Source of the DNA: Vreelandella subglaciescola
GTDB lineage: Bacteria > Pseudomonadota > Gammaproteobacteria > Pseudomonadales > Halomonadaceae
Direction of reading: 5' to 3'
Length of the DNA: 64,000 nucleotides
NCBI GenBank assembly: GCA_030454225.1
Contig: JAKDRW010000003.1
Location: 19,409 to 83,408, forward strand
Shown: in pieces, positions 1-64,000 of the stretch
Layout of the letters: each line of letters begins with the position of its first letter
Numbering within the stretch: the stretch's first letter is position 1
The notes under the pieces: generated by a model
The model's input: only the letters and a program-made list of their open reading frames with translations
Databases searched by the model: none
Told to the model about the DNA's origin: nothing
Translations under genes and position numbers: made by a program

Positions 1-92
1 CAGGCGCTTATGAGGCGGACGAATAGCGCTGGCAGTCACGCATAAAGCCGTTACAATGGCCGGCTTCACACGCTTTCCAACGGGATTGGCAT

Positions 93-485
93 TTGCCCCT
101 CATGCATATTGATACCTTAAAAACGCTTGCAACTGATGCACTGGAAGAACTCAAGGCCCGCGACGTTACCGCGCTCGACGTGGCCAAGCTGACCAACGTG
201 ACCGACGTCATGCTGATTGCCAGCGGCACCTCGACGCGCCACGTCGCGGCGATTGCGCAAAACGTGGTGGAAAAAGCCAAGGCGCAAGGGCTGCATCCGC
301 ACGGCGTCGAAGGCGGCGGCAACGCTGACTGGGTGCTGGTGGACCTGGGCGATATCATCGTCCATGTGATGCTGCCCGAGGCCCGCGAGCTTTATGACCT
401 GGAACGCCTGTGGGCCGACTTGCCCGCCGAAGGCGGCGTTGAACAGCTGCGCGAGCGCCTCGAAGAGCAGGTCGGCTCGCGATGA
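93..485 (+). CDS. rsfS: Ribosome silencing factor RsfS
   Basis: 130 aa ORF with RsfS/Iojap-like sequence (DVTALDVAKLTNVTDVMLIASGTSTRHV, GDIIVHVMLPEARELYDLERLW); 4-bp overlap with rlmH. Confidence 0.95.
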   Translation: MPLMHIDTLKTLATDALEELKARDVTALDVAKLTNVTDVMLIASGTSTRHVAAIAQNVVEKAKAQGLHPHGVEGGGNADWVLVDLGDIIVHVMLPEARELYDLERLWADLPAEGGVEQLRERLEEQVGSR

Positions 486-949
486 AAATCCGCCTGCTGG
501 CGGTAGGCACGCGCATGCCCGGCTGGGTAGCAGACGGGGTGGAAACCTACCGCAAGCGGCTGCCGCGGGATTTTACCTTTGAAATCGAAGAGATTGCGCT
601 GGGCCAGCGCGGCAAAAGCAGCAGTGCCGCCAAGGCTCGCGAGCAGGAAGCCAGGCGCATACGCGAGCGGCTGAAAGGCGACGAGCACCTGGTGGCGCTG
701 GAGGTGAAAGGCCAGCCCTGGACTACCCAAAAGCTTGCGCAAAAGGCCGACGACTGGCGCATGCAGGGGTGCGACGTAGTGCTTTTGGTCGGCGGGCCGG
801 ATGGCCTGGCGCCCGAGCTGTCAGCGTCGGCGCATAGCGCCTGGTCACTGTCACCGCTGACGCTGCCCCACCCGCTGGTACGCGTGATTCTGGCCGAACA
901 GCTGTACCGCGCCTGGACGCTATTGGTCGGTCACCCGTACCACCGCTAG
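482..949 (+). CDS. rlmH: 23S rRNA pseudouridine1915 N3-methyltransferase RlmH
   Basis: 155 aa; MKIRLLAVGTRMPGWV... LLVGGPDGL... SLSPLTLPHPLVRVILAEQLYRAW; adjacent to rsfS. Confidence 0.95.
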   Translation: MKIRLLAVGTRMPGWVADGVETYRKRLPRDFTFEIEEIALGQRGKSSSAAKAREQEARRIRERLKGDEHLVALEVKGQPWTTQKLAQKADDWRMQGCDVVLLVGGPDGLAPELSASAHSAWSLSPLTLPHPLVRVILAEQLYRAWTLLVGHPYHR

Positions 950-1027
950 CGCGACGTTTTGTTTATGTAGCACGATTCGGAGAGTCTGTTCGCTTGTTTT
1001 GCCTTTATATAACCGCTAGCCGTTGCC

Positions 1028-2953
1028 ATGCCGTCGCGCCTTGATGCGTTAAAAAACACCGAGCAGGAGCAGCGGATTTTTCGTCACCGCGCGCTGCTGG
1101 CGCTGTTGTTCGTGATCGTGCTGACGGCGCTGCTGGTCAGCCGGCTGGTGTATTTGCAGGTTGTCGAGCACGACAAGTACAGCACTCGCTCGGAAAGCAA
1201 CCGCGTGCGCGTTGAGCCGCTGCCCCCCACGCGGGGATTGATCTATGGTCGCAATGGCGTGCTGCTGGCCGAAAACCGCCCGACCTATAACCTGACGCTG
1301 GTGCGCGAACGGGTCGACGATCTGGATGAGACCCTTGAGCGGCTGGTCGACCTGCTTGACCTGCCCGCTGATGATGTCGACGCCTTCAACCAGCGCTCGC
1401 GCCAGCGCCAGCGCCCCTTCCAGCCGGCGCTTTTGATGAGCGATTTAAATCAACGGCAAATTGCCCGGCTGGCGGTTAATCGCCACCGCTTGCCAGGCGT
1501 TGAAGTGGAAGCGCAGCTGTTACGCTACTACCCCAATGCAGAAATCATGTCCCATGCGCTGGGCTATGTCGGGCGGATCAATACTGACGAGCTGAAAACG
1601 CTGGATACCGGGCGCTATGCGGGCACTCATTTTATTGGCAAGACCGGCATCGAGCGGTTTTACGAAGATGCGCTGCACGGCGAAGCAGGGCTGCGCAAGG
1701 TAGAAACCAACGCCCGCGGTCGGGTGCTGCGCGAGCTGGGCCGCCAGGACCCGGTGCCCGGTAAAAACCTGACGCTAACGCTTGATACCGAGCTTCAGCG
1801 GCTGGCGGTTGACCTGCTCGGGGATCGCCGTGGGTCTATCGTGGCAATTGAGCCGCAAAGCGGTGAAATACTCGCCATGGCGTCAACGCCGGGGTTTGAC
1901 AGCAACCAGTTTGTTACCGGCATCGACGTGGCGTCCTACCAGTCGTTGCAGCAAGATATCGACCTGCCGCTGTTTAATCGCGCGATCCGCGGGCATTATC
2001 CCTCGGGCTCGACGATCAAGCCGTTTGTGGCCATCGCCGGGCTGAACGAAGGGGTGATTACGCCAGAGCACACGATTAACGACCCGGGCTATTTCCAGCT
2101 GCCCAACGATTCGCGCCGCTACCGCAACTGGCTGCGCTGGGGGCACGGGCGGGTCGATATGGAGCGCTCGTTGGCGGTGTCCAATAACACCTACTACTAC
2201 TCGCTGGCGCACGACCTGGGAATCGACAAGCTGCACCGCCAGCTCGGCGGCTTTGGCCTTGGCCAGCGCGTTGCCTACGATGTGCAGGGCGAAAGCCGCG
2301 GGCTGTTGCCGTCGCGCGAGTGGAAGCGTGAAAAGTACAATCAGCCCTGGTATCCCGGCGAAACGCTGTCGGTCGGCATTGGCCAGGGCTATTTGCAAAT
2401 TACCCCGCTGCAGCTGGCAACGGCGACGGCGACCCTTGCCAACAAGGGCAAGTGGGTCAAGCCGCGGCTGGCGCGTAAAGTAGACGGTGAGCCGCTTTCG
2501 CGCGAGCTGCCCGATACGCCCGACGATATTGAGCTGGATGACGCAAGCGGCTGGACTACGGTATTCAACGGCATGGAAAAGGTAATGAGTGGCCGTGAAG
2601 GCACCGCGCGGCGTTCAGGCAAAGGGCTTGAATACCGCATGGCGGGAAAATCCGGCACCGCGCAGGTCTTTTCGCTGGGCCAGGAGCAGCGCTATAACGC
2701 CGATGAGCTGGCCGAGCGGCTGCGCGACCACGCGCTGTTTATTGCCTTTGCCCCGGTTGACGACCCGCAGATAGCGGTGGCGGTGATTATCGAAAACGTC
2801 GGCGGCGGCAGTACCCATGCCTCCCCCGTGGCGCGCGCAATGACCGATGCCTGGCTTTTGAGCCAAGGCCACCTGCCCGGTAGCGATGAGCCGGATAGCG
2901 AGGCGGGCAACGATCCCGTTGCCAGCAGCCCACACCGCGCAATGGGAGAGTAG
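1028..2953 (+). CDS. mrdA: Penicillin-binding protein 2 (peptidoglycan D,D-transpeptidase)
   Basis: 641 aa; N-terminal TM, transpeptidase motifs SGST(IKP), SNN, KSGTAQ; followed by rodA. Confidence 0.95.
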   Translation: MPSRLDALKNTEQEQRIFRHRALLALLFVIVLTALLVSRLVYLQVVEHDKYSTRSESNRVRVEPLPPTRGLIYGRNGVLLAENRPTYNLTLVRERVDDLDETLERLVDLLDLPADDVDAFNQRSRQRQRPFQPALLMSDLNQRQIARLAVNRHRLPGVEVEAQLLRYYPNAEIMSHALGYVGRINTDELKTLDTGRYAGTHFIGKTGIERFYEDALHGEAGLRKVETNARGRVLRELGRQDPVPGKNLTLTLDTELQRLAVDLLGDRRGSIVAIEPQSGEILAMASTPGFDSNQFVTGIDVASYQSLQQDIDLPLFNRAIRGHYPSGSTIKPFVAIAGLNEGVITPEHTINDPGYFQLPNDSRRYRNWLRWGHGRVDMERSLAVSNNTYYYSLAHDLGIDKLHRQLGGFGLGQRVAYDVQGESRGLLPSREWKREKYNQPWYPGETLSVGIGQGYLQITPLQLATATATLANKGKWVKPRLARKVDGEPLSRELPDTPDDIELDDASGWTTVFNGMEKVMSGREGTARRSGKGLEYRMAGKSGTAQVFSLGQEQRYNADELAERLRDHALFIAFAPVDDPQIAVAVIIENVGGGSTHASPVARAMTDAWLLSQGHLPGSDEPDSEAGNDPVASSPHRAMGE

Positions 2954-2956
2954 GTC

Positions 2957-4117
2957 ATGCCCTGGACCACCGTGACACGCTTGCTCAACCGCCACCCCGT
3001 GCGCCCGCCGGATAGCGGCATGTCGCGGCGTAAAAGCCTGTGGGAAAATATTCACCTGGACCCTTGGCTCTTAGGGCTGGTGCTTTTGATGATGGGGGGC
3101 GGGCTGCTGGTGCTGTATAGCGCGTCGGGGCAGCACTTGAGCATGGTTGCCGGACAGGCGCTGCGGTTTGGCGTCGCCCTTGCGCTGATGGCGGGGATCG
3201 CCCAGTTCCCCCCCTCGACCTTTTTGCGCTGGGCACCGCTGATGTATGGGCTGGGAATGCTGATGCTGCTGGCGGTTGAGTTGGTGGGGGATATTGGTAT
3301 GGGCGCGCAGCGCTGGCTGGAAATACCTGGCGTTATCCGTTTTCAACCCTCGGAAATGATGAAGCTGGCGACGCCGCTGATGGTGGCCGCCTACCTCAGC
3401 CGCACGGGGGTGCCGCCGCGGCTGCACCACCTGTTGATTTCGGCGCTGATTATCGGCGCGCCGGTTGTGCTGGTCGCCATGCAGCCGGACCTGGGCACGG
3501 CGATGCTAGTGGCCTGCGCGGGATTGTTGGTGGTCCTGTTGGCGGGGCTTTCATGGCGGCTTATCGGCTGTTTTATCGCTATTCTGGCCGCGGCGCTGCC
3601 GCTTTTGTGGATCAACCTGCACAGCTATCAGCGCCAGCGTATCCTGACGTTTTTAAACCCTGAAAGTGACCCGCTGGGTGCCGGCTGGAACATTATCCAG
3701 TCGACCACGGCGATTGGCAGCGGCGGCGTATGGGGTAAAGGGTGGTTCGAAGGCACCCAGTCGCAGCTTGAGTTTTTGCCCGAGCGCCACACCGATTTTA
3801 TTATCGCCGTGCTCGGCGAAGAGTTCGGCCTGGTCGGAATGACGGCGCTGCTGGCGCTTTATTTGATCATGGTATGCCGCGGGCTGTGGCTGGCGGCGGG
3901 TGCGCAGGATAGCTTCGGGCGCCTGGCGGCGGGCAGCATTATTCTGACCTTTTTTATCTATGTGTTTGTTAACGTCGGCATGGTCAGCGGCATCTTGCCG
4001 GTAGTTGGCGTGCCGCTGCCGCTGATCAGCTACGGCGGTACCTCGAGCGTGACCCTGCTGGTGGGGTTTGGCGTACTGATGTCGGTTCACGCTCATCGAC
4101 GGCTTTTGCCGCGTTAA
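2957..4117 (+). CDS. rodA: Rod shape-determining SEDS glycosyltransferase RodA
   Basis: 386 aa polytopic SEDS protein (PSEMMKLATPLMVA, PDLGTAML, PLPLISYGGTSSVTLL). Confidence 0.95.
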   Translation: MPWTTVTRLLNRHPVRPPDSGMSRRKSLWENIHLDPWLLGLVLLMMGGGLLVLYSASGQHLSMVAGQALRFGVALALMAGIAQFPPSTFLRWAPLMYGLGMLMLLAVELVGDIGMGAQRWLEIPGVIRFQPSEMMKLATPLMVAAYLSRTGVPPRLHHLLISALIIGAPVVLVAMQPDLGTAMLVACAGLLVVLLAGLSWRLIGCFIAILAAALPLLWINLHSYQRQRILTFLNPESDPLGAGWNIIQSTTAIGSGGVWGKGWFEGTQSQLEFLPERHTDFIIAVLGEEFGLVGMTALLALYLIMVCRGLWLAAGAQDSFGRLAAGSIILTFFIYVFVNVGMVSGILPVVGVPLPLISYGGTSSVTLLVGFGVLMSVHAHRRLLPR

Positions 4118-4136
4118 TTTTCAGGAGTCAAGCCTA

Positions 4137-5273
4137 ATGTATCAAGCCTTTCAGCTGCGCCGGCGGTGCCAGGCGGTGGCCATGGCGGTGGGCGCACTGG
4201 GCGTTGCGCACGCGGCCGTGGCCGCGCCCGACTTTGACCCCCGACAAGCAGGGTCCGACGCCGCAGCGCTGGTCGAGGAACTGAGCGGGCAAGGCATCCC
4301 CCGCGATTTCCTGGTTGACACGCTAAGCCGCGCCAGTGCCAGCCAGGAGGTACTGGACGCCATGTCCGGTGCCGCCGAGTACCACATGGAATGGCCCGAA
4401 TACCGCGCTATTTTCATGACCGATCGGCGCGTTGAAGAAGGCGCGGCGTTTATGCGCGAGCACCGTGAGGCGCTGGAGAAGGCGCGGGCAGAATATGGCG
4501 TGGCGCCCGCAGTGATCACGGCGATTATCGGCGTAGAAACCTACTACGGACGCCATAAAGGCGAGCACCGCGTGCTCGACTCGCTGGCCACGCTGGCGTT
4601 TCGCCACCCGCAGCGCGGCGACTTTTTCCGCGGCGAGCTGGCGGCATTTTTGCGCTTGGCCTTTGAGCAGGACGTCGACCCCGAGACGCTGCGCGGCTCT
4701 TACGCCGGCGCCATGGGCTATCCGCAGTTTATTCCCACCAGCTACGACGCCTACGCCGTGGATTTCGACGACGACGGCAAGCGCGACCTGTGGCATAACC
4801 CGGTCGACGCCATTGGCAGCGTGGCCCACTACTTTGCCGAACACGACTGGCGCGCGGGGGACGCCGTATACCAGCTGGCAGACGGGCCCAAAACGCCGCC
4901 CGAGGGCATCGAGCTGAACCAGACGTCGCGGCCGTCGGTCACGCTGGGTGAGGCCAAAAAAGCCGGCATTACCCCCGTTGAAAACCGCAGCGAGGCGCTT
5001 TTTCAGGGCCCCCTTTTCCACGTACCTCTGGCTCAGGGCTCCCTGTCTCAAGGCGCTTTTGCCCAAGATCCCGAGCGGTGGGTAGTGCCGCTGCGTTTGG
5101 CCATGGAGGAGGGCGCGCCTCAGTACCGGCTGGGCGGGTTTAATTTTTACGTGATCACGCGCTATAACCATAGCCATCTGTACGCCATGGCAGTCGCTGA
5201 GCTTGCCGAGGCCATCGCCGACGCAGCGGCGCACGACAGGGCGTCACCCGATCAAGATGAGGAGCTGGAATGA
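4137..5273 (+). CDS. mltB: Membrane-bound lytic murein transglycosylase B
   Basis: 378 aa; IIGVETYYGRHKG, GSYAGAMGYPQFIPTSYDAYAVDFDDDGKRDLW; FNFYVITRYNHSHLYAMAV. Confidence 0.93.
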   Translation: MYQAFQLRRRCQAVAMAVGALGVAHAAVAAPDFDPRQAGSDAAALVEELSGQGIPRDFLVDTLSRASASQEVLDAMSGAAEYHMEWPEYRAIFMTDRRVEEGAAFMREHREALEKARAEYGVAPAVITAIIGVETYYGRHKGEHRVLDSLATLAFRHPQRGDFFRGELAAFLRLAFEQDVDPETLRGSYAGAMGYPQFIPTSYDAYAVDFDDDGKRDLWHNPVDAIGSVAHYFAEHDWRAGDAVYQLADGPKTPPEGIELNQTSRPSVTLGEAKKAGITPVENRSEALFQGPLFHVPLAQGSLSQGAFAQDPERWVVPLRLAMEEGAPQYRLGGFNFYVITRYNHSHLYAMAVAELAEAIADAAAHDRASPDQDEELE

Positions 5274-6250
5274 GACACCGTCGTCGCACGGCATGGCCCG
5301 ACGCCATTTCCCGCACGCTGTTATCGACCTGCGCGCTGCTGACGCTTGCCGGCTGTGCCAGTCAGAGCGCCCAGCCGCCGCCGGACGAAGCGCCGGCGAC
5401 CCAGACCGAGGCCGACAAGGCGCCAGCGGCAAGCGACAAGGCGTCCGGCGGCGGGCGCTATGCGATGAATGCCGACGCCTATCCGCTCGACCCACCCGAC
5501 CTTTCCCGGGTGCCCGATGCTACGCCGCGCACTGAGCCGCTATCGAAGGCGGGCAACCGCTCTACGTATACCGTATGGGGAAAAAAGTACCGCGTGCTGC
5601 CCGATGCCAAAGGCTATAGCAAAACCGGTACCGCCTCCTGGTACGGTAAAAAGTTTCACGGCTACGCTACGTCCAGCGGTGAAATTTACGACATGTACGA
5701 AATGAGCGCGGCGCATCGTTCGCTGCCGCTGCCGACGTTTGCTCGCGTTACGCGCGAGGGCACCCATAAATCGGTGATTGTGCGGATCAATGACCGCGGG
5801 CCTTTTCACAGCGAGCGCGAGATCGACCTGTCCTACGCCGCGGCGTCAAAGCTTGGGCTGACCGATCACGGTACGGGGCGCGTCAAAGTGGAAGCCATCG
5901 ACCCCGAACAGTGGGCCGCGCAGCAGGGTAAGGGAGGCGCTACGCCGCCGAGCAACAAGCCGCCCCAGGCAGCGTCAAAACCTCAGGCGCCCGCCGCTGC
6001 GCCGGCTAACAAGGCGCCGGCGGCGTCGGGTGACGGCGTCTATTGGCAGGTAGCGGCGCTTGAAAGCGAGCAGGGGGCCGCCAAGCTTAAGCGCCGCCTG
6101 GCAGGCGAACTTGATCAGCCAGTGCGGGTAGCCGAAGACGCGGGCGTGTATCGGGTTCAGGTCGGGCCGGTAGCGCCCGGCGCTGACGACGCCGCGTTGC
6201 GCGATAGTTTGCGCAATGCAGGCTTTCCCCAGGCATTTATCGTGCGATAA
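5270..6250 (+). CDS. rlpA: Septal ring lytic transglycosylase RlpA family lipoprotein with SPOR domain
   Basis: 326 aa; lipobox LAGC, GTASWYGKKFHGYATSSGEIYDMYEMSAAH, VRINDRGPF, C-terminal SPOR-like domain; 4-bp overlap with mltB. Confidence 0.93.
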   Translation: MRHRRRTAWPDAISRTLLSTCALLTLAGCASQSAQPPPDEAPATQTEADKAPAASDKASGGGRYAMNADAYPLDPPDLSRVPDATPRTEPLSKAGNRSTYTVWGKKYRVLPDAKGYSKTGTASWYGKKFHGYATSSGEIYDMYEMSAAHRSLPLPTFARVTREGTHKSVIVRINDRGPFHSEREIDLSYAAASKLGLTDHGTGRVKVEAIDPEQWAAQQGKGGATPPSNKPPQAASKPQAPAAAPANKAPAASGDGVYWQVAALESEQGAAKLKRRLAGELDQPVRVAEDAGVYRVQVGPVAPGADDAALRDSLRNAGFPQAFIVR

Positions 6251-6330
6251 TACGCCTCCCTTGCGGATAAGCGGCTATGCTGCGCCGTCGCTGAACGTCA
6301 TCGAATGCTTGAATAAGCGAGACTCATGTA

Positions 6331-7611
6331 ATGAAAGCGTTGTTTATAAAACAGCTAAAAAACTCGTCACGAAAACGGTCAACCGTGAGTCCGGCAGCGC
6401 CGCTGACAGGCTCTTTGCGCGCCTTTTTTGGCGCCGCGCTGTGTGCCGCCGCGATTATTTCGGTGGGCGCGGCTACCTCAATGCCGGCGAGCGCGCAGGC
6501 GATTCCGCAGCCGCAGACCATCGTTCCTTCGGCGCCGCAGCTGGCGGCCAGCTCGTGGATTCTGATGGACGCCAACAGCGGCCATATCTTGGCGCAAAAC
6601 AACGCCGATGAGCGTTTGCCGCCGGCCAGCCTGACCAAGTTGATGACGGCGTATCTCGCCGAGCGCGAGCTGGATCGGGGCTCGATCAGCGCCGATGACA
6701 AGGTCAACATCAGCGAAAAAGCCTGGCGTACCGGTGGCTCGAAGATGTTTGTCGAGGTGGGCAGTCAGGTGCCCATCGAGCAGCTGCTGCACGGCATCGT
6801 GATCGTGTCGGGCAACGATGCAAGCGTCGCCATGGCCGAGCATATTGCCGGCGGTGAGACGCAGTTTGCCGATTTGATGAACCAGCACGCCGCGCGCCTG
6901 GGCATGGAAAACACCCATTTTAAAAATGCCACCGGCCTGCCGATGGAGGGGCACTATTCAAGCGCCCACGATTTGGCGCGGCTGGCTCAGCACATTATCA
7001 ATGATTACCCCGAACACTATAAAATGTACTCCGAGCGCAGCTTTTCCTACGGCGGCATTGATCAGCCCAACCGCAACCGTCTGCTGTGGCGCGACCCCTC
7101 GGCTGACGGGCTGAAAACCGGCTGGACCGACGCAGCGGGCTATTGCCTGGTATCGTCGGCCAAGCGCGACGATATGCGCCTGGTCGCGGTGGTTATGGGC
7201 ACCAAGTCTGAAGAGGCCCGGGTTCAAGAGTCGCAAAAGCTGCTCAGCTACGGATTTCGTTTTTACCAAACCCAGCACCTCTACGAGCGCGGTGCGGTGC
7301 TTGCCACCCCGCGCGTGTGGGGCGGGGATATCAACGAGGTGCGCGTCGGCGTCGATGACGAAGTGTTTATGACCCTGCCGCGCAACCGTAATGAAGAGCT
7401 GCGCGCCAAGCTTGATTTGCAAAGCGACATGAGCGCCCCCATTGCAGTAGGTGATGAGGTGGGTACGCTCGACGTCACGCTGGGCGATAACGTGGTTGGC
7501 ACGCGCACTCTGGTAGCGCTTGAAGACGTTGAAGAAGGCGGTTTTTTCAAGCGTCTGATGGATCAGGTCAAGCGCTTTTTCAGCGGCTTGTTCAGCCGCT
7601 TTACCGACTAA
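6331..7611 (+). CDS. dacA: D-alanyl-D-alanine carboxypeptidase (PBP5/6 family)
   Basis: 426 aa; ASLTKLMTAY, SGNDASVAMAEH, LKTGWTDAAGYCLV motifs; C-terminal amphipathic helix. Confidence 0.95.
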   Translation: MKALFIKQLKNSSRKRSTVSPAAPLTGSLRAFFGAALCAAAIISVGAATSMPASAQAIPQPQTIVPSAPQLAASSWILMDANSGHILAQNNADERLPPASLTKLMTAYLAERELDRGSISADDKVNISEKAWRTGGSKMFVEVGSQVPIEQLLHGIVIVSGNDASVAMAEHIAGGETQFADLMNQHAARLGMENTHFKNATGLPMEGHYSSAHDLARLAQHIINDYPEHYKMYSERSFSYGGIDQPNRNRLLWRDPSADGLKTGWTDAAGYCLVSSAKRDDMRLVAVVMGTKSEEARVQESQKLLSYGFRFYQTQHLYERGAVLATPRVWGGDINEVRVGVDDEVFMTLPRNRNEELRAKLDLQSDMSAPIAVGDEVGTLDVTLGDNVVGTRTLVALEDVEEGGFFKRLMDQVKRFFSGLFSRFTD

Positions 7612-7637
7612 ATACGATCAACCGCATGGAAGGAATT

Positions 7638-7949
7638 ATGCAGCCAAGCGGCACTAATCAGTTTCGTGATTTACGCCAGACCGGGGGCCAGAAATCCCCC
7701 AAAATCGTCTTCCCCTGCGACTACCCGACCAAGGTAGTGGGCGATGCGGCGGACGACTTTTCCGCGCTGGTATGTCAGCTGGTCGAGCGCCATGCGCCCG
7801 ACTTCAACGCCGCCGATATTCAGGTCATTGATAGCCGCAACGGCCGCTTTCAGTCGGTGCGCCTGACCATTCGCGCCACCGGCGAGAAGCAGCTCAATCA
7901 GCTGTTTTTGGACCTGAAGGCCACCGGCCGCGTCCACATGGTGGTGTAG
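7638..7949 (+). CDS. ybeD: YbeD/DUF493 family protein
   Basis: Small protein between dacA and lip[12 protein letters not shown]... [15 protein letters not shown]; start placed at MQPSGTN behind AAGGA RBS. Confidence 0.9.
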
Positions 7950-7950
7950 C

Positions 7951-8604
7951 GTGAGCGAATCCACGACGATTGAACTGCATCGTTTAGGGCAGCGCGATTA
8001 CCTGCCGGTGTGGCAAGCCATGCGCGAGCTGACCGATACGCGCGACGCGCAAACGCCTGACCAGTTCTGGCTGGTCGAGCACGCGCCGGTGTTTACCCAG
8101 GGGCAGGCGGGCAAGCCCGAGCATGTGCTGATGCCCGGCGATATTCCCGTGGTACAAACCGACCGCGGCGGGCAGGTGACCTATCACGGCCCCGGGCAGG
8201 TGGTGCTGTATCCGCTGCTTGACGTACGCCGCGCCAAACTGCGCGTGCGCGACCTGGTCACGGCGATGGAAAACGCGGTAATCGACGTGCTCGCCGAGTG
8301 CGGTATTGCCGCGCGCGCGCGACCCGATGCGCCGGGTGTTTATGTGGCTAATAACGGCGCTGACGCAGGCGAAGCCAAGATTGCCTCGCTGGGGCTGCGT
8401 ATTCGCCGCGGCGCGAGCTTTCACGGCGTGGCGCTAAACGTTGACTGCGATCTGGAGCCGTTTTCGCGCATTAACCCCTGCGGCTATGCGGGACTGCCGA
8501 TGGCGCGGATGTCGGCGCTTGCCGAGCGGCGCCTAAGCGTGGAGGCGGTGGGGGAAAAACTGGCGCAAGCGCTTGCCGCGCGGCTTGAGCGTCGGCTTTC
8601 ATGA
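7951..8604 (+). CDS. lipB: Octanoyltransferase LipB
   Basis: 217 aa, GTG start; [62 protein letters not shown]. Confidence 0.95.
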
Positions 8605-8620
8605 TCCGGCCATAAAAAAA

Positions 8621-8649
8621 CCCCACCTGCCGTCGGGCGGCAGGTGGGG
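8621..8649 (-). terminator. Intrinsic terminator between convergent lipB and lipA
   Basis: ccccacctgccg / cggcaggtgggg, 12-bp perfect stem with 5-nt loop; A7 on the + strand side gives a U-tract for minus-strand (lipA) transcripts. Confidence 0.85.
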
Positions 8650-8665
8650 TGTCGGGCGGGCGCTG

Positions 8666-9751
8666 CTAGCCAACGTTTTCTACCGCAATCAGGTTGGCGT
8701 TATCGGCGCTTTCCTGCCCCGGCACCGCGGCGGGTGAGGCCAGCCCCAGGTTGTTTTTCTCGAACACGCGATCGGCGCGGTAGCTCGAGCGTACCAGCGG
8801 GCCCGACGGCACTTCCAAAAAGCCTTTCTCAAGCCCCAGCACGCGATAGCGGTCGAACTCTTCGGGCGTTACCCAGCGCTCCACCGGCAGGTGGTTTTGG
8901 GTCGGGCGCAGGTACTGACCAAGGGTGACGATATCGACGCCGATCTCGCGCAGATCGTCAAATGTCTGCAGGATTTCTTCGTCGGTCTCACCCAGTCCCA
9001 GCATCAGGCTGGTTTTGGTGATGACGTCAGGGCGGTAGCGCTTGGCGTGATCGAGTACGTTGAGCGTTTTGCGATAGCCCGCGCGCGGGTCGCGCACGCG
9101 GTCGGTCAGGCGCTCGACGGTTTCGACGTTTTGTGCAAACACCTCAAGGCCCGAGTCCGCGACCCGTTCGATAGCCGCCGGGTCGGCGTCAAAGTCGGGG
9201 GTTAGCGCTTCCACTACGACCTCGGGAGTACGCGCCTTGATCGCCCGGATACAGCTGGCGTAGTGGCCGGCGCCGCCGTCGTCGAGGTCGTCGCGGTCGA
9301 CCGAGGTCAAAACGATATAACGAAGCCCCATCAGCTCGACCGACTTGGCGGTGTTGTCCGGCTCGTCGGTGTCCAGCCAGCCCTGGGGGTTGCCGGTATC
9401 GACCGCGCAGAAGCGACACGCGCGGGTGCAGACTGCGCCCATCAGCATGATGGTGGCGGTGCCGTTGCTCCAGCATTCGCCCATGTTGGGGCAGTGCGAC
9501 TCGGCGCACACGGTGCTCAGGCCGTGGGCGGCGACGTTTTTCTTGACCGCTTCAAAACGCTCGCCGCCGGGAATCCGGGCGCGCAGCCATTTGGGCTTGC
9601 GCCCAAGCGAGGGGCTGTCGGCCGACGGCTCAGCGCTCGTTGCTGCCGGTTTGGCCTTGCGCTGCTTGATGCCGTCCTTGATGACTGACGTGCCGCGCTC
9701 GTTACGGAATTTTTCGCCGCTGTGTATACGCTGCGAGGTATCGTTGCTCAT
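8666..9751 (-). CDS. lipA: Lipoyl synthase (radical SAM)
   Basis: 361 aa; [13 protein letters not shown] and [10 protein letters not shown] cysteine motifs. Confidence 0.96.
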
Positions 9752-10102
9752 GGGTAAAAAGAGCCTCTACTGTGCGATGACGGGCTAAGCTGCCAGCAAC
9801 CGGAAGGCGTCAGCACGTCAATGGATACGTCGGTAAATACGACCAATGTAACATACCAACCGACGCGCAAGATATTCCTGATCGTGCGGATAATCGCCGC
9901 AAGGCCTGCGGGAACGCGCCCGGCACGCTGGCAACGGAGCGCGTTGGCAGGCAGGATGAATGCCGCTGCCGGGGCTAGCGCTTCTTTTGGGCGTAGGTTA
10001 GGGTAGGCGCATTTTTCACCCGTGCAAAAGCGCCACACAGCGCGCGATATGGCCTGTTAACTGCCGTTTTTATCGTCGGCACCTTTATTTAAGTGGAGCA
10101 CT

Positions 10103-12733
10103 ATGGGCAAGTCACTGGTCATCGTTGAGTCGCCGGCCAAGGCGAAAACGATCAACAAGTATCTTGGCAACGATTTTATCGTCAAGTCGAGCGTGGGCCA
10201 CATACGTGATCTACCGACCAGCGGCTCGAGCAAAACCGCGGTTGATCCCAAAGAGCGCGCGCGTCAGGCAGCGATAACTCGCAAGATGTCGGCAGACGAA
10301 AAGGTGGTGCATAAAAAGCGCAAGGCGCATGCCCAGCTTATTCGGCGCATGGGCATCGACCCCGACAACGGCTGGGAAGCGCAATACGAAACGCTGCCGG
10401 GTAAAGAGAAGGTGGTCGCCGAGCTTAAAAAACTGGCCGCCGATGCCGACGCCGTCTATTTGGCCACGGATCTGGACCGCGAAGGTGAGGCGATTGCCTG
10501 GCACCTGCGCGAGACCATCGGCGGCGACGCAGCGCGCTACAAACGTGTGGTGTTCAACGAGATCACCAAAAATGCCATCCAGGACGCGTTTAAAGCGCCC
10601 GGCACGCTGGACATTCCCCGAGTGGAAGCCCAGCAGGCACGGCGCTTTCTCGACCGCGTAGTGGGCTTTATGCTCTCGCCGCTGCTGTGGGCCAAGGTGG
10701 CGCGCGGGCTGTCGGCAGGGCGGGTACAGTCGGTAGCGGTACGGCTGATCGTCGAGCGTGAGCGCGAGATCCGCGCGTTTATTCCCGAAGAGTTCTGGGA
10801 CGTGCACGCCGATCTGGTGACGCCCGACGGTGAGGCGGTGCGTTTTGCCCTGGCGCGCCAGAACGGCAAGGCGTTTCGTCCCACGTCTGAGGCCGACACC
10901 CTTGAGCGCATTGCCCGTCTCAATACCGCCAGCCTGGCGATTACCGCGCGGGAAGACAAACCCACGCGTTCCAAGCCCGGCGCGCCCTTTATCACCTCGA
11001 CGCTGCAGCAGGCGGCCAGCGGGCGGCTGGGCTTCTCGGTCAAAAAGACCATGACCATGGCCCAGCGCCTGTACGAGGCGGGCTACATTACCTATATGCG
11101 TACCGACTCCACCAACCTGTCCAACGACGCGGTGGAGGGCGTGCGCGGCTTTATCGGCGACGAATACGGCGAACGCTACCTGCCTGAAGAAGCCATCCGC
11201 TATACCAGCAAGGCAAGCGCTCAGGAGGCGCACGAGGCGATTCGTCCGTCGAGCGTCGAGCGCAAGGCTACCGATCTGGCCGGCATGGAGCGCGACGCCG
11301 AGCGCCTTTACGAGCTGATCTGGCGGCAGTTTGTGGCCTGCCAGATGACCCCGGCCGAGTACCTCTCCAGCACTCTGAGCATCGACGTCGACGGCTTTGA
11401 GCTGCGCGCCAAGGGCCGCGTACTGAAGTTTGACGGCTATACCCGGGTGATGAAGCCTTCCGGCAAGAATGAGGATCAGCACCTGCCCGACCTGCCCGAA
11501 GGCACGCCGATGACGCTCGACGCGCTGGACCCGCAGCAGCACTTTACCAAGCCGCCGGCGCGCTACACCGAGGCGGCGCTGGTCAAGGAGCTGGAAAAGC
11601 AGGGCATTGGCCGGCCGTCGACCTATGCCGCGATCATTTCCACCATTCAGGATCGCGGCTACGTCCGGCTGGAAAGCCGGCGTTTCTACGCCGAGAAGCT
11701 TGGCGACATCGTCACCGAGCGGCTCAAGGAGTCGTTCCCCGACCTGATGGACTACTCCTTTACCGCGCGGATGGAAGGCGGGCTGGATGACGTGGCCGAA
11801 GGCGAACGCAACTGGCGCGCGCTGCTTGACGCCTTTTATCACGAGTTTCGCGAAGAGCTTTCCCGCGCCGAAAGCGAAGACGGCATGCGCCCCAACGAGC
11901 CGGTGCCGACTGACATCGAGTGCCCCAAGTGCGGCCGTCACATGCAGATCCGCACCGCCTCGACCGGGGTGTTTTTGGGCTGCAGCGGCTATAACCTGCC
12001 GCCCAAGGAGCGCTGCAAAACCACCATTGACCTGATCCCCGGCGAAGAAGCCGTTGCCGACGACGCCGGCGCGGACGCCGAAACCGACGCGCTGCGCGCC
12101 AAACGCCGTTGCCCCCGCTGCGCAACGGCAATGGACAGCTACCTGATCGACGAGACGCGCAAGCTGCACATCTGTGGCAACAGCCCCGACTGTCGCGGCT
12201 ATGAAATTGAAGCCGGCAAGTTCAAGATCAAGGGCTACGAAGGGCCGGTGATCGAGTGCGACAAGTGTGGTAGCGAGATGCAGCTGAAATCCGGACGTTT
12301 TGGCAAGTATTTCGGCTGCACCAACGAAGCGTGCAAGAACACCCGCAAGCTGCTGCGTAGCGGCGACGTTGCGCCGCCCAAGATCGACCCGATTCCCATG
12401 CCCGAGCTTGAGTGTCAGAAGGTCGACGACCACTACGTGCTGCGCGATGGCGCCAGCGGACTGTTTCTTGCCGCGAGCAAGTTTCCCAAGAATCGTGAAA
12501 CCCGCCCGCCGCTGGTCAAAGAGCTGAAGGCCCACGCCGACGAGCTGCCCGAGAAGTATCACTTTATTCTTCAGGCGCCCAGCGAAGACCCCGACGGTCG
12601 GCCGACCCAGATACGCTTTTCGCGCAAGACCAAAGAGCAGTTCGTGATGACCGATGAAAACGGTAAGGCCACGGGCTGGAAAGCGAACTTTGAGGGCGGT
12701 CAGTGGGTCATTGAAGACAAGCGCAAGAAATAG
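10103..12733 (+). CDS. topA: DNA topoisomerase I
   Basis: 876 aa; [35 protein letters not shown]-terminal CxxC zinc ribbons. Confidence 0.97.
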
Positions 12734-12793
12734 CCCGCGCGTATTGCCAACGACAGCGCGTGCAACCGCTGTTATGCTGAAAAACCCGTGACG

Positions 12794-12807
12794 AGCCGTT
12801 AACGGCT
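12794..12807. promoter_or_regulatory. 14-bp perfect palindrome agccgttaacggct upstream of the 154-aa protein
   Basis: Perfect self-complementary dyad in the topA/12860 intergenic region. Confidence 0.4.
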
Positions 12808-12859
12808 GAGCGTATAAAGCCGGGGTTGACGCGGTGCCACGACCATAAGAGGAGAGGAA

Positions 12860-13324
12860 ATGCGCTATAACCAAGTACGCGATCTGGTTGTCTGGGCGGC
12901 TGATTTTCATGCGCGGCTGGCTCGACAGTTCGGCGATACGGCTAAAGCAGCGGAAAGCGAGCGCCTGCAAATGGCGCTTGATTACCTGGCTGGCGAAGAG
13001 TTGCGCATGAAAACGGGGCTCGAAGCCATTTTTGCCGATGGTTCTGATCACGAAGAAGTGCTCAACACCTGGTTTGACGATGCGGCCGACTTCCCCCAGC
13101 CCCCCGAGCTTGAACGCCTGGCGCAGTACACGACGTTTGAAAGCATCGAGGTGGCCATGGAGGTGTCGACAAAGGCGCACAACGCGCTGCACAGCCTCTA
13201 TGCGTACCGCGCTGAAAAAGCCGTGACTCCCGCCGAGACCGAGTTTTTCACCGCGCTTGCCGAAGGGCACGAAGCCGAAGTGCGGCGTATCGTGTCGCAG
13301 CTTGAAGAGCTCAATGATATGTAG
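12860..13324 (+). CDS. Conserved hypothetical, all-helical, possibly ferritin-like protein
   Basis: 154 aa intact ORF with gaggagaggaa RBS; Glu/His-rich helices (LAGEELRMKTGLEAIF, ESIEVAMEVSTKAHNALHSLYAY, FFTALAEGHEAEVRRIVSQL). Confidence 0.7.
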   Translation: MRYNQVRDLVVWAADFHARLARQFGDTAKAAESERLQMALDYLAGEELRMKTGLEAIFADGSDHEEVLNTWFDDAADFPQPPELERLAQYTTFESIEVAMEVSTKAHNALHSLYAYRAEKAVTPAETEFFTALAEGHEAEVRRIVSQLEELNDM

Positions 13325-13493
13325 CCGCTAAACGGCGGCTGTGCGCTATCGTCGTGACTTCCCCTTTTATTCCTTATTGCTGATTGCGCAGGGGTGAGCC
13401 GGCGGCGCGCCAGCCTGACGCCTGTGTATAAAGCGGCTGATGTTTTTTTAACCGAGTGCGTGTGTGACGCGTACCGCCATCAAGAGTGCGCCT

Positions 13494-14126
13494 ATGTTTG
13501 TACATCGTCGCCGTTTTCTCGTCGGTGCGCTGGCCTGTCTGGCCGCCTATGCAACGCCTGCAAGCGCCGGTTTTCTTGCCGAAGTCGCGTTTGTCGATCT
13601 GGTGGAACAGCAGCTGGTAGAGGCCGCCAAGCCCCGCTATCCCGGCGAGCTGTGGGTGCTTGTGGATGATAAGTACGCTACGCTTGATGTGTATCGCGGC
13701 AATACGCCGGTGGAGCATTTTTCCCCGATCTCGTTTGGCCGTTCAGGTGCCAGTTCCCAACGTTTACGCGGCGGCAACGTAACGCCTTTGGGCGAGTTTC
13801 GTGTCAATCGGTTTAATTATGACAGCCGCTGGAACATTTTTATGGGCATCGACTACCCCACGCCGGATCATGCACGAATGGCGCTAAGGTCGGGTATTTA
13901 CTCACGGCAAGAATATGAGGCGTACTTCGACTACTATCGTCGCTACGGGAAACCGCCGCAAAATACGACGCTGGGCGGTGCCATTGGTCTGCACGGGCTG
14001 GGCGAGGCCGACCCCGAGGTACACGAGCGTTTTGACTGGACCCAGGGCTGTGTGGCGCTGACGGATAACCAGATTGAGCGCTTGAATGAGCTAGTCGGCA
14101 TTGGCACCCGCATTGTTATTCGCTAA
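13494..14126 (+). CDS. L,D-transpeptidase (YkuD-fold) family protein, exported
   Basis: Signal peptide (FLVGALACLAAYATPASA), GGNVTPLGEFRV, IGLHGL...DWTQGCVALTDNQI catalytic motif. Confidence 0.85.
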   Translation: MFVHRRRFLVGALACLAAYATPASAGFLAEVAFVDLVEQQLVEAAKPRYPGELWVLVDDKYATLDVYRGNTPVEHFSPISFGRSGASSQRLRGGNVTPLGEFRVNRFNYDSRWNIFMGIDYPTPDHARMALRSGIYSRQEYEAYFDYYRRYGKPPQNTTLGGAIGLHGLGEADPEVHERFDWTQGCVALTDNQIERLNELVGIGTRIVIR

Positions 14127-14144
14127 GCTATTGTTGTCGAAGAT

Positions 14145-14169
14145 TGTTCAAAGTTTTAGTATTTGAACA
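14145..14169. promoter_or_regulatory. Inverted repeat TGTTCAAA-N9-TTTGAACA
   Basis: 8-bp perfect arms between the L,D-transpeptidase stop and the Lpp-like gene; no following T-tract. Confidence 0.4.
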
Positions 14170-14347
14170 GGCGATGCTAGACAAACGTTGTGTGCTGTAA
14201 TACAACAGCGTCTTGCGTCTGTGCTTCGCGGCACATGGCGCTGCAGTGAACCTGCTTTTGCAGGTAGACAAGAGCGGCTAAGGTCTTTAGCCTTACCCTC
14301 TGTCGATCCATTAAACGTAGCACCAAGGAAGACTCAAGGAGAACATT

Positions 14348-14611
14348 ATGACTCTGAAGACAACTCTGAAAATGTCCGCCGCTGCCGCATCTCTGGCAAT
14401 CCTCGCCGGTTGTGCATCTAACGGCGCGCTGGACGAAGTTAAGCAGACTGCAGAATCAGCTCAGGCTGACGCTGCTGAAGCACAAAGCACCGCTTCTCAG
14501 GCGCTGAACACTGCAAACCAGGCACAGCGTGACGCACGTGCTGCCCTGCAGATGTCTGAAAAGAACCGCGAAGAGATGAACCGCATGTTTGAGCGCTCCA
14601 TGCAGAAGTAA
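14348..14611 (+). CDS. Lpp/OprI-like alanine-zipper outer membrane lipoprotein
   Basis: 87 aa; lipobox LAGC, heptad-like Ala-rich helix, C-terminal ...ERSMQK ending in Lys; AGGAGA RBS; own terminator. Confidence 0.88.
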   Translation: MTLKTTLKMSAAAASLAILAGCASNGALDEVKQTAESAQADAAEAQSTASQALNTANQAQRDARAALQMSEKNREEMNRMFERSMQK

Positions 14612-14669
14612 GATTGCATGAACACCGTATTGGAGCGTTAGTTCTTATGCGGTGGCTCTACATAGCACG

Positions 14670-14695
14670 AAAAACCCTGCCTCGGCAGGGTTTTT
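14670..14695 (+). terminator. Intrinsic terminator (probably bidirectional) after the Lpp-like gene
   Basis: aaaaaccctgcctcggcagggttttt. Confidence 0.9.
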
Positions 14696-14761
14696 CGTTT
14701 GTCGGGCATAGGTATTTTACGCATGCCCTGTCAGGCCGATATTGGCTACGCCTGTATGGCC

Positions 14762-15919
14762 TTATTTTTCAGCGGCATTGCGTTGCTGAACTTCCTCGAA
14801 TAACTCCACCTGGTTATCCGCTTGAATATCCCCGGACGCCTCGGCCTGCGGGCCGTAAAGCGCGATGAGGCTGCCGTCAGAGTCTTCGATGGCCTGCTTG
14901 ACCCGGGCGTGATCAATCTCAGCGGCGCCTTTGGCCTGGCCGTTTTCGAGCGCCTCGTCGACTATGTTTAACGCTTTTTTCAGCGTTTCGGCGTCCGAAG
15001 AGCTTTCTTTCAGCTGGGGAAGCGACTGCACCAGCAGGCTGCCATCACTTGCCCAGCCCGCCTTGAAGGGCGCATCGATCAAATTGACCCGGGTATTGCT
15101 CGGCAAACGCTCGTAAAGCGACTTGATGTCTTCGGGGTACATGCGGATACAGCCGCGGCTTACGCGCATGCCGACGCCTTCGGGGCGGTTGGTGCCGTGG
15201 ATCAGGTAGCTAGGCAGGGCGAGCAGGATGGCGTGCTCGCCCAGCGGGTTATCTGGCCCCGCGGGCACGACGTCGGGCTTGGGTTCGCCGCGTGCGGCGG
15301 CTTCGCGGCGCATGGAGGGGGGCGGTGCCCAGGCAGGGTCTTTAACCTTGGCGGTGGTGCGCGTAACGCCCACCGGGGTGGCGAATTCGTCGCGCCCGAC
15401 GCTGACCGGATACGTCTCGACAATGCCGGGCTTGTCGGCCGGGTAATAATACAGGCGCAGCTCGGACAGATTGATGACGATGCCTTTGCGCGGCGCATCG
15501 GGCAAAAGGTAGCGGCTGGGGATGGTGATTTCGGTGCCTATGCCGGGAACCCACAGGCTAACGCCGGGGTTGGCCATGCGTATTTCTTCGTAGCCAATAT
15601 TGTGTTGACGGGCAATGTCGATCAGCGTTTGCTCCTGATCTTGCACGGTCAGCGTTTGGTTATGTCCCACTACGTCGCCGTCATCGGGGAGGGGGAACTG
15701 CCCGCGGGGCAGGTCATTAACGCTCGAGGCGGGGGGCGCGTCGGCCTGCAGTGTTTGCACGCTTTCGAACGCGCCGGAGGTAAACGGGCTGCCCGCATTT
15801 TTGAGCGATGCCGCGCCGGCATAGGCCGGCAGAGCGAGCCAGGCGGCGCCTATGGCGGCGGCCAGCAGCGTAACGGCGGGGGCTTTGAATAAGCGGTGAT
15901 GAGGGCGTGTCGGTGTCAT
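14762..15919 (-). CDS. ErfK/YbiS-type L,D-transpeptidase with LysM-like domain
   Basis: 385 aa; DIARQHNIGYEEIRMANPGVSLWVPGIGTEITIPSRYLLP; IHGTNRPEGVGMRVSRGCIRMYPEDI. Confidence 0.92.
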   Translation of the reverse strand: MTPTRPHHRLFKAPAVTLLAAAIGAAWLALPAYAGAASLKNAGSPFTSGAFESVQTLQADAPPASSVNDLPRGQFPLPDDGDVVGHNQTLTVQDQEQTLIDIARQHNIGYEEIRMANPGVSLWVPGIGTEITIPSRYLLPDAPRKGIVINLSELRLYYYPADKPGIVETYPVSVGRDEFATPVGVTRTTAKVKDPAWAPPPSMRREAAARGEPKPDVVPAGPDNPLGEHAILLALPSYLIHGTNRPEGVGMRVSRGCIRMYPEDIKSLYERLPSNTRVNLIDAPFKAGWASDGSLLVQSLPQLKESSSDAETLKKALNIVDEALENGQAKGAAEIDHARVKQAIEDSDGSLIALYGPQAEASGDIQADNQVELFEEVQQRNAAEK

Positions 15920-15936
15920 GCTAAATCCTTGGGCCG

Positions 15937-18900
15937 TTAGGCAGCGGCAGTTTTCTGGTTGAGGGTATGCAGCAGGGCTTCGACCTGCTCAAAGCGTGCG
16001 TCAACGGTCGCCATGGGCAGCGTAAAGCGCAGCGTGTCCGAACCGTCCAGGCGATAGCTGGCGGGATCGGCTTGTATGAGGCCGACAAGCGTCATCGGGT
16101 CGACCCGTGTCTGGGCGTCAAAGATGAGGCGGCCGCGTTCAGAGCCGGCCTCCAGGCGCTTGATGCCCAGCTGCTCGGCGCGTTGGCGCAGGCGCGTCTG
16201 GCGGATCAGGTGTTTGAGCGGTGCGGGCAGCAGCCCGAAGCGGTCGATGAGTTCAACCTGTAGCTCTTTGAGTTCGCCGTCGTTTGAGGTATTGGCAATC
16301 CGCTTGTACATCACCAGGCGCTGCTGCACGTCGTGGATGTAGTCGTCGGGAATCAGCGCCGGCAGGTTCAGGCTGATTTCCACGCCGCTGGCAAAGGGCG
16401 CGTCGATATTGGGCGTCTTACCGGCGCGGATGGCCTTCACCGCGCGGTCGAGCATTTCCATGTACAGCGTATAGCCGATGGTTTCCATCTGCCCGCTTTG
16501 CTCGTCGCCCAAAAGCTCGCCGGCGCCGCGGATTTCCATGTCGTGGCTGGCCAGCGTAAAGCCCGCGCCCAGATCGTCCGAGGCGCTGATGGCTTCGAGG
16601 CGTTTGAGCGCGTCCCGGGTCATGGCTCTGGGCGGCGGGGTGAGCAGGTAGGCGTAGGCCTGGTGGTGGCTGCGGCCAACGCGTCCGCGCAGTTGGTGCA
16701 GCTGGGCGAGGCCGAACTTGTCGGCGCGCTCGATCAAAATAGTGTTGGCGCTGGGCACGTCGATGCCGGTTTCGATGATGGTGGAGCACACCAGCACGTT
16801 GAAGCGGCGGTGGTAGAAGTCTGACATCACCCGCTCCAGGCTGCGTTCGGGCAGCTGGCCGTGGGCCACGGCGACGCGTGCATCGGGCACCAGCTCGCGG
16901 ATTTTTTCTGCGGTATTTTCGATGGTCTTGACTTCGTTGTGGAGAAAGTACACCTGGCCGCCGCGGAGTATTTCGCGCAGCAGGGCTTCCTTGATCACAC
17001 CGTCGTTGCGCTGCTGGACAAAGGTTTTGACCGACAGGCGGCGCGCCGGCGGCGTGGCGATGATCGACAGGTCGCGAATGCCGCTCATGGCCATGTTGAG
17101 CGTGCGCGGAATCGGCGTGGCGGTCAGCGTGAGGATGTCGATCTCGGCGCGCAGGGTCTTGAGCTTTTCTTTTTGCGCGACGCCAAAGCGGTGCTCTTCG
17201 TCGATGACCAAAAGCCCCATTTTGGGCAGCTCGACGCTTTGCGACAGCAGCTTGTGGGTGCCGATAACGATGTCGGTTTGCCCGCTTTTGATTTTGTCGA
17301 GCGCGTCGCCAGCGCCTTTGCCGCTGGTAAAACGCGAGAGCAGGCCAATATTGACCGCGGTATCGGCAAAGCGGTCGCGGAAGTTTTCAAAGTGCTGGCG
17401 TGCCAGCAGGGTGGTGGGGACCAATACCACGACCTGGCGCCCCGACTGGACGGCGAGAAACGCCGCGCGCATGGCGACTTCGGTCTTGCCAAAGCCGACG
17501 TCGCCGCAGATCACGCGATCCATCGGCTGGGGGGCGGTCAAGTCGTTGACCACGGCGTGGATGGCGGCCTCCTGATCGGGGGTTTCCTCGAACGGGAAGC
17601 TGGCCGAGAAACGCTGGTAGTCGTCTCCCGGGGTGTCGTAAACCACGCCCTGCTGGGCTTCGCGGCGGGCGTAGATGTCGAGCAGCTCGGCGGCGGTATC
17701 GCGAATTTTTTCGGCGGCTTTCTTGCGCGCTTTTTCCCACTGGTCCGAGCCCAGCTTGTGCAGCGGCGCGTGTTCGTCGTCGGCCCCGCTGTAGCGCGAA
17801 ATCAAATGCAGGCTGTCGACCGGAACGTAGAGCTTGGCGCCGTTGGCGTACTCAAGCGCCAGGAATTCGCTGGCCTGGCCGCCGGCTTCCAGCGCTTCAA
17901 GCCCCAGATAGCGGCCCACGCCGTGGGCCTGATGCACCACCGGCGCGCCGGCTTGGAGCTCGGACAGGTGGCGCACGGCAAAGGCGTTGTCGTCGGTGGC
18001 TTTTTCACGCCGCCGACTTTGGCGCACCACGTCGCCGAACAGCTCGGTTTCGGTGATGAGCACGACGTTTTGCGCCTCCAGCCAGAGGCCCGCATCGACC
18101 TGACCTTCGGCCAGCGCAAAGCGTTGGCTCCCGTCGATAAAGTCGGCAAACCGCTCGACGTACGCAAGCCTCAGCGACAGCGGAGCGAGCAGGTCTTCCA
18201 GCGCTTCGCGCCGGCCGCGCGACTCTGCCACAAACAGGATGCGGGCATCCGGCTGCTGGGCGATAAAACGCTCAAGCGCCGCCAACGGCGTATGGCTGCG
18301 CGCGTTGATAGCCACGTCCGGCGGCGCTATGGCGTCCGGCACCCGGGCATGGCGGTGGTCGGCGTCGTCGGTGAGTTCGATGCGCGGGCGCTGCTTGATC
18401 GCCGCAAAAAGTTCGCTGACCGGCCAGAAGGCGCGGTGGGGCGGCAGCAGGGGGCGCGTCGGGTCAACGCCGAGGTTGGCGTAGCGTGCCTCAATGGCGT
18501 CCCAGTGCTGCTCGGCGGCGGCGAACACGCCGGGCAGCAGGGCGACGTGGGTAGCCTCGGTCAGGTGTTCGAAAAGCGAGGCGGTGTGCTCGAAAAACAG
18601 CGGCAGGTACTGCTCAAGCCCGGGCGACGGAATGGCTTTTAGCGCGTCGTTATACAGCGGGCACTGGCGCGGATCGACGTCAAACAGCGTCTCGAAGCGT
18701 TCGCGAAAGCAGGCGATGGCGCTGCGCGACAGCGAATACTCGTGGGCGGGCAGCAGCTCCACGCGCGCGACTTTTTCGCTGGAGCGCTGCGAGCCGGGGT
18801 CGAAATAGCGCAGGGTATCGATTTCATCGTCGAACAGGTCGATGCGAATGGGCTGCTCCATGCCCATGGCGTAAAGGTCGATCAGCGCGCCGCGGATGGC

Positions 18901-19386
18901 ATATTCGCCAGGTTCAAACACGGTTTCCACTGCGCGGTAGCCGGCGCGGGTGAGCGATTCGCGCAGGCTGTCGCGATCAAGCGTATCGCCGGCGGTAAGC
19001 GTAAGGACGCGCCCGGCGATGTAGTCCACCGGCGGCAAGCGCTGCATTAGCGTGTTGATGGGCACCAGCACAATGCCGTGCACGCCGCCCTGAAGCTTGC
19101 GCAGCGTGCGCAGCCGGGTTGATACGATGTCCTGGTGCGGGGAAAAACTGTCGTAGGGCAGCGTTTCCCAGTCGGGAAACGGCAGTACCGGGATATCGCT
19201 ATAAAACGCCAGCGTTTGTTCAAGGCGCTGGGCGCTTGCGGTATTCGGCGTGATGACCAGCAGCGGGGCGTGTCGGGCGGCGTTGGCAAGCGCCAGCGCC
19301 GCAGCGCTGCCGGGCGGCGAGGTCCAGAAAAGCGTCTCGCGAGTACCCTCGGGCGTGGGCGGGTCGAGCAGGGAAAAGGTCGGCAT
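15937..19386 (-). CDS. mfd: Transcription-repair coupling factor Mfd
   Basis: Long ORF with UvrB-like module, CarD-like RID and RecG-like helicase motifs (CGDVGFGKTEVAMRAAF, VIDEEHRFGV, QLRGRVGRS); start uncertain (MPTFSLL chosen; alternatives upstream). Confidence 0.95.
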   Translation of the reverse strand: MPTFSLLDPPTPEGTRETLFWTSPPGSAAALALANAARHAPLLVITPNTASAQRLEQTLAFYSDIPVLPFPDWETLPYDSFSPHQDIVSTRLRTLRKLQGGVHGIVLVPINTLMQRLPPVDYIAGRVLTLTAGDTLDRDSLRESLTRAGYRAVETVFEPGEYAIRGALIDLYAMGMEQPIRIDLFDDEIDTLRYFDPGSQRSSEKVARVELLPAHEYSLSRSAIACFRERFETLFDVDPRQCPLYNDALKAIPSPGLEQYLPLFFEHTASLFEHLTEATHVALLPGVFAAAEQHWDAIEARYANLGVDPTRPLLPPHRAFWPVSELFAAIKQRPRIELTDDADHRHARVPDAIAPPDVAINARSHTPLAALERFIAQQPDARILFVAESRGRREALEDLLAPLSLRLAYVERFADFIDGSQRFALAEGQVDAGLWLEAQNVVLITETELFGDVVRQSRRREKATDDNAFAVRHLSELQAGAPVVHQAHGVGRYLGLEALEAGGQASEFLALEYANGAKLYVPVDSLHLISRYSGADDEHAPLHKLGSDQWEKARKKAAEKIRDTAAELLDIYARREAQQGVVYDTPGDDYQRFSASFPFEETPDQEAAIHAVVNDLTAPQPMDRVICGDVGFGKTEVAMRAAFLAVQSGRQVVVLVPTTLLARQHFENFRDRFADTAVNIGLLSRFTSGKGAGDALDKIKSGQTDIVIGTHKLLSQSVELPKMGLLVIDEEHRFGVAQKEKLKTLRAEIDILTLTATPIPRTLNMAMSGIRDLSIIATPPARRLSVKTFVQQRNDGVIKEALLREILRGGQVYFLHNEVKTIENTAEKIRELVPDARVAVAHGQLPERSLERVMSDFYHRRFNVLVCSTIIETGIDVPSANTILIERADKFGLAQLHQLRGRVGRSHHQAYAYLLTPPPRAMTRDALKRLEAISASDDLGAGFTLASHDMEIRGAGELLGDEQSGQMETIGYTLYMEMLDRAVKAIRAGKTPNIDAPFASGVEISLNLPALIPDDYIHDVQQRLVMYKRIANTSNDGELKELQVELIDRFGLLPAPLKHLIRQTRLRQRAEQLGIKRLEAGSERGRLIFDAQTRVDPMTLVGLIQADPASYRLDGSDTLRFTLPMATVDARFEQVEALLHTLNQKTAAA

Positions 19387-19417
19387 AGTCGATGATATAG
19401 TCGATGGCATAGTCGAT
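19382..19417. repeat. 3 x 12-bp tandem repeat (ggcatagtcgat / gatatagtcgat / ggcatagtcgat) over the mfd start
   Basis: Direct reading of sequence. Confidence 0.85.
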
Positions 19418-19686
19418 ATCGGTTTGCGCTGAAATAAGAGACGGAAAAAAAGCGGGAAATATCCCCCAATCATACACGATTGACCGTTCACGCAGTGCGC
19501 CGCCGTCAGCGGGACTCTGCGTCACCTTTTTGCGCCTTTATATGTTTTTCTCCCTGTAGTCAACAAAGGCACGGTGTAATCCGCCTACAGCGGCTGCGAC
19601 CATCCAGTGATTGCGATACGGGCGTCAGGTCAGGATAATGCCGCGAAGCAACTTCCTTCTTCTTTCATTACCCCGAGAGGTCGCAC

Positions 19687-21150
19687 GTGAGTCAGCCAAC
19701 GCTTGATAACGTATTTCAGGAATGGCAGAGCAACGAAGCTCTGGCCGAACAGATGGTTCCGCTGGTGGGGCGGTTGTATCGCCAAAACAACGTCGTGGCC
19801 ACCATGTTCGGTCGTTCGCTGATCAGGCAGTCGGTGATTCGCGTTCTGAAAGACCACCGCTTTGTGCACGAAATTGAAGGCACCGAGCTGACCCTGGAAG
19901 ACACCTTTCCCATCGTCCAGGCAATGGCCGGGCTCAGCCTGGGGCCGGCCCACGTTGATGTGGGCAAGCTGGCAGTGCTGCTCAAGCGCCAAGGCGGCGA
20001 CGACGTGGATGCCTTTTTACGTAAAGAGCTGAGCGACATTGTCGATGGCTACCAGTCCGGCGCCAGCACCGGCGAGCCTCAGGACGTGGTGCTCTATGGC
20101 TTTGGCCGTATTGGCCGGCTGTTGGCGCGGGTAATGATCGAAAAGGCCGGCGGCGGCAACCTGCTGCGCCTGCGCGCGATTGTGGTGCGTGGCCGCGGTG
20201 ACGTAGCCAAAGACCTTGAAAAGCGCGCCAGCCTGCTGCGCCGCGACTCGGTGCACGGCCCGTTTGAAGGCACCATCGACGTTGACGCCGAGGCTCGCAC
20301 GCTGACCGTCAACGGCAACGTCATTCAGGTGATCTACGCCAACGCGCCGAGCGATATCGACTATACCGACTACGGCATCGATAATGCCGTGATCGTCGAC
20401 AATACCGGCATCTGGCGCGATGAAGCCGGCCTGGGGCAGCACCTTGAGTGCCGCGGCGCGGCCAAGGCGCTGTTGACCGCGCCGGGCAAGGGCGACATCA
20501 AAAATATTGTTTACGGCGTCAACCATGGCGATATCGGCGACGCCGACCGTATCCTGTCGGCGGCCTCGTGCACCACCAACGCGATTGTGCCGGTACTCAA
20601 GGTATTGAACGACGAGTACGGCGTGACCACCGGGCACGTGGAAACCGTGCACGCCTACACCAACGACCAGAACCTGATCGACAACTATCACGCAGGCGAC
20701 CGCCGCGGACGCAGTGCGGCGCTCAACATGGTGCTGACCGAGACCGGCGCGGCCAAGGCCGTGGCCAAGGCGCTGCCCGAGCTTGACGGCAAGCTGACCG
20801 GCAACGCCATCCGCGTGCCCACGCCCAACGTCTCCATGGCCATCCTCAACCTGACGCTTGAGAAGAGCACCGATGCCGAGTCGCTCAACGACTACCTGCG
20901 CGGCATGTCGATCCATTCGGCGTACCAGAAGCAGATCGACTTTGTCGACTCGGCCGAAGTGGTGTCGTCAGACTTCGTGGGCAACCGCAAAGCGGGCATT
21001 GTTGATGCCAAAGCGACGATCGCCAGCGACAATCACGCGGTGGTTTACGTGTGGTATGACAACGAATTTGGCTATAGCTGCCAGGTTATTCGCCTGCTGC
21101 AGCATATTTCCCACGTTAATTTCCTCAAACTGCCTCACGAAAACGGCTGA
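19687..21150 (+). CDS. Glyceraldehyde-3-phosphate dehydrogenase, long form with N-terminal extension
   Basis: 487 aa; GFGRIGRLLARV, SAASCTTNAIVPVLKVL, WYDNEFGYSCQVIRL; next to mfd and nqrA as in Pseudomonas (recalled synteny). Confidence 0.92.
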   Translation: MSQPTLDNVFQEWQSNEALAEQMVPLVGRLYRQNNVVATMFGRSLIRQSVIRVLKDHRFVHEIEGTELTLEDTFPIVQAMAGLSLGPAHVDVGKLAVLLKRQGGDDVDAFLRKELSDIVDGYQSGASTGEPQDVVLYGFGRIGRLLARVMIEKAGGGNLLRLRAIVVRGRGDVAKDLEKRASLLRRDSVHGPFEGTIDVDAEARTLTVNGNVIQVIYANAPSDIDYTDYGIDNAVIVDNTGIWRDEAGLGQHLECRGAAKALLTAPGKGDIKNIVYGVNHGDIGDADRILSAASCTTNAIVPVLKVLNDEYGVTTGHVETVHAYTNDQNLIDNYHAGDRRGRSAALNMVLTETGAAKAVAKALPELDGKLTGNAIRVPTPNVSMAILNLTLEKSTDAESLNDYLRGMSIHSAYQKQIDFVDSAEVVSSDFVGNRKAGIVDAKATIASDNHAVVYVWYDNEFGYSCQVIRLLQHISHVNFLKLPHENG

Positions 21151-21188
21151 TACCGGCGTGCAATAAAGCGTCTGTAACCCGCTCCACG

Positions 21189-21210
21189 CGCCACCTTAGG
21201 GTGGCGTTTT
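21189..21210 (+). terminator. Intrinsic terminator after the GAPDH gene
   Basis: cgccacc-ttag-ggtggcg-tttt. Confidence 0.75.
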
Positions 21211-21281
21211 GCGTACGCAGCAGGCGTGGCTTAACACGCCACGTGCCTGGGGGGGATGTGGTCATTGGCCGCGCTTATCTT

Positions 21282-21287
21282 TATAAT
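21282..21287 (+). promoter_or_regulatory. Candidate -10 (TATAAT) for the nqr operon
   Basis: ctttataatacgg upstream of nqrA; -35 poorly conserved. Confidence 0.4.
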
Positions 21288-21415
21288 ACGGTGGATTTTT
21301 GGGGTGGTTCGAGCACGCCTTGAACCGACTGGTAATAATCTACGCGGAAAATAAGAATTCGAATCCTTTCGAAGCCCTTATCTCCGTATATCCGATCCAT
21401 CAACTGGGCGAGACT

Positions 21416-22765
21416 ATGATCGAAGTCAAAAAAGGCCTGGATCTCCCCATCGCGGGGGCGCCGGAGCTGCGCATTACCGATGCTCAGCCGGCGCGCCACG
21501 TGGCCATCCTGGGTACTGACTATGTCGGCATGCGGCCGACAATGGAAGTCAAGGTTGGGGATAAGGTCAAGTTAGGCCAACTACTTTTCACCGATAAGAA
21601 AATTGCGGGGGTGCGCTTCACGTCACCCGCCGCCGGTGAGGTGGTCGCTATCAACCGTGGCGAAAAGCGGCGTTTGCTGTCTGTGGTGATCAAAGTCGAT
21701 GAGAGCGAAGAAGCCGTGGCCTTTACGGCGCACGAGCGTAGCGCTCTTGGTAGCCTGGAGCGCCAGACGGTCGTTGACCAGCTGGTAGACTCCGGGCTTT
21801 GGACGGCGCTGCGCACGCGTCCGTTCTCGCGTACGCCGGCACTCGACAGCACGCCCGCCGACATCTTCGTGACCGCCGTGGATACCCATCCGCTAAGTCC
21901 CGACCCCGCGGTGATCATCAACGAAGCGCCCGAGGCGTTTACCGATGGTCTGAAGGTGCTGTCCCGCCTGACCGAAGGCAAGGTTTATCTGTGCACCGGC
22001 AAAGACGCGTCGATCCCCGGCGCTGACGTCAGCGGCGTGGCTACCGAGGCCTTTAACGGGCCACACCCGGCGGGGCTTGCGGGTACGCATATCCATCATT
22101 TGTCGCCGGTCGGCCTGCACAAGCACGTTTGGCATATTGGCTACCAGGATGTGATGGCGATGGGTACGCTGTTCGCCCAGGGCAAACTCGACGTCACCCG
22201 CATCATGGCCGTGACCGGGCCGCGCGCCGTAGAGCCGCGCCTGCTGCGCACTCGTGTGGGTGCCAATACCGAGGAGCTGCTCGCCGGTGAAGTCGTCAAG
22301 CCCGATGATACGCGGGTGATTTCGGGGTCGGTGTTTTCCGGCTTTGCCACCGAAGGCAAGCTGAGCTACGCGGGGCGCTTTCACAACCAGTTCAGTCTGC
22401 TCGAAGAGGGCAACAAGCGCCTCTTCATGGGCTGGCTGTCGCCGGGTAGCGAGCGCCACTCGGTGCTGGGGATTTACCTGTCGAAGATCAAGGGGCTGAG
22501 CAACTACGCGCCGACGACGTCGACCAACGGGTCGGAGCGCGCGATGGTACCGGTTGGCGCCTACGAGCAAGTCATGCCGCTGGATATCATGCCGACTCAG
22601 CTGCTGCGTTCGCTGATCGTGGGGGACATTGAAGCTGCGATGGAGCTTGGCTGTCTGGAGCTGGACGAAGAGGATCTGGCGCTGTGCACGTACGCTTGCC
22701 CAGGCAAGTATGAGTACGGCCCCATCCTGCGCGATAACCTCACCATGATCGAGAAAGAGGCCTGA
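21416..22765 (+). CDS. nqrA: Na+-translocating NADH:quinone reductase subunit A
   Basis: [17 protein letters not shown]...; start of six-gene nqr operon. Confidence 0.95.
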
Positions 22766-23991
22766 TGATGGGTATTCGACAAACGCTCGAGAATATCGAG
22801 CCGCACTTTCATAAAGGCGGCAAGTATGAAGCGTTCTACCCGCTGTTCGAAGCGGTAGACACGATGCTCTATACGCCGCCCAGCGTAACCAAGACGACCG
22901 CGCATATTCGCGACGGTATCGATCTTAAGCGCATGATGATCACCGTTTGGCTATGCGCCTTCCCGGCCATGTTTTTCGGCATGTGGAACGCCGGCTTTCA
23001 GGCCAACAGCGCCATCGACGCCGGCTCCTTGTCCATGGGCGGCTGGCGCGAAGCGCTGACAATGGTGCTGTCCGCGGGGCACAATGCCGATAGCCTGTGG
23101 GCCAACTTTGTCCTTGGGGCGACCTACTTCATACCGATCTATTTCATCACCTTTGTGGTGGGCGGCTTCTGGGAAGTGCTGTTTGCGATCAAGCGCGGCC
23201 ACGAGGTCAACGAAGGCTTTTTCGTCACCTCGATCCTGTTCGCGTTGATTTTGCCGGCGACGATTCCGCTGTGGCAGGTCGCGCTAGGCATTACCTTTGG
23301 GGTGGTGATCGGCAAGGAAGTCTTTGGCGGTACCGGCAAGAACTTCTTGAATCCGGCGCTGACGGCGCGTGCGTTTTTGTATTTTGCCTACCCGGCGCAA
23401 ATTTCCGGCGACTCGATCTGGGTGGCCGCTGACGGCTATACCGGCGCCACCGCGCTGTCCATGGCGTTTCAGGACGGCATGACCCAGCTGACCGATTCTG
23501 TCAGCTGGTGGGATGCGTTCTGGGGCTTTATTCCCGGCTCGGTCGGCGAGGTCTCCACCTTTGCCATCCTGCTTGGCGGTATCGTGCTGCTGTGGACGCG
23601 GCTGGCCTCCTGGCGCATCATGCTGGGGGTGTGTCTGGGGATGATCGCGACCAGTACGCTGTTCAACCTGATCGGTTCTGACACCAACGCCATGTTTGCC
23701 ATGCCGTGGTACTGGCACTTTGTCATCGGCGGCTTTGCCTTCGGCATGGTGTTTATGGCCACCGACCCGGTATCGGCTTCGATGACCAATCCGGGGCGCT
23801 GGATTTTTGGTGCGCTCATCGGCTTTATGACCGTGCTGATCCGCGTGGTTAACCCGGCGTTCCCCGAGGGCATCATGTTGGCGATTCTGTTTGCCAACCT
23901 GTTTGCGCCGCTGATTGACCACTTCTTTGTCCAGGCCAACATCAAACGTCGCGTTAAGCGCGTTGGCGTGCCGGCCGAGGAGACTGCCTGA
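22765..23991 (+). CDS. nqrB: Na+-NQR subunit B
   Basis: 408 aa polytopic; covalent flavin motif region [11 protein letters not shown]. Confidence 0.95.
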
Positions 23992-24803
23992 TGGGTAACA
24001 ACTCGATCAAAAAGACGCTGATCGTGGCGTTTGCGCTGTGTATCGTCTGCTCCGTAATTGTATCCACGGCGGCGGTAGCGCTACGCCCGCAGCAGCAGTT
24101 CAACCAGGAGCTGGACCGCAAGGCCAACATTATCCAGGTGGCCAAGCTTGGCGGCTCGGGCAAAAGCGTCGAGGATGTGTTCAACGAGCGCATCAGCGCG
24201 CGCGTCGTCGATATGCAGACCGGCGAATACACCGATGAGTTCGATCCCGAAACCTTCGACCAGTTCGAAGCGGCAACCGATCCGGCTACCGGCCGCACGC
24301 TGTCGGGGCGCAACGATCTTGCCGGCCTCTCGCAGGTGGAAAACTACGCGACGGTTTACCTGATCGACGACCCCGAAGATCCCAGCCAGATCGTCTTGCC
24401 GATTCGTGGCCAGGGCCTGTGGGGGCTGATGAGCGGCTTCTTGTCGGTCAAGGGTGATGGTAATACTATTGTCAGTATTACCTATTACGACATGAGCGAA
24501 ACGCCGGGGCTGGGTGCCGAGGTCAACAATTCACGCTGGCAGGCGCTGTGGGACGGTAAAGAAATCTACGCCGAGGGCGACGATAGCCTCTCGCCGGCGA
24601 TTCACCTGTCCAAGAGCGCCAGCGGCGAGAATGAAGTGGATGCGTTGTCGGGTGCCACGCTGACCAGTAACGGGGTCACCAACATGCTCCAGTTCTGGTT
24701 GAGCTCGGAAGGTTTCGGTAAATATCTGGCTAAGTTCCGCAGCGGTGTGAGCCAGGATGATGCTCAAAACGCCGGCGCCGAACGTGAATCGGAAGGAGCC
24801 TAA
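23991..24803 (+). CDS. nqrC: Na+-NQR subunit C
   Basis: 270 aa; [13 protein letters not shown] flavinylation motif. Confidence 0.95.
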
Positions 24804-24805
24804 TC

Positions 24806-25474
24806 ATGGCAGACGTTACGCCTAAAAGCGTCTTGACGACGCCGATTATTCAAAACAACCCTATTGCCTTGCAAATCCTGGGGATCTGCTCGGCGCTGGC
24901 GGTAACCACCAGCATGGGGGTGTCACTGGTAATGGCTGTCGCCGTTATCTTTGTCACCTCGCTGTCAAACTTCTTCGTCTCGCTGATCCGTAACCACATC
25001 CCGTCGTCGATCCGTATCATCGTGCAGATGACCATTATCGCGTCGCTGGTCATCGTGGTGGATCAGATTCTGAAAGCGTATGCCTATGAGATGTCCAAGC
25101 AGCTGTCGGTATTCGTCGGCCTGATCATCACCAACTGCATCGTGATGGGGCGTGCTGAAGGCTTTGCGATGACCAACTCGCCGGGGCTTTCGTTCCTCGA
25201 CGGCGTCGGTAACGGCCTTGGCTACGGTCTTATCCTGATGCTTGTAGGCTTTGTCCGCGAGCTGTTGGGATCGGGTAGCGTGTTCGGCTTTACCGTGCTG
25301 CAAACCGTGCAGGACGGCGGCTGGTACGTGGGCAACGGCCTGCTGTTGCTGCCACCGTCGGCGTTCTTTGTGATCGGCCTGTTGATCTGGGGGCTACGTT
25401 CGCTCAAGCCCGATCAGGTAGAAGAGAACGAGTTCCAGATGAAGGAAAATACTCAGCCGAAGGAGGCCGTATAA
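24806..25474 (+). CDS. nqrD: Na+-NQR subunit D
   Basis: 222 aa polytopic; operon position and sequence. Confidence 0.95.
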
Positions 25475-25475
25475 C

Positions 25476-26093
25476 ATGGAACATTATCTGAGCCTGTTGG
25501 CGAAATCGATTTTCGTCGAGAATATGGCGCTGGCGTTCTTTTTGGGCATGTGTACCTTCCTCGCCGTATCGAAGAAAGTCTCGTCGGCGCTGGGGCTGGG
25601 CGTTGCGGTTATCGTCGTACTGGCGGTTACCGTTCCCATCAATAACCTGGTGTATACCTATCTGCTGCAGGAAGGCGCGCTGACCTGGACGGGGATTGCG
25701 GGCGCGGAAGACATCGATCTTTCGTTTCTGGGGCTTTTGAGCTATATCGGCGTGATTGCGGCGCTGGTGCAGATCATGGAAATGTTTCTGGACAAGTACG
25801 TGCCCTCGCTTTACAACGCGCTGGGCGTGTTTCTGCCGCTGATTACCGTTAACTGCGCCATCCTCGGCGGCGTGTTGTTCATGGTTGAGCGCCACTATAA
25901 CTTCGGTGAGTCCGTGGTCTATGGCTTTGGCGCAGGGGCAGGCTGGGCGCTGGCGATTGCCGCGCTGGCCGGTATTCGCGAAAAGCTCAAGTACAGCGAC
26001 GTACCGGCCGGCCTCCAGGGGCTGGGCATTACCTTCCTCACGGTGGGGCTGATGTCGCTGGGTTTCATGTCCTTCTCGGGCATCCAGCTTTAA
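25476..26093 (+). CDS. nqrE: Na+-NQR subunit E
   Basis: 205 aa; [34 protein letters not shown]. Confidence 0.95.
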
Positions 26094-26163
26094 CGCAGCG
26101 GTTTTTCCGGCGCCGCCAGAGCCGCGCCGGAAACAGGAAAACCTCCAGCAATAGGAAACCGAC

Positions 26164-27396
26164 ATGGTTGATACATCTGTCATCTTGCTCGGTGTTGTCA
26201 TGTTCACGGTTATCGTCATCAGCTTGACGGTAATCATTTTGGCAGCCCGAAGCAGACTGGTGAGCAGCGGGGACGTGACCATTGAGGTCAACGGCGACCC
26301 CGAGAGTACGCTAAGCACGCAGGCCGGCGGCAAGCTTTTGAATACGCTGGCGGCAAACGGCATTTTCCTGTCGTCTGCCTGCGGCGGTAGCGGTACCTGC
26401 GCGCAGTGCAAGTGTCGCGTCGAAGACGGCGGCGGCGCGATCTTGCCGACCGAAGAATCGCACTTCACCATGCGCGAGAAAAAGCAGGGCTGGCGTTTGT
26501 CTTGCCAGGTGCCGGTGAAGCAGGACATGAAGATCGAAGTGCCCGAAGAGGTATTCGGGGTGAAAAAGTGGGAATGCGAAGTTATCGCCAACCACAACGT
26601 CGCCACCTTCATCAAGGAGCTTAACCTCAAGCTGCCCGAAGGCGAAGACGTAGCCTTCCGCGCCGGCGGCTACGTGCAGCTGGTGGCACCGCCCTACGAC
26701 ATCAAGTTTGCCGACTTTGATATTGACGAAGACTACCAGGGCGACTGGAAGAAATTTAATCTCTTCGATGTCTCGCACAAGAACAACGAGGAAGTCATTC
26801 GCGCCTACTCCATGGCGAACTACCCGGAAGAGAAGGGCATCCTCAAGTTCAACATCCGCGTGTCCACGCCGCCGCCGGGCACCAGCCATCCGCCGGGCCT
26901 GATGTCGACCTACGTGTTCAACATGAAGGTGGGTGACATGGTCACGGTCATGGGGCCGTTCGGCGAGTTCTTTGCCAAGGATACCGATGCCGAAATGGTC
27001 TTTATCGGCGGCGGTGCGGGCATGGCGCCGATGCGCAGCCATATCTTCGATCAGCTCAAGCGTCTGGACAGCAAGCGCAAGATCAGCTTCTGGTACGGCG
27101 CGCGCTCCTGGCGCGAGACCTTCTATAACGAAGAGTACGACAAGCTGGCCGAGGATCACGACAACTTTGAATGGCACCTGGCACTGTCCGATCCGCAGGA
27201 TGAGGACAACTGGGAAGGCCCCACCGGCTTCATTCACAACGTGCTGTACGAAAACTATCTGAAGGATCACCCGGCGCCGGAAGACTGTGAGTTCTACATG
27301 TGCGGCCCGCCGATGATGAACGCCTCGGTGGTCAAACTGCTGCTGGATCTTGGCGTCGAGCCGGAAAACATCATGCTGGATGATTTCGGTGGTTAA
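26164..27396 (+). CDS. nqrF: Na+-NQR subunit F (2Fe-2S/FAD reductase)
   Basis: 410 aa; [12 protein letters not shown] ferredoxin motif; [10 protein letters not shown]. Confidence 0.97.
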
Positions 27397-27428
27397 CGCG
27401 TACGCAATAAAGTGAGTGCAAGCGTTTA

Positions 27429-27464
27429 CGGGGCTGGCCTATGCGGTCAGCCCCGTTTTTTTTG
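27429..27464 (+). terminator. Intrinsic terminator after nqrF
   Basis: acggggctg ... cagccccgt followed by T8. Confidence 0.9.
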
Positions 27465-27580
27465 GCGTTTGTTTTTTGGCCGAGAGTTCATGATAATGGC
27501 ACTTACGGATGGCGCCGTTGTCTATGAGGTGGGCGGCCTGCGCTAACGCGTATTACATCCGCGTCCAGGAGGTATTGGTA

Positions 27581-27841
27581 ATGACGATCTGGCTATTGGC
27601 ATTCGCTTTCATGCTGCTGGTAATGACCGCCATGGCGGTCGGCGTATTGATGGGGCGCAAGCCCATCGCCGGCTCCTGCGGCGGTTTGAACCAGCTGGGG
27701 ATGAAAGAGGGCTGCGATATTTGCGGCGGCAAGGATACGGTCTGCGAAGAAGAAAACCGCAAACGCCAGGGCATTAGCGCTCGCCGTCAGAGCGACGAGG
27801 GTCGCGGCGCCGACTTGGGCTATGACATTGCGCGGCGCTAG
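27581..27841 (+). CDS. nqrM: Na+-NQR maturation protein NqrM (DUF539-like)
   Basis: 86 aa; N-terminal TM and Cys-rich SCGGLNQLGMKEGCDICGGKDTVCEEE. Confidence 0.92.
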   Translation: MTIWLLAFAFMLLVMTAMAVGVLMGRKPIAGSCGGLNQLGMKEGCDICGGKDTVCEEENRKRQGISARRQSDEGRGADLGYDIARR

Positions 27842-27862
27842 ATAATCCTTTGCGTCAAGGCA

Positions 27863-27898
27863 CAAAAAAGCCCGGGCTTAATCGCTCGGGCTTTTTTT
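27863..27898 (+). terminator. Intrinsic terminator after nqrM (bidirectional type)
   Basis: aaaaaagcccgggcttaatcgctcgggcttttttt. Confidence 0.85.
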
Positions 27899-27936
27899 CG
27901 TGCTTAACTGCTGTGTAATGACGCGCGAGCTGGAAG

Positions 27937-29019
27937 CTACAGCGTATCGAGAGCGGTACGCGCCTGTTGCTGCCACGAGCCCGGCAGCGCGGCGGCTTTT
28001 TCTAGTGCCGAGCGCGCCTCGCGATGGTTATCTTGCTGCTGATATACCAGCCCCAGGTTCAGCCAGGCAACGCCCAGGGTATCGTCGATAGCGGCAGCGT
28101 GCTTAAACGCCTGCGCGGCTTTTTCGAGCCGGTTGATAGCATAATAGGCATTCCCCAGCGCGAAGTGGCCCATGGCGTTTTGCGGCTGGGCGACGCTCAG
28201 TGCCTGCCAGCTGGAAAGCGTGGCTTTGGCCCCGTGGAGCGCCTCATAGGCGCTGATCGCGTCGACTGCGCGCTTGGCGGTTACATCAGCGGGGATGCGC
28301 CCGGGTTTGGCGAGTATAAAGCCCCAGCGCTGGCTGCGCGCCCAGGTGGCATCAAAGCGCGCGAACGATAGCGTTTGCCGACGGGTTTCGCCGCTGCGCA
28401 GGGTTAGCGTTTCATCGGCCAGGTCATAGCCGATCACTACCGCGTAGTGCCACATGGGCCAGGCGGGAAGTGACAGGTTCTGCATGACTACCACCGGGTC
28501 GCCGGCGGCCACGTGGCCGAGTAATGCATCGAACGTGGGACGAACGGGGAACGCCAAGCGCTGGTGGCGGCGCGCCGTGGCCAGCATTTCCGGCTGCACG
28601 CTGCCTTCACGCCCGGGGATGAAAACCTGCACAATCAGGCTGTCGACGCTGATCTCTGCCGAGTCGTTGTCTGTGACGTCTTGCGCTTTATCGCTGTGCT
28701 CTGCCGGCGAAGTCGCTTCTGCGTTGTTGGCAGTCCAGGCGTTTCGAGACGCGTCTTGCGCAGCCGGTGAATAGTTGAGCACCGTCGCCAGCGCTGCCGG
28801 GCCGCACTGGTACTTTTCCTGAGGATAGAAGGGCACGTCGTCAAGCTCGGCGTGCGCGGGCAGCGTTTGATAGCTGCTATCGCGCAGCTCGGGGCTTGCG
28901 GCGCAGCCGCCAAGCAGCAGGGTGAGCAGTAGTAAAGACGCCAAAACGCCCGCGGGGCGGGCGTTTTGGGTCATCAGACGTAGGCGCTTCAGACGCTTAG
29001 CGGGTAAACGGGAAAACAT
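27937..29019 (-). CDS. PA2778-like C39-type cysteine peptidase lipoprotein with TPR region
   Basis: LLLGGC lipobox, YQCGPAALATVL (Cys), WHYAVVIGYD (His), C-terminal TPRs. Alternative start at MTQNARP (28974). Confidence 0.82.
   Translation of the reverse strand: MFSRLPAKRLKRLRLMTQNARPAGVLASLLLLTLLLGGCAASPELRDSSYQTLPAHAELDDVPFYPQEKYQCGPAALATVLNYSPAAQDASRNAWTANNAEATSPAEHSDKAQDVTDNDSAEISVDSLIVQVFIPGREGSVQPEMLATARRHQRLAFPVRPTFDALLGHVAAGDPVVVMQNLSLPAWPMWHYAVVIGYDLADETLTLRSGETRRQTLSFARFDATWARSQRWGFILAKPGRIPADVTAKRAVDAISAYEALHGAKATLSSWQALSVAQPQNAMGHFALGNAYYAINRLEKAAQAFKHAAAIDDTLGVAWLNLGLVYQQQDNHREARSALEKAAALPGSWQQQARTALDTL
28941..28969 (-). promoter_or_regulatory. Terminator/attenuator-like hairpin at the PA2779-like/PA2778-like junction
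   Basis: ccaaaacgcccg-cgggg-cgggcgttttgg, 12-bp perfect stem inside the 5' end of the downstream CDS. Confidence 0.6.
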
Positions 29020-29389
29020 TGGTCAGACCCAGGATGTCGGTGACTAGCAGGATGATGAACACCGCAAACAGGGCACCGATGACGCCGCCTCCGGCACCGG
29101 CCGGCATCTGGTCAAGCTGGTCGGCCATCTGCCGGGTTTCGGCATCGCTTAGCGAAGCCACACGATCCTGAACCTGGTCAACGCTTACGCCCTGGGCCAG
29201 CAGCTGTTCCTGCACGTCGGCGCGGGCCAGCACGTCGTTGATGCGTTCGCGGTCGCTTGCGGCGGAGTCCGCCTGAAGAGCAGACTGCGTGCTTACCAGC
29301 CCTGCCGTTTGGGCGGCGGCAACGGGGAGGCTGACTAGCGCCATGACGGCAATCAGCAGCATAGCTACGTAGCGACGAAGATAAGGCAT
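28997..29389 (-). CDS. PA2779-like small exported protein with C-terminal TM helix
   Basis: 130 aa; N-terminal signal peptide; SLSDAETRQMADQLDQMPAGAGGGVIGALFAVFIILLVTDILGL; start set at MPYLRRYV. Confidence 0.8.
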   Translation of the reverse strand: MPYLRRYVAMLLIAVMALVSLPVAAAQTAGLVSTQSALQADSAASDRERINDVLARADVQEQLLAQGVSVDQVQDRVASLSDAETRQMADQLDQMPAGAGGGVIGALFAVFIILLVTDILGLTNVFPFTR

Positions 29390-29615
29390 GGTTATTTTCC
29401 CTTGTTGGTAATAGTTATTGATAACAGTCGTTGTTGTGGCGTTATAGGTGAAGCAAGCGTGATGCGCCGCGTAAGCTACGCATTGGCAAAAATACGGGTA
29501 ACAAGAAGGTATTGCCAGCACCGAGCTTAGTATAGGAAGAAAGCTCGGCGTATTTAAGCCGCGGATGTGCAGTAAAGTGCCATGTTTGTATCACTGCGTA
29601 ATTTTCTGGCGGTCG

Positions 29616-30670
29616 TTAATGCAGCCGGTAAGTCCAGGCGGCCTCGGCCAGCAGACCACGCCCGCCGGCCAGGGTAATGGCCAGGTCGTGCAGGCCTTGC
29701 CACAGCGGCACCGGCGAGGCGCCCTTGACGGCCAGGTCGAGCCGCTGCGCCATCAGCAGCAGTTTGTGCAGCCGGCGCATGGGCAAGCGTTTGACCGCGC
29801 TTTGATACGCGGGGCGGCGGCGGTCAAAGATCATCGGCTTTTGCGCCTTGCAGGCATGCTCGAAGCTTTGCCCCTGCTCAAGATGCTGGTGAATAGACAG
29901 CAGCGTGCGCATTTCCCGCCCCAGCGCCCAAAGCACGATCGGCGCCTCGACGCCTTCGCTTTTGAGCCCATAGACAATCCGCGAGGCGCGGGTTACTTCG
30001 CCTTTCAGGCAGGCATCCGCCAGGTTGAAGACGTCAAAGCGGGTGCTGTCCTCGACGCCCTGGGCGATGTTATCCACGCCCACGCGCGCGTTGGCCGGCA
30101 GGATCAGCGCGAGCTTTTGCAGCTCCTGATCGGCGGCCAGCAGGTTGCCCTCGGTGCGCTCACCCAGCAGGCGTGCGGCGTCCAGGTTCAGCTGCAGGCC
30201 GTGGCGCTGGGCGCGGTCGCGCAGCCAAAAGCCCAGCCGTGAGGCATCCACCGGCCATACCGGCACAAACACGCCGTGTTTATCCAGCGCCTTGAACCAG
30301 GCGCTTTTTTGCTGCCGGGCATCCAGCTTGCCCATGCTGATCAGCAGTATGTCGTCGCCGCGGGTCAGCTGCTCGGCGTATTGGGACAGCACCTTGGCGC
30401 CGTCCTGGCCCAGCTTGTGGCGCCCCAGGCGCACCTCAACCAGCTTGCGCGTGGCGAACAGCGACAGATTGCCCGCCATTTCCAGCAGCTTTCCCCAGGC
30501 AAAGTTGGGCTCCACGTCGATCACTTCGCGCTCTTCAACGCCTGCCTGACGCGCCGCTGCGCGTACTGCGTCGCAGGCGTCGCGGTGTTGCAGCGGCTCG
30601 TCGCCTGCGACGATAACCGCCTGGGGCAAGCGCTTGGCAAGTGCGCCTTGAAGCTGGTCGGCAAATACTT

Positions 30671-30674
<4 letters not shown>
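29616..30674 (-). CDS. holA: DNA polymerase III subunit delta
   Basis: MKVFADQLQGALAKRLPQAVIVAGDEPL...; follows lptE with 4-bp overlap; conserved leuS-lptE-holA order. Confidence 0.92.
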
Positions 30675-33786
<3,112 letters not shown>

Positions 33787-33963
33787 TCATGCCTTGGGCT
33801 GCTCGCCCGATATAACCGGGCAGAGAGTGAATGATAAAAGTCGAATGTCAGACCGTTGGCTCGATTGTATCCTATGAAGGTGTAACCTTGAACGGCAAGC
33901 GGGGTTTATCCGCACCGGGCCGAAGACAACGCCGCACCCGCCCATGCGGAAAAGGAGAGCGTC

Positions 33964-34464
33964 ATGGAAAAGCACAACGAAAACCGTCTGCGCGAAGGCT
34001 ACGAGCGCCTGTTGGAGCGCTTGAAAGACGGCGCCAACGAGCTGACCTGGGACAACTTGCAGAAAGACCTGGACGACGCGGTCGAGTTTGAAAGCGAGCT
34101 TGCCGAGTATACCCGGGACGAGCTTTCGCTGTTGCGCGCCTGGGTCGAGCGCGACCTGCGCGACATGCGCGGCTATCTCGGCGGTACCGGCCGGCAGGTG
34201 GCCGAATGGCTGGGGATCGATCTGGGATATCTGTCGCGCCGGGTGAGCGAGTCGCTATTGTCGATTGCCGATCGCAGCGTGGTCGAGCGCGAGCGCTTTG
34301 ACGAGAATCTGGAAGCCGCCCGCGCCGATTACTGCGAAGGCGAAATGGCCGTGCCGGGTAAAATGGCCTGCGTGCGCTGCGACGCCGAAGTCATCCTTGA
34401 GCGGCTACAGCTGCTGGAACCTTGCCACCAGTGCGGCAGCCGCTATTTTTCCCGGGTTCACTAG
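33964..34464 (+). CDS. YbeL-like zinc-ribbon protein (DUF1451 family)
   Basis: 166 aa; C-terminal CVRCDAE...CHQCGSRYF; next to leuS as in enterics. Confidence 0.85.
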   Translation: MEKHNENRLREGYERLLERLKDGANELTWDNLQKDLDDAVEFESELAEYTRDELSLLRAWVERDLRDMRGYLGGTGRQVAEWLGIDLGYLSRRVSESLLSIADRSVVERERFDENLEAARADYCEGEMAVPGKMACVRCDAEVILERLQLLEPCHQCGSRYFSRVH

Positions 34465-34484
34465 CGGTCGGCTATCCCCCCGGC

Positions 34485-35795
34485 CTAAAGCCATGCGGCA
34501 AGCACGGCAATGGCGATCAGCGCAAGCGCGCTCATCAGCGCGGCGTAGCCGAGGTTGTGCTTCATCAGGGTGTAGCCGCTGACGCCGTAGCGCCCCTGAA
34601 GCGACAGGTTAATCCCCGACAGCGGCCCCACGGCGGTGCCTACCGCCCAGGCCGCCAGCGCGACAAAGGCAAACAGCGTTGGTGCGCTGCCCTCAAGGCT
34701 AAGAATCGAGGCCAGCGTGGACACGCCGATGATCGGGTGCAGCCCGAGCATGGCGCTCAGCACGATCACCACGAAGCTGGACATCGCCTGGGGGGCACCG
34801 AAGTGGGCAAACAGCGTCCACTGATCCTGGGTTACGGCGTCCACCAGCGTCGACAGCCCGAGGGTGAAAAGCCCGGCGGCGAGAAACAGCGAGATCTCCC
34901 CGCGCATGGTCGGCAGCCGCGTCATGCTGTGCTGGTGCACGCGGCGCAGCGCATAGACGGGCCCGTGGGGCAGATTAAAGGCCAGCGCCACCGAGGGGAG
35001 TAAAAACGTGATGATGCCGACGATCGACAGCGCTGGCGTCAGCCAAAAGTGAAACAGCATCACCAGCGCGGCCATGCACAGCGGCATCAGCAGGTTTTGG
35101 GGCGCTAGCGAAAAACCTTCGACTGCGGTCAAGTCAAAGCGCCGGCGCAGATCAAAGGTGGTGATGAGTCCCGCGGCCATGGCCAGCGGAAACCCGGCTA
35201 GCGCCACGTAGCCGTACTGCATATCGGGCACTAGCGCGATTACCACGCCCATCGAGGCAAAAAACGGCGACCACAGCGCCGCGCTGGAAAGCCCGCGGTT
35301 GAGCGCCAGCAGCTGCGGCGTGGAGAGCGGAGCGCGCTGGGAAAGCCGGTCGCCGACCATAAACACCGCGGACAGGTTTAAAATCGTGCCGAGAAAATGC
35401 ACCCCCAACCAGGTACGCAGCACGCCGCCGGCGCCGGTAACGCGCTGCCCTTCGGGGCGCCGATTGCCCTGAGTGCCGATCAGCGCGATAAAGCTCACGC
35501 CCACCAGCATGGTCACTACAAAGGCGTTGTGGGTTAGCATGCCCGGCCAGTCAACCCGGGCGCCGTAGCCAAACCGTGCGATGAACAGCATGCCAATCCC
35601 CAGCGCGATCAGCACGCCGGCCTGGCGGCGCGAGCGTCGGGGAATGTCGCGCCACAGCAGGACTACGGCAAGCCACAGCGCGTAGCTCACCGGATAAAGC
35701 GTGCCGACCAGGCCGCTGAAGCCGGCTATTTGCAACAGCAGCGCGAGCAGAATCAAGCCGCCCGCGATGCGCTGGCGTGGGGTACTTTCGTGCAT
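34485..35795 (-). CDS. Polytopic membrane protein, putative ion/solute permease of uncertain family
   Basis: 436 aa with repeated hydrophobic helices; family not securely recognised. Confidence 0.6.
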   Translation of the reverse strand: MHESTPRQRIAGGLILLALLLQIAGFSGLVGTLYPVSYALWLAVVLLWRDIPRRSRRQAGVLIALGIGMLFIARFGYGARVDWPGMLTHNAFVVTMLVGVSFIALIGTQGNRRPEGQRVTGAGGVLRTWLGVHFLGTILNLSAVFMVGDRLSQRAPLSTPQLLALNRGLSSAALWSPFFASMGVVIALVPDMQYGYVALAGFPLAMAAGLITTFDLRRRFDLTAVEGFSLAPQNLLMPLCMAALVMLFHFWLTPALSIVGIITFLLPSVALAFNLPHGPVYALRRVHQHSMTRLPTMRGEISLFLAAGLFTLGLSTLVDAVTQDQWTLFAHFGAPQAMSSFVVIVLSAMLGLHPIIGVSTLASILSLEGSAPTLFAFVALAAWAVGTAVGPLSGINLSLQGRYGVSGYTLMKHNLGYAALMSALALIAIAVLAAWL

Positions 35796-35910
35796 CGTTG
35801 TTTTCCTGAAAAAACCACCGGCAGGCTAACGGTAACGCCCGGTGAAAGCCAGCGCAGCACGGGTGCTATGATGCTGGCTGCCCTTCACGACAGCAAACAG
35901 AGGACAAACC

Positions 35911-36513
35911 ATGTGGGATAAAGCCGTTTACCCGTGGCTGACCGCTAGTATATTAGCCGCAAGCCTGGCGGGCTGTACGCCGGAGGGTGAGCCCGACGAG
36001 GAGCAGACCACAAACGCCGAGAATGGAGAGTCAGCGAGCGCTGAGCCCGAGGGCGCCACGGCGCTCGAGCAGGCGCTGCTGGAACGCTACCCCACCTACT
36101 TGGGCGAGGTGCGCTACTTTCAGGCCGAAGAGGACCTGAACGATGACGGCACCTTTGAGATCATCGTGCATATCGCCGGCCCGCAGGTGTGCGGCAGCGG
36201 CGGCTGCGAAACGCTGGTGTTTCGCCGCGAGGCGGGAGAGTTGACGCGGGTGGCCGAGATGACGCTAACGCGTCCGCCGGTGATTGTCGCCGACGCCAGC
36301 ACCCACGGCTGGCACGATCTGGGCGTTACGGTGGGCGGCGGTGGCGCATCGGGCGGCTACGCTCGACTGCGCTACGACGGCGAGCGGTATCCCTCCAACC
36401 CCACGGTTTCGCCCGTGGAAACCAGCGATGAGAAGGTCGTCGGCAGCGTAGCGATCCCGCCCTATGACGACTTCAGCGAAGGCCAGCCGTTGCGCGAGGC
36501 GGCCGACGCCTGA
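35911..36513 (+). CDS. Hypothetical lipoprotein
   Basis: 200 aa; signal peptide with lipobox LAGC; acidic linker; DLNDDGTFEI motif. Confidence 0.65.
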   Translation: MWDKAVYPWLTASILAASLAGCTPEGEPDEEQTTNAENGESASAEPEGATALEQALLERYPTYLGEVRYFQAEEDLNDDGTFEIIVHIAGPQVCGSGGCETLVFRREAGELTRVAEMTLTRPPVIVADASTHGWHDLGVTVGGGGASGGYARLRYDGERYPSNPTVSPVETSDEKVVGSVAIPPYDDFSEGQPLREAADA

Positions 36514-36612
36514 ACGGCCTTGGCGACCATGCCAGCTTTTGATGCCGTCGGAAATTTGCTTTAATACGCCACCGTTCGACGAATGACACGCGCCGCGTGT
36601 GACGATAGCCAC

Positions 36613-36626
36613 GGACGTTAACGTCC
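36613..36626. promoter_or_regulatory. 14-bp perfect palindrome ggacgttaacgtcc upstream of the TM2-domain gene
   Basis: Direct reading; a second dyad acacgcg-c-cgcgtgt lies at 36586-36600. Confidence 0.45.
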
Positions 36627-36646
36627 TCCAAGGAAAGCTAGATACC

Positions 36647-36994
36647 ATGAGCGAGACCCCGGCAATTTCCGGTAAGCAGGCGGATGAAAAATACTGCGGC
36701 GACTGCGGTGCGGTGATTAAGCAGCGGGCGGAGATATGTCCCAGCTGCGGCGTCAGGCAGGCCGGTTCGAGCCACGCAGCGGCTAACGGGAAAAGCCGCA
36801 TTGCCGCCGCGCTGCTGGCGTTTTTCCTGGGCGCCATTGGCGTGCACCGGTTTTACCTGGGACAGGTGGGTTTAGGCTTTTTGTACCTGCTTTTCTGCTG
36901 GACGTTTATCCCCGCGATTGTCGCGTTTATCGACTTCATCCTGCTGTTGGTCATGAGCGACATGGCATTTAACCGTAAATACGGCTATCGCTAG
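36647..36994 (+). CDS. Zinc-ribbon + TM2-domain membrane protein
   Basis: 115 aa; KYCGDCGAVIKQRAEICPSCGVRQ then GAIGVHRFYLGQVGLGFLYLL. Confidence 0.85.
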   Translation: MSETPAISGKQADEKYCGDCGAVIKQRAEICPSCGVRQAGSSHAAANGKSRIAAALLAFFLGAIGVHRFYLGQVGLGFLYLLFCWTFIPAIVAFIDFILLLVMSDMAFNRKYGYR

Positions 36995-37015
36995 CGCCAT
37001 CGCGATACCCACCGT

Positions 37016-38218
37016 ATGTCGTATGCCCGCCACTTTCAGAGGCTTACCCAACTGCTGGCGCGCTGGCAGCCGCTCTGGCGGCCGCTGGCGTTTCAGCACC
37101 GCCGCCTGCCTTGGGCGGCGGATTATCCCGAGCTGTATCAAACGCTGCTGGCGCTTGACGACGACGCGGCCGCGCGGCTGGAATACGACCCGTTGGCGAC
37201 CGAGGCGCTGGCGCCGTGGCTTCCAGTGGCCGAGCTGCGCGCGCTTGTCCGGCTACCCGAATACCCGGGCCGCGCAGCGGCGCTGCCCAATACCTGGGCC
37301 GATCATATTGCCGGGCGCAAATGGCGCCAGCTGCAGGCCTTTGTGCGCTGCGTGCCCGAAACGCCCGGCCCGCTGCTGGAGTGGTGCGCGGGCAAAGGGC
37401 ACCTGGCGCGCACGCTAAGCCGGCGCGACCGGCGCGAGGTGGTGGGGCTTGAATGGCAGCCGGCGCTTTGCGCCCAGGGCCAGGCGCTTGCCCAGCGGCA
37501 GGGGGCAGCGGTGAGGCTGGTGGAGCAGGACGTGCTGGTCGACGCGGCCGCGCGTTTTCTCGACGCCGATCACCACGCCGTGGCGCTGCATGCCTGCGGT
37601 GATTTGCACGTCGCGCTGCTGCGCCACGCGGTTGATAAAGGCTTTGCGCTGACGCTGGCGCCGTGCTGCTACCAGCGCACCGCGGCGGCGTACTACCGGC
37701 CGCTGTCGGCGCTGGGGCAGCGGCTAGCGGGCGATTACGCGGTTGAGCTGGGGCGAGAGGATCTGGCCCTCGCCGTACAGGAAACCGTTACCGCGCCGCC
37801 GGCCGTTAGCCGCCAGCGCGAACGCGCCAACGCCTGGCGGCTGGGGTTTGACCTGCTCCAGCGGGAAGTGCGCGGAGTGGATGAATACCTGTCGGTGCCG
37901 AGCCTTGCCTACGGCAAAATGCCGGTGGATTTTGCCGGTTTTTGCCGCTGGGCGGCAGAGCAAAAAGGGCTGGCGCTGCCGCCGGGTATCCTCGCGCAGA
38001 GCGACTGGGAGGCCGCCGGTGGCGCGCGGCTAAAGGAGGTTAAACGCCTTGAGCTTGTGCGCCACGCGTATCGCCGGCCGCTGGAGGTCTGGCTGCTGCT
38101 CGACCGTCTGATGTTTCTGCAGGAAGCCGGCTTTGACGTTAGCCTAGCGACGTTCTGCCCGCGTGAGCTCACCCCGCGCAACGCGGTGCTGCGTGCGACG
38201 CCCGGCGTTGCCGGCTAA
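37016..38218 (+). CDS. SAM-dependent methyltransferase
   Basis: 400 aa; LLEWCAGKGHLARTLSRRDRREVVGLEWQPALCAQ motif I. Confidence 0.8.
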   Translation: MSYARHFQRLTQLLARWQPLWRPLAFQHRRLPWAADYPELYQTLLALDDDAAARLEYDPLATEALAPWLPVAELRALVRLPEYPGRAAALPNTWADHIAGRKWRQLQAFVRCVPETPGPLLEWCAGKGHLARTLSRRDRREVVGLEWQPALCAQGQALAQRQGAAVRLVEQDVLVDAAARFLDADHHAVALHACGDLHVALLRHAVDKGFALTLAPCCYQRTAAAYYRPLSALGQRLAGDYAVELGREDLALAVQETVTAPPAVSRQRERANAWRLGFDLLQREVRGVDEYLSVPSLAYGKMPVDFAGFCRWAAEQKGLALPPGILAQSDWEAAGGARLKEVKRLELVRHAYRRPLEVWLLLDRLMFLQEAGFDVSLATFCPRELTPRNAVLRATPGVAG

Positions 38219-39492
38219 TCCGTCAGCGCGTCGGGCGCTACCTTTTCATGGGGCTTGTCGTGCGGCGCCTGGCGTTCGTCGTCGACCACCGCGGCGCCGA
38301 CAATGTCGCCGGTGACGTTGAGCGCGGTGCCGCCCATGCCGATCAGCGCATCGACGCCGGCAATCAGCGCCACCACTTCAAGCGGCAGCCCGAACATGCT
38401 GAGTACGGCAGAAAGCGTGACCAGCCCCGCCGCGGGTACGCCGGCGGTGCCCACCGAGAGCAGCGTGCCGATCACCACGATAATCACAAAGCCGCTGAAC
38501 GACAGGTCGAGCCCGGTAATGTTGGCGGCAAACACCAGCGATACGCCCATGCGCAGCGCGCCGCCGTCGGAGTTGAAGATGGCGCCAAGGGGCAGAGAGA
38601 AATTCGCGGTTTTTTCCGATACGCCGGCTTTTTTGGCCGCCTTGATGGCGATCGGCAGCGTGGCAATGCTGCTGGAGGTGAAAAACGCCGTGGTGAAGGC
38701 TTCGCGGATATCGCGATAAAAAGCCCTGACCGAAAACGCTGACAGGCTGATAAATACGCTGTAAACCACGCTCCAGAGAATGAACAGCCCCAGATAGAAA
38801 ACACCGGTGAAATACAGCAGCGATTTCAGCGTGGCCCACCCCTGGCTGCCAAAGGTGGAGGCGCTGATGGCAAACACGCCGATGGGCGCATACAGCAGGA
38901 TGCCGTTTAAGATGCGGTAGAACATTGTGTTCATGGCGGTAAAGAAACGGTCGAGCAGGGCGCCCTGATCGCGTATTTTTTGCTCGGTAGAAAACAGCAT
39001 CGTTGACACGCCCATGCCGATAATGATGGCAATAAACAGGATGGCCATTAAGTCGCCGGCGGTAAACGCGGCGAACAGGTTGCGCGGGACGATTTGCAGC
39101 AGAATATCGGAAAAGTGCGGAATGTCCGGTTTGTCTACCGAGGTGTCGGGGAGCGTAATGCCCTCGCCGGGGTTAAAAAACAGCGCCAGCGACACGCCAA
39201 TCAGTACCGCAAGGGCGGTGGTGGTGACATAGTAAAGCAGCAGCTTGCCGCCCATTTTTCCCAGCTGTGCCAGGTTCATCTGGCTAACGGCGAGCACCAC
39301 CGTGAGAAAAATCACCGGAATGGCAATCAGGCTCAAAAGGTGAATCAAAAGCGTCCCCAGCGGTTTGAGCAGGGCGGCCTGTTCACGAAAAATCAGCGCG
39401 GCGGCAATCCCCAGCAAAAAGCCGGACGCCATTTTGAGTACCAGCGGTGTGTCGCGGTAGGTTTTCCATGGTGTCTGCGTCCATAACGTCAT
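38215..39492 (-). CDS. Dicarboxylate/amino acid:cation symporter (DAACS family)
   Basis: TSSSIATLPIAIKAAKKAGVSEKTANFSLPLGAIFNSDGGALRMG; start set at MTLWTQTPWKT. Confidence 0.9.
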   Translation of the reverse strand: MTLWTQTPWKTYRDTPLVLKMASGFLLGIAAALIFREQAALLKPLGTLLIHLLSLIAIPVIFLTVVLAVSQMNLAQLGKMGGKLLLYYVTTTALAVLIGVSLALFFNPGEGITLPDTSVDKPDIPHFSDILLQIVPRNLFAAFTAGDLMAILFIAIIIGMGVSTMLFSTEQKIRDQGALLDRFFTAMNTMFYRILNGILLYAPIGVFAISASTFGSQGWATLKSLLYFTGVFYLGLFILWSVVYSVFISLSAFSVRAFYRDIREAFTTAFFTSSSIATLPIAIKAAKKAGVSEKTANFSLPLGAIFNSDGGALRMGVSLVFAANITGLDLSFSGFVIIVVIGTLLSVGTAGVPAAGLVTLSAVLSMFGLPLEVVALIAGVDALIGMGGTALNVTGDIVGAAVVDDERQAPHDKPHEKVAPDALTD

Positions 39493-39559
39493 GGCGTCGT
39501 TTCCTGCGTTGTGAGAAAGGCCGGCATAAAGAGCGCCAGGCTGGGTCGGGCCGCCGGCT

Positions 39560-40429
39560 TTATGTCGCCGTTTCAAGCTCTTCGATCAGGCGGTGAGCGG
39601 CGTTGGAAAGCGTACGGTTTTTATGTACCAGATAGCCCAGCGGGCGATAAAGCGGCGGCGTATCGACGTCAAGCTCCGTCAGCTCGTGGTCGACCATGCT
39701 CTCGGGCAAAAGGCTCCACCCCAGCCCTACGCTACACATCATTTTCAGCGTTTCCAGGTAGTTTGTTGACATGCTGGCGTCAAGCTCGAGCCCGCAGCCT
39801 TCCAGGCGCCGGCTCAGCAGCGCGCGGGTGAAGGTCTGGGCACCGGGCAGTACGCAGGCGTGTTGGCACAGCGCGGCCAGCGTCAGCGCGGGTGCGGCGC
39901 GCAGCGGGTGGTCGGCTGCGCACACAAAGCACATGCGATCCACCCACACCGGCACGACCTCAAGCTGTGCGTGGGGCTCGGGGGCCAGCGTGACAATGGC
40001 GATTTCCAGCGTGCCGTCGAGTACGCCCTGATAGGCCTGCTCGGAATCGAGAAAACGCAGCGCCAGCTCCACATCGGGGTGGCGCTGGGTGTAGCGCTTG
40101 AGCAGCGGCGGCAAGCGGTGCAGGCCAATATGATGGCTGGTAGCCAGGCTTAACTGCCCGTCCACCTGGCCCGACAGGTTGGCAAGCGAGCGGCGGCTGT
40201 CTTCTACCGCCAAAAGGATATGCCGCGCCTGCGGCATTAATAGCTGCCCGGCTTCGGTGAGTGAAATGCGCCGCCCGATGCGGTCAAAAAGCCGCGTGTT
40301 GACCTGGCTTTCGAGCACGGCAATGCGCTTGCTGATGGCCGGCTGGGTCAGGTGCAGCTGCTCCGCCGCGTGCGAGAAGCTTTGGCAATCGGCCACGGCT
40401 AAAAAAGCCTGAAGGCTTTGGGTATCCAT
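39560..40429 (-). CDS. LysR-family transcriptional regulator
   Basis: 289 aa; N-terminal HTH (FLAVADCQSFSHAAEQLHLTQPAISKRIAVLE); divergent from leuC. Confidence 0.93.
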   Translation of the reverse strand: MDTQSLQAFLAVADCQSFSHAAEQLHLTQPAISKRIAVLESQVNTRLFDRIGRRISLTEAGQLLMPQARHILLAVEDSRRSLANLSGQVDGQLSLATSHHIGLHRLPPLLKRYTQRHPDVELALRFLDSEQAYQGVLDGTLEIAIVTLAPEPHAQLEVVPVWVDRMCFVCAADHPLRAAPALTLAALCQHACVLPGAQTFTRALLSRRLEGCGLELDASMSTNYLETLKMMCSVGLGWSLLPESMVDHELTELDVDTPPLYRPLGYLVHKNRTLSNAAHRLIEELETAT

Positions 40430-40455
40430 ATCTATTCCTTTGAGGAATCCAATAT

Positions 40456-40479
40456 ATAAATAACATGAATTGCATTTAT
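40456..40479. promoter_or_regulatory. Candidate LysR operator ATAAAT-N12-ATTTAT
   Basis: Inverted repeat just upstream of the lysR start in the lysR-leuC divergent region. Confidence 0.35.
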
Positions 40480-40771
40480 CTTCACGGCGGTCAACACTGT
40501 CTTATACCCAGCGGCGCTATTTGTCACACGATGCGGGCGCAGCAAGGCTACACGAGCTGCGCTTGCGGGTCTTGCCGGCCCAAAATGGCGGACACAGGGT
40601 CTCTTACGCGAGGGTTTTATACAACAAAAGTTATACAATACCGTTATGGTTAATTATGGCGCATAGCGGCGATACAGGATCGGCTTTCACTTTTTACCTT
40701 TCACCACCAAGGCGCCACGCCGCCGTTGACGCACAGCGGCCAAGCACAGGGCACCTCGCCCGGGAGAGAAC

Positions 40772-42223
40772 ATGGCAGCTCAAACGCTTTACGACAAACT
40801 CTGGGAGCAGCATTTGGTCAAGCAGCGCGACGACGGCACCGCGCTGATTTACATCGACCGCCATATGCTCCACGAAGTGACTTCGCCGCAGGCATTTGAA
40901 GGGCTGCGCCTGGCCAACCGCCGGCCGTGGCGGCTGGATTCCAACCTGGCGACCACCGATCACAACGTGCCCACTACGCTTGTTGAGCGCGCCCAGGGTA
41001 ATAAAGGCATCAAGGACCCGGTCTCGCTGATCCAGGTGCAGACGCTGGACGATAACTGCCGCGAATACGGCATCGTCGAGTTCGGCATTAACGACCCGCG
41101 CCAGGGCATCGTCCACGTGGTAGGCCCCGAGCAGGGCGCGACGCTGCCGGGCATGACCGTGGTCTGCGGCGATTCGCACACCGCCACCCACGGCGCATTC
41201 GGTGCGCTGGCCCACGGCATCGGCACCTCGGAAGTCGAGCACGTGCTGGCTACCCAGTGTTTGTTGACGCAAAAGATGAAGAACATGCAGGTGCGCGTCG
41301 AAGGCGAGCTGGGGCTTGGCATCACCGCGAAAGACGTGGTGCTGGCGATTATCGGTAAAATCGGCACCGCCGGGGGGACCGGGCATGCCATTGAGTTTGC
41401 CGGCAGCGTCATCGAGGCGCTGTCCATGGAAGGGCGCATGACGGTGTGTAACATGGCCATTGAGGCCGGCGCCCGGGTGGGAATGATCGCCGTTGACGAC
41501 ACGACTATCGACTACATCGGCAACCGCCCGTACTCGCCCACCGGCGAGCAGTGGGAGGCCGCCGTGGCCGACTGGCGCGAGCTGGTGTCAGACGCCGACG
41601 CCGCGTTTGACAAGGTCGTGACCCTTGACGCCGCCGAGATCGAGCCGCAGGTCAGCTGGGGCACCAGCCCCGAGATGGTCACCGGTATTTCCGGCCAGGT
41701 GCCCGACCCCCGCGCCGCGTCGGATGACACCGTGGCGCATAGCCACACCCGCGCGCTTGAGTACATGGGGCTTTCGGCCAACCAGAAAATCACCGATATT
41801 CATTTGGACAAGGTGTTTATCGGCTCGTGTACCAACTCGCGCATCGAAGACCTGCGCGCCGCCGCCGCCGTGGCCAAAGGGCAAACAGTCGCCGATAACA
41901 TCAAGCTTGCGATGGTGGTGCCGGGCTCGGGGCTGGTCAAGCGTCAGGCCGAAGAAGAAGGGTTGGACAAGATCTTCATTGAGGCGGGCTTTGAATGGCG
42001 CGAGCCGGGCTGTTCGATGTGCCTTGCCATGAACGCCGACAAGCTCGGCGCCGGTGAGCACTGCGCCTCAACCTCAAACCGCAACTTTGAAGGGCGCCAG
42101 GGCTACGGCGGACGCACGCACCTGGTGAGCCCGGCGATGGCCGCCGCGGCCGCCATTGCCGGCCATTTTGTCGATGTGCGCCGCCTGCCCGCCAACGATC
42201 AAAGCCACGCGAAAAAGGCCTGA
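40772..42223 (+). CDS. leuC: 3-isopropylmalate dehydratase large subunit
   Basis: 483 aa; [45 protein letters not shown]. Confidence 0.97.
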
Positions 42224-42226
42224 ACC

Positions 42227-42874
42227 ATGAAACAGTTTACCCGTTTTCAGGGCGTGGTCGCCCCGCTTGACCGCGCCAACGTCGATACCGACCTGATTAT
42301 TCCCAAGCAGTTTTTAAAGTCGATCAAGCGTACCGGCTTTGGCGTCAACCTGTTTGACGAGCTGCGCTACCTGGATGAAGGTCAGCCTGGCCAGGACTGC
42401 GCCAACCGCCCGATCAATCCGGATTTCGTGCTCAATCAGCCGCGCTATCAAAACGCCGAAGTGCTGCTCGCGCGGCGCAACTTCGGCTGCGGCAGCTCGC
42501 GCGAGCACGCGCCCTGGGCGCTTGAGGACTTCGGCTTTCGCGTGGTGATTGCGCCAAGCTTTGCCGATATCTTTTACAATAACGCGTTCAAAAACGGCCT
42601 GCTGCTGGTGGTGCTCGCTGAAGACACCGTCGATCGCCTGTTCAACGCCGTCGACGCGAGCCCAGACTATGCGCTGGACGTCGACCTGGAGCGCCAGCAG
42701 GTCACGCTGCCCGATGGCGAAAGCCTTAGCTTCGAGGTCGATGCGTTTCGCAAGCACTGTCTGCTCGAAGGGCTTGATGACATCGGCATTACTCTGCAGG
42801 ACGAAGACGCCATCCGTGCGTTTGAGGCCAAGCATCGCGCCAGGCGCCCCTGGCTGTTCCGCGATAGCGCCTGA
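42227..42874 (+). CDS. leuD: 3-isopropylmalate dehydratase small subunit
   Basis: 215 aa; [32 protein letters not shown]. Confidence 0.97.
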
Positions 42875-42923
42875 TGCCCGGCGTTGCTACGACGCCGACG
42901 TTGAAACACGACAAGGAATCTGC

Positions 42924-44009
<1,086 letters not shown>

Positions 44010-44024
44010 TTCGCTGAGCGGTAA

Positions 44025-44066
44025 AAAAACGTGCCGCGCAATCGTGTATAATGGCGGCACGTTTTT
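44025..44066 (+). terminator. leuB terminator with an embedded TATAAT (candidate asd -10)
   Basis: aaaaacgtgccgc / gcggcacgttttt 13-bp perfect stem; loop gcaatcgtgtataatg contains TATAAT (44047-44052). Confidence 0.75.
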
Positions 44067-44082
44067 ATTGGAGGACTTTTTT

Positions 44083-45195
44083 ATGTTGAAAGTCGGTTTT
44101 GTTGGCTGGCGCGGCATGGTGGGCTCCGTGCTGATGCAGCGGATGCTTGAAGACGGTGATTTCAACGGCATCGAGCCTACGTTTTTTACCACCTCGCAGG
44201 TTGGTCAGCCCGGCCCCGATATCGGCGTTGACGTCCCTGCGCTGAAAGACGCTTTTGCGCTCGACGAGCTGAAAGCGCTCGACGTCATCATCACCTGCCA
44301 GGGCGGCGACTACACCAAGCAGGTTTACGCTGATCTGCGCCAGGGCGGTTGGAAAGGCTACTGGCTCGATGCGGCCAGCGCCCTGCGCATGGCCGACGAC
44401 GCCACCATCGTGCTCGATCCGGTCAACCGCAGCGTGATCGACGCTCAGCTGGCCCGCGGCACGAAAACGTTCGTCGGCGGCAACTGCACCGTCAGCCTGA
44501 TGATGATGGGGCTCGGCGGCCTGTTTGAAGCCGATATGATCGAGTGGATGACCTCGATGACCTATCAGGCGGCCTCAGGCTCGGGGGCCAAGCACATGCG
44601 CGAGCTGCTCAACCAGATGGGCGGGCTGCGCGATAGCGTCGGCGAAGAGCTCAAGGACACCTCTAGCGCGATTCTCGACATCGATCGCAAAGTCACCGCG
44701 GCCATGCGTAGCGGCAGCTTTCCCACCGATAACTTCGGCGCGCCGCTGGCCGGCAGCCTGCTGCCGTGGATCGACAGCAAGCTCGACAACGGCCAGAGCC
44801 GCGAAGAGTGGAAGGGCAGCGCCGAGACCAACAAGATCCTCGGACTTGAGAACAATCCCATCCCTATCGACGGCCTGTGCGTGCGCATCGGCGCCATGCG
44901 CTCGCACAGCCAGGCGTTTACCATCAAACTCAAAAAAGACGTGCCGCTGGATGAGATCGAAGATCGTCTGGCCAGGCACAATGACTGGGTGAGCGTGGTG
45001 CCCAACGACAAAGACGCCACCATCGAGCAGCTGACGCCGTCGGCGGCCACCGGGACGCTTAAGGTGCCGGTAGGTCGGCTGCGCAAGCTCGCCATGGGCG
45101 GCGAGTACCTCTCGGCCTTCAGCGTCGGCGACCAGCTTCTGTGGGGCGCGGCTGAACCGATCAAGCGTATGCTGGGCATTCTGCGCGAGCAGTAA
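44083..45195 (+). CDS. asd: Aspartate-semialdehyde dehydrogenase
   Basis: 370 aa; [38 protein letters not shown]. Confidence 0.97.
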
Positions 45196-45209
45196 CGCCA
45201 CACCCTAGA

Positions 45210-45253
45210 CGTACAAAAAGCGGGCGCTGATTCAAGCGCCCGCTTTTTGTACG
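45210..45253 (+). terminator. Strong intrinsic terminator after asd
   Basis: cgtacaaaaagcgggcgct / agcgcccgctttttgtacg, 19-bp perfect stem, 6-nt loop. Confidence 0.9.
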
Positions 45254-45456
45254 TGAGCATAAAACGTGGCCAGCGTTATCCGCGATCAGCGTTGAGTTGT
45301 GTCGCATTTTTGTATCCCGCGTTTTGTGCGGCGTTGTTATACGCCATAATAGCGGGTCAAGGATAAAAATAGCGCTGATGCATGGGTAGCACTATGTGGC
45401 TGTCTCAGCGTTTTGGGGCGATTCAGCGCGCCAGGTTCAGGGAATCAGAGGCGTTC

Positions 45457-46926
45457 ATGAAACAATCATTTGTGCTGGCGGTGCTCGTTACGTTGATGGC
45501 ATTAGCCAGCCCCACTGCTTACGCAATAGGGCTTGGGCCGCCTGCGGTACATTCGTACCTGCATGCGCCGCTTAATGTTTCTATCCCGCTGGTCGATGCC
45601 GGTCAAAACGACCCCGATAAAGTGCGCGTTAGCGTCGCCGACCGCGCGGCGTTTCGGGCAGCAGGACTTGAATGGCAAGACCTTGCCGAGAGTGTCAAAG
45701 CGACGATCCATGCCGGCAGCGAGTCGCTGGAAGTGCGTTTGACGTCAAGCGCGCCGGCGAGTACGCCCTGGCTTGACCTATTGCTGACGCTGACCACGCC
45801 CGACGGCGATGTCAGCCAGGATGTGACGCTGCTATTCGAGCCGCCGGTCTACGCCAAGAAGGGCGAGACGACCCTTGGCGCCGCTGGGCTTGAAGCGGCC
45901 AGGCTCGTGGTCGAGGGCCGCCAGGTTCCTTCGCCGACGATCCAGGTAAAAAGCGGCGATACCCTGTGGAACGCCGCCGAGCGGGTAAGGCCCGCGCCCG
46001 CGACTCTCGAACAGGTGATGCTGGCGCTGGTGGCGGCCAACCCCCGGGCGTTTCCCAGCGGCAACATCAATGGCCTGAGCGCGGGCCAAGACCTCAGCGT
46101 GCCGACAGCGGACCAGATGCTGTCGCGCAGCAAGGGGCAGGCGGCGCAAACCATCGATTACATGAATACTGCCTGGCGCATTCGCGGTCCCAATGGCCCC
46201 GTGCACGTGCCGCTGGGTCCGTCCAGCCCACAGCCGCCTGCGCCCGATGATACGGCAGCCGCGCAGGACGCGGCGGCCGATCTGAGCAGCCGCGCGCTGC
46301 TTGCCGCCAGGCGACTGGGCGAGGGCGCGGCCGCCGACAGGCAGGCACAGGCCAAAAAGCAGACCAGGCTAGAGCGCATAACCCGTCAGCGCGACCGGCT
46401 GCGCGAAGAGGTCTCCGCGCTGAAGACTGAAATATCGCAGCTGGCCGACGAGCTGGCGCTCCAGGAAGTTGAGCTGGCGCGCCAAGAGGTACGCATGCCG
46501 CTGAGCGATCTGCGCGACGAAGAAGGCAACGGCACCGCGGATGAACCGGGGGAGGGCTCGTCGGACGAAGCGCAGGAAAGCGCTGCCACGCCGCCACCCG
46601 CAAGCGAGATGGAGATTGCCCGGCGGGGTATGGTGGCGATCGCGACCGAATACCGCTGGCCGCTGGCGGGGGTGGCGCTTTTGCTGCTGATGTTGCTGGC
46701 GGGGTGGCGGCTTCGGCGCCGGCAGGCCGGGCGGCCCGGTGACCCGCCGGCGTCTGCACCGCCGGGGGCGTCGGAGGACGACGCCATGCTGGGCAGAAGC
46801 CAGGCCGCGGGGCTTGCCGCGTCTCGGGGGGAGGCCAGGAATGATAGCCAAGAGGGTGAGCCACCGCGCGTCGAAAAGGTGGCAATCAGGCCCCCGAGTC
46901 AGGATAATGTGCGCTCTTCCCCCTGA
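45457..46926 (+). CDS. fimV: FimV/HubP-like LysM-containing protein (short form)
   Basis: Signal peptide, IGLGPPAVHSYLHAPLNVSIPL, LysM-like IQVKSGDTLWNAAERV, coiled coil, TM; between asd and truA. Confidence 0.8.
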   Translation: MKQSFVLAVLVTLMALASPTAYAIGLGPPAVHSYLHAPLNVSIPLVDAGQNDPDKVRVSVADRAAFRAAGLEWQDLAESVKATIHAGSESLEVRLTSSAPASTPWLDLLLTLTTPDGDVSQDVTLLFEPPVYAKKGETTLGAAGLEAARLVVEGRQVPSPTIQVKSGDTLWNAAERVRPAPATLEQVMLALVAANPRAFPSGNINGLSAGQDLSVPTADQMLSRSKGQAAQTIDYMNTAWRIRGPNGPVHVPLGPSSPQPPAPDDTAAAQDAAADLSSRALLAARRLGEGAAADRQAQAKKQTRLERITRQRDRLREEVSALKTEISQLADELALQEVELARQEVRMPLSDLRDEEGNGTADEPGEGSSDEAQESAATPPPASEMEIARRGMVAIATEYRWPLAGVALLLLMLLAGWRLRRRQAGRPGDPPASAPPGASEDDAMLGRSQAAGLAASRGEARNDSQEGEPPRVEKVAIRPPSQDNVRSSP

Positions 46927-46938
46927 CTTGACGCTAAG

Positions 46939-47877
46939 TTGATGACGACGCTATTCGACCGCTTTGATGAAATCACGCCGCTGACCGGGCGGCTGGCCAT
47001 GGGTATCGAATACGACGGTACCCACTACTGCGGATTTCAACGCCTGAAACACGCCGCCTCGGTGCAAGGGGCGCTGGAAAAAGCCTTGTCGCGGGTCGCC
47101 GCTACGCCGGTGCATATCCACGCCAGCGGGCGTACCGATTCCGGCGTCCACGCGACCCGCCAAATCGCTCACTTTGACTCGCCCGTGGCGCGCAGCGAGA
47201 AAAGCTGGATTTTTGGCGCCAACACGCATTTGCCCAAGGATATTTGCGTGCGCTGGGTCGCCCCGGTACCCGACGATTTTCATTCGCGCCTGAGCGCGCT
47301 GGCGCGGCGCTACCGTTACCTGCTGGTCAACCAGCTCAACCGCCCGGTACTCGAACGCGCCAATGTCACCTGGTGTCGCGATCCGCTGGACGTCGACGCC
47401 ATGCACCGCGCCGCCCAGGCGCTGGTCGGCGAGCACGATTTTTCCAGCTTTCGCGCCGCCGGCTGCCGCTCGAAAACCCCGTGGCGGCACATGCATTTTG
47501 TCGAAGTCAAGCGCCACGGGCCGCTGGTGGTGGTGGATATTCAGGGCAACGCCTTCTTGCACCACATGATCCGCAATATCGTCGGCGCGCTGATGAGCGT
47601 AGGCCGCGGCACTCATGATGAGGCCTATATCGGCCGGCTGCTGGCGCTCAAGAACCGCCGCAAAGGCGACGTCACCGCGCCGGCCACCGGGCTGCACTTT
47701 GTCGACGTACGCTACGACGAAGCGTTCCCGCTGCCCCAGGAGCCGCTGGGCCCCAATCTGCTGGCGTTCACCGGCGAATGGAGCGGCGAGCGGTCGATAC
47801 CCGACTCGCGCATGGTGCGCCTGCGCCGTGGTCGTCCCCGCCAGCTGACTCACCCGGAGCAGGAGCCTACGCCATGA
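46939..47877 (+). CDS. truA: tRNA pseudouridine(38-40) synthase TruA
   Basis: 312 aa; GIEYDGTHYCGFQRL, ASGRTDSGVHATRQIAHF. Confidence 0.96.
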   Translation: MMTTLFDRFDEITPLTGRLAMGIEYDGTHYCGFQRLKHAASVQGALEKALSRVAATPVHIHASGRTDSGVHATRQIAHFDSPVARSEKSWIFGANTHLPKDICVRWVAPVPDDFHSRLSALARRYRYLLVNQLNRPVLERANVTWCRDPLDVDAMHRAAQALVGEHDFSSFRAAGCRSKTPWRHMHFVEVKRHGPLVVVDIQGNAFLHHMIRNIVGALMSVGRGTHDEAYIGRLLALKNRRKGDVTAPATGLHFVDVRYDEAFPLPQEPLGPNLLAFTGEWSGERSIPDSRMVRLRRGRPRQLTHPEQEPTP

Positions 47878-48512
47878 GCGCCGCCTACCATCGCACGCGG
47901 ATCAAATTCTGCGGCCTGACCCAGCCCGCCGATATTGCCGCCGCCGTGGCGCTGGGCGTTGATGCCCTGGGCTTTGTCATGTGGCCGCAAAGCAAGCGCG
48001 CGATCAGCGTAGAGACGCTGGCAACGCTTGCCGCCGAGGTGCCGGCGTTTGTCACCCGGGTAGGGCTTTTTGTCGATGCCGAGCCGGCGTTGATCGAGCG
48101 GTGCGCGCCGTATCTGGATCTGCTGCAGTTTCACGGCAACGAGTCGCCGGCGGCCTGCGCGTGTTATAACATGGCCTGGATCAAGGCGCTGCGCATGCGC
48201 GATGGCGTTGACCTTAAGCGCGAAGCCGAGCGCTACCGGGGGGCCTCCGCGCTGCTGCTTGACGCCTATCGCCCGGGCGTGCCGGGCGGCACCGGCGAAA
48301 CGTTTGACTGGTCAAGAATCCCCGCAGCCCTGACAAAACCTGTTATCCTCGCCGGTGGTTTGACGCCCGATAATATTGGCACTGCCATCCATCAGGTCTC
48401 GCCCTACGCGGTGGATGTTTCCGGCGGTATCGAGGCGCGTCCCGGCGGCAAGGACGCGGCAAAAATGACGGCGTTTGTGCAGCGGGTCGCGGCGGCCAAC
48501 CGGCCACGCTAG
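47874..48512 (+). CDS. trpF: Phosphoribosylanthranilate isomerase
   Basis: KFCGLTQPADIAAAVALGVDALGFVMWPQSKRAI; SPYAVDVSGGIEARPGGKD; overlaps truA stop. Confidence 0.95.
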   Translation: MSAAYHRTRIKFCGLTQPADIAAAVALGVDALGFVMWPQSKRAISVETLATLAAEVPAFVTRVGLFVDAEPALIERCAPYLDLLQFHGNESPAACACYNMAWIKALRMRDGVDLKREAERYRGASALLLDAYRPGVPGGTGETFDWSRIPAALTKPVILAGGLTPDNIGTAIHQVSPYAVDVSGGIEARPGGKDAAKMTAFVQRVAAANRPR

Positions 48513-48535
48513 TAGGCGCGCACCGCGCGTATCGC

Positions 48536-48574
48536 CAGCGCCTGCGGGGCAGCACTGCTGGCCCGCAGGCGCTG
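48536..48574 (+). terminator. Large hairpin between trpF and trpB
   Basis: cagcgcctgcggg / cccgcaggcgctg 13-bp perfect stem followed by tttatctgttc. Confidence 0.65.
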
Positions 48575-48617
48575 TTTATCTGTTCTTGCTGCTTACTTTT
48601 TGGCGTTTTTGTGAGGT

Positions 48618-49850
48618 ATGTCTGTGACCGACTCTGCGACCCCGTTCAGCGAGCTGACCCAGATGCCGGATGCCCGTGGCCATTTTGGCCCCTACGGCGG
48701 CCGCTTTGTGTCGGAAACCCTGAGCTTTGCCCTGGAAGACCTGGAAAAGACCTACGCCAGCCTGCGTAATGACCCGGCCTTCCAGGCGGAGTTTGATCGC
48801 GACCTTGCCCACTACGTTGGGCGTCCGTCGCCGCTTTACCACGCCGAACGCTGGTCTGAGTCGCTGGGTGGCGCGCAGGTCTGGCTCAAGCGCGAAGATC
48901 TCAATCACACCGGCGCGCACAAGGTGAATAACACCATCGGTCAGGCGCTATTGGCCAAAAAATCCGGCAAGCCGAGGGTCATCGCCGAAACCGGTGCCGG
49001 CCAGCACGGTGTGGCCACCGCTACGGTCGCCGCCCGGCTGGGGCTTGAGTGCGACATTTACATGGGTGCTGTCGACGTCGAGCGCCAAAAGCTCAACGTC
49101 TATCGCATGCGCCTGCTGGGCGCCCGGGTGATCCCGGTAGAGTCCGGCACCAAAACGCTGAAAGACGCCATGAACGAGGCGCTGCGCGACTGGGTCACCA
49201 ACGTCGATACCACCTTCTATATTATTGGCACCGTCGCCGGGCCGCACCCGTACCCGCTGCTGGTGCGCGACTTTAACTCGGTAACGGGGCGCGAAGCGCG
49301 CGTCCAGTCGCTTGAGCAGATCGGCCGGCTGCCCGACGCGCTGATTGCCTGCGTGGGCGGCGGCTCCAACGCGATGGGGCTCTTTTACCCGTTTGTCGAA
49401 GACGCCGATGTGGCCATGTACGGCGTCGAAGCCGGCGGCGACGGCCTGGAAACCGGGCGCCACGCGGCCCCGCTGTCTTCCGATGCGCCCCGCGGCGTGC
49501 TGCACGGCAACCGCACCTACCTGATGTCGGACGCAGCCGGCCAGGTGTCCGATACCCACTCCATTTCCGCCGGGCTCGACTACCCGGGCGTGGGCCCCGA
49601 GCACGCGCTGTGGAAAGACGTCGGGCGGGTTAACTACGTCGCCGCCAACGACGACGCGGTGCTCGAGGCGTTCCGTGAGCTTACGCTCATGGAAGGCATC
49701 ATGCCGGCGCTGGAGTCGTCGCACGCGCTGGCGTACGCCAAAGTGCTGGCGCCGACCATGCGGCCCGATCAGCATATCGTGGTTAACCTCTCGGGGCGCG
49801 GCGACAAGGACATCATGACGGTTGCCAAACTCGACGGCATCGAATTTTAA
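48618..49850 (+). CDS. trpB: Tryptophan synthase beta chain
   Basis: 410 aa; [39 protein letters not shown]. Confidence 0.97.
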
Positions 49851-49857
49851 AGGCCGA

Positions 49858-49904
49858 TTTTCAACGGCCCGTTTGCCCAGAGCTTGTTTTTCAAGGGCCC
49901 GTTT
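49858..49904 (+). repeat. 17-bp direct repeat (ttttcaa[c/g]ggcccgttt, two copies) in the trpB-trpA gap
   Basis: Copies at 49858-49874 and 49888-49904, 16/17 identical. Confidence 0.85.
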
Positions 49905-49917
49905 TCAAGAGAACACC

Positions 49918-50733
49918 ATGAACCGTATTGATCAACGATTTAGCGAACTCAAGCAGCAGGGGCGGAAGGCGCTGATTCCTTTTATTACCGCGGGTGACCC
50001 CGCGCCGCGCTATACCCTGGGCTTTATGCATGCGCTGGTTGACGCCGGCGCCGACGTGCTCGAGCTGGGCGTGCCGTTTTCCGACCCCATGGCCGACGGC
50101 CCGGTGATTCAGAAAGCCTGCGAGCGTGCGCTCAAGGCGGGCACGCGGCTGGTCGATCTGTTTGACATGGTGGCAGAGTTTCGCCAGACCAATAGCCACA
50201 CGCCGGTAGTGCTGATGGGCTACCTGAACCCGGTGGAGCGCATCGGCTACGCGGCCTTTGCCGAGCAGGCGGCGCGCGCCGGCGTTGACGGCGTACTGAT
50301 GGTCGACATGCCGCCCGAAGAAGCCGATGAGCTGGCACCGCTATTGAAGAAAAGCGGCATCGCGGCGATATTTTTGGTCGCGCCGACCACGTCAAAAGCG
50401 CGCGCAGCGATTATCTGCGCCCACGGCGAAGGCTATCTTTACTACGTCTCGCTCAAGGGCGTGACCGGATCGGCCACGCTCAATGCCACCGATGTGGCCG
50501 AGCACCTGGCGCCGCTGCGCGAGCTGACCGACCTGCCGCTGTGCGTCGGCTTTGGCATCCGCGATGGCCAAGCCGCCGCCGAGGTGGCCAAGGTGGCAGA
50601 TGGCGTTATTGTGGGCAGCGCGCTGGTCAACCGCATTGCCGCTAATGCGGCAACGCCCGGGGCGATCCCTGACGAGCTTAAGCGCGTGCTGGGTGAGATG
50701 CGTACCGCGATGGACGCCGGCGCCGAGGGGTAG
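49918..50733 (+). CDS. trpA: Tryptophan synthase alpha chain
   Basis: [45 protein letters not shown]. Confidence 0.96.
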
Positions 50734-50850
50734 ATATCCTGTGTTCGCCGCCGCAACGGTCGAGCGGAAACGCTGCCCATACTGATCCGGGCCCGGTATC
50801 GCCGGGCGTTAACGTATAACGGAAGCCTTTGATAACGGAAGCTTTGTGAT

Positions 50851-52002
50851 ATGAGCTGGCTAGATAAAATTGTGCCCTCCATGGGACGAATCCAGCGCAA
50901 AGACCGTCGTGCCAGCGTGCCCGACGGTCTTTGGCGTAAATGTCCCAAGTGCGAGGCCGTGCTGTATTTGCCCGAGCTGGAAAAGCTCCACAGCGTCTGC
51001 CCCAAGTGCGATCACCACCTGCGCCTGACCGCGCGCAAGCGCCTGGGCTGGTTTCTGGATAGCGACGGACGCGAAGAAATCGCCGCCGACGTGGAGCCCG
51101 TTGACCGGTTGAAATTCCGCGATTCCAAGAAATATCGCGACCGCCTGATGGCGGCGCAGAAAACCACCGGTGAAAAAGACGCGCTGGTGGCCATGCGCGG
51201 CCAACTCGACGGCTTGGCGGTGGTCGCCGTGGCGTTCGAGTTCACCTTTATGGGCGGCTCGATGGGGGCCGTCGTCGGCGAGAAATTCGTCCGTGCGGCA
51301 ACGCTTGCCCGCGAAGAAGGGCTGCCGCTGGTGTGCTTTTCCGCCTCGGGCGGGGCGCGGATGCAGGAAGCGCTGTTCTCGCTGATGCAAATGGCCAAAA
51401 CCTCGGCCGCGCTTGAGCGGCTGAAAGAAGCCGGCCTGCCGTATGTATCGGTGCTTACCGATCCGGTGTTTGGCGGGGTGTCGGCATCGCTTGCCATGCT
51501 GGGCGATTTGAACGTGGCCGAGCCCAACGCGCTGATTGGCTTTGCCGGCCCGCGAGTGATCGAGCAAACCGTGCGCGAGACGCTGCCCGAAGGCTTCCAG
51601 CGCAGCGAGTTTCTGCTCGAGCACGGCGCGATCGACATGATTATCCACCGCCACGAGATGCGTGCTCGCCTGGGCGGCATGCTGCGTAAGCTCAGCCACC
51701 AGCCGTCGCTCGAGGCAGCGGCACAGCCCGATCTTGAAACGGCCGTGGTCGAGTTTGAGGCGGCATCAACGACGGCCGGCGCTACACAGGCTTCCGCCGA
51801 CGCATCAGCGGGAGCACCCGCGCAGGACGCGCCGGATACCCCAGGCGACGAAGCGCCAACGCCGTCCGAGGCGGCGGCTGAAGAGGCCCTGGCCGAGGGC
51901 GATGATCAGGCCGCTGACGAGCCCGCCGCGGATACCGATGAGTCGGCCAGTACCGATGAGCCGGCCAGGCCAGCAAGCGACGACACGCCCCGCAATGCCT
52001 GA
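50851..52002 (+). CDS. accD: Acetyl-CoA carboxylase carboxyltransferase subunit beta with long acidic C-terminal tail
   Basis: [26 protein letters not shown] zinc finger; [24 protein letters not shown]; last ~95 aa rich in A/D/E/P/S/T. Confidence 0.95.
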
Positions 52003-53299
52003 CGCGTTTTCTGGCAACCCGCCTGACACCTTGCTCGCCTGGCTCGCCCACTGGGAGCGGCTGCACCCGGTGGGCATTGACATGGGGCTTTCACGCGTGC
52101 GCGAGGTGGCCGAGCGCATGGGGCTTGTGCGCGACGGACGGCTGCAGGGTGAAGGGGCGGCGCAGGTCATCAGCGTGGCCGGCACCAACGGCAAAGGCTC
52201 GACCGTTGCGCTGCTTTCAAGCCTTGCCCGCGCCCACGGCAAGCGAGCGGGGGCGTACACCTCGCCGCACCTGGTGCGCTATAACGAGCGGGTCACCATC
52301 GACGGCGAGCCGGCAAGCGATGCGCTGCTGGTGCAGGGTTTCGAACGGGTCGAAAAGGCGCGCCGCGCCGCGCCCGAGATCAGCCTGAGCTACTTTGAAG
52401 CCGGCACGCTTTGCGCCCTGTGGTGTTTGGCGCAGTCCGCGCTCGACGTAGTGGTGCTCGAAGTGGGGCTGGGCGGGCGTTTGGACGCAGTCAACATTAT
52501 CGACGCCGACGTGGCGATCATCACCACCATTGCACAGGATCACGCCGGCTTTCTGGGCCATGATATTGCCCAGATCGGGCGTGAAAAAGCGGGTATCTTG
52601 CGTGCCGGCCGGCCGGCCGTGCTAGGCAGCCAGGCGCTGCCGCCAAGCGTTGCCGAGACCGCCGCTGAGCTACGGGCGCCGGTGTATGCGCTGGGCGAAG
52701 CGTTTTCCCGCACGCCGCTTGAACGCGGCGCGTGGTTGTTTAAGAGCAGCGCGGCGCCTTCGCTAACCGCTTTGCCCGACCCCGGCCTGCCGCTGGATAA
52801 CGCCGCCACCGCGCTGCAGGCGCTGGCGCTTGCCGGCGTTGAGCTAACGCCGCGAGGCGTGGTCGCCGCGCTTGAGCAGGTGAGCCTGCCCGGGCGCATG
52901 CAGTGGCGCGGCCCGTGGTGTCTGGACGTGGGGCACAACCCTCACGCCGCGGCCTACGTGGCCGAGCGCTTCAGGGCGCTACCCGAAAGCGGCCGGCGCT
53001 GGTGTTTGCTGGGCATGCTCGACGATAAAGACGCCGCCGGCGTGATCGCCGCGCTCAAGCCGGTCATCAGCGACTGGGTCTGCGCGAGCCTTGACGGCCC
53101 GCGGGGGCGCTGCGCCGACGCGCTTGCCGCGGACGTGGCGGCGCAGGGCGGGCGCGTTCATCACTGTGCGGCCACGCCCGAGGCCGGCGCCGACTGGCTG
53201 GATGAGCGCCTAACCGATGACGATATCGTCCTGGTGGCGGGGTCGTTTTTCACCGTGGGGGCGCTGCTGGCAACGCCACGCTTTGGCAACAGCGGCTGA
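51995..53299 (+). CDS. folC: Bifunctional folylpolyglutamate/dihydrofolate synthase
   Basis: [43 protein letters not shown] at 51995 overlaps accD by 8 bp. Confidence 0.95.
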
Positions 53300-53318
53300 T
53301 CGGGTAGAGGACAGACAC

Positions 53319-53906
53319 ATGAAATACGGCAGAACAGAGCGCATTAGCGGTATTGTCATCTTGCTGGCATTAGCCGCCATTCTGGTGCCGTGGCTGATGA
53401 GCGACCCGGCGCCGCGCGACGAGCGGCCCCAGCCGTCATTTACCATTGAACAGCCCGTTGACGTGCCGCGTCATGAGGTGTCCGCGCCGGAAAAACCCGA
53501 CTCTATCGATGTCGATACTGACGCCGTAGACGCCGTAAAAGACACGCCCAGCGTTGACGCGCCCAACCCCGATCCGATTGCCGATTTGATGGCCGAAGGC
53601 GACAGCAGTAGCGCCGCTGATAACGCCGGCAGCGGCGACGACGCCTCGGCAAACGGCATTCCCGAGGCGTCGCCGCAAGGCGAGTGGGCGGTTCAGGTAG
53701 GCAGCTTCGGCAAGGCGGAAAACGCCAAGCGGCTACAAAAAGAGCTCGAAGCGCAGGGGTTCAGCGTTTATACGCGCCGGCGCAGCGGTGATTTGACCAC
53801 GGTTATGGTGGGGCCTTTTTCGCGCTCGGAAGACGGCGAGAAAGCGATGTCGCAGATTAAGCAGCGTGCCAATCAGCAGGGCCTGCTGACGCGCGTCAAA
53901 GACTAG
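53319..53906 (+). CDS. SPOR-domain membrane protein (DedD-like)
   Basis: N-terminal TM and C-terminal EWAVQVGSFGKAENAKRLQKELEAQGFSVYTRR; between folC and cvpA. Confidence 0.9.
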   Translation: MKYGRTERISGIVILLALAAILVPWLMSDPAPRDERPQPSFTIEQPVDVPRHEVSAPEKPDSIDVDTDAVDAVKDTPSVDAPNPDPIADLMAEGDSSSAADNAGSGDDASANGIPEASPQGEWAVQVGSFGKAENAKRLQKELEAQGFSVYTRRRSGDLTTVMVGPFSRSEDGEKAMSQIKQRANQQGLLTRVKD

Positions 53907-53922
53907 CGCCCAAGGATTCGGC

Positions 53923-54471
53923 ATGACGCTAACCTGGATTGACATGGTGTTTCTGGCCGTGCTTGCGCTGTCGATGCTGGCAGGCTTTGCGCGCGGGCTG
54001 GTGCGCGAAGCGCTGGGGCTGGCCGCCTGGGTGGTGGCGCTAATGGCGGCGCGGGTGCTGGTCGAGCCCGTGGCTGAGCTGCTCGACGGCTGGATTTCAA
54101 GCGTTGACGCGCGGCTGGTACTGGCATTTGTGCTGGTGGTGATTGCCGTCATCCTGGTGTGTGGCATCGTCATCCGTGCGCTGCACGCGGCCATCGTCTG
54201 GGTCGGCATGGGCTTTTTGAACCGCCTGGCCGGCGCCGCTTTCGGGCTGGCGCGGGGGTGCGCCATTTTGCTGGTGGCCACCGTGCTGTTAACGCTGACC
54301 CCGCTTGAAAAGCTTGAGGCCTGGCAGGACGCTACGCTGCGCCCCACCTTCGAGCAGCTGCGCGGCTGGGCGCTCAGCCAGCTCGACCAGTGGGAGCACG
54401 ATTTCCCGCCGGCGCCGGAATCGCTCAAAGAGATCCGGCTGCCGGATATTAACCTGCGTGACGCTTCCTGA
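53923..54471 (+). CDS. cvpA: CvpA family protein
   Basis: 182 aa, TM-rich, upstream of purF. Confidence 0.92.
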   Translation: MTLTWIDMVFLAVLALSMLAGFARGLVREALGLAAWVVALMAARVLVEPVAELLDGWISSVDARLVLAFVLVVIAVILVCGIVIRALHAAIVWVGMGFLNRLAGAAFGLARGCAILLVATVLLTLTPLEKLEAWQDATLRPTFEQLRGWALSQLDQWEHDFPPAPESLKEIRLPDINLRDAS

Positions 54472-54581
54472 ACGGCGCAGTAGGCACGGCCTGAGGCCGG
54501 CAGCGGTTGCCGGCAGCGGGGCGCGTTCATGAATCATGGGCTTACGTCCTCGGTAAGTCGCGAAACAGCGAGGTAAACAGC

Positions 54582-56102
54582 ATGTGCGGTATCGTCGGCC
54601 TTATGGCCACGCAGGCGGTTAATCAGGCCATTTACGACGCCTTGACCGTGCTCCAGCATCGCGGCCAGGACGCGGCCGGGATGATGACCTGGAGCGAAGG
54701 GCGCTTTTTTCTGCGCAAAAGCAACGGCCTTGTGCGTGACGTGTTTCATACCCGTCACATGGCGCGGCTGAAAGGCAATCTGGGTATCGGCCACGTGCGC
54801 TACCCGACGGCGGGCTCGTCCAGCGAGGCCGAGTCACAGCCGTTTTACGTCAACTCGCCCTACGGCATTGCGTTGGCGCACAACGGTAACCTGACCAACT
54901 CCGATCAGATCAAGCAGGAGCTTTTTTCCAGCGACCTGCGCCACATCAACACCAGCTCGGATTCGGAAGTACTGCTCAACGTGTTCGCCCACGAGCTGGG
55001 CAAGCAGGGCCAGCACCTTGCGTCGGAAGACGTGTTCGATGCCGTGCGCCGCGTGCATCGCCGCTGCAAGGGCGCGTATGCCGCCGTGTCGGTGATCAAC
55101 GGCGTGGGCATGGTGGCGTTTCGTGATCCCAACGGCATTCGTCCGGTGGTCTTCGGTACGCGCACGGTCGACGGCCGGCAGGAAGTCATGGTGGCCTCGG
55201 AATCCGTGGCGCTTGACGTCGGCGGTTTCGAGCTTGAGCGCGATCTTTCGCCGGGCGAGGCGATTTTTGTCGATATGCAGGGCCGCGTGCATACCCAGGT
55301 GTGCGCCGACCGCCCGCAGCTGCGCTCGTGTATCTTCGAGCATGTGTATCTGGCGCGTCCCGACTCGATTCTGGACGGCGCCTACGTCTACGGCACGCGC
55401 ATGCAAATGGGGCGCAAGCTGGGCGACCGGGTGCTGAATGAATGGCCCGATCACGACATCGACGTGGTCATTCCGATTCCCGATACCTCGCGCACCTCGG
55501 CGCTGGAAATGGCTCAGCATTTGAACGTGACGTACCGCGAAGGCTTCATGAAAAACCGCTACATCGGCCGCACCTTCATCATGCCTGGGCAAACCCAGCG
55601 CAAGAAGTCGGTACGCCAGAAGCTCAACGCCATCGATATCGAGTTCCGGGATAAAAACGTGCTGCTGGTGGATGACTCCATCGTGCGCGGCACGACCTGC
55701 CAGCAGATTATCCAAATGGCGCGCGATGCCGGCGCGCGCAAGGTGTATTTTGCTTCGGCCGCGCCGCCGGTGCGCTACCCCAACGTCTACGGTATCGACA
55801 TGCCCGCCGCCGACGAGCTGATCGCCCATGGGCGTACCGAAGCCGAAGTGGGGGAGCTGATCGGCGCCGACCGGATCTTCTATCAGGATCTGGACGACCT
55901 GAAAGCCGCCTGCTATGAGGTTAACCCGGCGTTTGAAGGCTTCGACTGCTCGGTGTTTGACGGCCACTACGTCACCGGCGACATCGACGCGGCTTACCTG
56001 GCCGAGCTCGAGGCCAGCCGCAGCGACGCGGCCAAGGACGAAAGCGCCGGCGATCACGCTCTGGTGGGGATGCATAACCACGACGACGATCTGGATGACT
56101 GA
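54582..56102 (+). CDS. purF: Amidophosphoribosyltransferase
   Basis: [47 protein letters not shown]. Confidence 0.97.
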
Positions 56103-56125
56103 CACGCTATTACCGGGAACCCGAT

Positions 56126-57343
56126 ATGCACGCTGATTCACCGTACGACACCCCATACGATACGCCGTGGTCGCTGGAGACGCTGGCCATTCGCGCCGGC
56201 CACGACCGCACCGCCGAGCAGGAACACGCCGAGCCGATTTTCCCCACCTCGAGCTTCGTCTATGAAAGCGCAGCCGAGGCGGCGCGCAAGTTCAAGGGCG
56301 AAGAGCCGGGCAATATCTACTCGCGCTTTACCAACCCCACGGTGCATACCTTCGAAAAGCGTCTGGCGGCGATGGAAGGCGGCGAGCGCTGCGTGGCGAC
56401 CAGCTCGGGCATGTCGGCCATCCTGTGCACCGCGCTGGCGCTTTTGGCCGCCGGCGATGAAATCGTCGCCTCGCGTTCGCTGTTTGGCTCTACGGTCAGC
56501 CTGCTGGATAAGTATCTGGGCAAGTTCGGCATCACCACCCGCTACGTCGAGCTGTCTGATCTTGACGCCTGGGAAGCGGCGATTACGCCGGCAACCAAGC
56601 TTTTGTTTGCCGAAACGCCGTCCAATCAGCTGTCGGAAGTGGCCGATATCGAAGCGCTGGCAGATATTGCCCACCGGTCTGATGCCTGGCTTGCCATCGA
56701 TAACTGCTTTTTAACCCCGGCGCTGCAGCGTCCGCTGGCGCTGGGCGCTGACCTGATCATCCACTCGGCGACCAAGTACCTTGACGGCCAGGGGCGCGCG
56801 ATTGGCGGCGCCGTGGTTGGCGGCCATGAGCTGCTTGAAGGCGTGTTTGGCGCGGTGCGCACGGCGGGGCCCTGCCTCAGCCCGTTCAATGCCTGGATTT
56901 TTACCAAGGGGTTGGAAACGCTCGGCTTGCGCATGCGCGCCCACTGCGACAACGCCCAGCGGCTGGCGCAATGGCTGGAGCAGCACCCCGGCGTGGCGCA
57001 GGTGTACTACAGCGGTCTTGAAAGCCACCCGCAGCACGCGCTGGCGGCCAGGCAGCAAACGGGCTTTGGCGCGGTGATCGGCTTTGAGGTGCACGGGGGC
57101 CAAGAAGGCGCGTGGCAGGTGATCGACGCTACGCGGCTGGTCTCGATTACCGGCAATCTGGGCGACGTGAAGTCCACCATTACCCACCCGGCGAGCACCA
57201 CCCACGGGCGGCTGTCGGACGCGCAAAAGCAGGCGGCGGGGATTACCCCGGGGCTGCTGCGCGTCTCGGTCGGGCTGGAAGGCTTTGACGATATTCAGCG
57301 CGACCTGGCCCGCGGCCTCGACGCACTGGCACGGCGCGGCTGA
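56126..57343 (+). CDS. metZ: O-succinylhomoserine sulfhydrylase
   Basis: 405 aa Cys/Met metabolism PLP enzyme; LIIHSATKYLDGQGRAIGGAVVGG; downstream of purF as in Pseudomonas. Confidence 0.9.
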   Translation: MHADSPYDTPYDTPWSLETLAIRAGHDRTAEQEHAEPIFPTSSFVYESAAEAARKFKGEEPGNIYSRFTNPTVHTFEKRLAAMEGGERCVATSSGMSAILCTALALLAAGDEIVASRSLFGSTVSLLDKYLGKFGITTRYVELSDLDAWEAAITPATKLLFAETPSNQLSEVADIEALADIAHRSDAWLAIDNCFLTPALQRPLALGADLIIHSATKYLDGQGRAIGGAVVGGHELLEGVFGAVRTAGPCLSPFNAWIFTKGLETLGLRMRAHCDNAQRLAQWLEQHPGVAQVYYSGLESHPQHALAARQQTGFGAVIGFEVHGGQEGAWQVIDATRLVSITGNLGDVKSTITHPASTTHGRLSDAQKQAAGITPGLLRVSVGLEGFDDIQRDLARGLDALARRG

Positions 57344-57367
57344 CGGTTAACGCATAAGGGGGCGTTT

Positions 57368-57925
57368 ATGTGGCGCAATACGCATAGCGGCTGGGGCTGG
57401 GTCAGTATCGCGCTGCACTGGCTTGGCGCGCTGGCGATTATCGGGCTGTTTGCGCTCGGCTGGTGGATGACCGGGCTCGACTACTACAGCGGCTGGTATA
57501 ATCAGGCGCCGTGGATTCACCGTTCGGTGGGCATCTTGCTGCTGCTGGCAACCGTTGGCCGGATTATCTGGCGGCTGTGTCAGCCTACGCCCCGCGCCGA
57601 AGGCAGCCGCTTTGAAGCCGTGGCAGCGCATCTGGGGCATCTGGCGCTATACGCGCTGCTGCTGGTAGTGCTGATCAGCGGCTATTTGATTTCCACCGCT
57701 AAAGGCAGCGGTATCAGCGTGTTTGGCTGGTTTGAACTGCCGGCGACGGTCTACGGCTTTGCCAATCAGGCTGATAGTGCCGGAACGATTCACTGGTATA
57801 GCGCTCTGATACTGATGCTACTGGCGGCGGTGCATACGCTTGCCGCGCTTCGCCACCACTGGTGGGATAAGCATTTAACGCTCGTGCGCATGCTTAATGC
57901 AAGCTATGCCCGGCGTGATCAATAA
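57368..57925 (+). CDS. Cytochrome b561 family protein
   Basis: 185 aa, 4 TM, conserved His (SIALHWLGAL, HRSVG, HTLAALRHHWWDKH); followed by yceI. Confidence 0.9.
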   Translation: MWRNTHSGWGWVSIALHWLGALAIIGLFALGWWMTGLDYYSGWYNQAPWIHRSVGILLLLATVGRIIWRLCQPTPRAEGSRFEAVAAHLGHLALYALLLVVLISGYLISTAKGSGISVFGWFELPATVYGFANQADSAGTIHWYSALILMLLAAVHTLAALRHHWWDKHLTLVRMLNASYARRDQ

Positions 57926-57954
57926 CGGGGTAATTCCCTGCAAGGAGTGACAGG

Positions 57955-58551
57955 ATGTTGACGCTAAAAACACTGACAAAGACCGCCGCGGTGGCTACCA
58001 TCAGCGCCGTACTGCTGCCGTTTAGCCAGGCGCAGGCGGCAAACTATCAGGTGGATACCGAAGGCGATCACGCCTTTGTGCAGTTCAAGATCAGCCATTT
58101 GGGCTTTTCGTATATCCTGGGCAGCTTCAAGGGGTTCAGCGGCGAGTTCGACTACGACCCCGACAACCTCGACGACGCCTCGGTCGCCTTTGAAGTGCAG
58201 GTGGCAAGTCTTGACACCCACCATGCCGAGCGCGATCGCCATATTATGGGCGCTGATTTTCTCAACGCCGATGAATACCCCACGGCAACGTTCGAGTCTA
58301 CCGGCTTTGAGTCAACCGGCGACGACGAAGGTATCGTGACAGGTGAGCTGACGCTGCACGGTGAAACCCAAACCATCGACATGCCGGTGACGCTGCTGGG
58401 CGAAGGCGACGACCCCTGGGGCGACTACCGTGCGGGCTTCGAGGGCAGCACCACGCTTGAGCTGTCCGAATTCGGCATCGATATGCAGAAATTCCCCGAG
58501 CCCATGCGCGAGCTTGAGCTTTACGTGACGTTTGAAGGCATTCGCGAGTAG
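57955..58551 (+). CDS. YceI family periplasmic protein
   Basis: 198 aa; signal peptide; YQVDTEGDHAFVQFKISHLGFSYILGSFKGFSGEFDYDP. Confidence 0.93.
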   Translation: MLTLKTLTKTAAVATISAVLLPFSQAQAANYQVDTEGDHAFVQFKISHLGFSYILGSFKGFSGEFDYDPDNLDDASVAFEVQVASLDTHHAERDRHIMGADFLNADEYPTATFESTGFESTGDDEGIVTGELTLHGETQTIDMPVTLLGEGDDPWGDYRAGFEGSTTLELSEFGIDMQKFPEPMRELELYVTFEGIRE

Positions 58552-58581
58552 TTCTCAGCGCCTTACGCTGAGCGTCAGATT

Positions 58582-58618
58582 AAAACGCCACCGCCTTATT
58601 TGAGGCGCTGGCGTTTTT
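58582..58618 (+). terminator. Intrinsic terminator after yceI
   Basis: aaaacgccaccgcc-ttattt(ga)-ggcgctggcgttttt. Confidence 0.8.
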
Positions 58619-58690
58619 ACGTTGGGGCAGGGTGTATCTTGCCGCCATTTTTATCGCATACATTCATCGCATACAAGGAGTCATTGCCCC

Positions 58691-60016
58691 GTGGCAGACG
58701 CGCAGCAGACGATCTCAACGAGCGATCTGGGTAGGCAGCTATGGCAGCAAACCTGGCCGATGGCCATCGGTGCGCTTGCGCTGCTGGGCTTTCAGCTGGT
58801 CGACAGCGCCTTTATTGCGCGGCTGGGCACCGCGCCGCTGGCCGCGCAGTCGTTTACCTTTCCGCTGTCGTTTCTGATCATTGGCATTCAAGTGGGCATT
58901 GGTATTGCCATTGCCGCGCTGATCTCCCGGGCGTTGGGCAGCGGGGAACCCCAGCGCGCTCAGCGGCTGAGTACCCTGGTGCTAATGGTCGGCAGTACGC
59001 TGATTGGCGTGCTGGCCGTGGCGCTCTGGCTTTGGCAGCGGCCCGTATTTACGCTGCTGGGCGCGGATCACGCGGCGCTTGGCTACATTCGCACCTACTG
59101 GCCGGTGCAGCTGCTGGCGGGCTGGTTTGGCGCGCTGGCCTACTTTGCCTACAGCGTGTTTCGCGCCCACGGCAATACGCGCCTGCCCGGCAACATGATG
59201 CTGCTGACGAGCCTGATCAACCTGGTGCTGGATCCGCTGCTGATTTTCGGCGTCGGCCCCTGGGGCGGGCTGGGGCTGCCGGGTGCGGCCTGGGCCAGCG
59301 TCATTGCCTTTGGTACGGGGCTGGGCTTTACCGGCAGCTGGCTGTGGCGAGAGCGCTGGCTAACCCGCGAGGGGCTACGCGCAGAAACCCGGCGTTCGCT
59401 GCGGCCCTTCATGGGGATTGCCGGCCCGGCGATGGTCAGCCAGCTGATGCCGCCGCTGTCGGCGATGCTGGCCATCGCGGTAGTGGCCGCCATTGGCGAG
59501 ACGCACGTGGCCGCCTGGGGGCTGGCCAGCCGGCTTGAGACGCTCTCGCTGATGGCTATTCTGGCACTGACCATGTCGCTGCCGCCGTGGCTGGGGCGCT
59601 GCTACGGCGCGGGCGACTGGGAGCAAATCAGACGCCTGATGCGCCTGGCGCTAAAGGTGGCGGTGCTATGGCAGCTGGCACTGGGGATAATAATGGCGCT
59701 GGCCGCGCACTGGGTCGCGCTGGCGCTGGCCGGCCAGCCGGCGGTGCGCGAAGAGCTGGTGCTGTTGATCCGCTTTTTGCTGCCAAGCTACGCCGCGCTG
59801 GGCGTGTGCATGCTGGTGGTCTCGGCGGGAAACGCGCTGGGCTTTCCGCTGTGGTCGATGGTGCTCTCCGGCGTGCGGCTATTTATCTGCTATTTACCCT
59901 GCCTGTGGCTGGGTATGCAGCTCGGCGGCTGGACGGGATTGGCGCTGGGCGCGGCCGTCGGCAACGTGCTGGCCGGCCTGGCGGCGTGGCGCACGCTAAA
60001 GCGGCTGCTTAAATGA
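58691..60016 (+). CDS. MATE family efflux transporter
   Basis: GTG start with AAGGAG RBS; ~441 aa polytopic MATE-like sequence (GNTRLPGNMMLLTSLINLVLDPLLIFG). Confidence 0.9.
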   Translation: MADAQQTISTSDLGRQLWQQTWPMAIGALALLGFQLVDSAFIARLGTAPLAAQSFTFPLSFLIIGIQVGIGIAIAALISRALGSGEPQRAQRLSTLVLMVGSTLIGVLAVALWLWQRPVFTLLGADHAALGYIRTYWPVQLLAGWFGALAYFAYSVFRAHGNTRLPGNMMLLTSLINLVLDPLLIFGVGPWGGLGLPGAAWASVIAFGTGLGFTGSWLWRERWLTREGLRAETRRSLRPFMGIAGPAMVSQLMPPLSAMLAIAVVAAIGETHVAAWGLASRLETLSLMAILALTMSLPPWLGRCYGAGDWEQIRRLMRLALKVAVLWQLALGIIMALAAHWVALALAGQPAVREELVLLIRFLLPSYAALGVCMLVVSAGNALGFPLWSMVLSGVRLFICYLPCLWLGMQLGGWTGLALGAAVGNVLAGLAAWRTLKRLLK

Positions 60017-60089
60017 CGCTATCTGCGTTTTTAACCAGGCTCTGGCGGCGAAAGCGCGGATGGTACACACGTATGTACACTATCGCCGC

Positions 60090-60126
60090 AAAACGCCCGG
60101 CCACGAGATACGTGACCGGGCGTTTA
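60090..60126 (-). terminator. Hairpin between convergent MATE and aminotransferase genes
   Basis: aaacgcccgg-c-cacg-agata-cgtg-a-ccgggcgttt. Confidence 0.7.
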
Positions 60127-60152
60127 GCAGGCCGTCCAAGCGCCATGGCGCG

Positions 60153-61358
60153 TTAGTCGTCAACCACGATGTCGTTGACCACGGCGATGGCGCGGGCCAG
60201 GTAGGGCAGGTTCTGCTGGGAGAAACCGGCGACGTTGGCACGCCCCGAGCGCACCATGTAGATACCAAATTCGTCGCGCAGACGGTCTACCTGATCGGGC
60301 GTCAGGCCGGTGTAGGAGAACATGCCGCGCTGCTCGCCGACGCAGGCGTACTTTTTATCCAGCCCGTAGGGCTCAAGGGCCTTGACGAACTCCTGGCGTA
60401 GGGTGTTCACGCGGTCGCGCATTTCGGTCAGCTCGTCGCGCCACAGGGCGGAAAGCTCGGCGTCGTGCAGAATTGTGCTGACAATCGCGCTGCCGTGCGC
60501 CGGCGGGTTGGAGTAGTTCTCGCGGGCGACAACGGCGAACTGCGAACGGACGTGGTCTTTCTGCTCGGCGTCCTTGGCCACGACAATCAGGCAGCCGGTA
60601 CGCTCGCAGTAGATGCCGAAATTTTTCGAGCAGGAGCTGGTAATGATGACCTCATCGAGCTGCTCGGCAAACAGGCGCACGCCGTAGGCGTCTTCGTCGA
60701 GCCCCTGGCCAAAGCCCTGGTAGGCAAAGTCAATCAGCGGCAGCAGCTTGCGCTCGCGCACTACCTCGAGCACGGTCTGCCACTGCTCGGCTGACAGGTC
60801 AAAACCGGTGGGGTTGTGGCAGCAGGCGTGGAGCACGACCACGTCGCCCTCGGGGATTTGCTTGAGCGCTGTCAGCATGCCGTCAAAGTCGAGGCGGTTG
60901 TCGGTGTCGACGTAGGGGTACTTGTGCAGCGCGATGTCCGCCGCGGTGAAAATTCCGTGGTGGTTCGGCCAGGTCGGATCGCTGACCCAGATACCCTTGC
61001 CGGGCAGTTGGCTGGCGATAAAATCGGCCGCCAGACGCAGCGCGCCGGTGCCGCCGGGCGACTGGGTGGCGCTTGCGCGGCCGGCTTCCAATACCGGCGA
61101 CTTGGCCCCCAGCACCAGCGGCAGCACCGCGTCGCCGTAGGCGGGCGCACCGTGCGAGCCGATGTAGGTCTTGGTGGTTTCATTCTTGAGCAGGCGAGCT
61201 TCCGCTTCCTTTACCGCCCGCATGATTGGCGTATTGCCTTTATCGTCGCGGTAAACGCCCACCCCCAGGTCGACCTTTTGCGGGTTGGGATCTTTTTTGA
61301 AAGCGTCGATCAGCCCGAGAATGGCATCTCCTGGGACTTGCTCAATATGCTCGAACAT
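60153..61358 (-). CDS. Aromatic amino acid / aspartate aminotransferase
   Basis: 401 aa; CCHNPTGFDL, ITSSCSKNFGIYCERTGCL (PLP Lys), RSGRANVAGF. Confidence 0.93.
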   Translation of the reverse strand: MFEHIEQVPGDAILGLIDAFKKDPNPQKVDLGVGVYRDDKGNTPIMRAVKEAEARLLKNETTKTYIGSHGAPAYGDAVLPLVLGAKSPVLEAGRASATQSPGGTGALRLAADFIASQLPGKGIWVSDPTWPNHHGIFTAADIALHKYPYVDTDNRLDFDGMLTALKQIPEGDVVVLHACCHNPTGFDLSAEQWQTVLEVVRERKLLPLIDFAYQGFGQGLDEDAYGVRLFAEQLDEVIITSSCSKNFGIYCERTGCLIVVAKDAEQKDHVRSQFAVVARENYSNPPAHGSAIVSTILHDAELSALWRDELTEMRDRVNTLRQEFVKALEPYGLDKKYACVGEQRGMFSYTGLTPDQVDRLRDEFGIYMVRSGRANVAGFSQQNLPYLARAIAVVNDIVVDD

Positions 61359-61537
61359 TGATTAGGCTACCTCATTGTCTGGCGATATGAATAATAGAAA
61401 TGGCTTTGGCGTAGACGCAGCGCCTGTAGGTGAAACCTTAGTCGCTAGCCACGCCAAAACGCCTATCGCCTGTGCCTCTTATCATGCCATCGCGAGGCCT
61501 GATCCGCTAGCGCCCCCTAGAAGGGCGCTATAGAATC

Positions 61538-61553
61538 GCGGTGTTTACACCGC
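61538..61553. promoter_or_regulatory. Dyad gcggtgt-tt-acaccgc in a 375-bp intergenic region
   Basis: Direct reading; second dyad tagcgccc/gggcgcta at 61508-61530. Confidence 0.4.
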
Positions 61554-61733
61554 TGAGCGCTGGCGCGGGACAGGCGCACGTATTGATGCATCCATAACGG
61601 CTGTTATTCTATTTTGGAATTACGTGCTCATTATTTATTACTTTTTATGCTGTTAAAAATTCGCTATGTTGCGTTGACTCGAAGGCTTTTTTGAACGGCG
61701 TTAAGCGCTAGCGTTTTTTTACCGAGGTGCCGC

Positions 61734-62567
61734 GTGGCTGTGTTAGACCGTATTTCTTTGCAACCGCCGGGCAGCGTCAGCCTGGTTGGCGCCGGCCCCG
61801 GCGACCCCGAGCTTTTAACGCTGAAGGCGTACAAGCGGCTGCTAAATGCCGATATCGTGCTGTATGACCGCCTGGTGAGCCAGGAGGTGCTGGATATCAT
61901 TCCCGCGCGTGCCCAAAAGCGTTACGTGGGTAAGGCGTGCTCGAACCATAGCGTGCCCCAGGAAGGCATCAACCAGGCGCTGGCCGACTGGGCGCTGGCC
62001 GGCCATGCCGTGGTGCGCCTGAAAGGCGGCGATCCGTTTATCTTCGGGCGCGGCGGTGAAGAGCTGGAAACGCTGGTGGCCCGGCGCATTCCGGTCGAGG
62101 TGATTCCCGGGATTACCGCCGCCTCGGGGTGCTCAAGCTATGCCGGGATTCCGCTGACCCACCGCGACTACGCCCAGTCGGTGCGATTGGTGACCGGTCA
62201 TTTGAAAAGCGGGCGCTGCGAACTGGACTGGGCATCGCTTGCCCGGCCGGGACAAACGCTGGTGTTTTACATGGGGCTTGGCAGCCTTGAGCTTATCTGT
62301 GCGGCGCTGGTCGAGCACGGCGTGTCGCCGACGACGCCGCTGGCGCTGGTTTCCCAGGGCACCACGCGCGCGCAAGCGGTACATATCGGCCGCCTTGATG
62401 CGCTGCCCGAAAGCTTTGCCCGCAATGAGATCAAGTCGCCGACGCTGCTGATTATTGGCGGCGTGGTTGCGCTACACGATACGCTTGCCTGGTTTGATGC
62501 GCCCGAGGGCCACGCCAGCGGGTTTATCGAAGGCCGTCACCCGACGCCGCTGCGCTGCGTACAATAG
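61734..62567 (+). CDS. cobA: Uroporphyrinogen-III C-methyltransferase (SUMT)
   Basis: 277 aa; VSLVGAGPGDPELLTLKAYKRLLNADIVLYDRLV; RLKGGDPFIFGRGGEE; GTG start. Confidence 0.93.
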   Translation: MAVLDRISLQPPGSVSLVGAGPGDPELLTLKAYKRLLNADIVLYDRLVSQEVLDIIPARAQKRYVGKACSNHSVPQEGINQALADWALAGHAVVRLKGGDPFIFGRGGEELETLVARRIPVEVIPGITAASGCSSYAGIPLTHRDYAQSVRLVTGHLKSGRCELDWASLARPGQTLVFYMGLGSLELICAALVEHGVSPTTPLALVSQGTTRAQAVHIGRLDALPESFARNEIKSPTLLIIGGVVALHDTLAWFDAPEGHASGFIEGRHPTPLRCVQ

Positions 62568-62682
62568 CCGTAAACACAGGATAAACGCCATGACGAAACG
62601 TCTGGGTGGTCAGGCGCGAATCGCCGTGTATGCTGTTAGGGTGTAGCTATATTTCGGTACTTAACGCGAGAGGGATTCATCC

Positions 62683-64000
62683 ATGGCAGACGATAACCGT
62701 CCAGAAGACCAGAAGCCGGGCGATAACCACGAGCCGGACAACGACCAGGGCAGCGACAGCACGCCGGAATCGGGCCGCCATACGTCCAGCGATCATAACG
62801 CCAGGGCGCAAACGGCTGACGACACGGCGGCCAAGCCACCGATGGGCACGCTGTTGAAGGATAACCGCGTCAAGGCCATTGCCGGTATTGCTGCCATCGC
62901 CGTGGTCTGGGCGATTATTGCCCAGTCGACCGCCGGGTCGCGGGGCGAGCACATTGATAGCCTTGAGGGCCAGCTGGCGGATTCCCAGCAAAAAAGCCAG
63001 AAGCTTGACGCCGAGCTGTCCGAACAGCATGACGCAGAGCAAAACGTTGCTGAATTGAAAGAGCGCATTGCCTCGCTGAAAGAACAGCAGAAGCAGGCGC
63101 AAAGCACGCTTGAAGACACGCAAAGCGACATCAAGGACGCAGAAGCGACGCTTAGCCAGCGGGATGGTGAACGCGAAGAACAACAGCAGAAACTCGACGC
63201 GCTCAACCAGAAAGTGGACGACACCGAGCAGCAGCTGGCCACGCTGCGCGATAACGAAGAGAAGGTCAAAAGCGAGCAAAAAGACGCCGTCGACGCGCGC
63301 AAGGAGGCCGAAGAGGCTCGCCAAAGCGCCGAGGAGTCGCGCCAGAAGGCCGATGAGGATCGTCAGGAAGCCGAAACCAAGCGTCAGCAGGCCGTTGAAG
63401 AGCGCGAGCAGGCCGAAGACAAGCTGAAAACGCTGAACAAAGACATCGACAGCGCCGAGAAGAAGCTGAAAGCGGCCAAGCAAGACGTCAGCAGCGTTGA
63501 GAAAAAGCGCGACGAGCTGACCGCCGCGCGCGATGACATGCAGTCCAGGCACGATGCGCTGCAGTCCAAGGTCGATGCGCTGGGCAAACAGCGCAAAACT
63601 CAGGCGCAAGAGCTTGAGCAGGCGGGCAGCAAGCTGGGTGAGCTGACAACCGCGCTGGGTTCCGGGCGCGACGAGCTGGACAAGGTCAACAGCGGCATCA
63701 ATCAGCACGAAAATCAGCTTGAAAGCCTGCAGACCCAGCTTGACCAGTGGCATAGCGAGCTGGGATCGCTGGAAAACCGCCTGAGCGACAAGGGCGGCGA
63801 TGCTGATGAAGACGGCGCCTCAGACAAGCAGGGCAAGTCGGATACGCCTGACCAGAAAGACCAGGACAGCCAGTCCAAGAGCGTTCAGTTTGAAGCCAGC
63901 AATGACGCCGACGGCGCAAACGAAGAAGCGCAAGCGTCCGCGTCCGACAAGCAGGACAAGCAGGACAAGCAGGACAAGCAGGACAAGCAGGACAAGCAGG
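62683..64000 (+). CDS. Coiled-coil membrane-anchored protein, truncated by window end
   Basis: ATG at 62683 behind agaggga; open frame to the window edge with no stop; acidic N-terminus, one TM (VKAIAGIAAIAVVWAIIAQ), long E/Q/K-rich coiled coil, then (DKQ)n. Confidence 0.85.
   Translation, partial: MADDNRPEDQKPGDNHEPDNDQGSDSTPESGRHTSSDHNARAQTADDTAAKPPMGTLLKDNRVKAIAGIAAIAVVWAIIAQSTAGSRGEHIDSLEGQLADSQQKSQKLDAELSEQHDAEQNVAELKERIASLKEQQKQAQSTLEDTQSDIKDAEATLSQRDGEREEQQQKLDALNQKVDDTEQQLATLRDNEEKVKSEQKDAVDARKEAEEARQSAEESRQKADEDRQEAETKRQQAVEEREQAEDKLKTLNKDIDSAEKKLKAAKQDVSSVEKKRDELTAARDDMQSRHDALQSKVDALGKQRKTQAQELEQAGSKLGELTTALGSGRDELDKVNSGINQHENQLESLQTQLDQWHSELGSLENRLSDKGGDADEDGASDKQGKSDTPDQKDQDSQSKSVQFEASNDADGANEEAQASASDKQDKQDKQDKQDKQDKQ
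63946..64000 (+). repeat. 9-bp tandem repeat (gacaagcag)n, at least 6 copies, running off the window
   Basis: gacaagcag x6 + g; in frame, encodes (Asp-Lys-Gln)n. Confidence 0.97.

Follow-up and report, generated by a model that had tools for sequence, protein, structure and literature searches.

PA2778 and PA2779, an almost obligate gene pair of Proteobacteria and a candidate envelope peptidase-substrate system

Introduction

Two adjacent minus-strand genes of Vreelandella subglaciescola raise the question of whether a C39-like cysteine peptidase carried by a lipoprotein could have as its dedicated substrate the small exported protein encoded next to it. They lie in the window, that is, the whole stretch of 64,000 nucleotides that was analysed. 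A first-pass annotation, made from the sequence alone, had described here a 130-aa exported protein followed by a C39-like lipoprotein with TPRs, and both the arrangement and the positions were confirmed. It had also likened the pair to the PA2778 and PA2779 families, rightly so, since the two window proteins match the respective profiles (NF033920; NF033919 and DUF6627) far above the curated cut-offs and are members of these families. Its overall interpretation, cleavage of the small protein next to the membrane, is partly supported by the results presented below.

A literature search found no functional study of either family. In Pseudomonas aeruginosa a transposon lies between PA2779 and bswR (PMC3985676), and in P. 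stutzeri the promoter of a PA2779-family gene was chosen as a strong constitutive promoter (PMC10155442). The family names were thus already known; the substrate idea, the PAG core, the linked loss of catalysis and the hairpin are proposed here.

Results

The small protein, which is the proposed substrate, is encoded at 28997..29389 (minus strand, stop codon included) and matches both NCBIfam NF033919 PA2779_fam (E 2.5e-42, 143.9 bits for a cut-off of 40) and Pfam DUF6627 (PF20332; E 1.6e-29, 103 for a cut-off of 27) in profile searches. A Sec signal peptide extends to about A29 (29303..29389), a column in which A is found in 91% of the family, and the sequence that follows runs ...SLSDAETRQMADQLDQMPAGAGGG-VIGALFAVFIILLVTDILGL-TNVFPFTR. 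It comprises a helical domain at residues about 45-95 (29105..29257), delimited by conservation and by models of homologues in which the helices reach a pLDDT of about 80-93, with G67 and R76 invariant (100%) and E84 near-invariant in the family alignment. The domain is followed by the juxtamembrane stretch PAGAGGG (29084..29104), the transmembrane helix VIGALFAVFIILLVTDILGL (29024..29083), identified by hydropathy and hydrophobic family-wide, and the short C-terminal tail TNVFPFTR (29000..29023), which is missing from some family members and has a median net charge of 0. PA2779 is therefore an exported small helical protein with a single C-terminal transmembrane helix. Profile searches of solved structures rendered no convincing PA2779 relative.

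Motif conservation was calculated with weighting from 237 distinct PA2779 sequences (effective number 142). Among the juxtamembrane residues, conservation is highest in PAG, which corresponds to positions 96-98 of the window protein and directly precedes the membrane (P 94%, A 98%, G 99%), and the residue that follows is G in about 50%, A in 21%, S in 20%, E in 6% and Q in 3%. Since a second Gly is present in only about half of the weighted sequences, the element that is kept is PAG and not GG. Of the GAGGG motif at which cleavage had been proposed, the conservation of small residues next to the membrane therefore stands, and the double glycine does not. The proposed likeness to an LSxxEL...GG leader does not hold either: L-[ST]-D-x-E is conserved where the final helix of the domain begins, LS-x-x-E being situated in this helix about 13 residues before PAG, too far away to imitate such a leader. 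Some members without the FPF tail still have [PT]AG[GA] and a membrane helix, and extra PA2779 genes without a peptidase of their own also retain the PAG motif. Tail-less proteins that end directly after the membrane helix (PAGG...LLLIILLILLLR) were observed for extra or solo genes in five loci (L082, L091, L117, L124 and L127), as well as in four paired loci (L120, L224, L290 and L299). The layout of motif, membrane helix and tail had been compared to a C-terminal sorting signal; a search of 12 genomes with a PAG-TM-tail profile retrieved no proteins besides PA2779 members at meaningful E-values, so that it is not a general sorting signal.

The peptidase gene is located at 27937..29019 (minus strand), with an alternative start at 28974. 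The ATG at 29019 would give a 23-base overlap with PA2779, and that at 28974 leaves a short gap and fits the lipoprotein signal better. The product matches NF033920 C39_PA2778_fam (E 5.6e-87, 291.4 bits for a cut-off of 150) and, in Pfam, Peptidase_C39_2 (E 3.1e-9) and TPR. It carries FYPQEKYQCGPAALA and the lipobox LGGC (28903..28914); a lipobox was detected automatically in 214 of the 222 homologues and by eye in 7 of the remaining 8. The sequence QEKYQC (28804..28821) provides the oxyanion Gln and the catalytic Cys, which is kept in every readable partnered homologue, and alignment with homologues places the catalytic His codon, within WHYAVVIGYD, at 28447..28449. Since both catalytic residues are present (QCGPAA, WHYAVV), these motifs predict a lipoprotein whose C39-like Cys-His site is intact. 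The Asp-Pro usual in C39 catalysis is presumably exchanged for Ser-Gly, an assignment made from sequence, and this counts against the substrate model proposed below. The C-terminal TPR repeats (27985..28173) are indicated by Pfam (TPR_2/TPR_1), by helical repeats in the model and by matches to TPR folds. In a fold search the best C39 match was 3erv and many TPR proteins also matched, while a profile search of solved structures gave, among the matches listed, only TPR proteins. Between the catalytic Cys motif and the remainder of the C39 domain, the window protein has some 35 additional residues (NNAEATSPAEHSDKAQDVTDNDS..., about 28660-28770, minus strand), which are not present in the aligned homologues and divide the NF033920 match into two.

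Concerning the location of PA2778, Asp at position +2, the enterobacterial inner-membrane signal, was found in 0 of 214 PA2778 lipoproteins, which by the enterobacterial rule would go to the outer membrane. Such +2 rules do not predict the membrane of Pseudomonas lipoproteins (PMC6469965). As Asp+2 is absent, PA2778 may reside in the outer membrane, at a distance from the helix of PA2779, and the topology, which the first-pass annotation took to be compatible, may or may not be so. It is on this question of location that the juxtamembrane-cleavage model is weakest.

Co-occurrence across genomes, by which the first-pass annotation had proposed that the pair be checked, was analysed in a class sample of 274 genomes and an order sample of 319, a family being called when the profile score exceeded the curated cut-off. 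In the class sample PA2779 was found in 67 genomes and PA2778 in 64, all 64 peptidase genomes having PA2779; the three genomes with PA2779 alone correspond to contig-edge matches (G210, G011) and to a frameshifted PA2778 (G185). In the order sample both genes were present in 101 genomes, and 101 of the 102 with an above-cut-off peptidase have PA2779; the only PA2778 found alone (G521) is catalytically dead, and the only PA2779 found alone (G726) lies at the very end of a contig. A phylum sample was in agreement (40 and 41 genomes over the cut-off), and Fisher p-values for the co-occurrence are below 1e-58, without correction for kinship among genomes.

The loci, collected by profile search of genome contigs with PA2778, come from carriers that include Vreelandella, Halomonas, Billgrantia, Oceanisphaera, Pseudomonas, Stutzerimonas, Thiobacillus, Marinobacter and Desulfobacteraceae. 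PA2779 is usually directly upstream of PA2778 on the same strand, and the pair is kept even where the genes are convergent (L318) or have a TerC-like gene between them (L087). No third conserved gene was found near the pair among the homologous loci, the sole large extra cluster being an antisense shadow of PA2778, and the pair is therefore the unit. In several genomes PA2779 genes outnumber PA2778 genes. PA2778 and PA2779 form an almost obligate pair across Proteobacteria.

The catalytic residues follow the presence of PA2779. Cys and His are both kept in 245 of 245 readable peptidases with a PA2779 neighbour, a set that includes duplicate records (222 distinct pairs) and from which the partnered fragments of interrupted genes in L128, L141 and L173 were left out. 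In these three loci PA2778 is broken by frameshifts or an in-frame stop and PA2779 is still there, which could represent early decay or sequencing error. Conversely, Cys is lost in seven relatives without a PA2779 neighbour (L130, L241, L242, L243, L245, L321 and L322), and His is also lost in six of them. The six Pseudomonas-like Cys-less relatives form one clade in the tree (support 0.997) and L130, an extra peptidase copy whose genome contains an intact pair as well, is separate from it, so that the losses amount to two independent events and not to seven. One exception is an intact PA2778 with no adjacent PA2779 (L238); of two further relatives, one is cut by a contig edge (L216) and the other is too distant to call (L244). 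As far as the encoded residues indicate, peptidases accompanied by PA2779 retain their active site, and loss of catalysis is linked to the absence of PA2779. Together with the co-occurrence, this joint evolution of PA2779 and the Cys-His dyad supports the earlier proposal that the two exported proteins form a dedicated pair.

Some of the unpartnered loci deserve mention in their own right. In four Pseudomonas-like genomes without PA2779 (L241, L243, L321 and L322) a shortened PA2778 relative devoid of both catalytic residues lies beside a gene for a PbpG-like D-alanyl-D-alanine endopeptidase, and it may have a non-proteolytic role. The identification of the solo C39 relatives of Pseudomonas-like genomes as FapD was rejected, since the ones that were inspected had no fap-like genes next to them and these relatives have lost their catalytic residues. 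At L244 (4116-6159) a TPR-C39 protein with reversed domain order is preceded by a protein of 291-296 aa. This locus may represent a remote form of the pair, and we do not claim it as one, the match of the neighbour to DUF6627 being sub-threshold (E 0.0097; hhalign probability 2.5%).

Downstream of PA2779, 30 nt past its stop and inside the region encoding the PA2778 signal peptide, the window contains a terminator-like RNA hairpin, CCAAAACGCCCGCCCCGCGGGCGTTTTGG, with a stem of 13 pairs (28941..28969, minus strand); the 101-nt fold at this position has a z of -3.06. Within 100 nt of the PA2779 stop, 54% of the 222 gene pairs (51% weighted) have a stem of 9 base pairs or more, compared to 8% of shuffled sequences and 11% when PA2778 coding sequence served as the control, and the mean fold z is -2.2 versus -0.5. 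When a T-run was required in addition to the stem of at least 9 pairs, 36% of the pairs were retained versus 1-2% of the controls. The stem sequences differ among lineages. These features suggest that PA2779 could be made in excess over PA2778, a situation that would suit a substrate and its enzyme better than a 1:1 complex. Another stem, a strong one with T-runs on either strand, is found at 27861-27900, between PA2778 and the next gene. It is probably a shared bidirectional terminator; Rfam gave only sub-threshold leader matches there.

In 67 loci the PA2779 stop and the PA2778 open frame share one reading frame, which made it possible to read through the stop and model both proteins as a single chain, a purely computational device. 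AlphaFold gave a mean pLDDT of 88.7 and a pTM of 0.85 for the read-through chain of the Vreelandella zhuhanensis pair (L161), and of 87.3 and 0.84 for a second lineage (L065) aligned solely with other read-through pairs. The C39-TPR part represents about 0.71 of the fused chain, and this part plus the PA2779 helices about 0.83-0.85. Because the pTM values are close to the share of peptidase and PA2779 helices together and not to that of the peptidase alone, the helical domain appears to be confidently placed on the peptidase in the models, where the tether may itself favour contact. The PAG-TM segment has a low pLDDT in both, so that the models give no placement of PAG in the active site. Mean-field coupling over the 222 pairs was too noisy for contacts, the top pairs falling mostly on the C39 domain and not on the TPRs.

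Discussion

We lean, with slightly more confidence than doubt, towards regarding PA2778 and PA2779 as a dedicated envelope peptidase-substrate pair in which cleavage takes place at PAG. PA2779 is assigned the part of substrate because of the pairing, the kept catalytic dyad, the invariant PAG at the membrane and the surplus PA2779 copies, which are expected for the substrates of one enzyme. The helical domain of PA2779 would dock on PA2778, which would then cut at or just after PAG at the membrane surface (around G98, LDQMPAGAGGGVIG in the window protein). The cut would set free in the periplasm a helical protein of roughly 70 residues, the helix and the tail staying behind, and the RNA hairpin between the genes could hold the peptidase low relative to its substrate. 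More tentatively, and with doubt here somewhat the heavier, these elements could be parts of a widespread, undescribed envelope system in which a C39 lipoprotein peptidase with TPRs and no ABC transporter releases from the membrane, by a cut at PAG, a single small helical protein dedicated to it, the levels of enzyme and substrate being set by a hairpin in the coding sequence of the peptidase signal peptide.

According to the main rival, PA2779 would be anchored in the membrane to activate PA2778 or to provide a platform for its docking, and PA2778 would cut other envelope proteins. Obligate co-occurrence and docking are predicted by it too, and, as the peptidase would be inactive without PA2779, so is the decay of the catalytic residues after PA2779 loss; moreover, parts of the helical domain are conserved as strongly as PAG (one Gly and one Arg, 100%). 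By itself, however, an activator role leaves unexplained the invariant small-residue motif at the membrane, the extra PA2779 copies without a peptidase and the excess of PA2779 suggested by the hairpin, and we consider it unlikely, if worth keeping in mind. It can also be imagined that PA2779 is a tethered inhibitor or pseudo-substrate which keeps the peptidase in check as long as no signal sets it free. Protease and inhibitor genes are commonly adjacent, the models imply docking, and PAG could fill the active site uncut. Nevertheless, a peptidase deprived of its inhibitor should become active, and loss of Cys and His would not be expected to follow, and solo PA2779 copies would have no local target to inhibit, which makes such a role improbable.

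A sortase-like transpeptidase, which would cut at PAG and join the PA2779 domain to another envelope component, would account for a motif, membrane helix and short tail laid out as in C-terminal sorting signals (PMC3237569), and for the variability of the tail. It is very improbable, as the signal is limited to PA2779 members in 12 genomes, the median net charge of the tail is 0 and the fold of PA2778 is C39-like, neither that of a sortase nor that of a rhomboid. Least credible of all is that the two proteins merely share an operon without interacting. The genes are indeed adjacent and mostly on the same strand, but the pairing extends across Gammaproteobacteria and beyond in unrelated contexts, with one pair convergent, and catalysis loss accompanies the absence of PA2779.

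With the peptidase-substrate reading, two named families without a function, present in many Pseudomonas, Halomonas and other Proteobacteria, become one testable system: the neighbouring gene encodes the likely substrate, the search for the probable cut site is narrowed to a handful of residues, and losses that occurred in nature already tie catalysis to PA2779. In the literature examined, ABC-less periplasmic C39 peptidases are without a well-defined substrate.

The known systems that PA2778/PA2779 resembles differ from it in defined ways. The C39 peptidases that remove double-glycine leaders (PCAT) share with PA2778 the papain-like C39 fold with Cys and His and, if our proposal is correct, cleavage after small residues. 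PA2778, on the other hand, has no ABC transporter, only Peptidase_C39_2 and TPRs, and PA2779, unlike PCAT substrates, has a Sec signal and a C-terminal transmembrane helix, its motif is not N-terminal, and its second Gly is not conserved, E or Q occupying that position in about 9%. The GlyGly-CTERM/rhombosortase system likewise combines a Gly-containing motif directly before a C-terminal transmembrane helix with a dedicated peptidase, and genomes with a single target also keep both genes adjacent (PMC3237569); PA2778 is, however, a C39 lipoprotein with a soluble domain and not an intramembrane rhomboid, and has one target family instead of many unrelated targets. Among experimental precedents, FapD comes closest. 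This periplasmic C39 peptidase belongs to the Fap amyloid system of Pseudomonas; it depends in vivo on its active-site Cys, and its target has been reported as unclear (PMC5557850). FapD is, like PA2778, an exported, ABC-less peptidase of C39 type. The fapABCDEF context is absent here, the neighbours in the window being other genes and no third gene being conserved among homologues: while FapD is encoded in an operon with amyloid subunits, the TPR lipoprotein PA2778 is bound up with a single small transmembrane protein.
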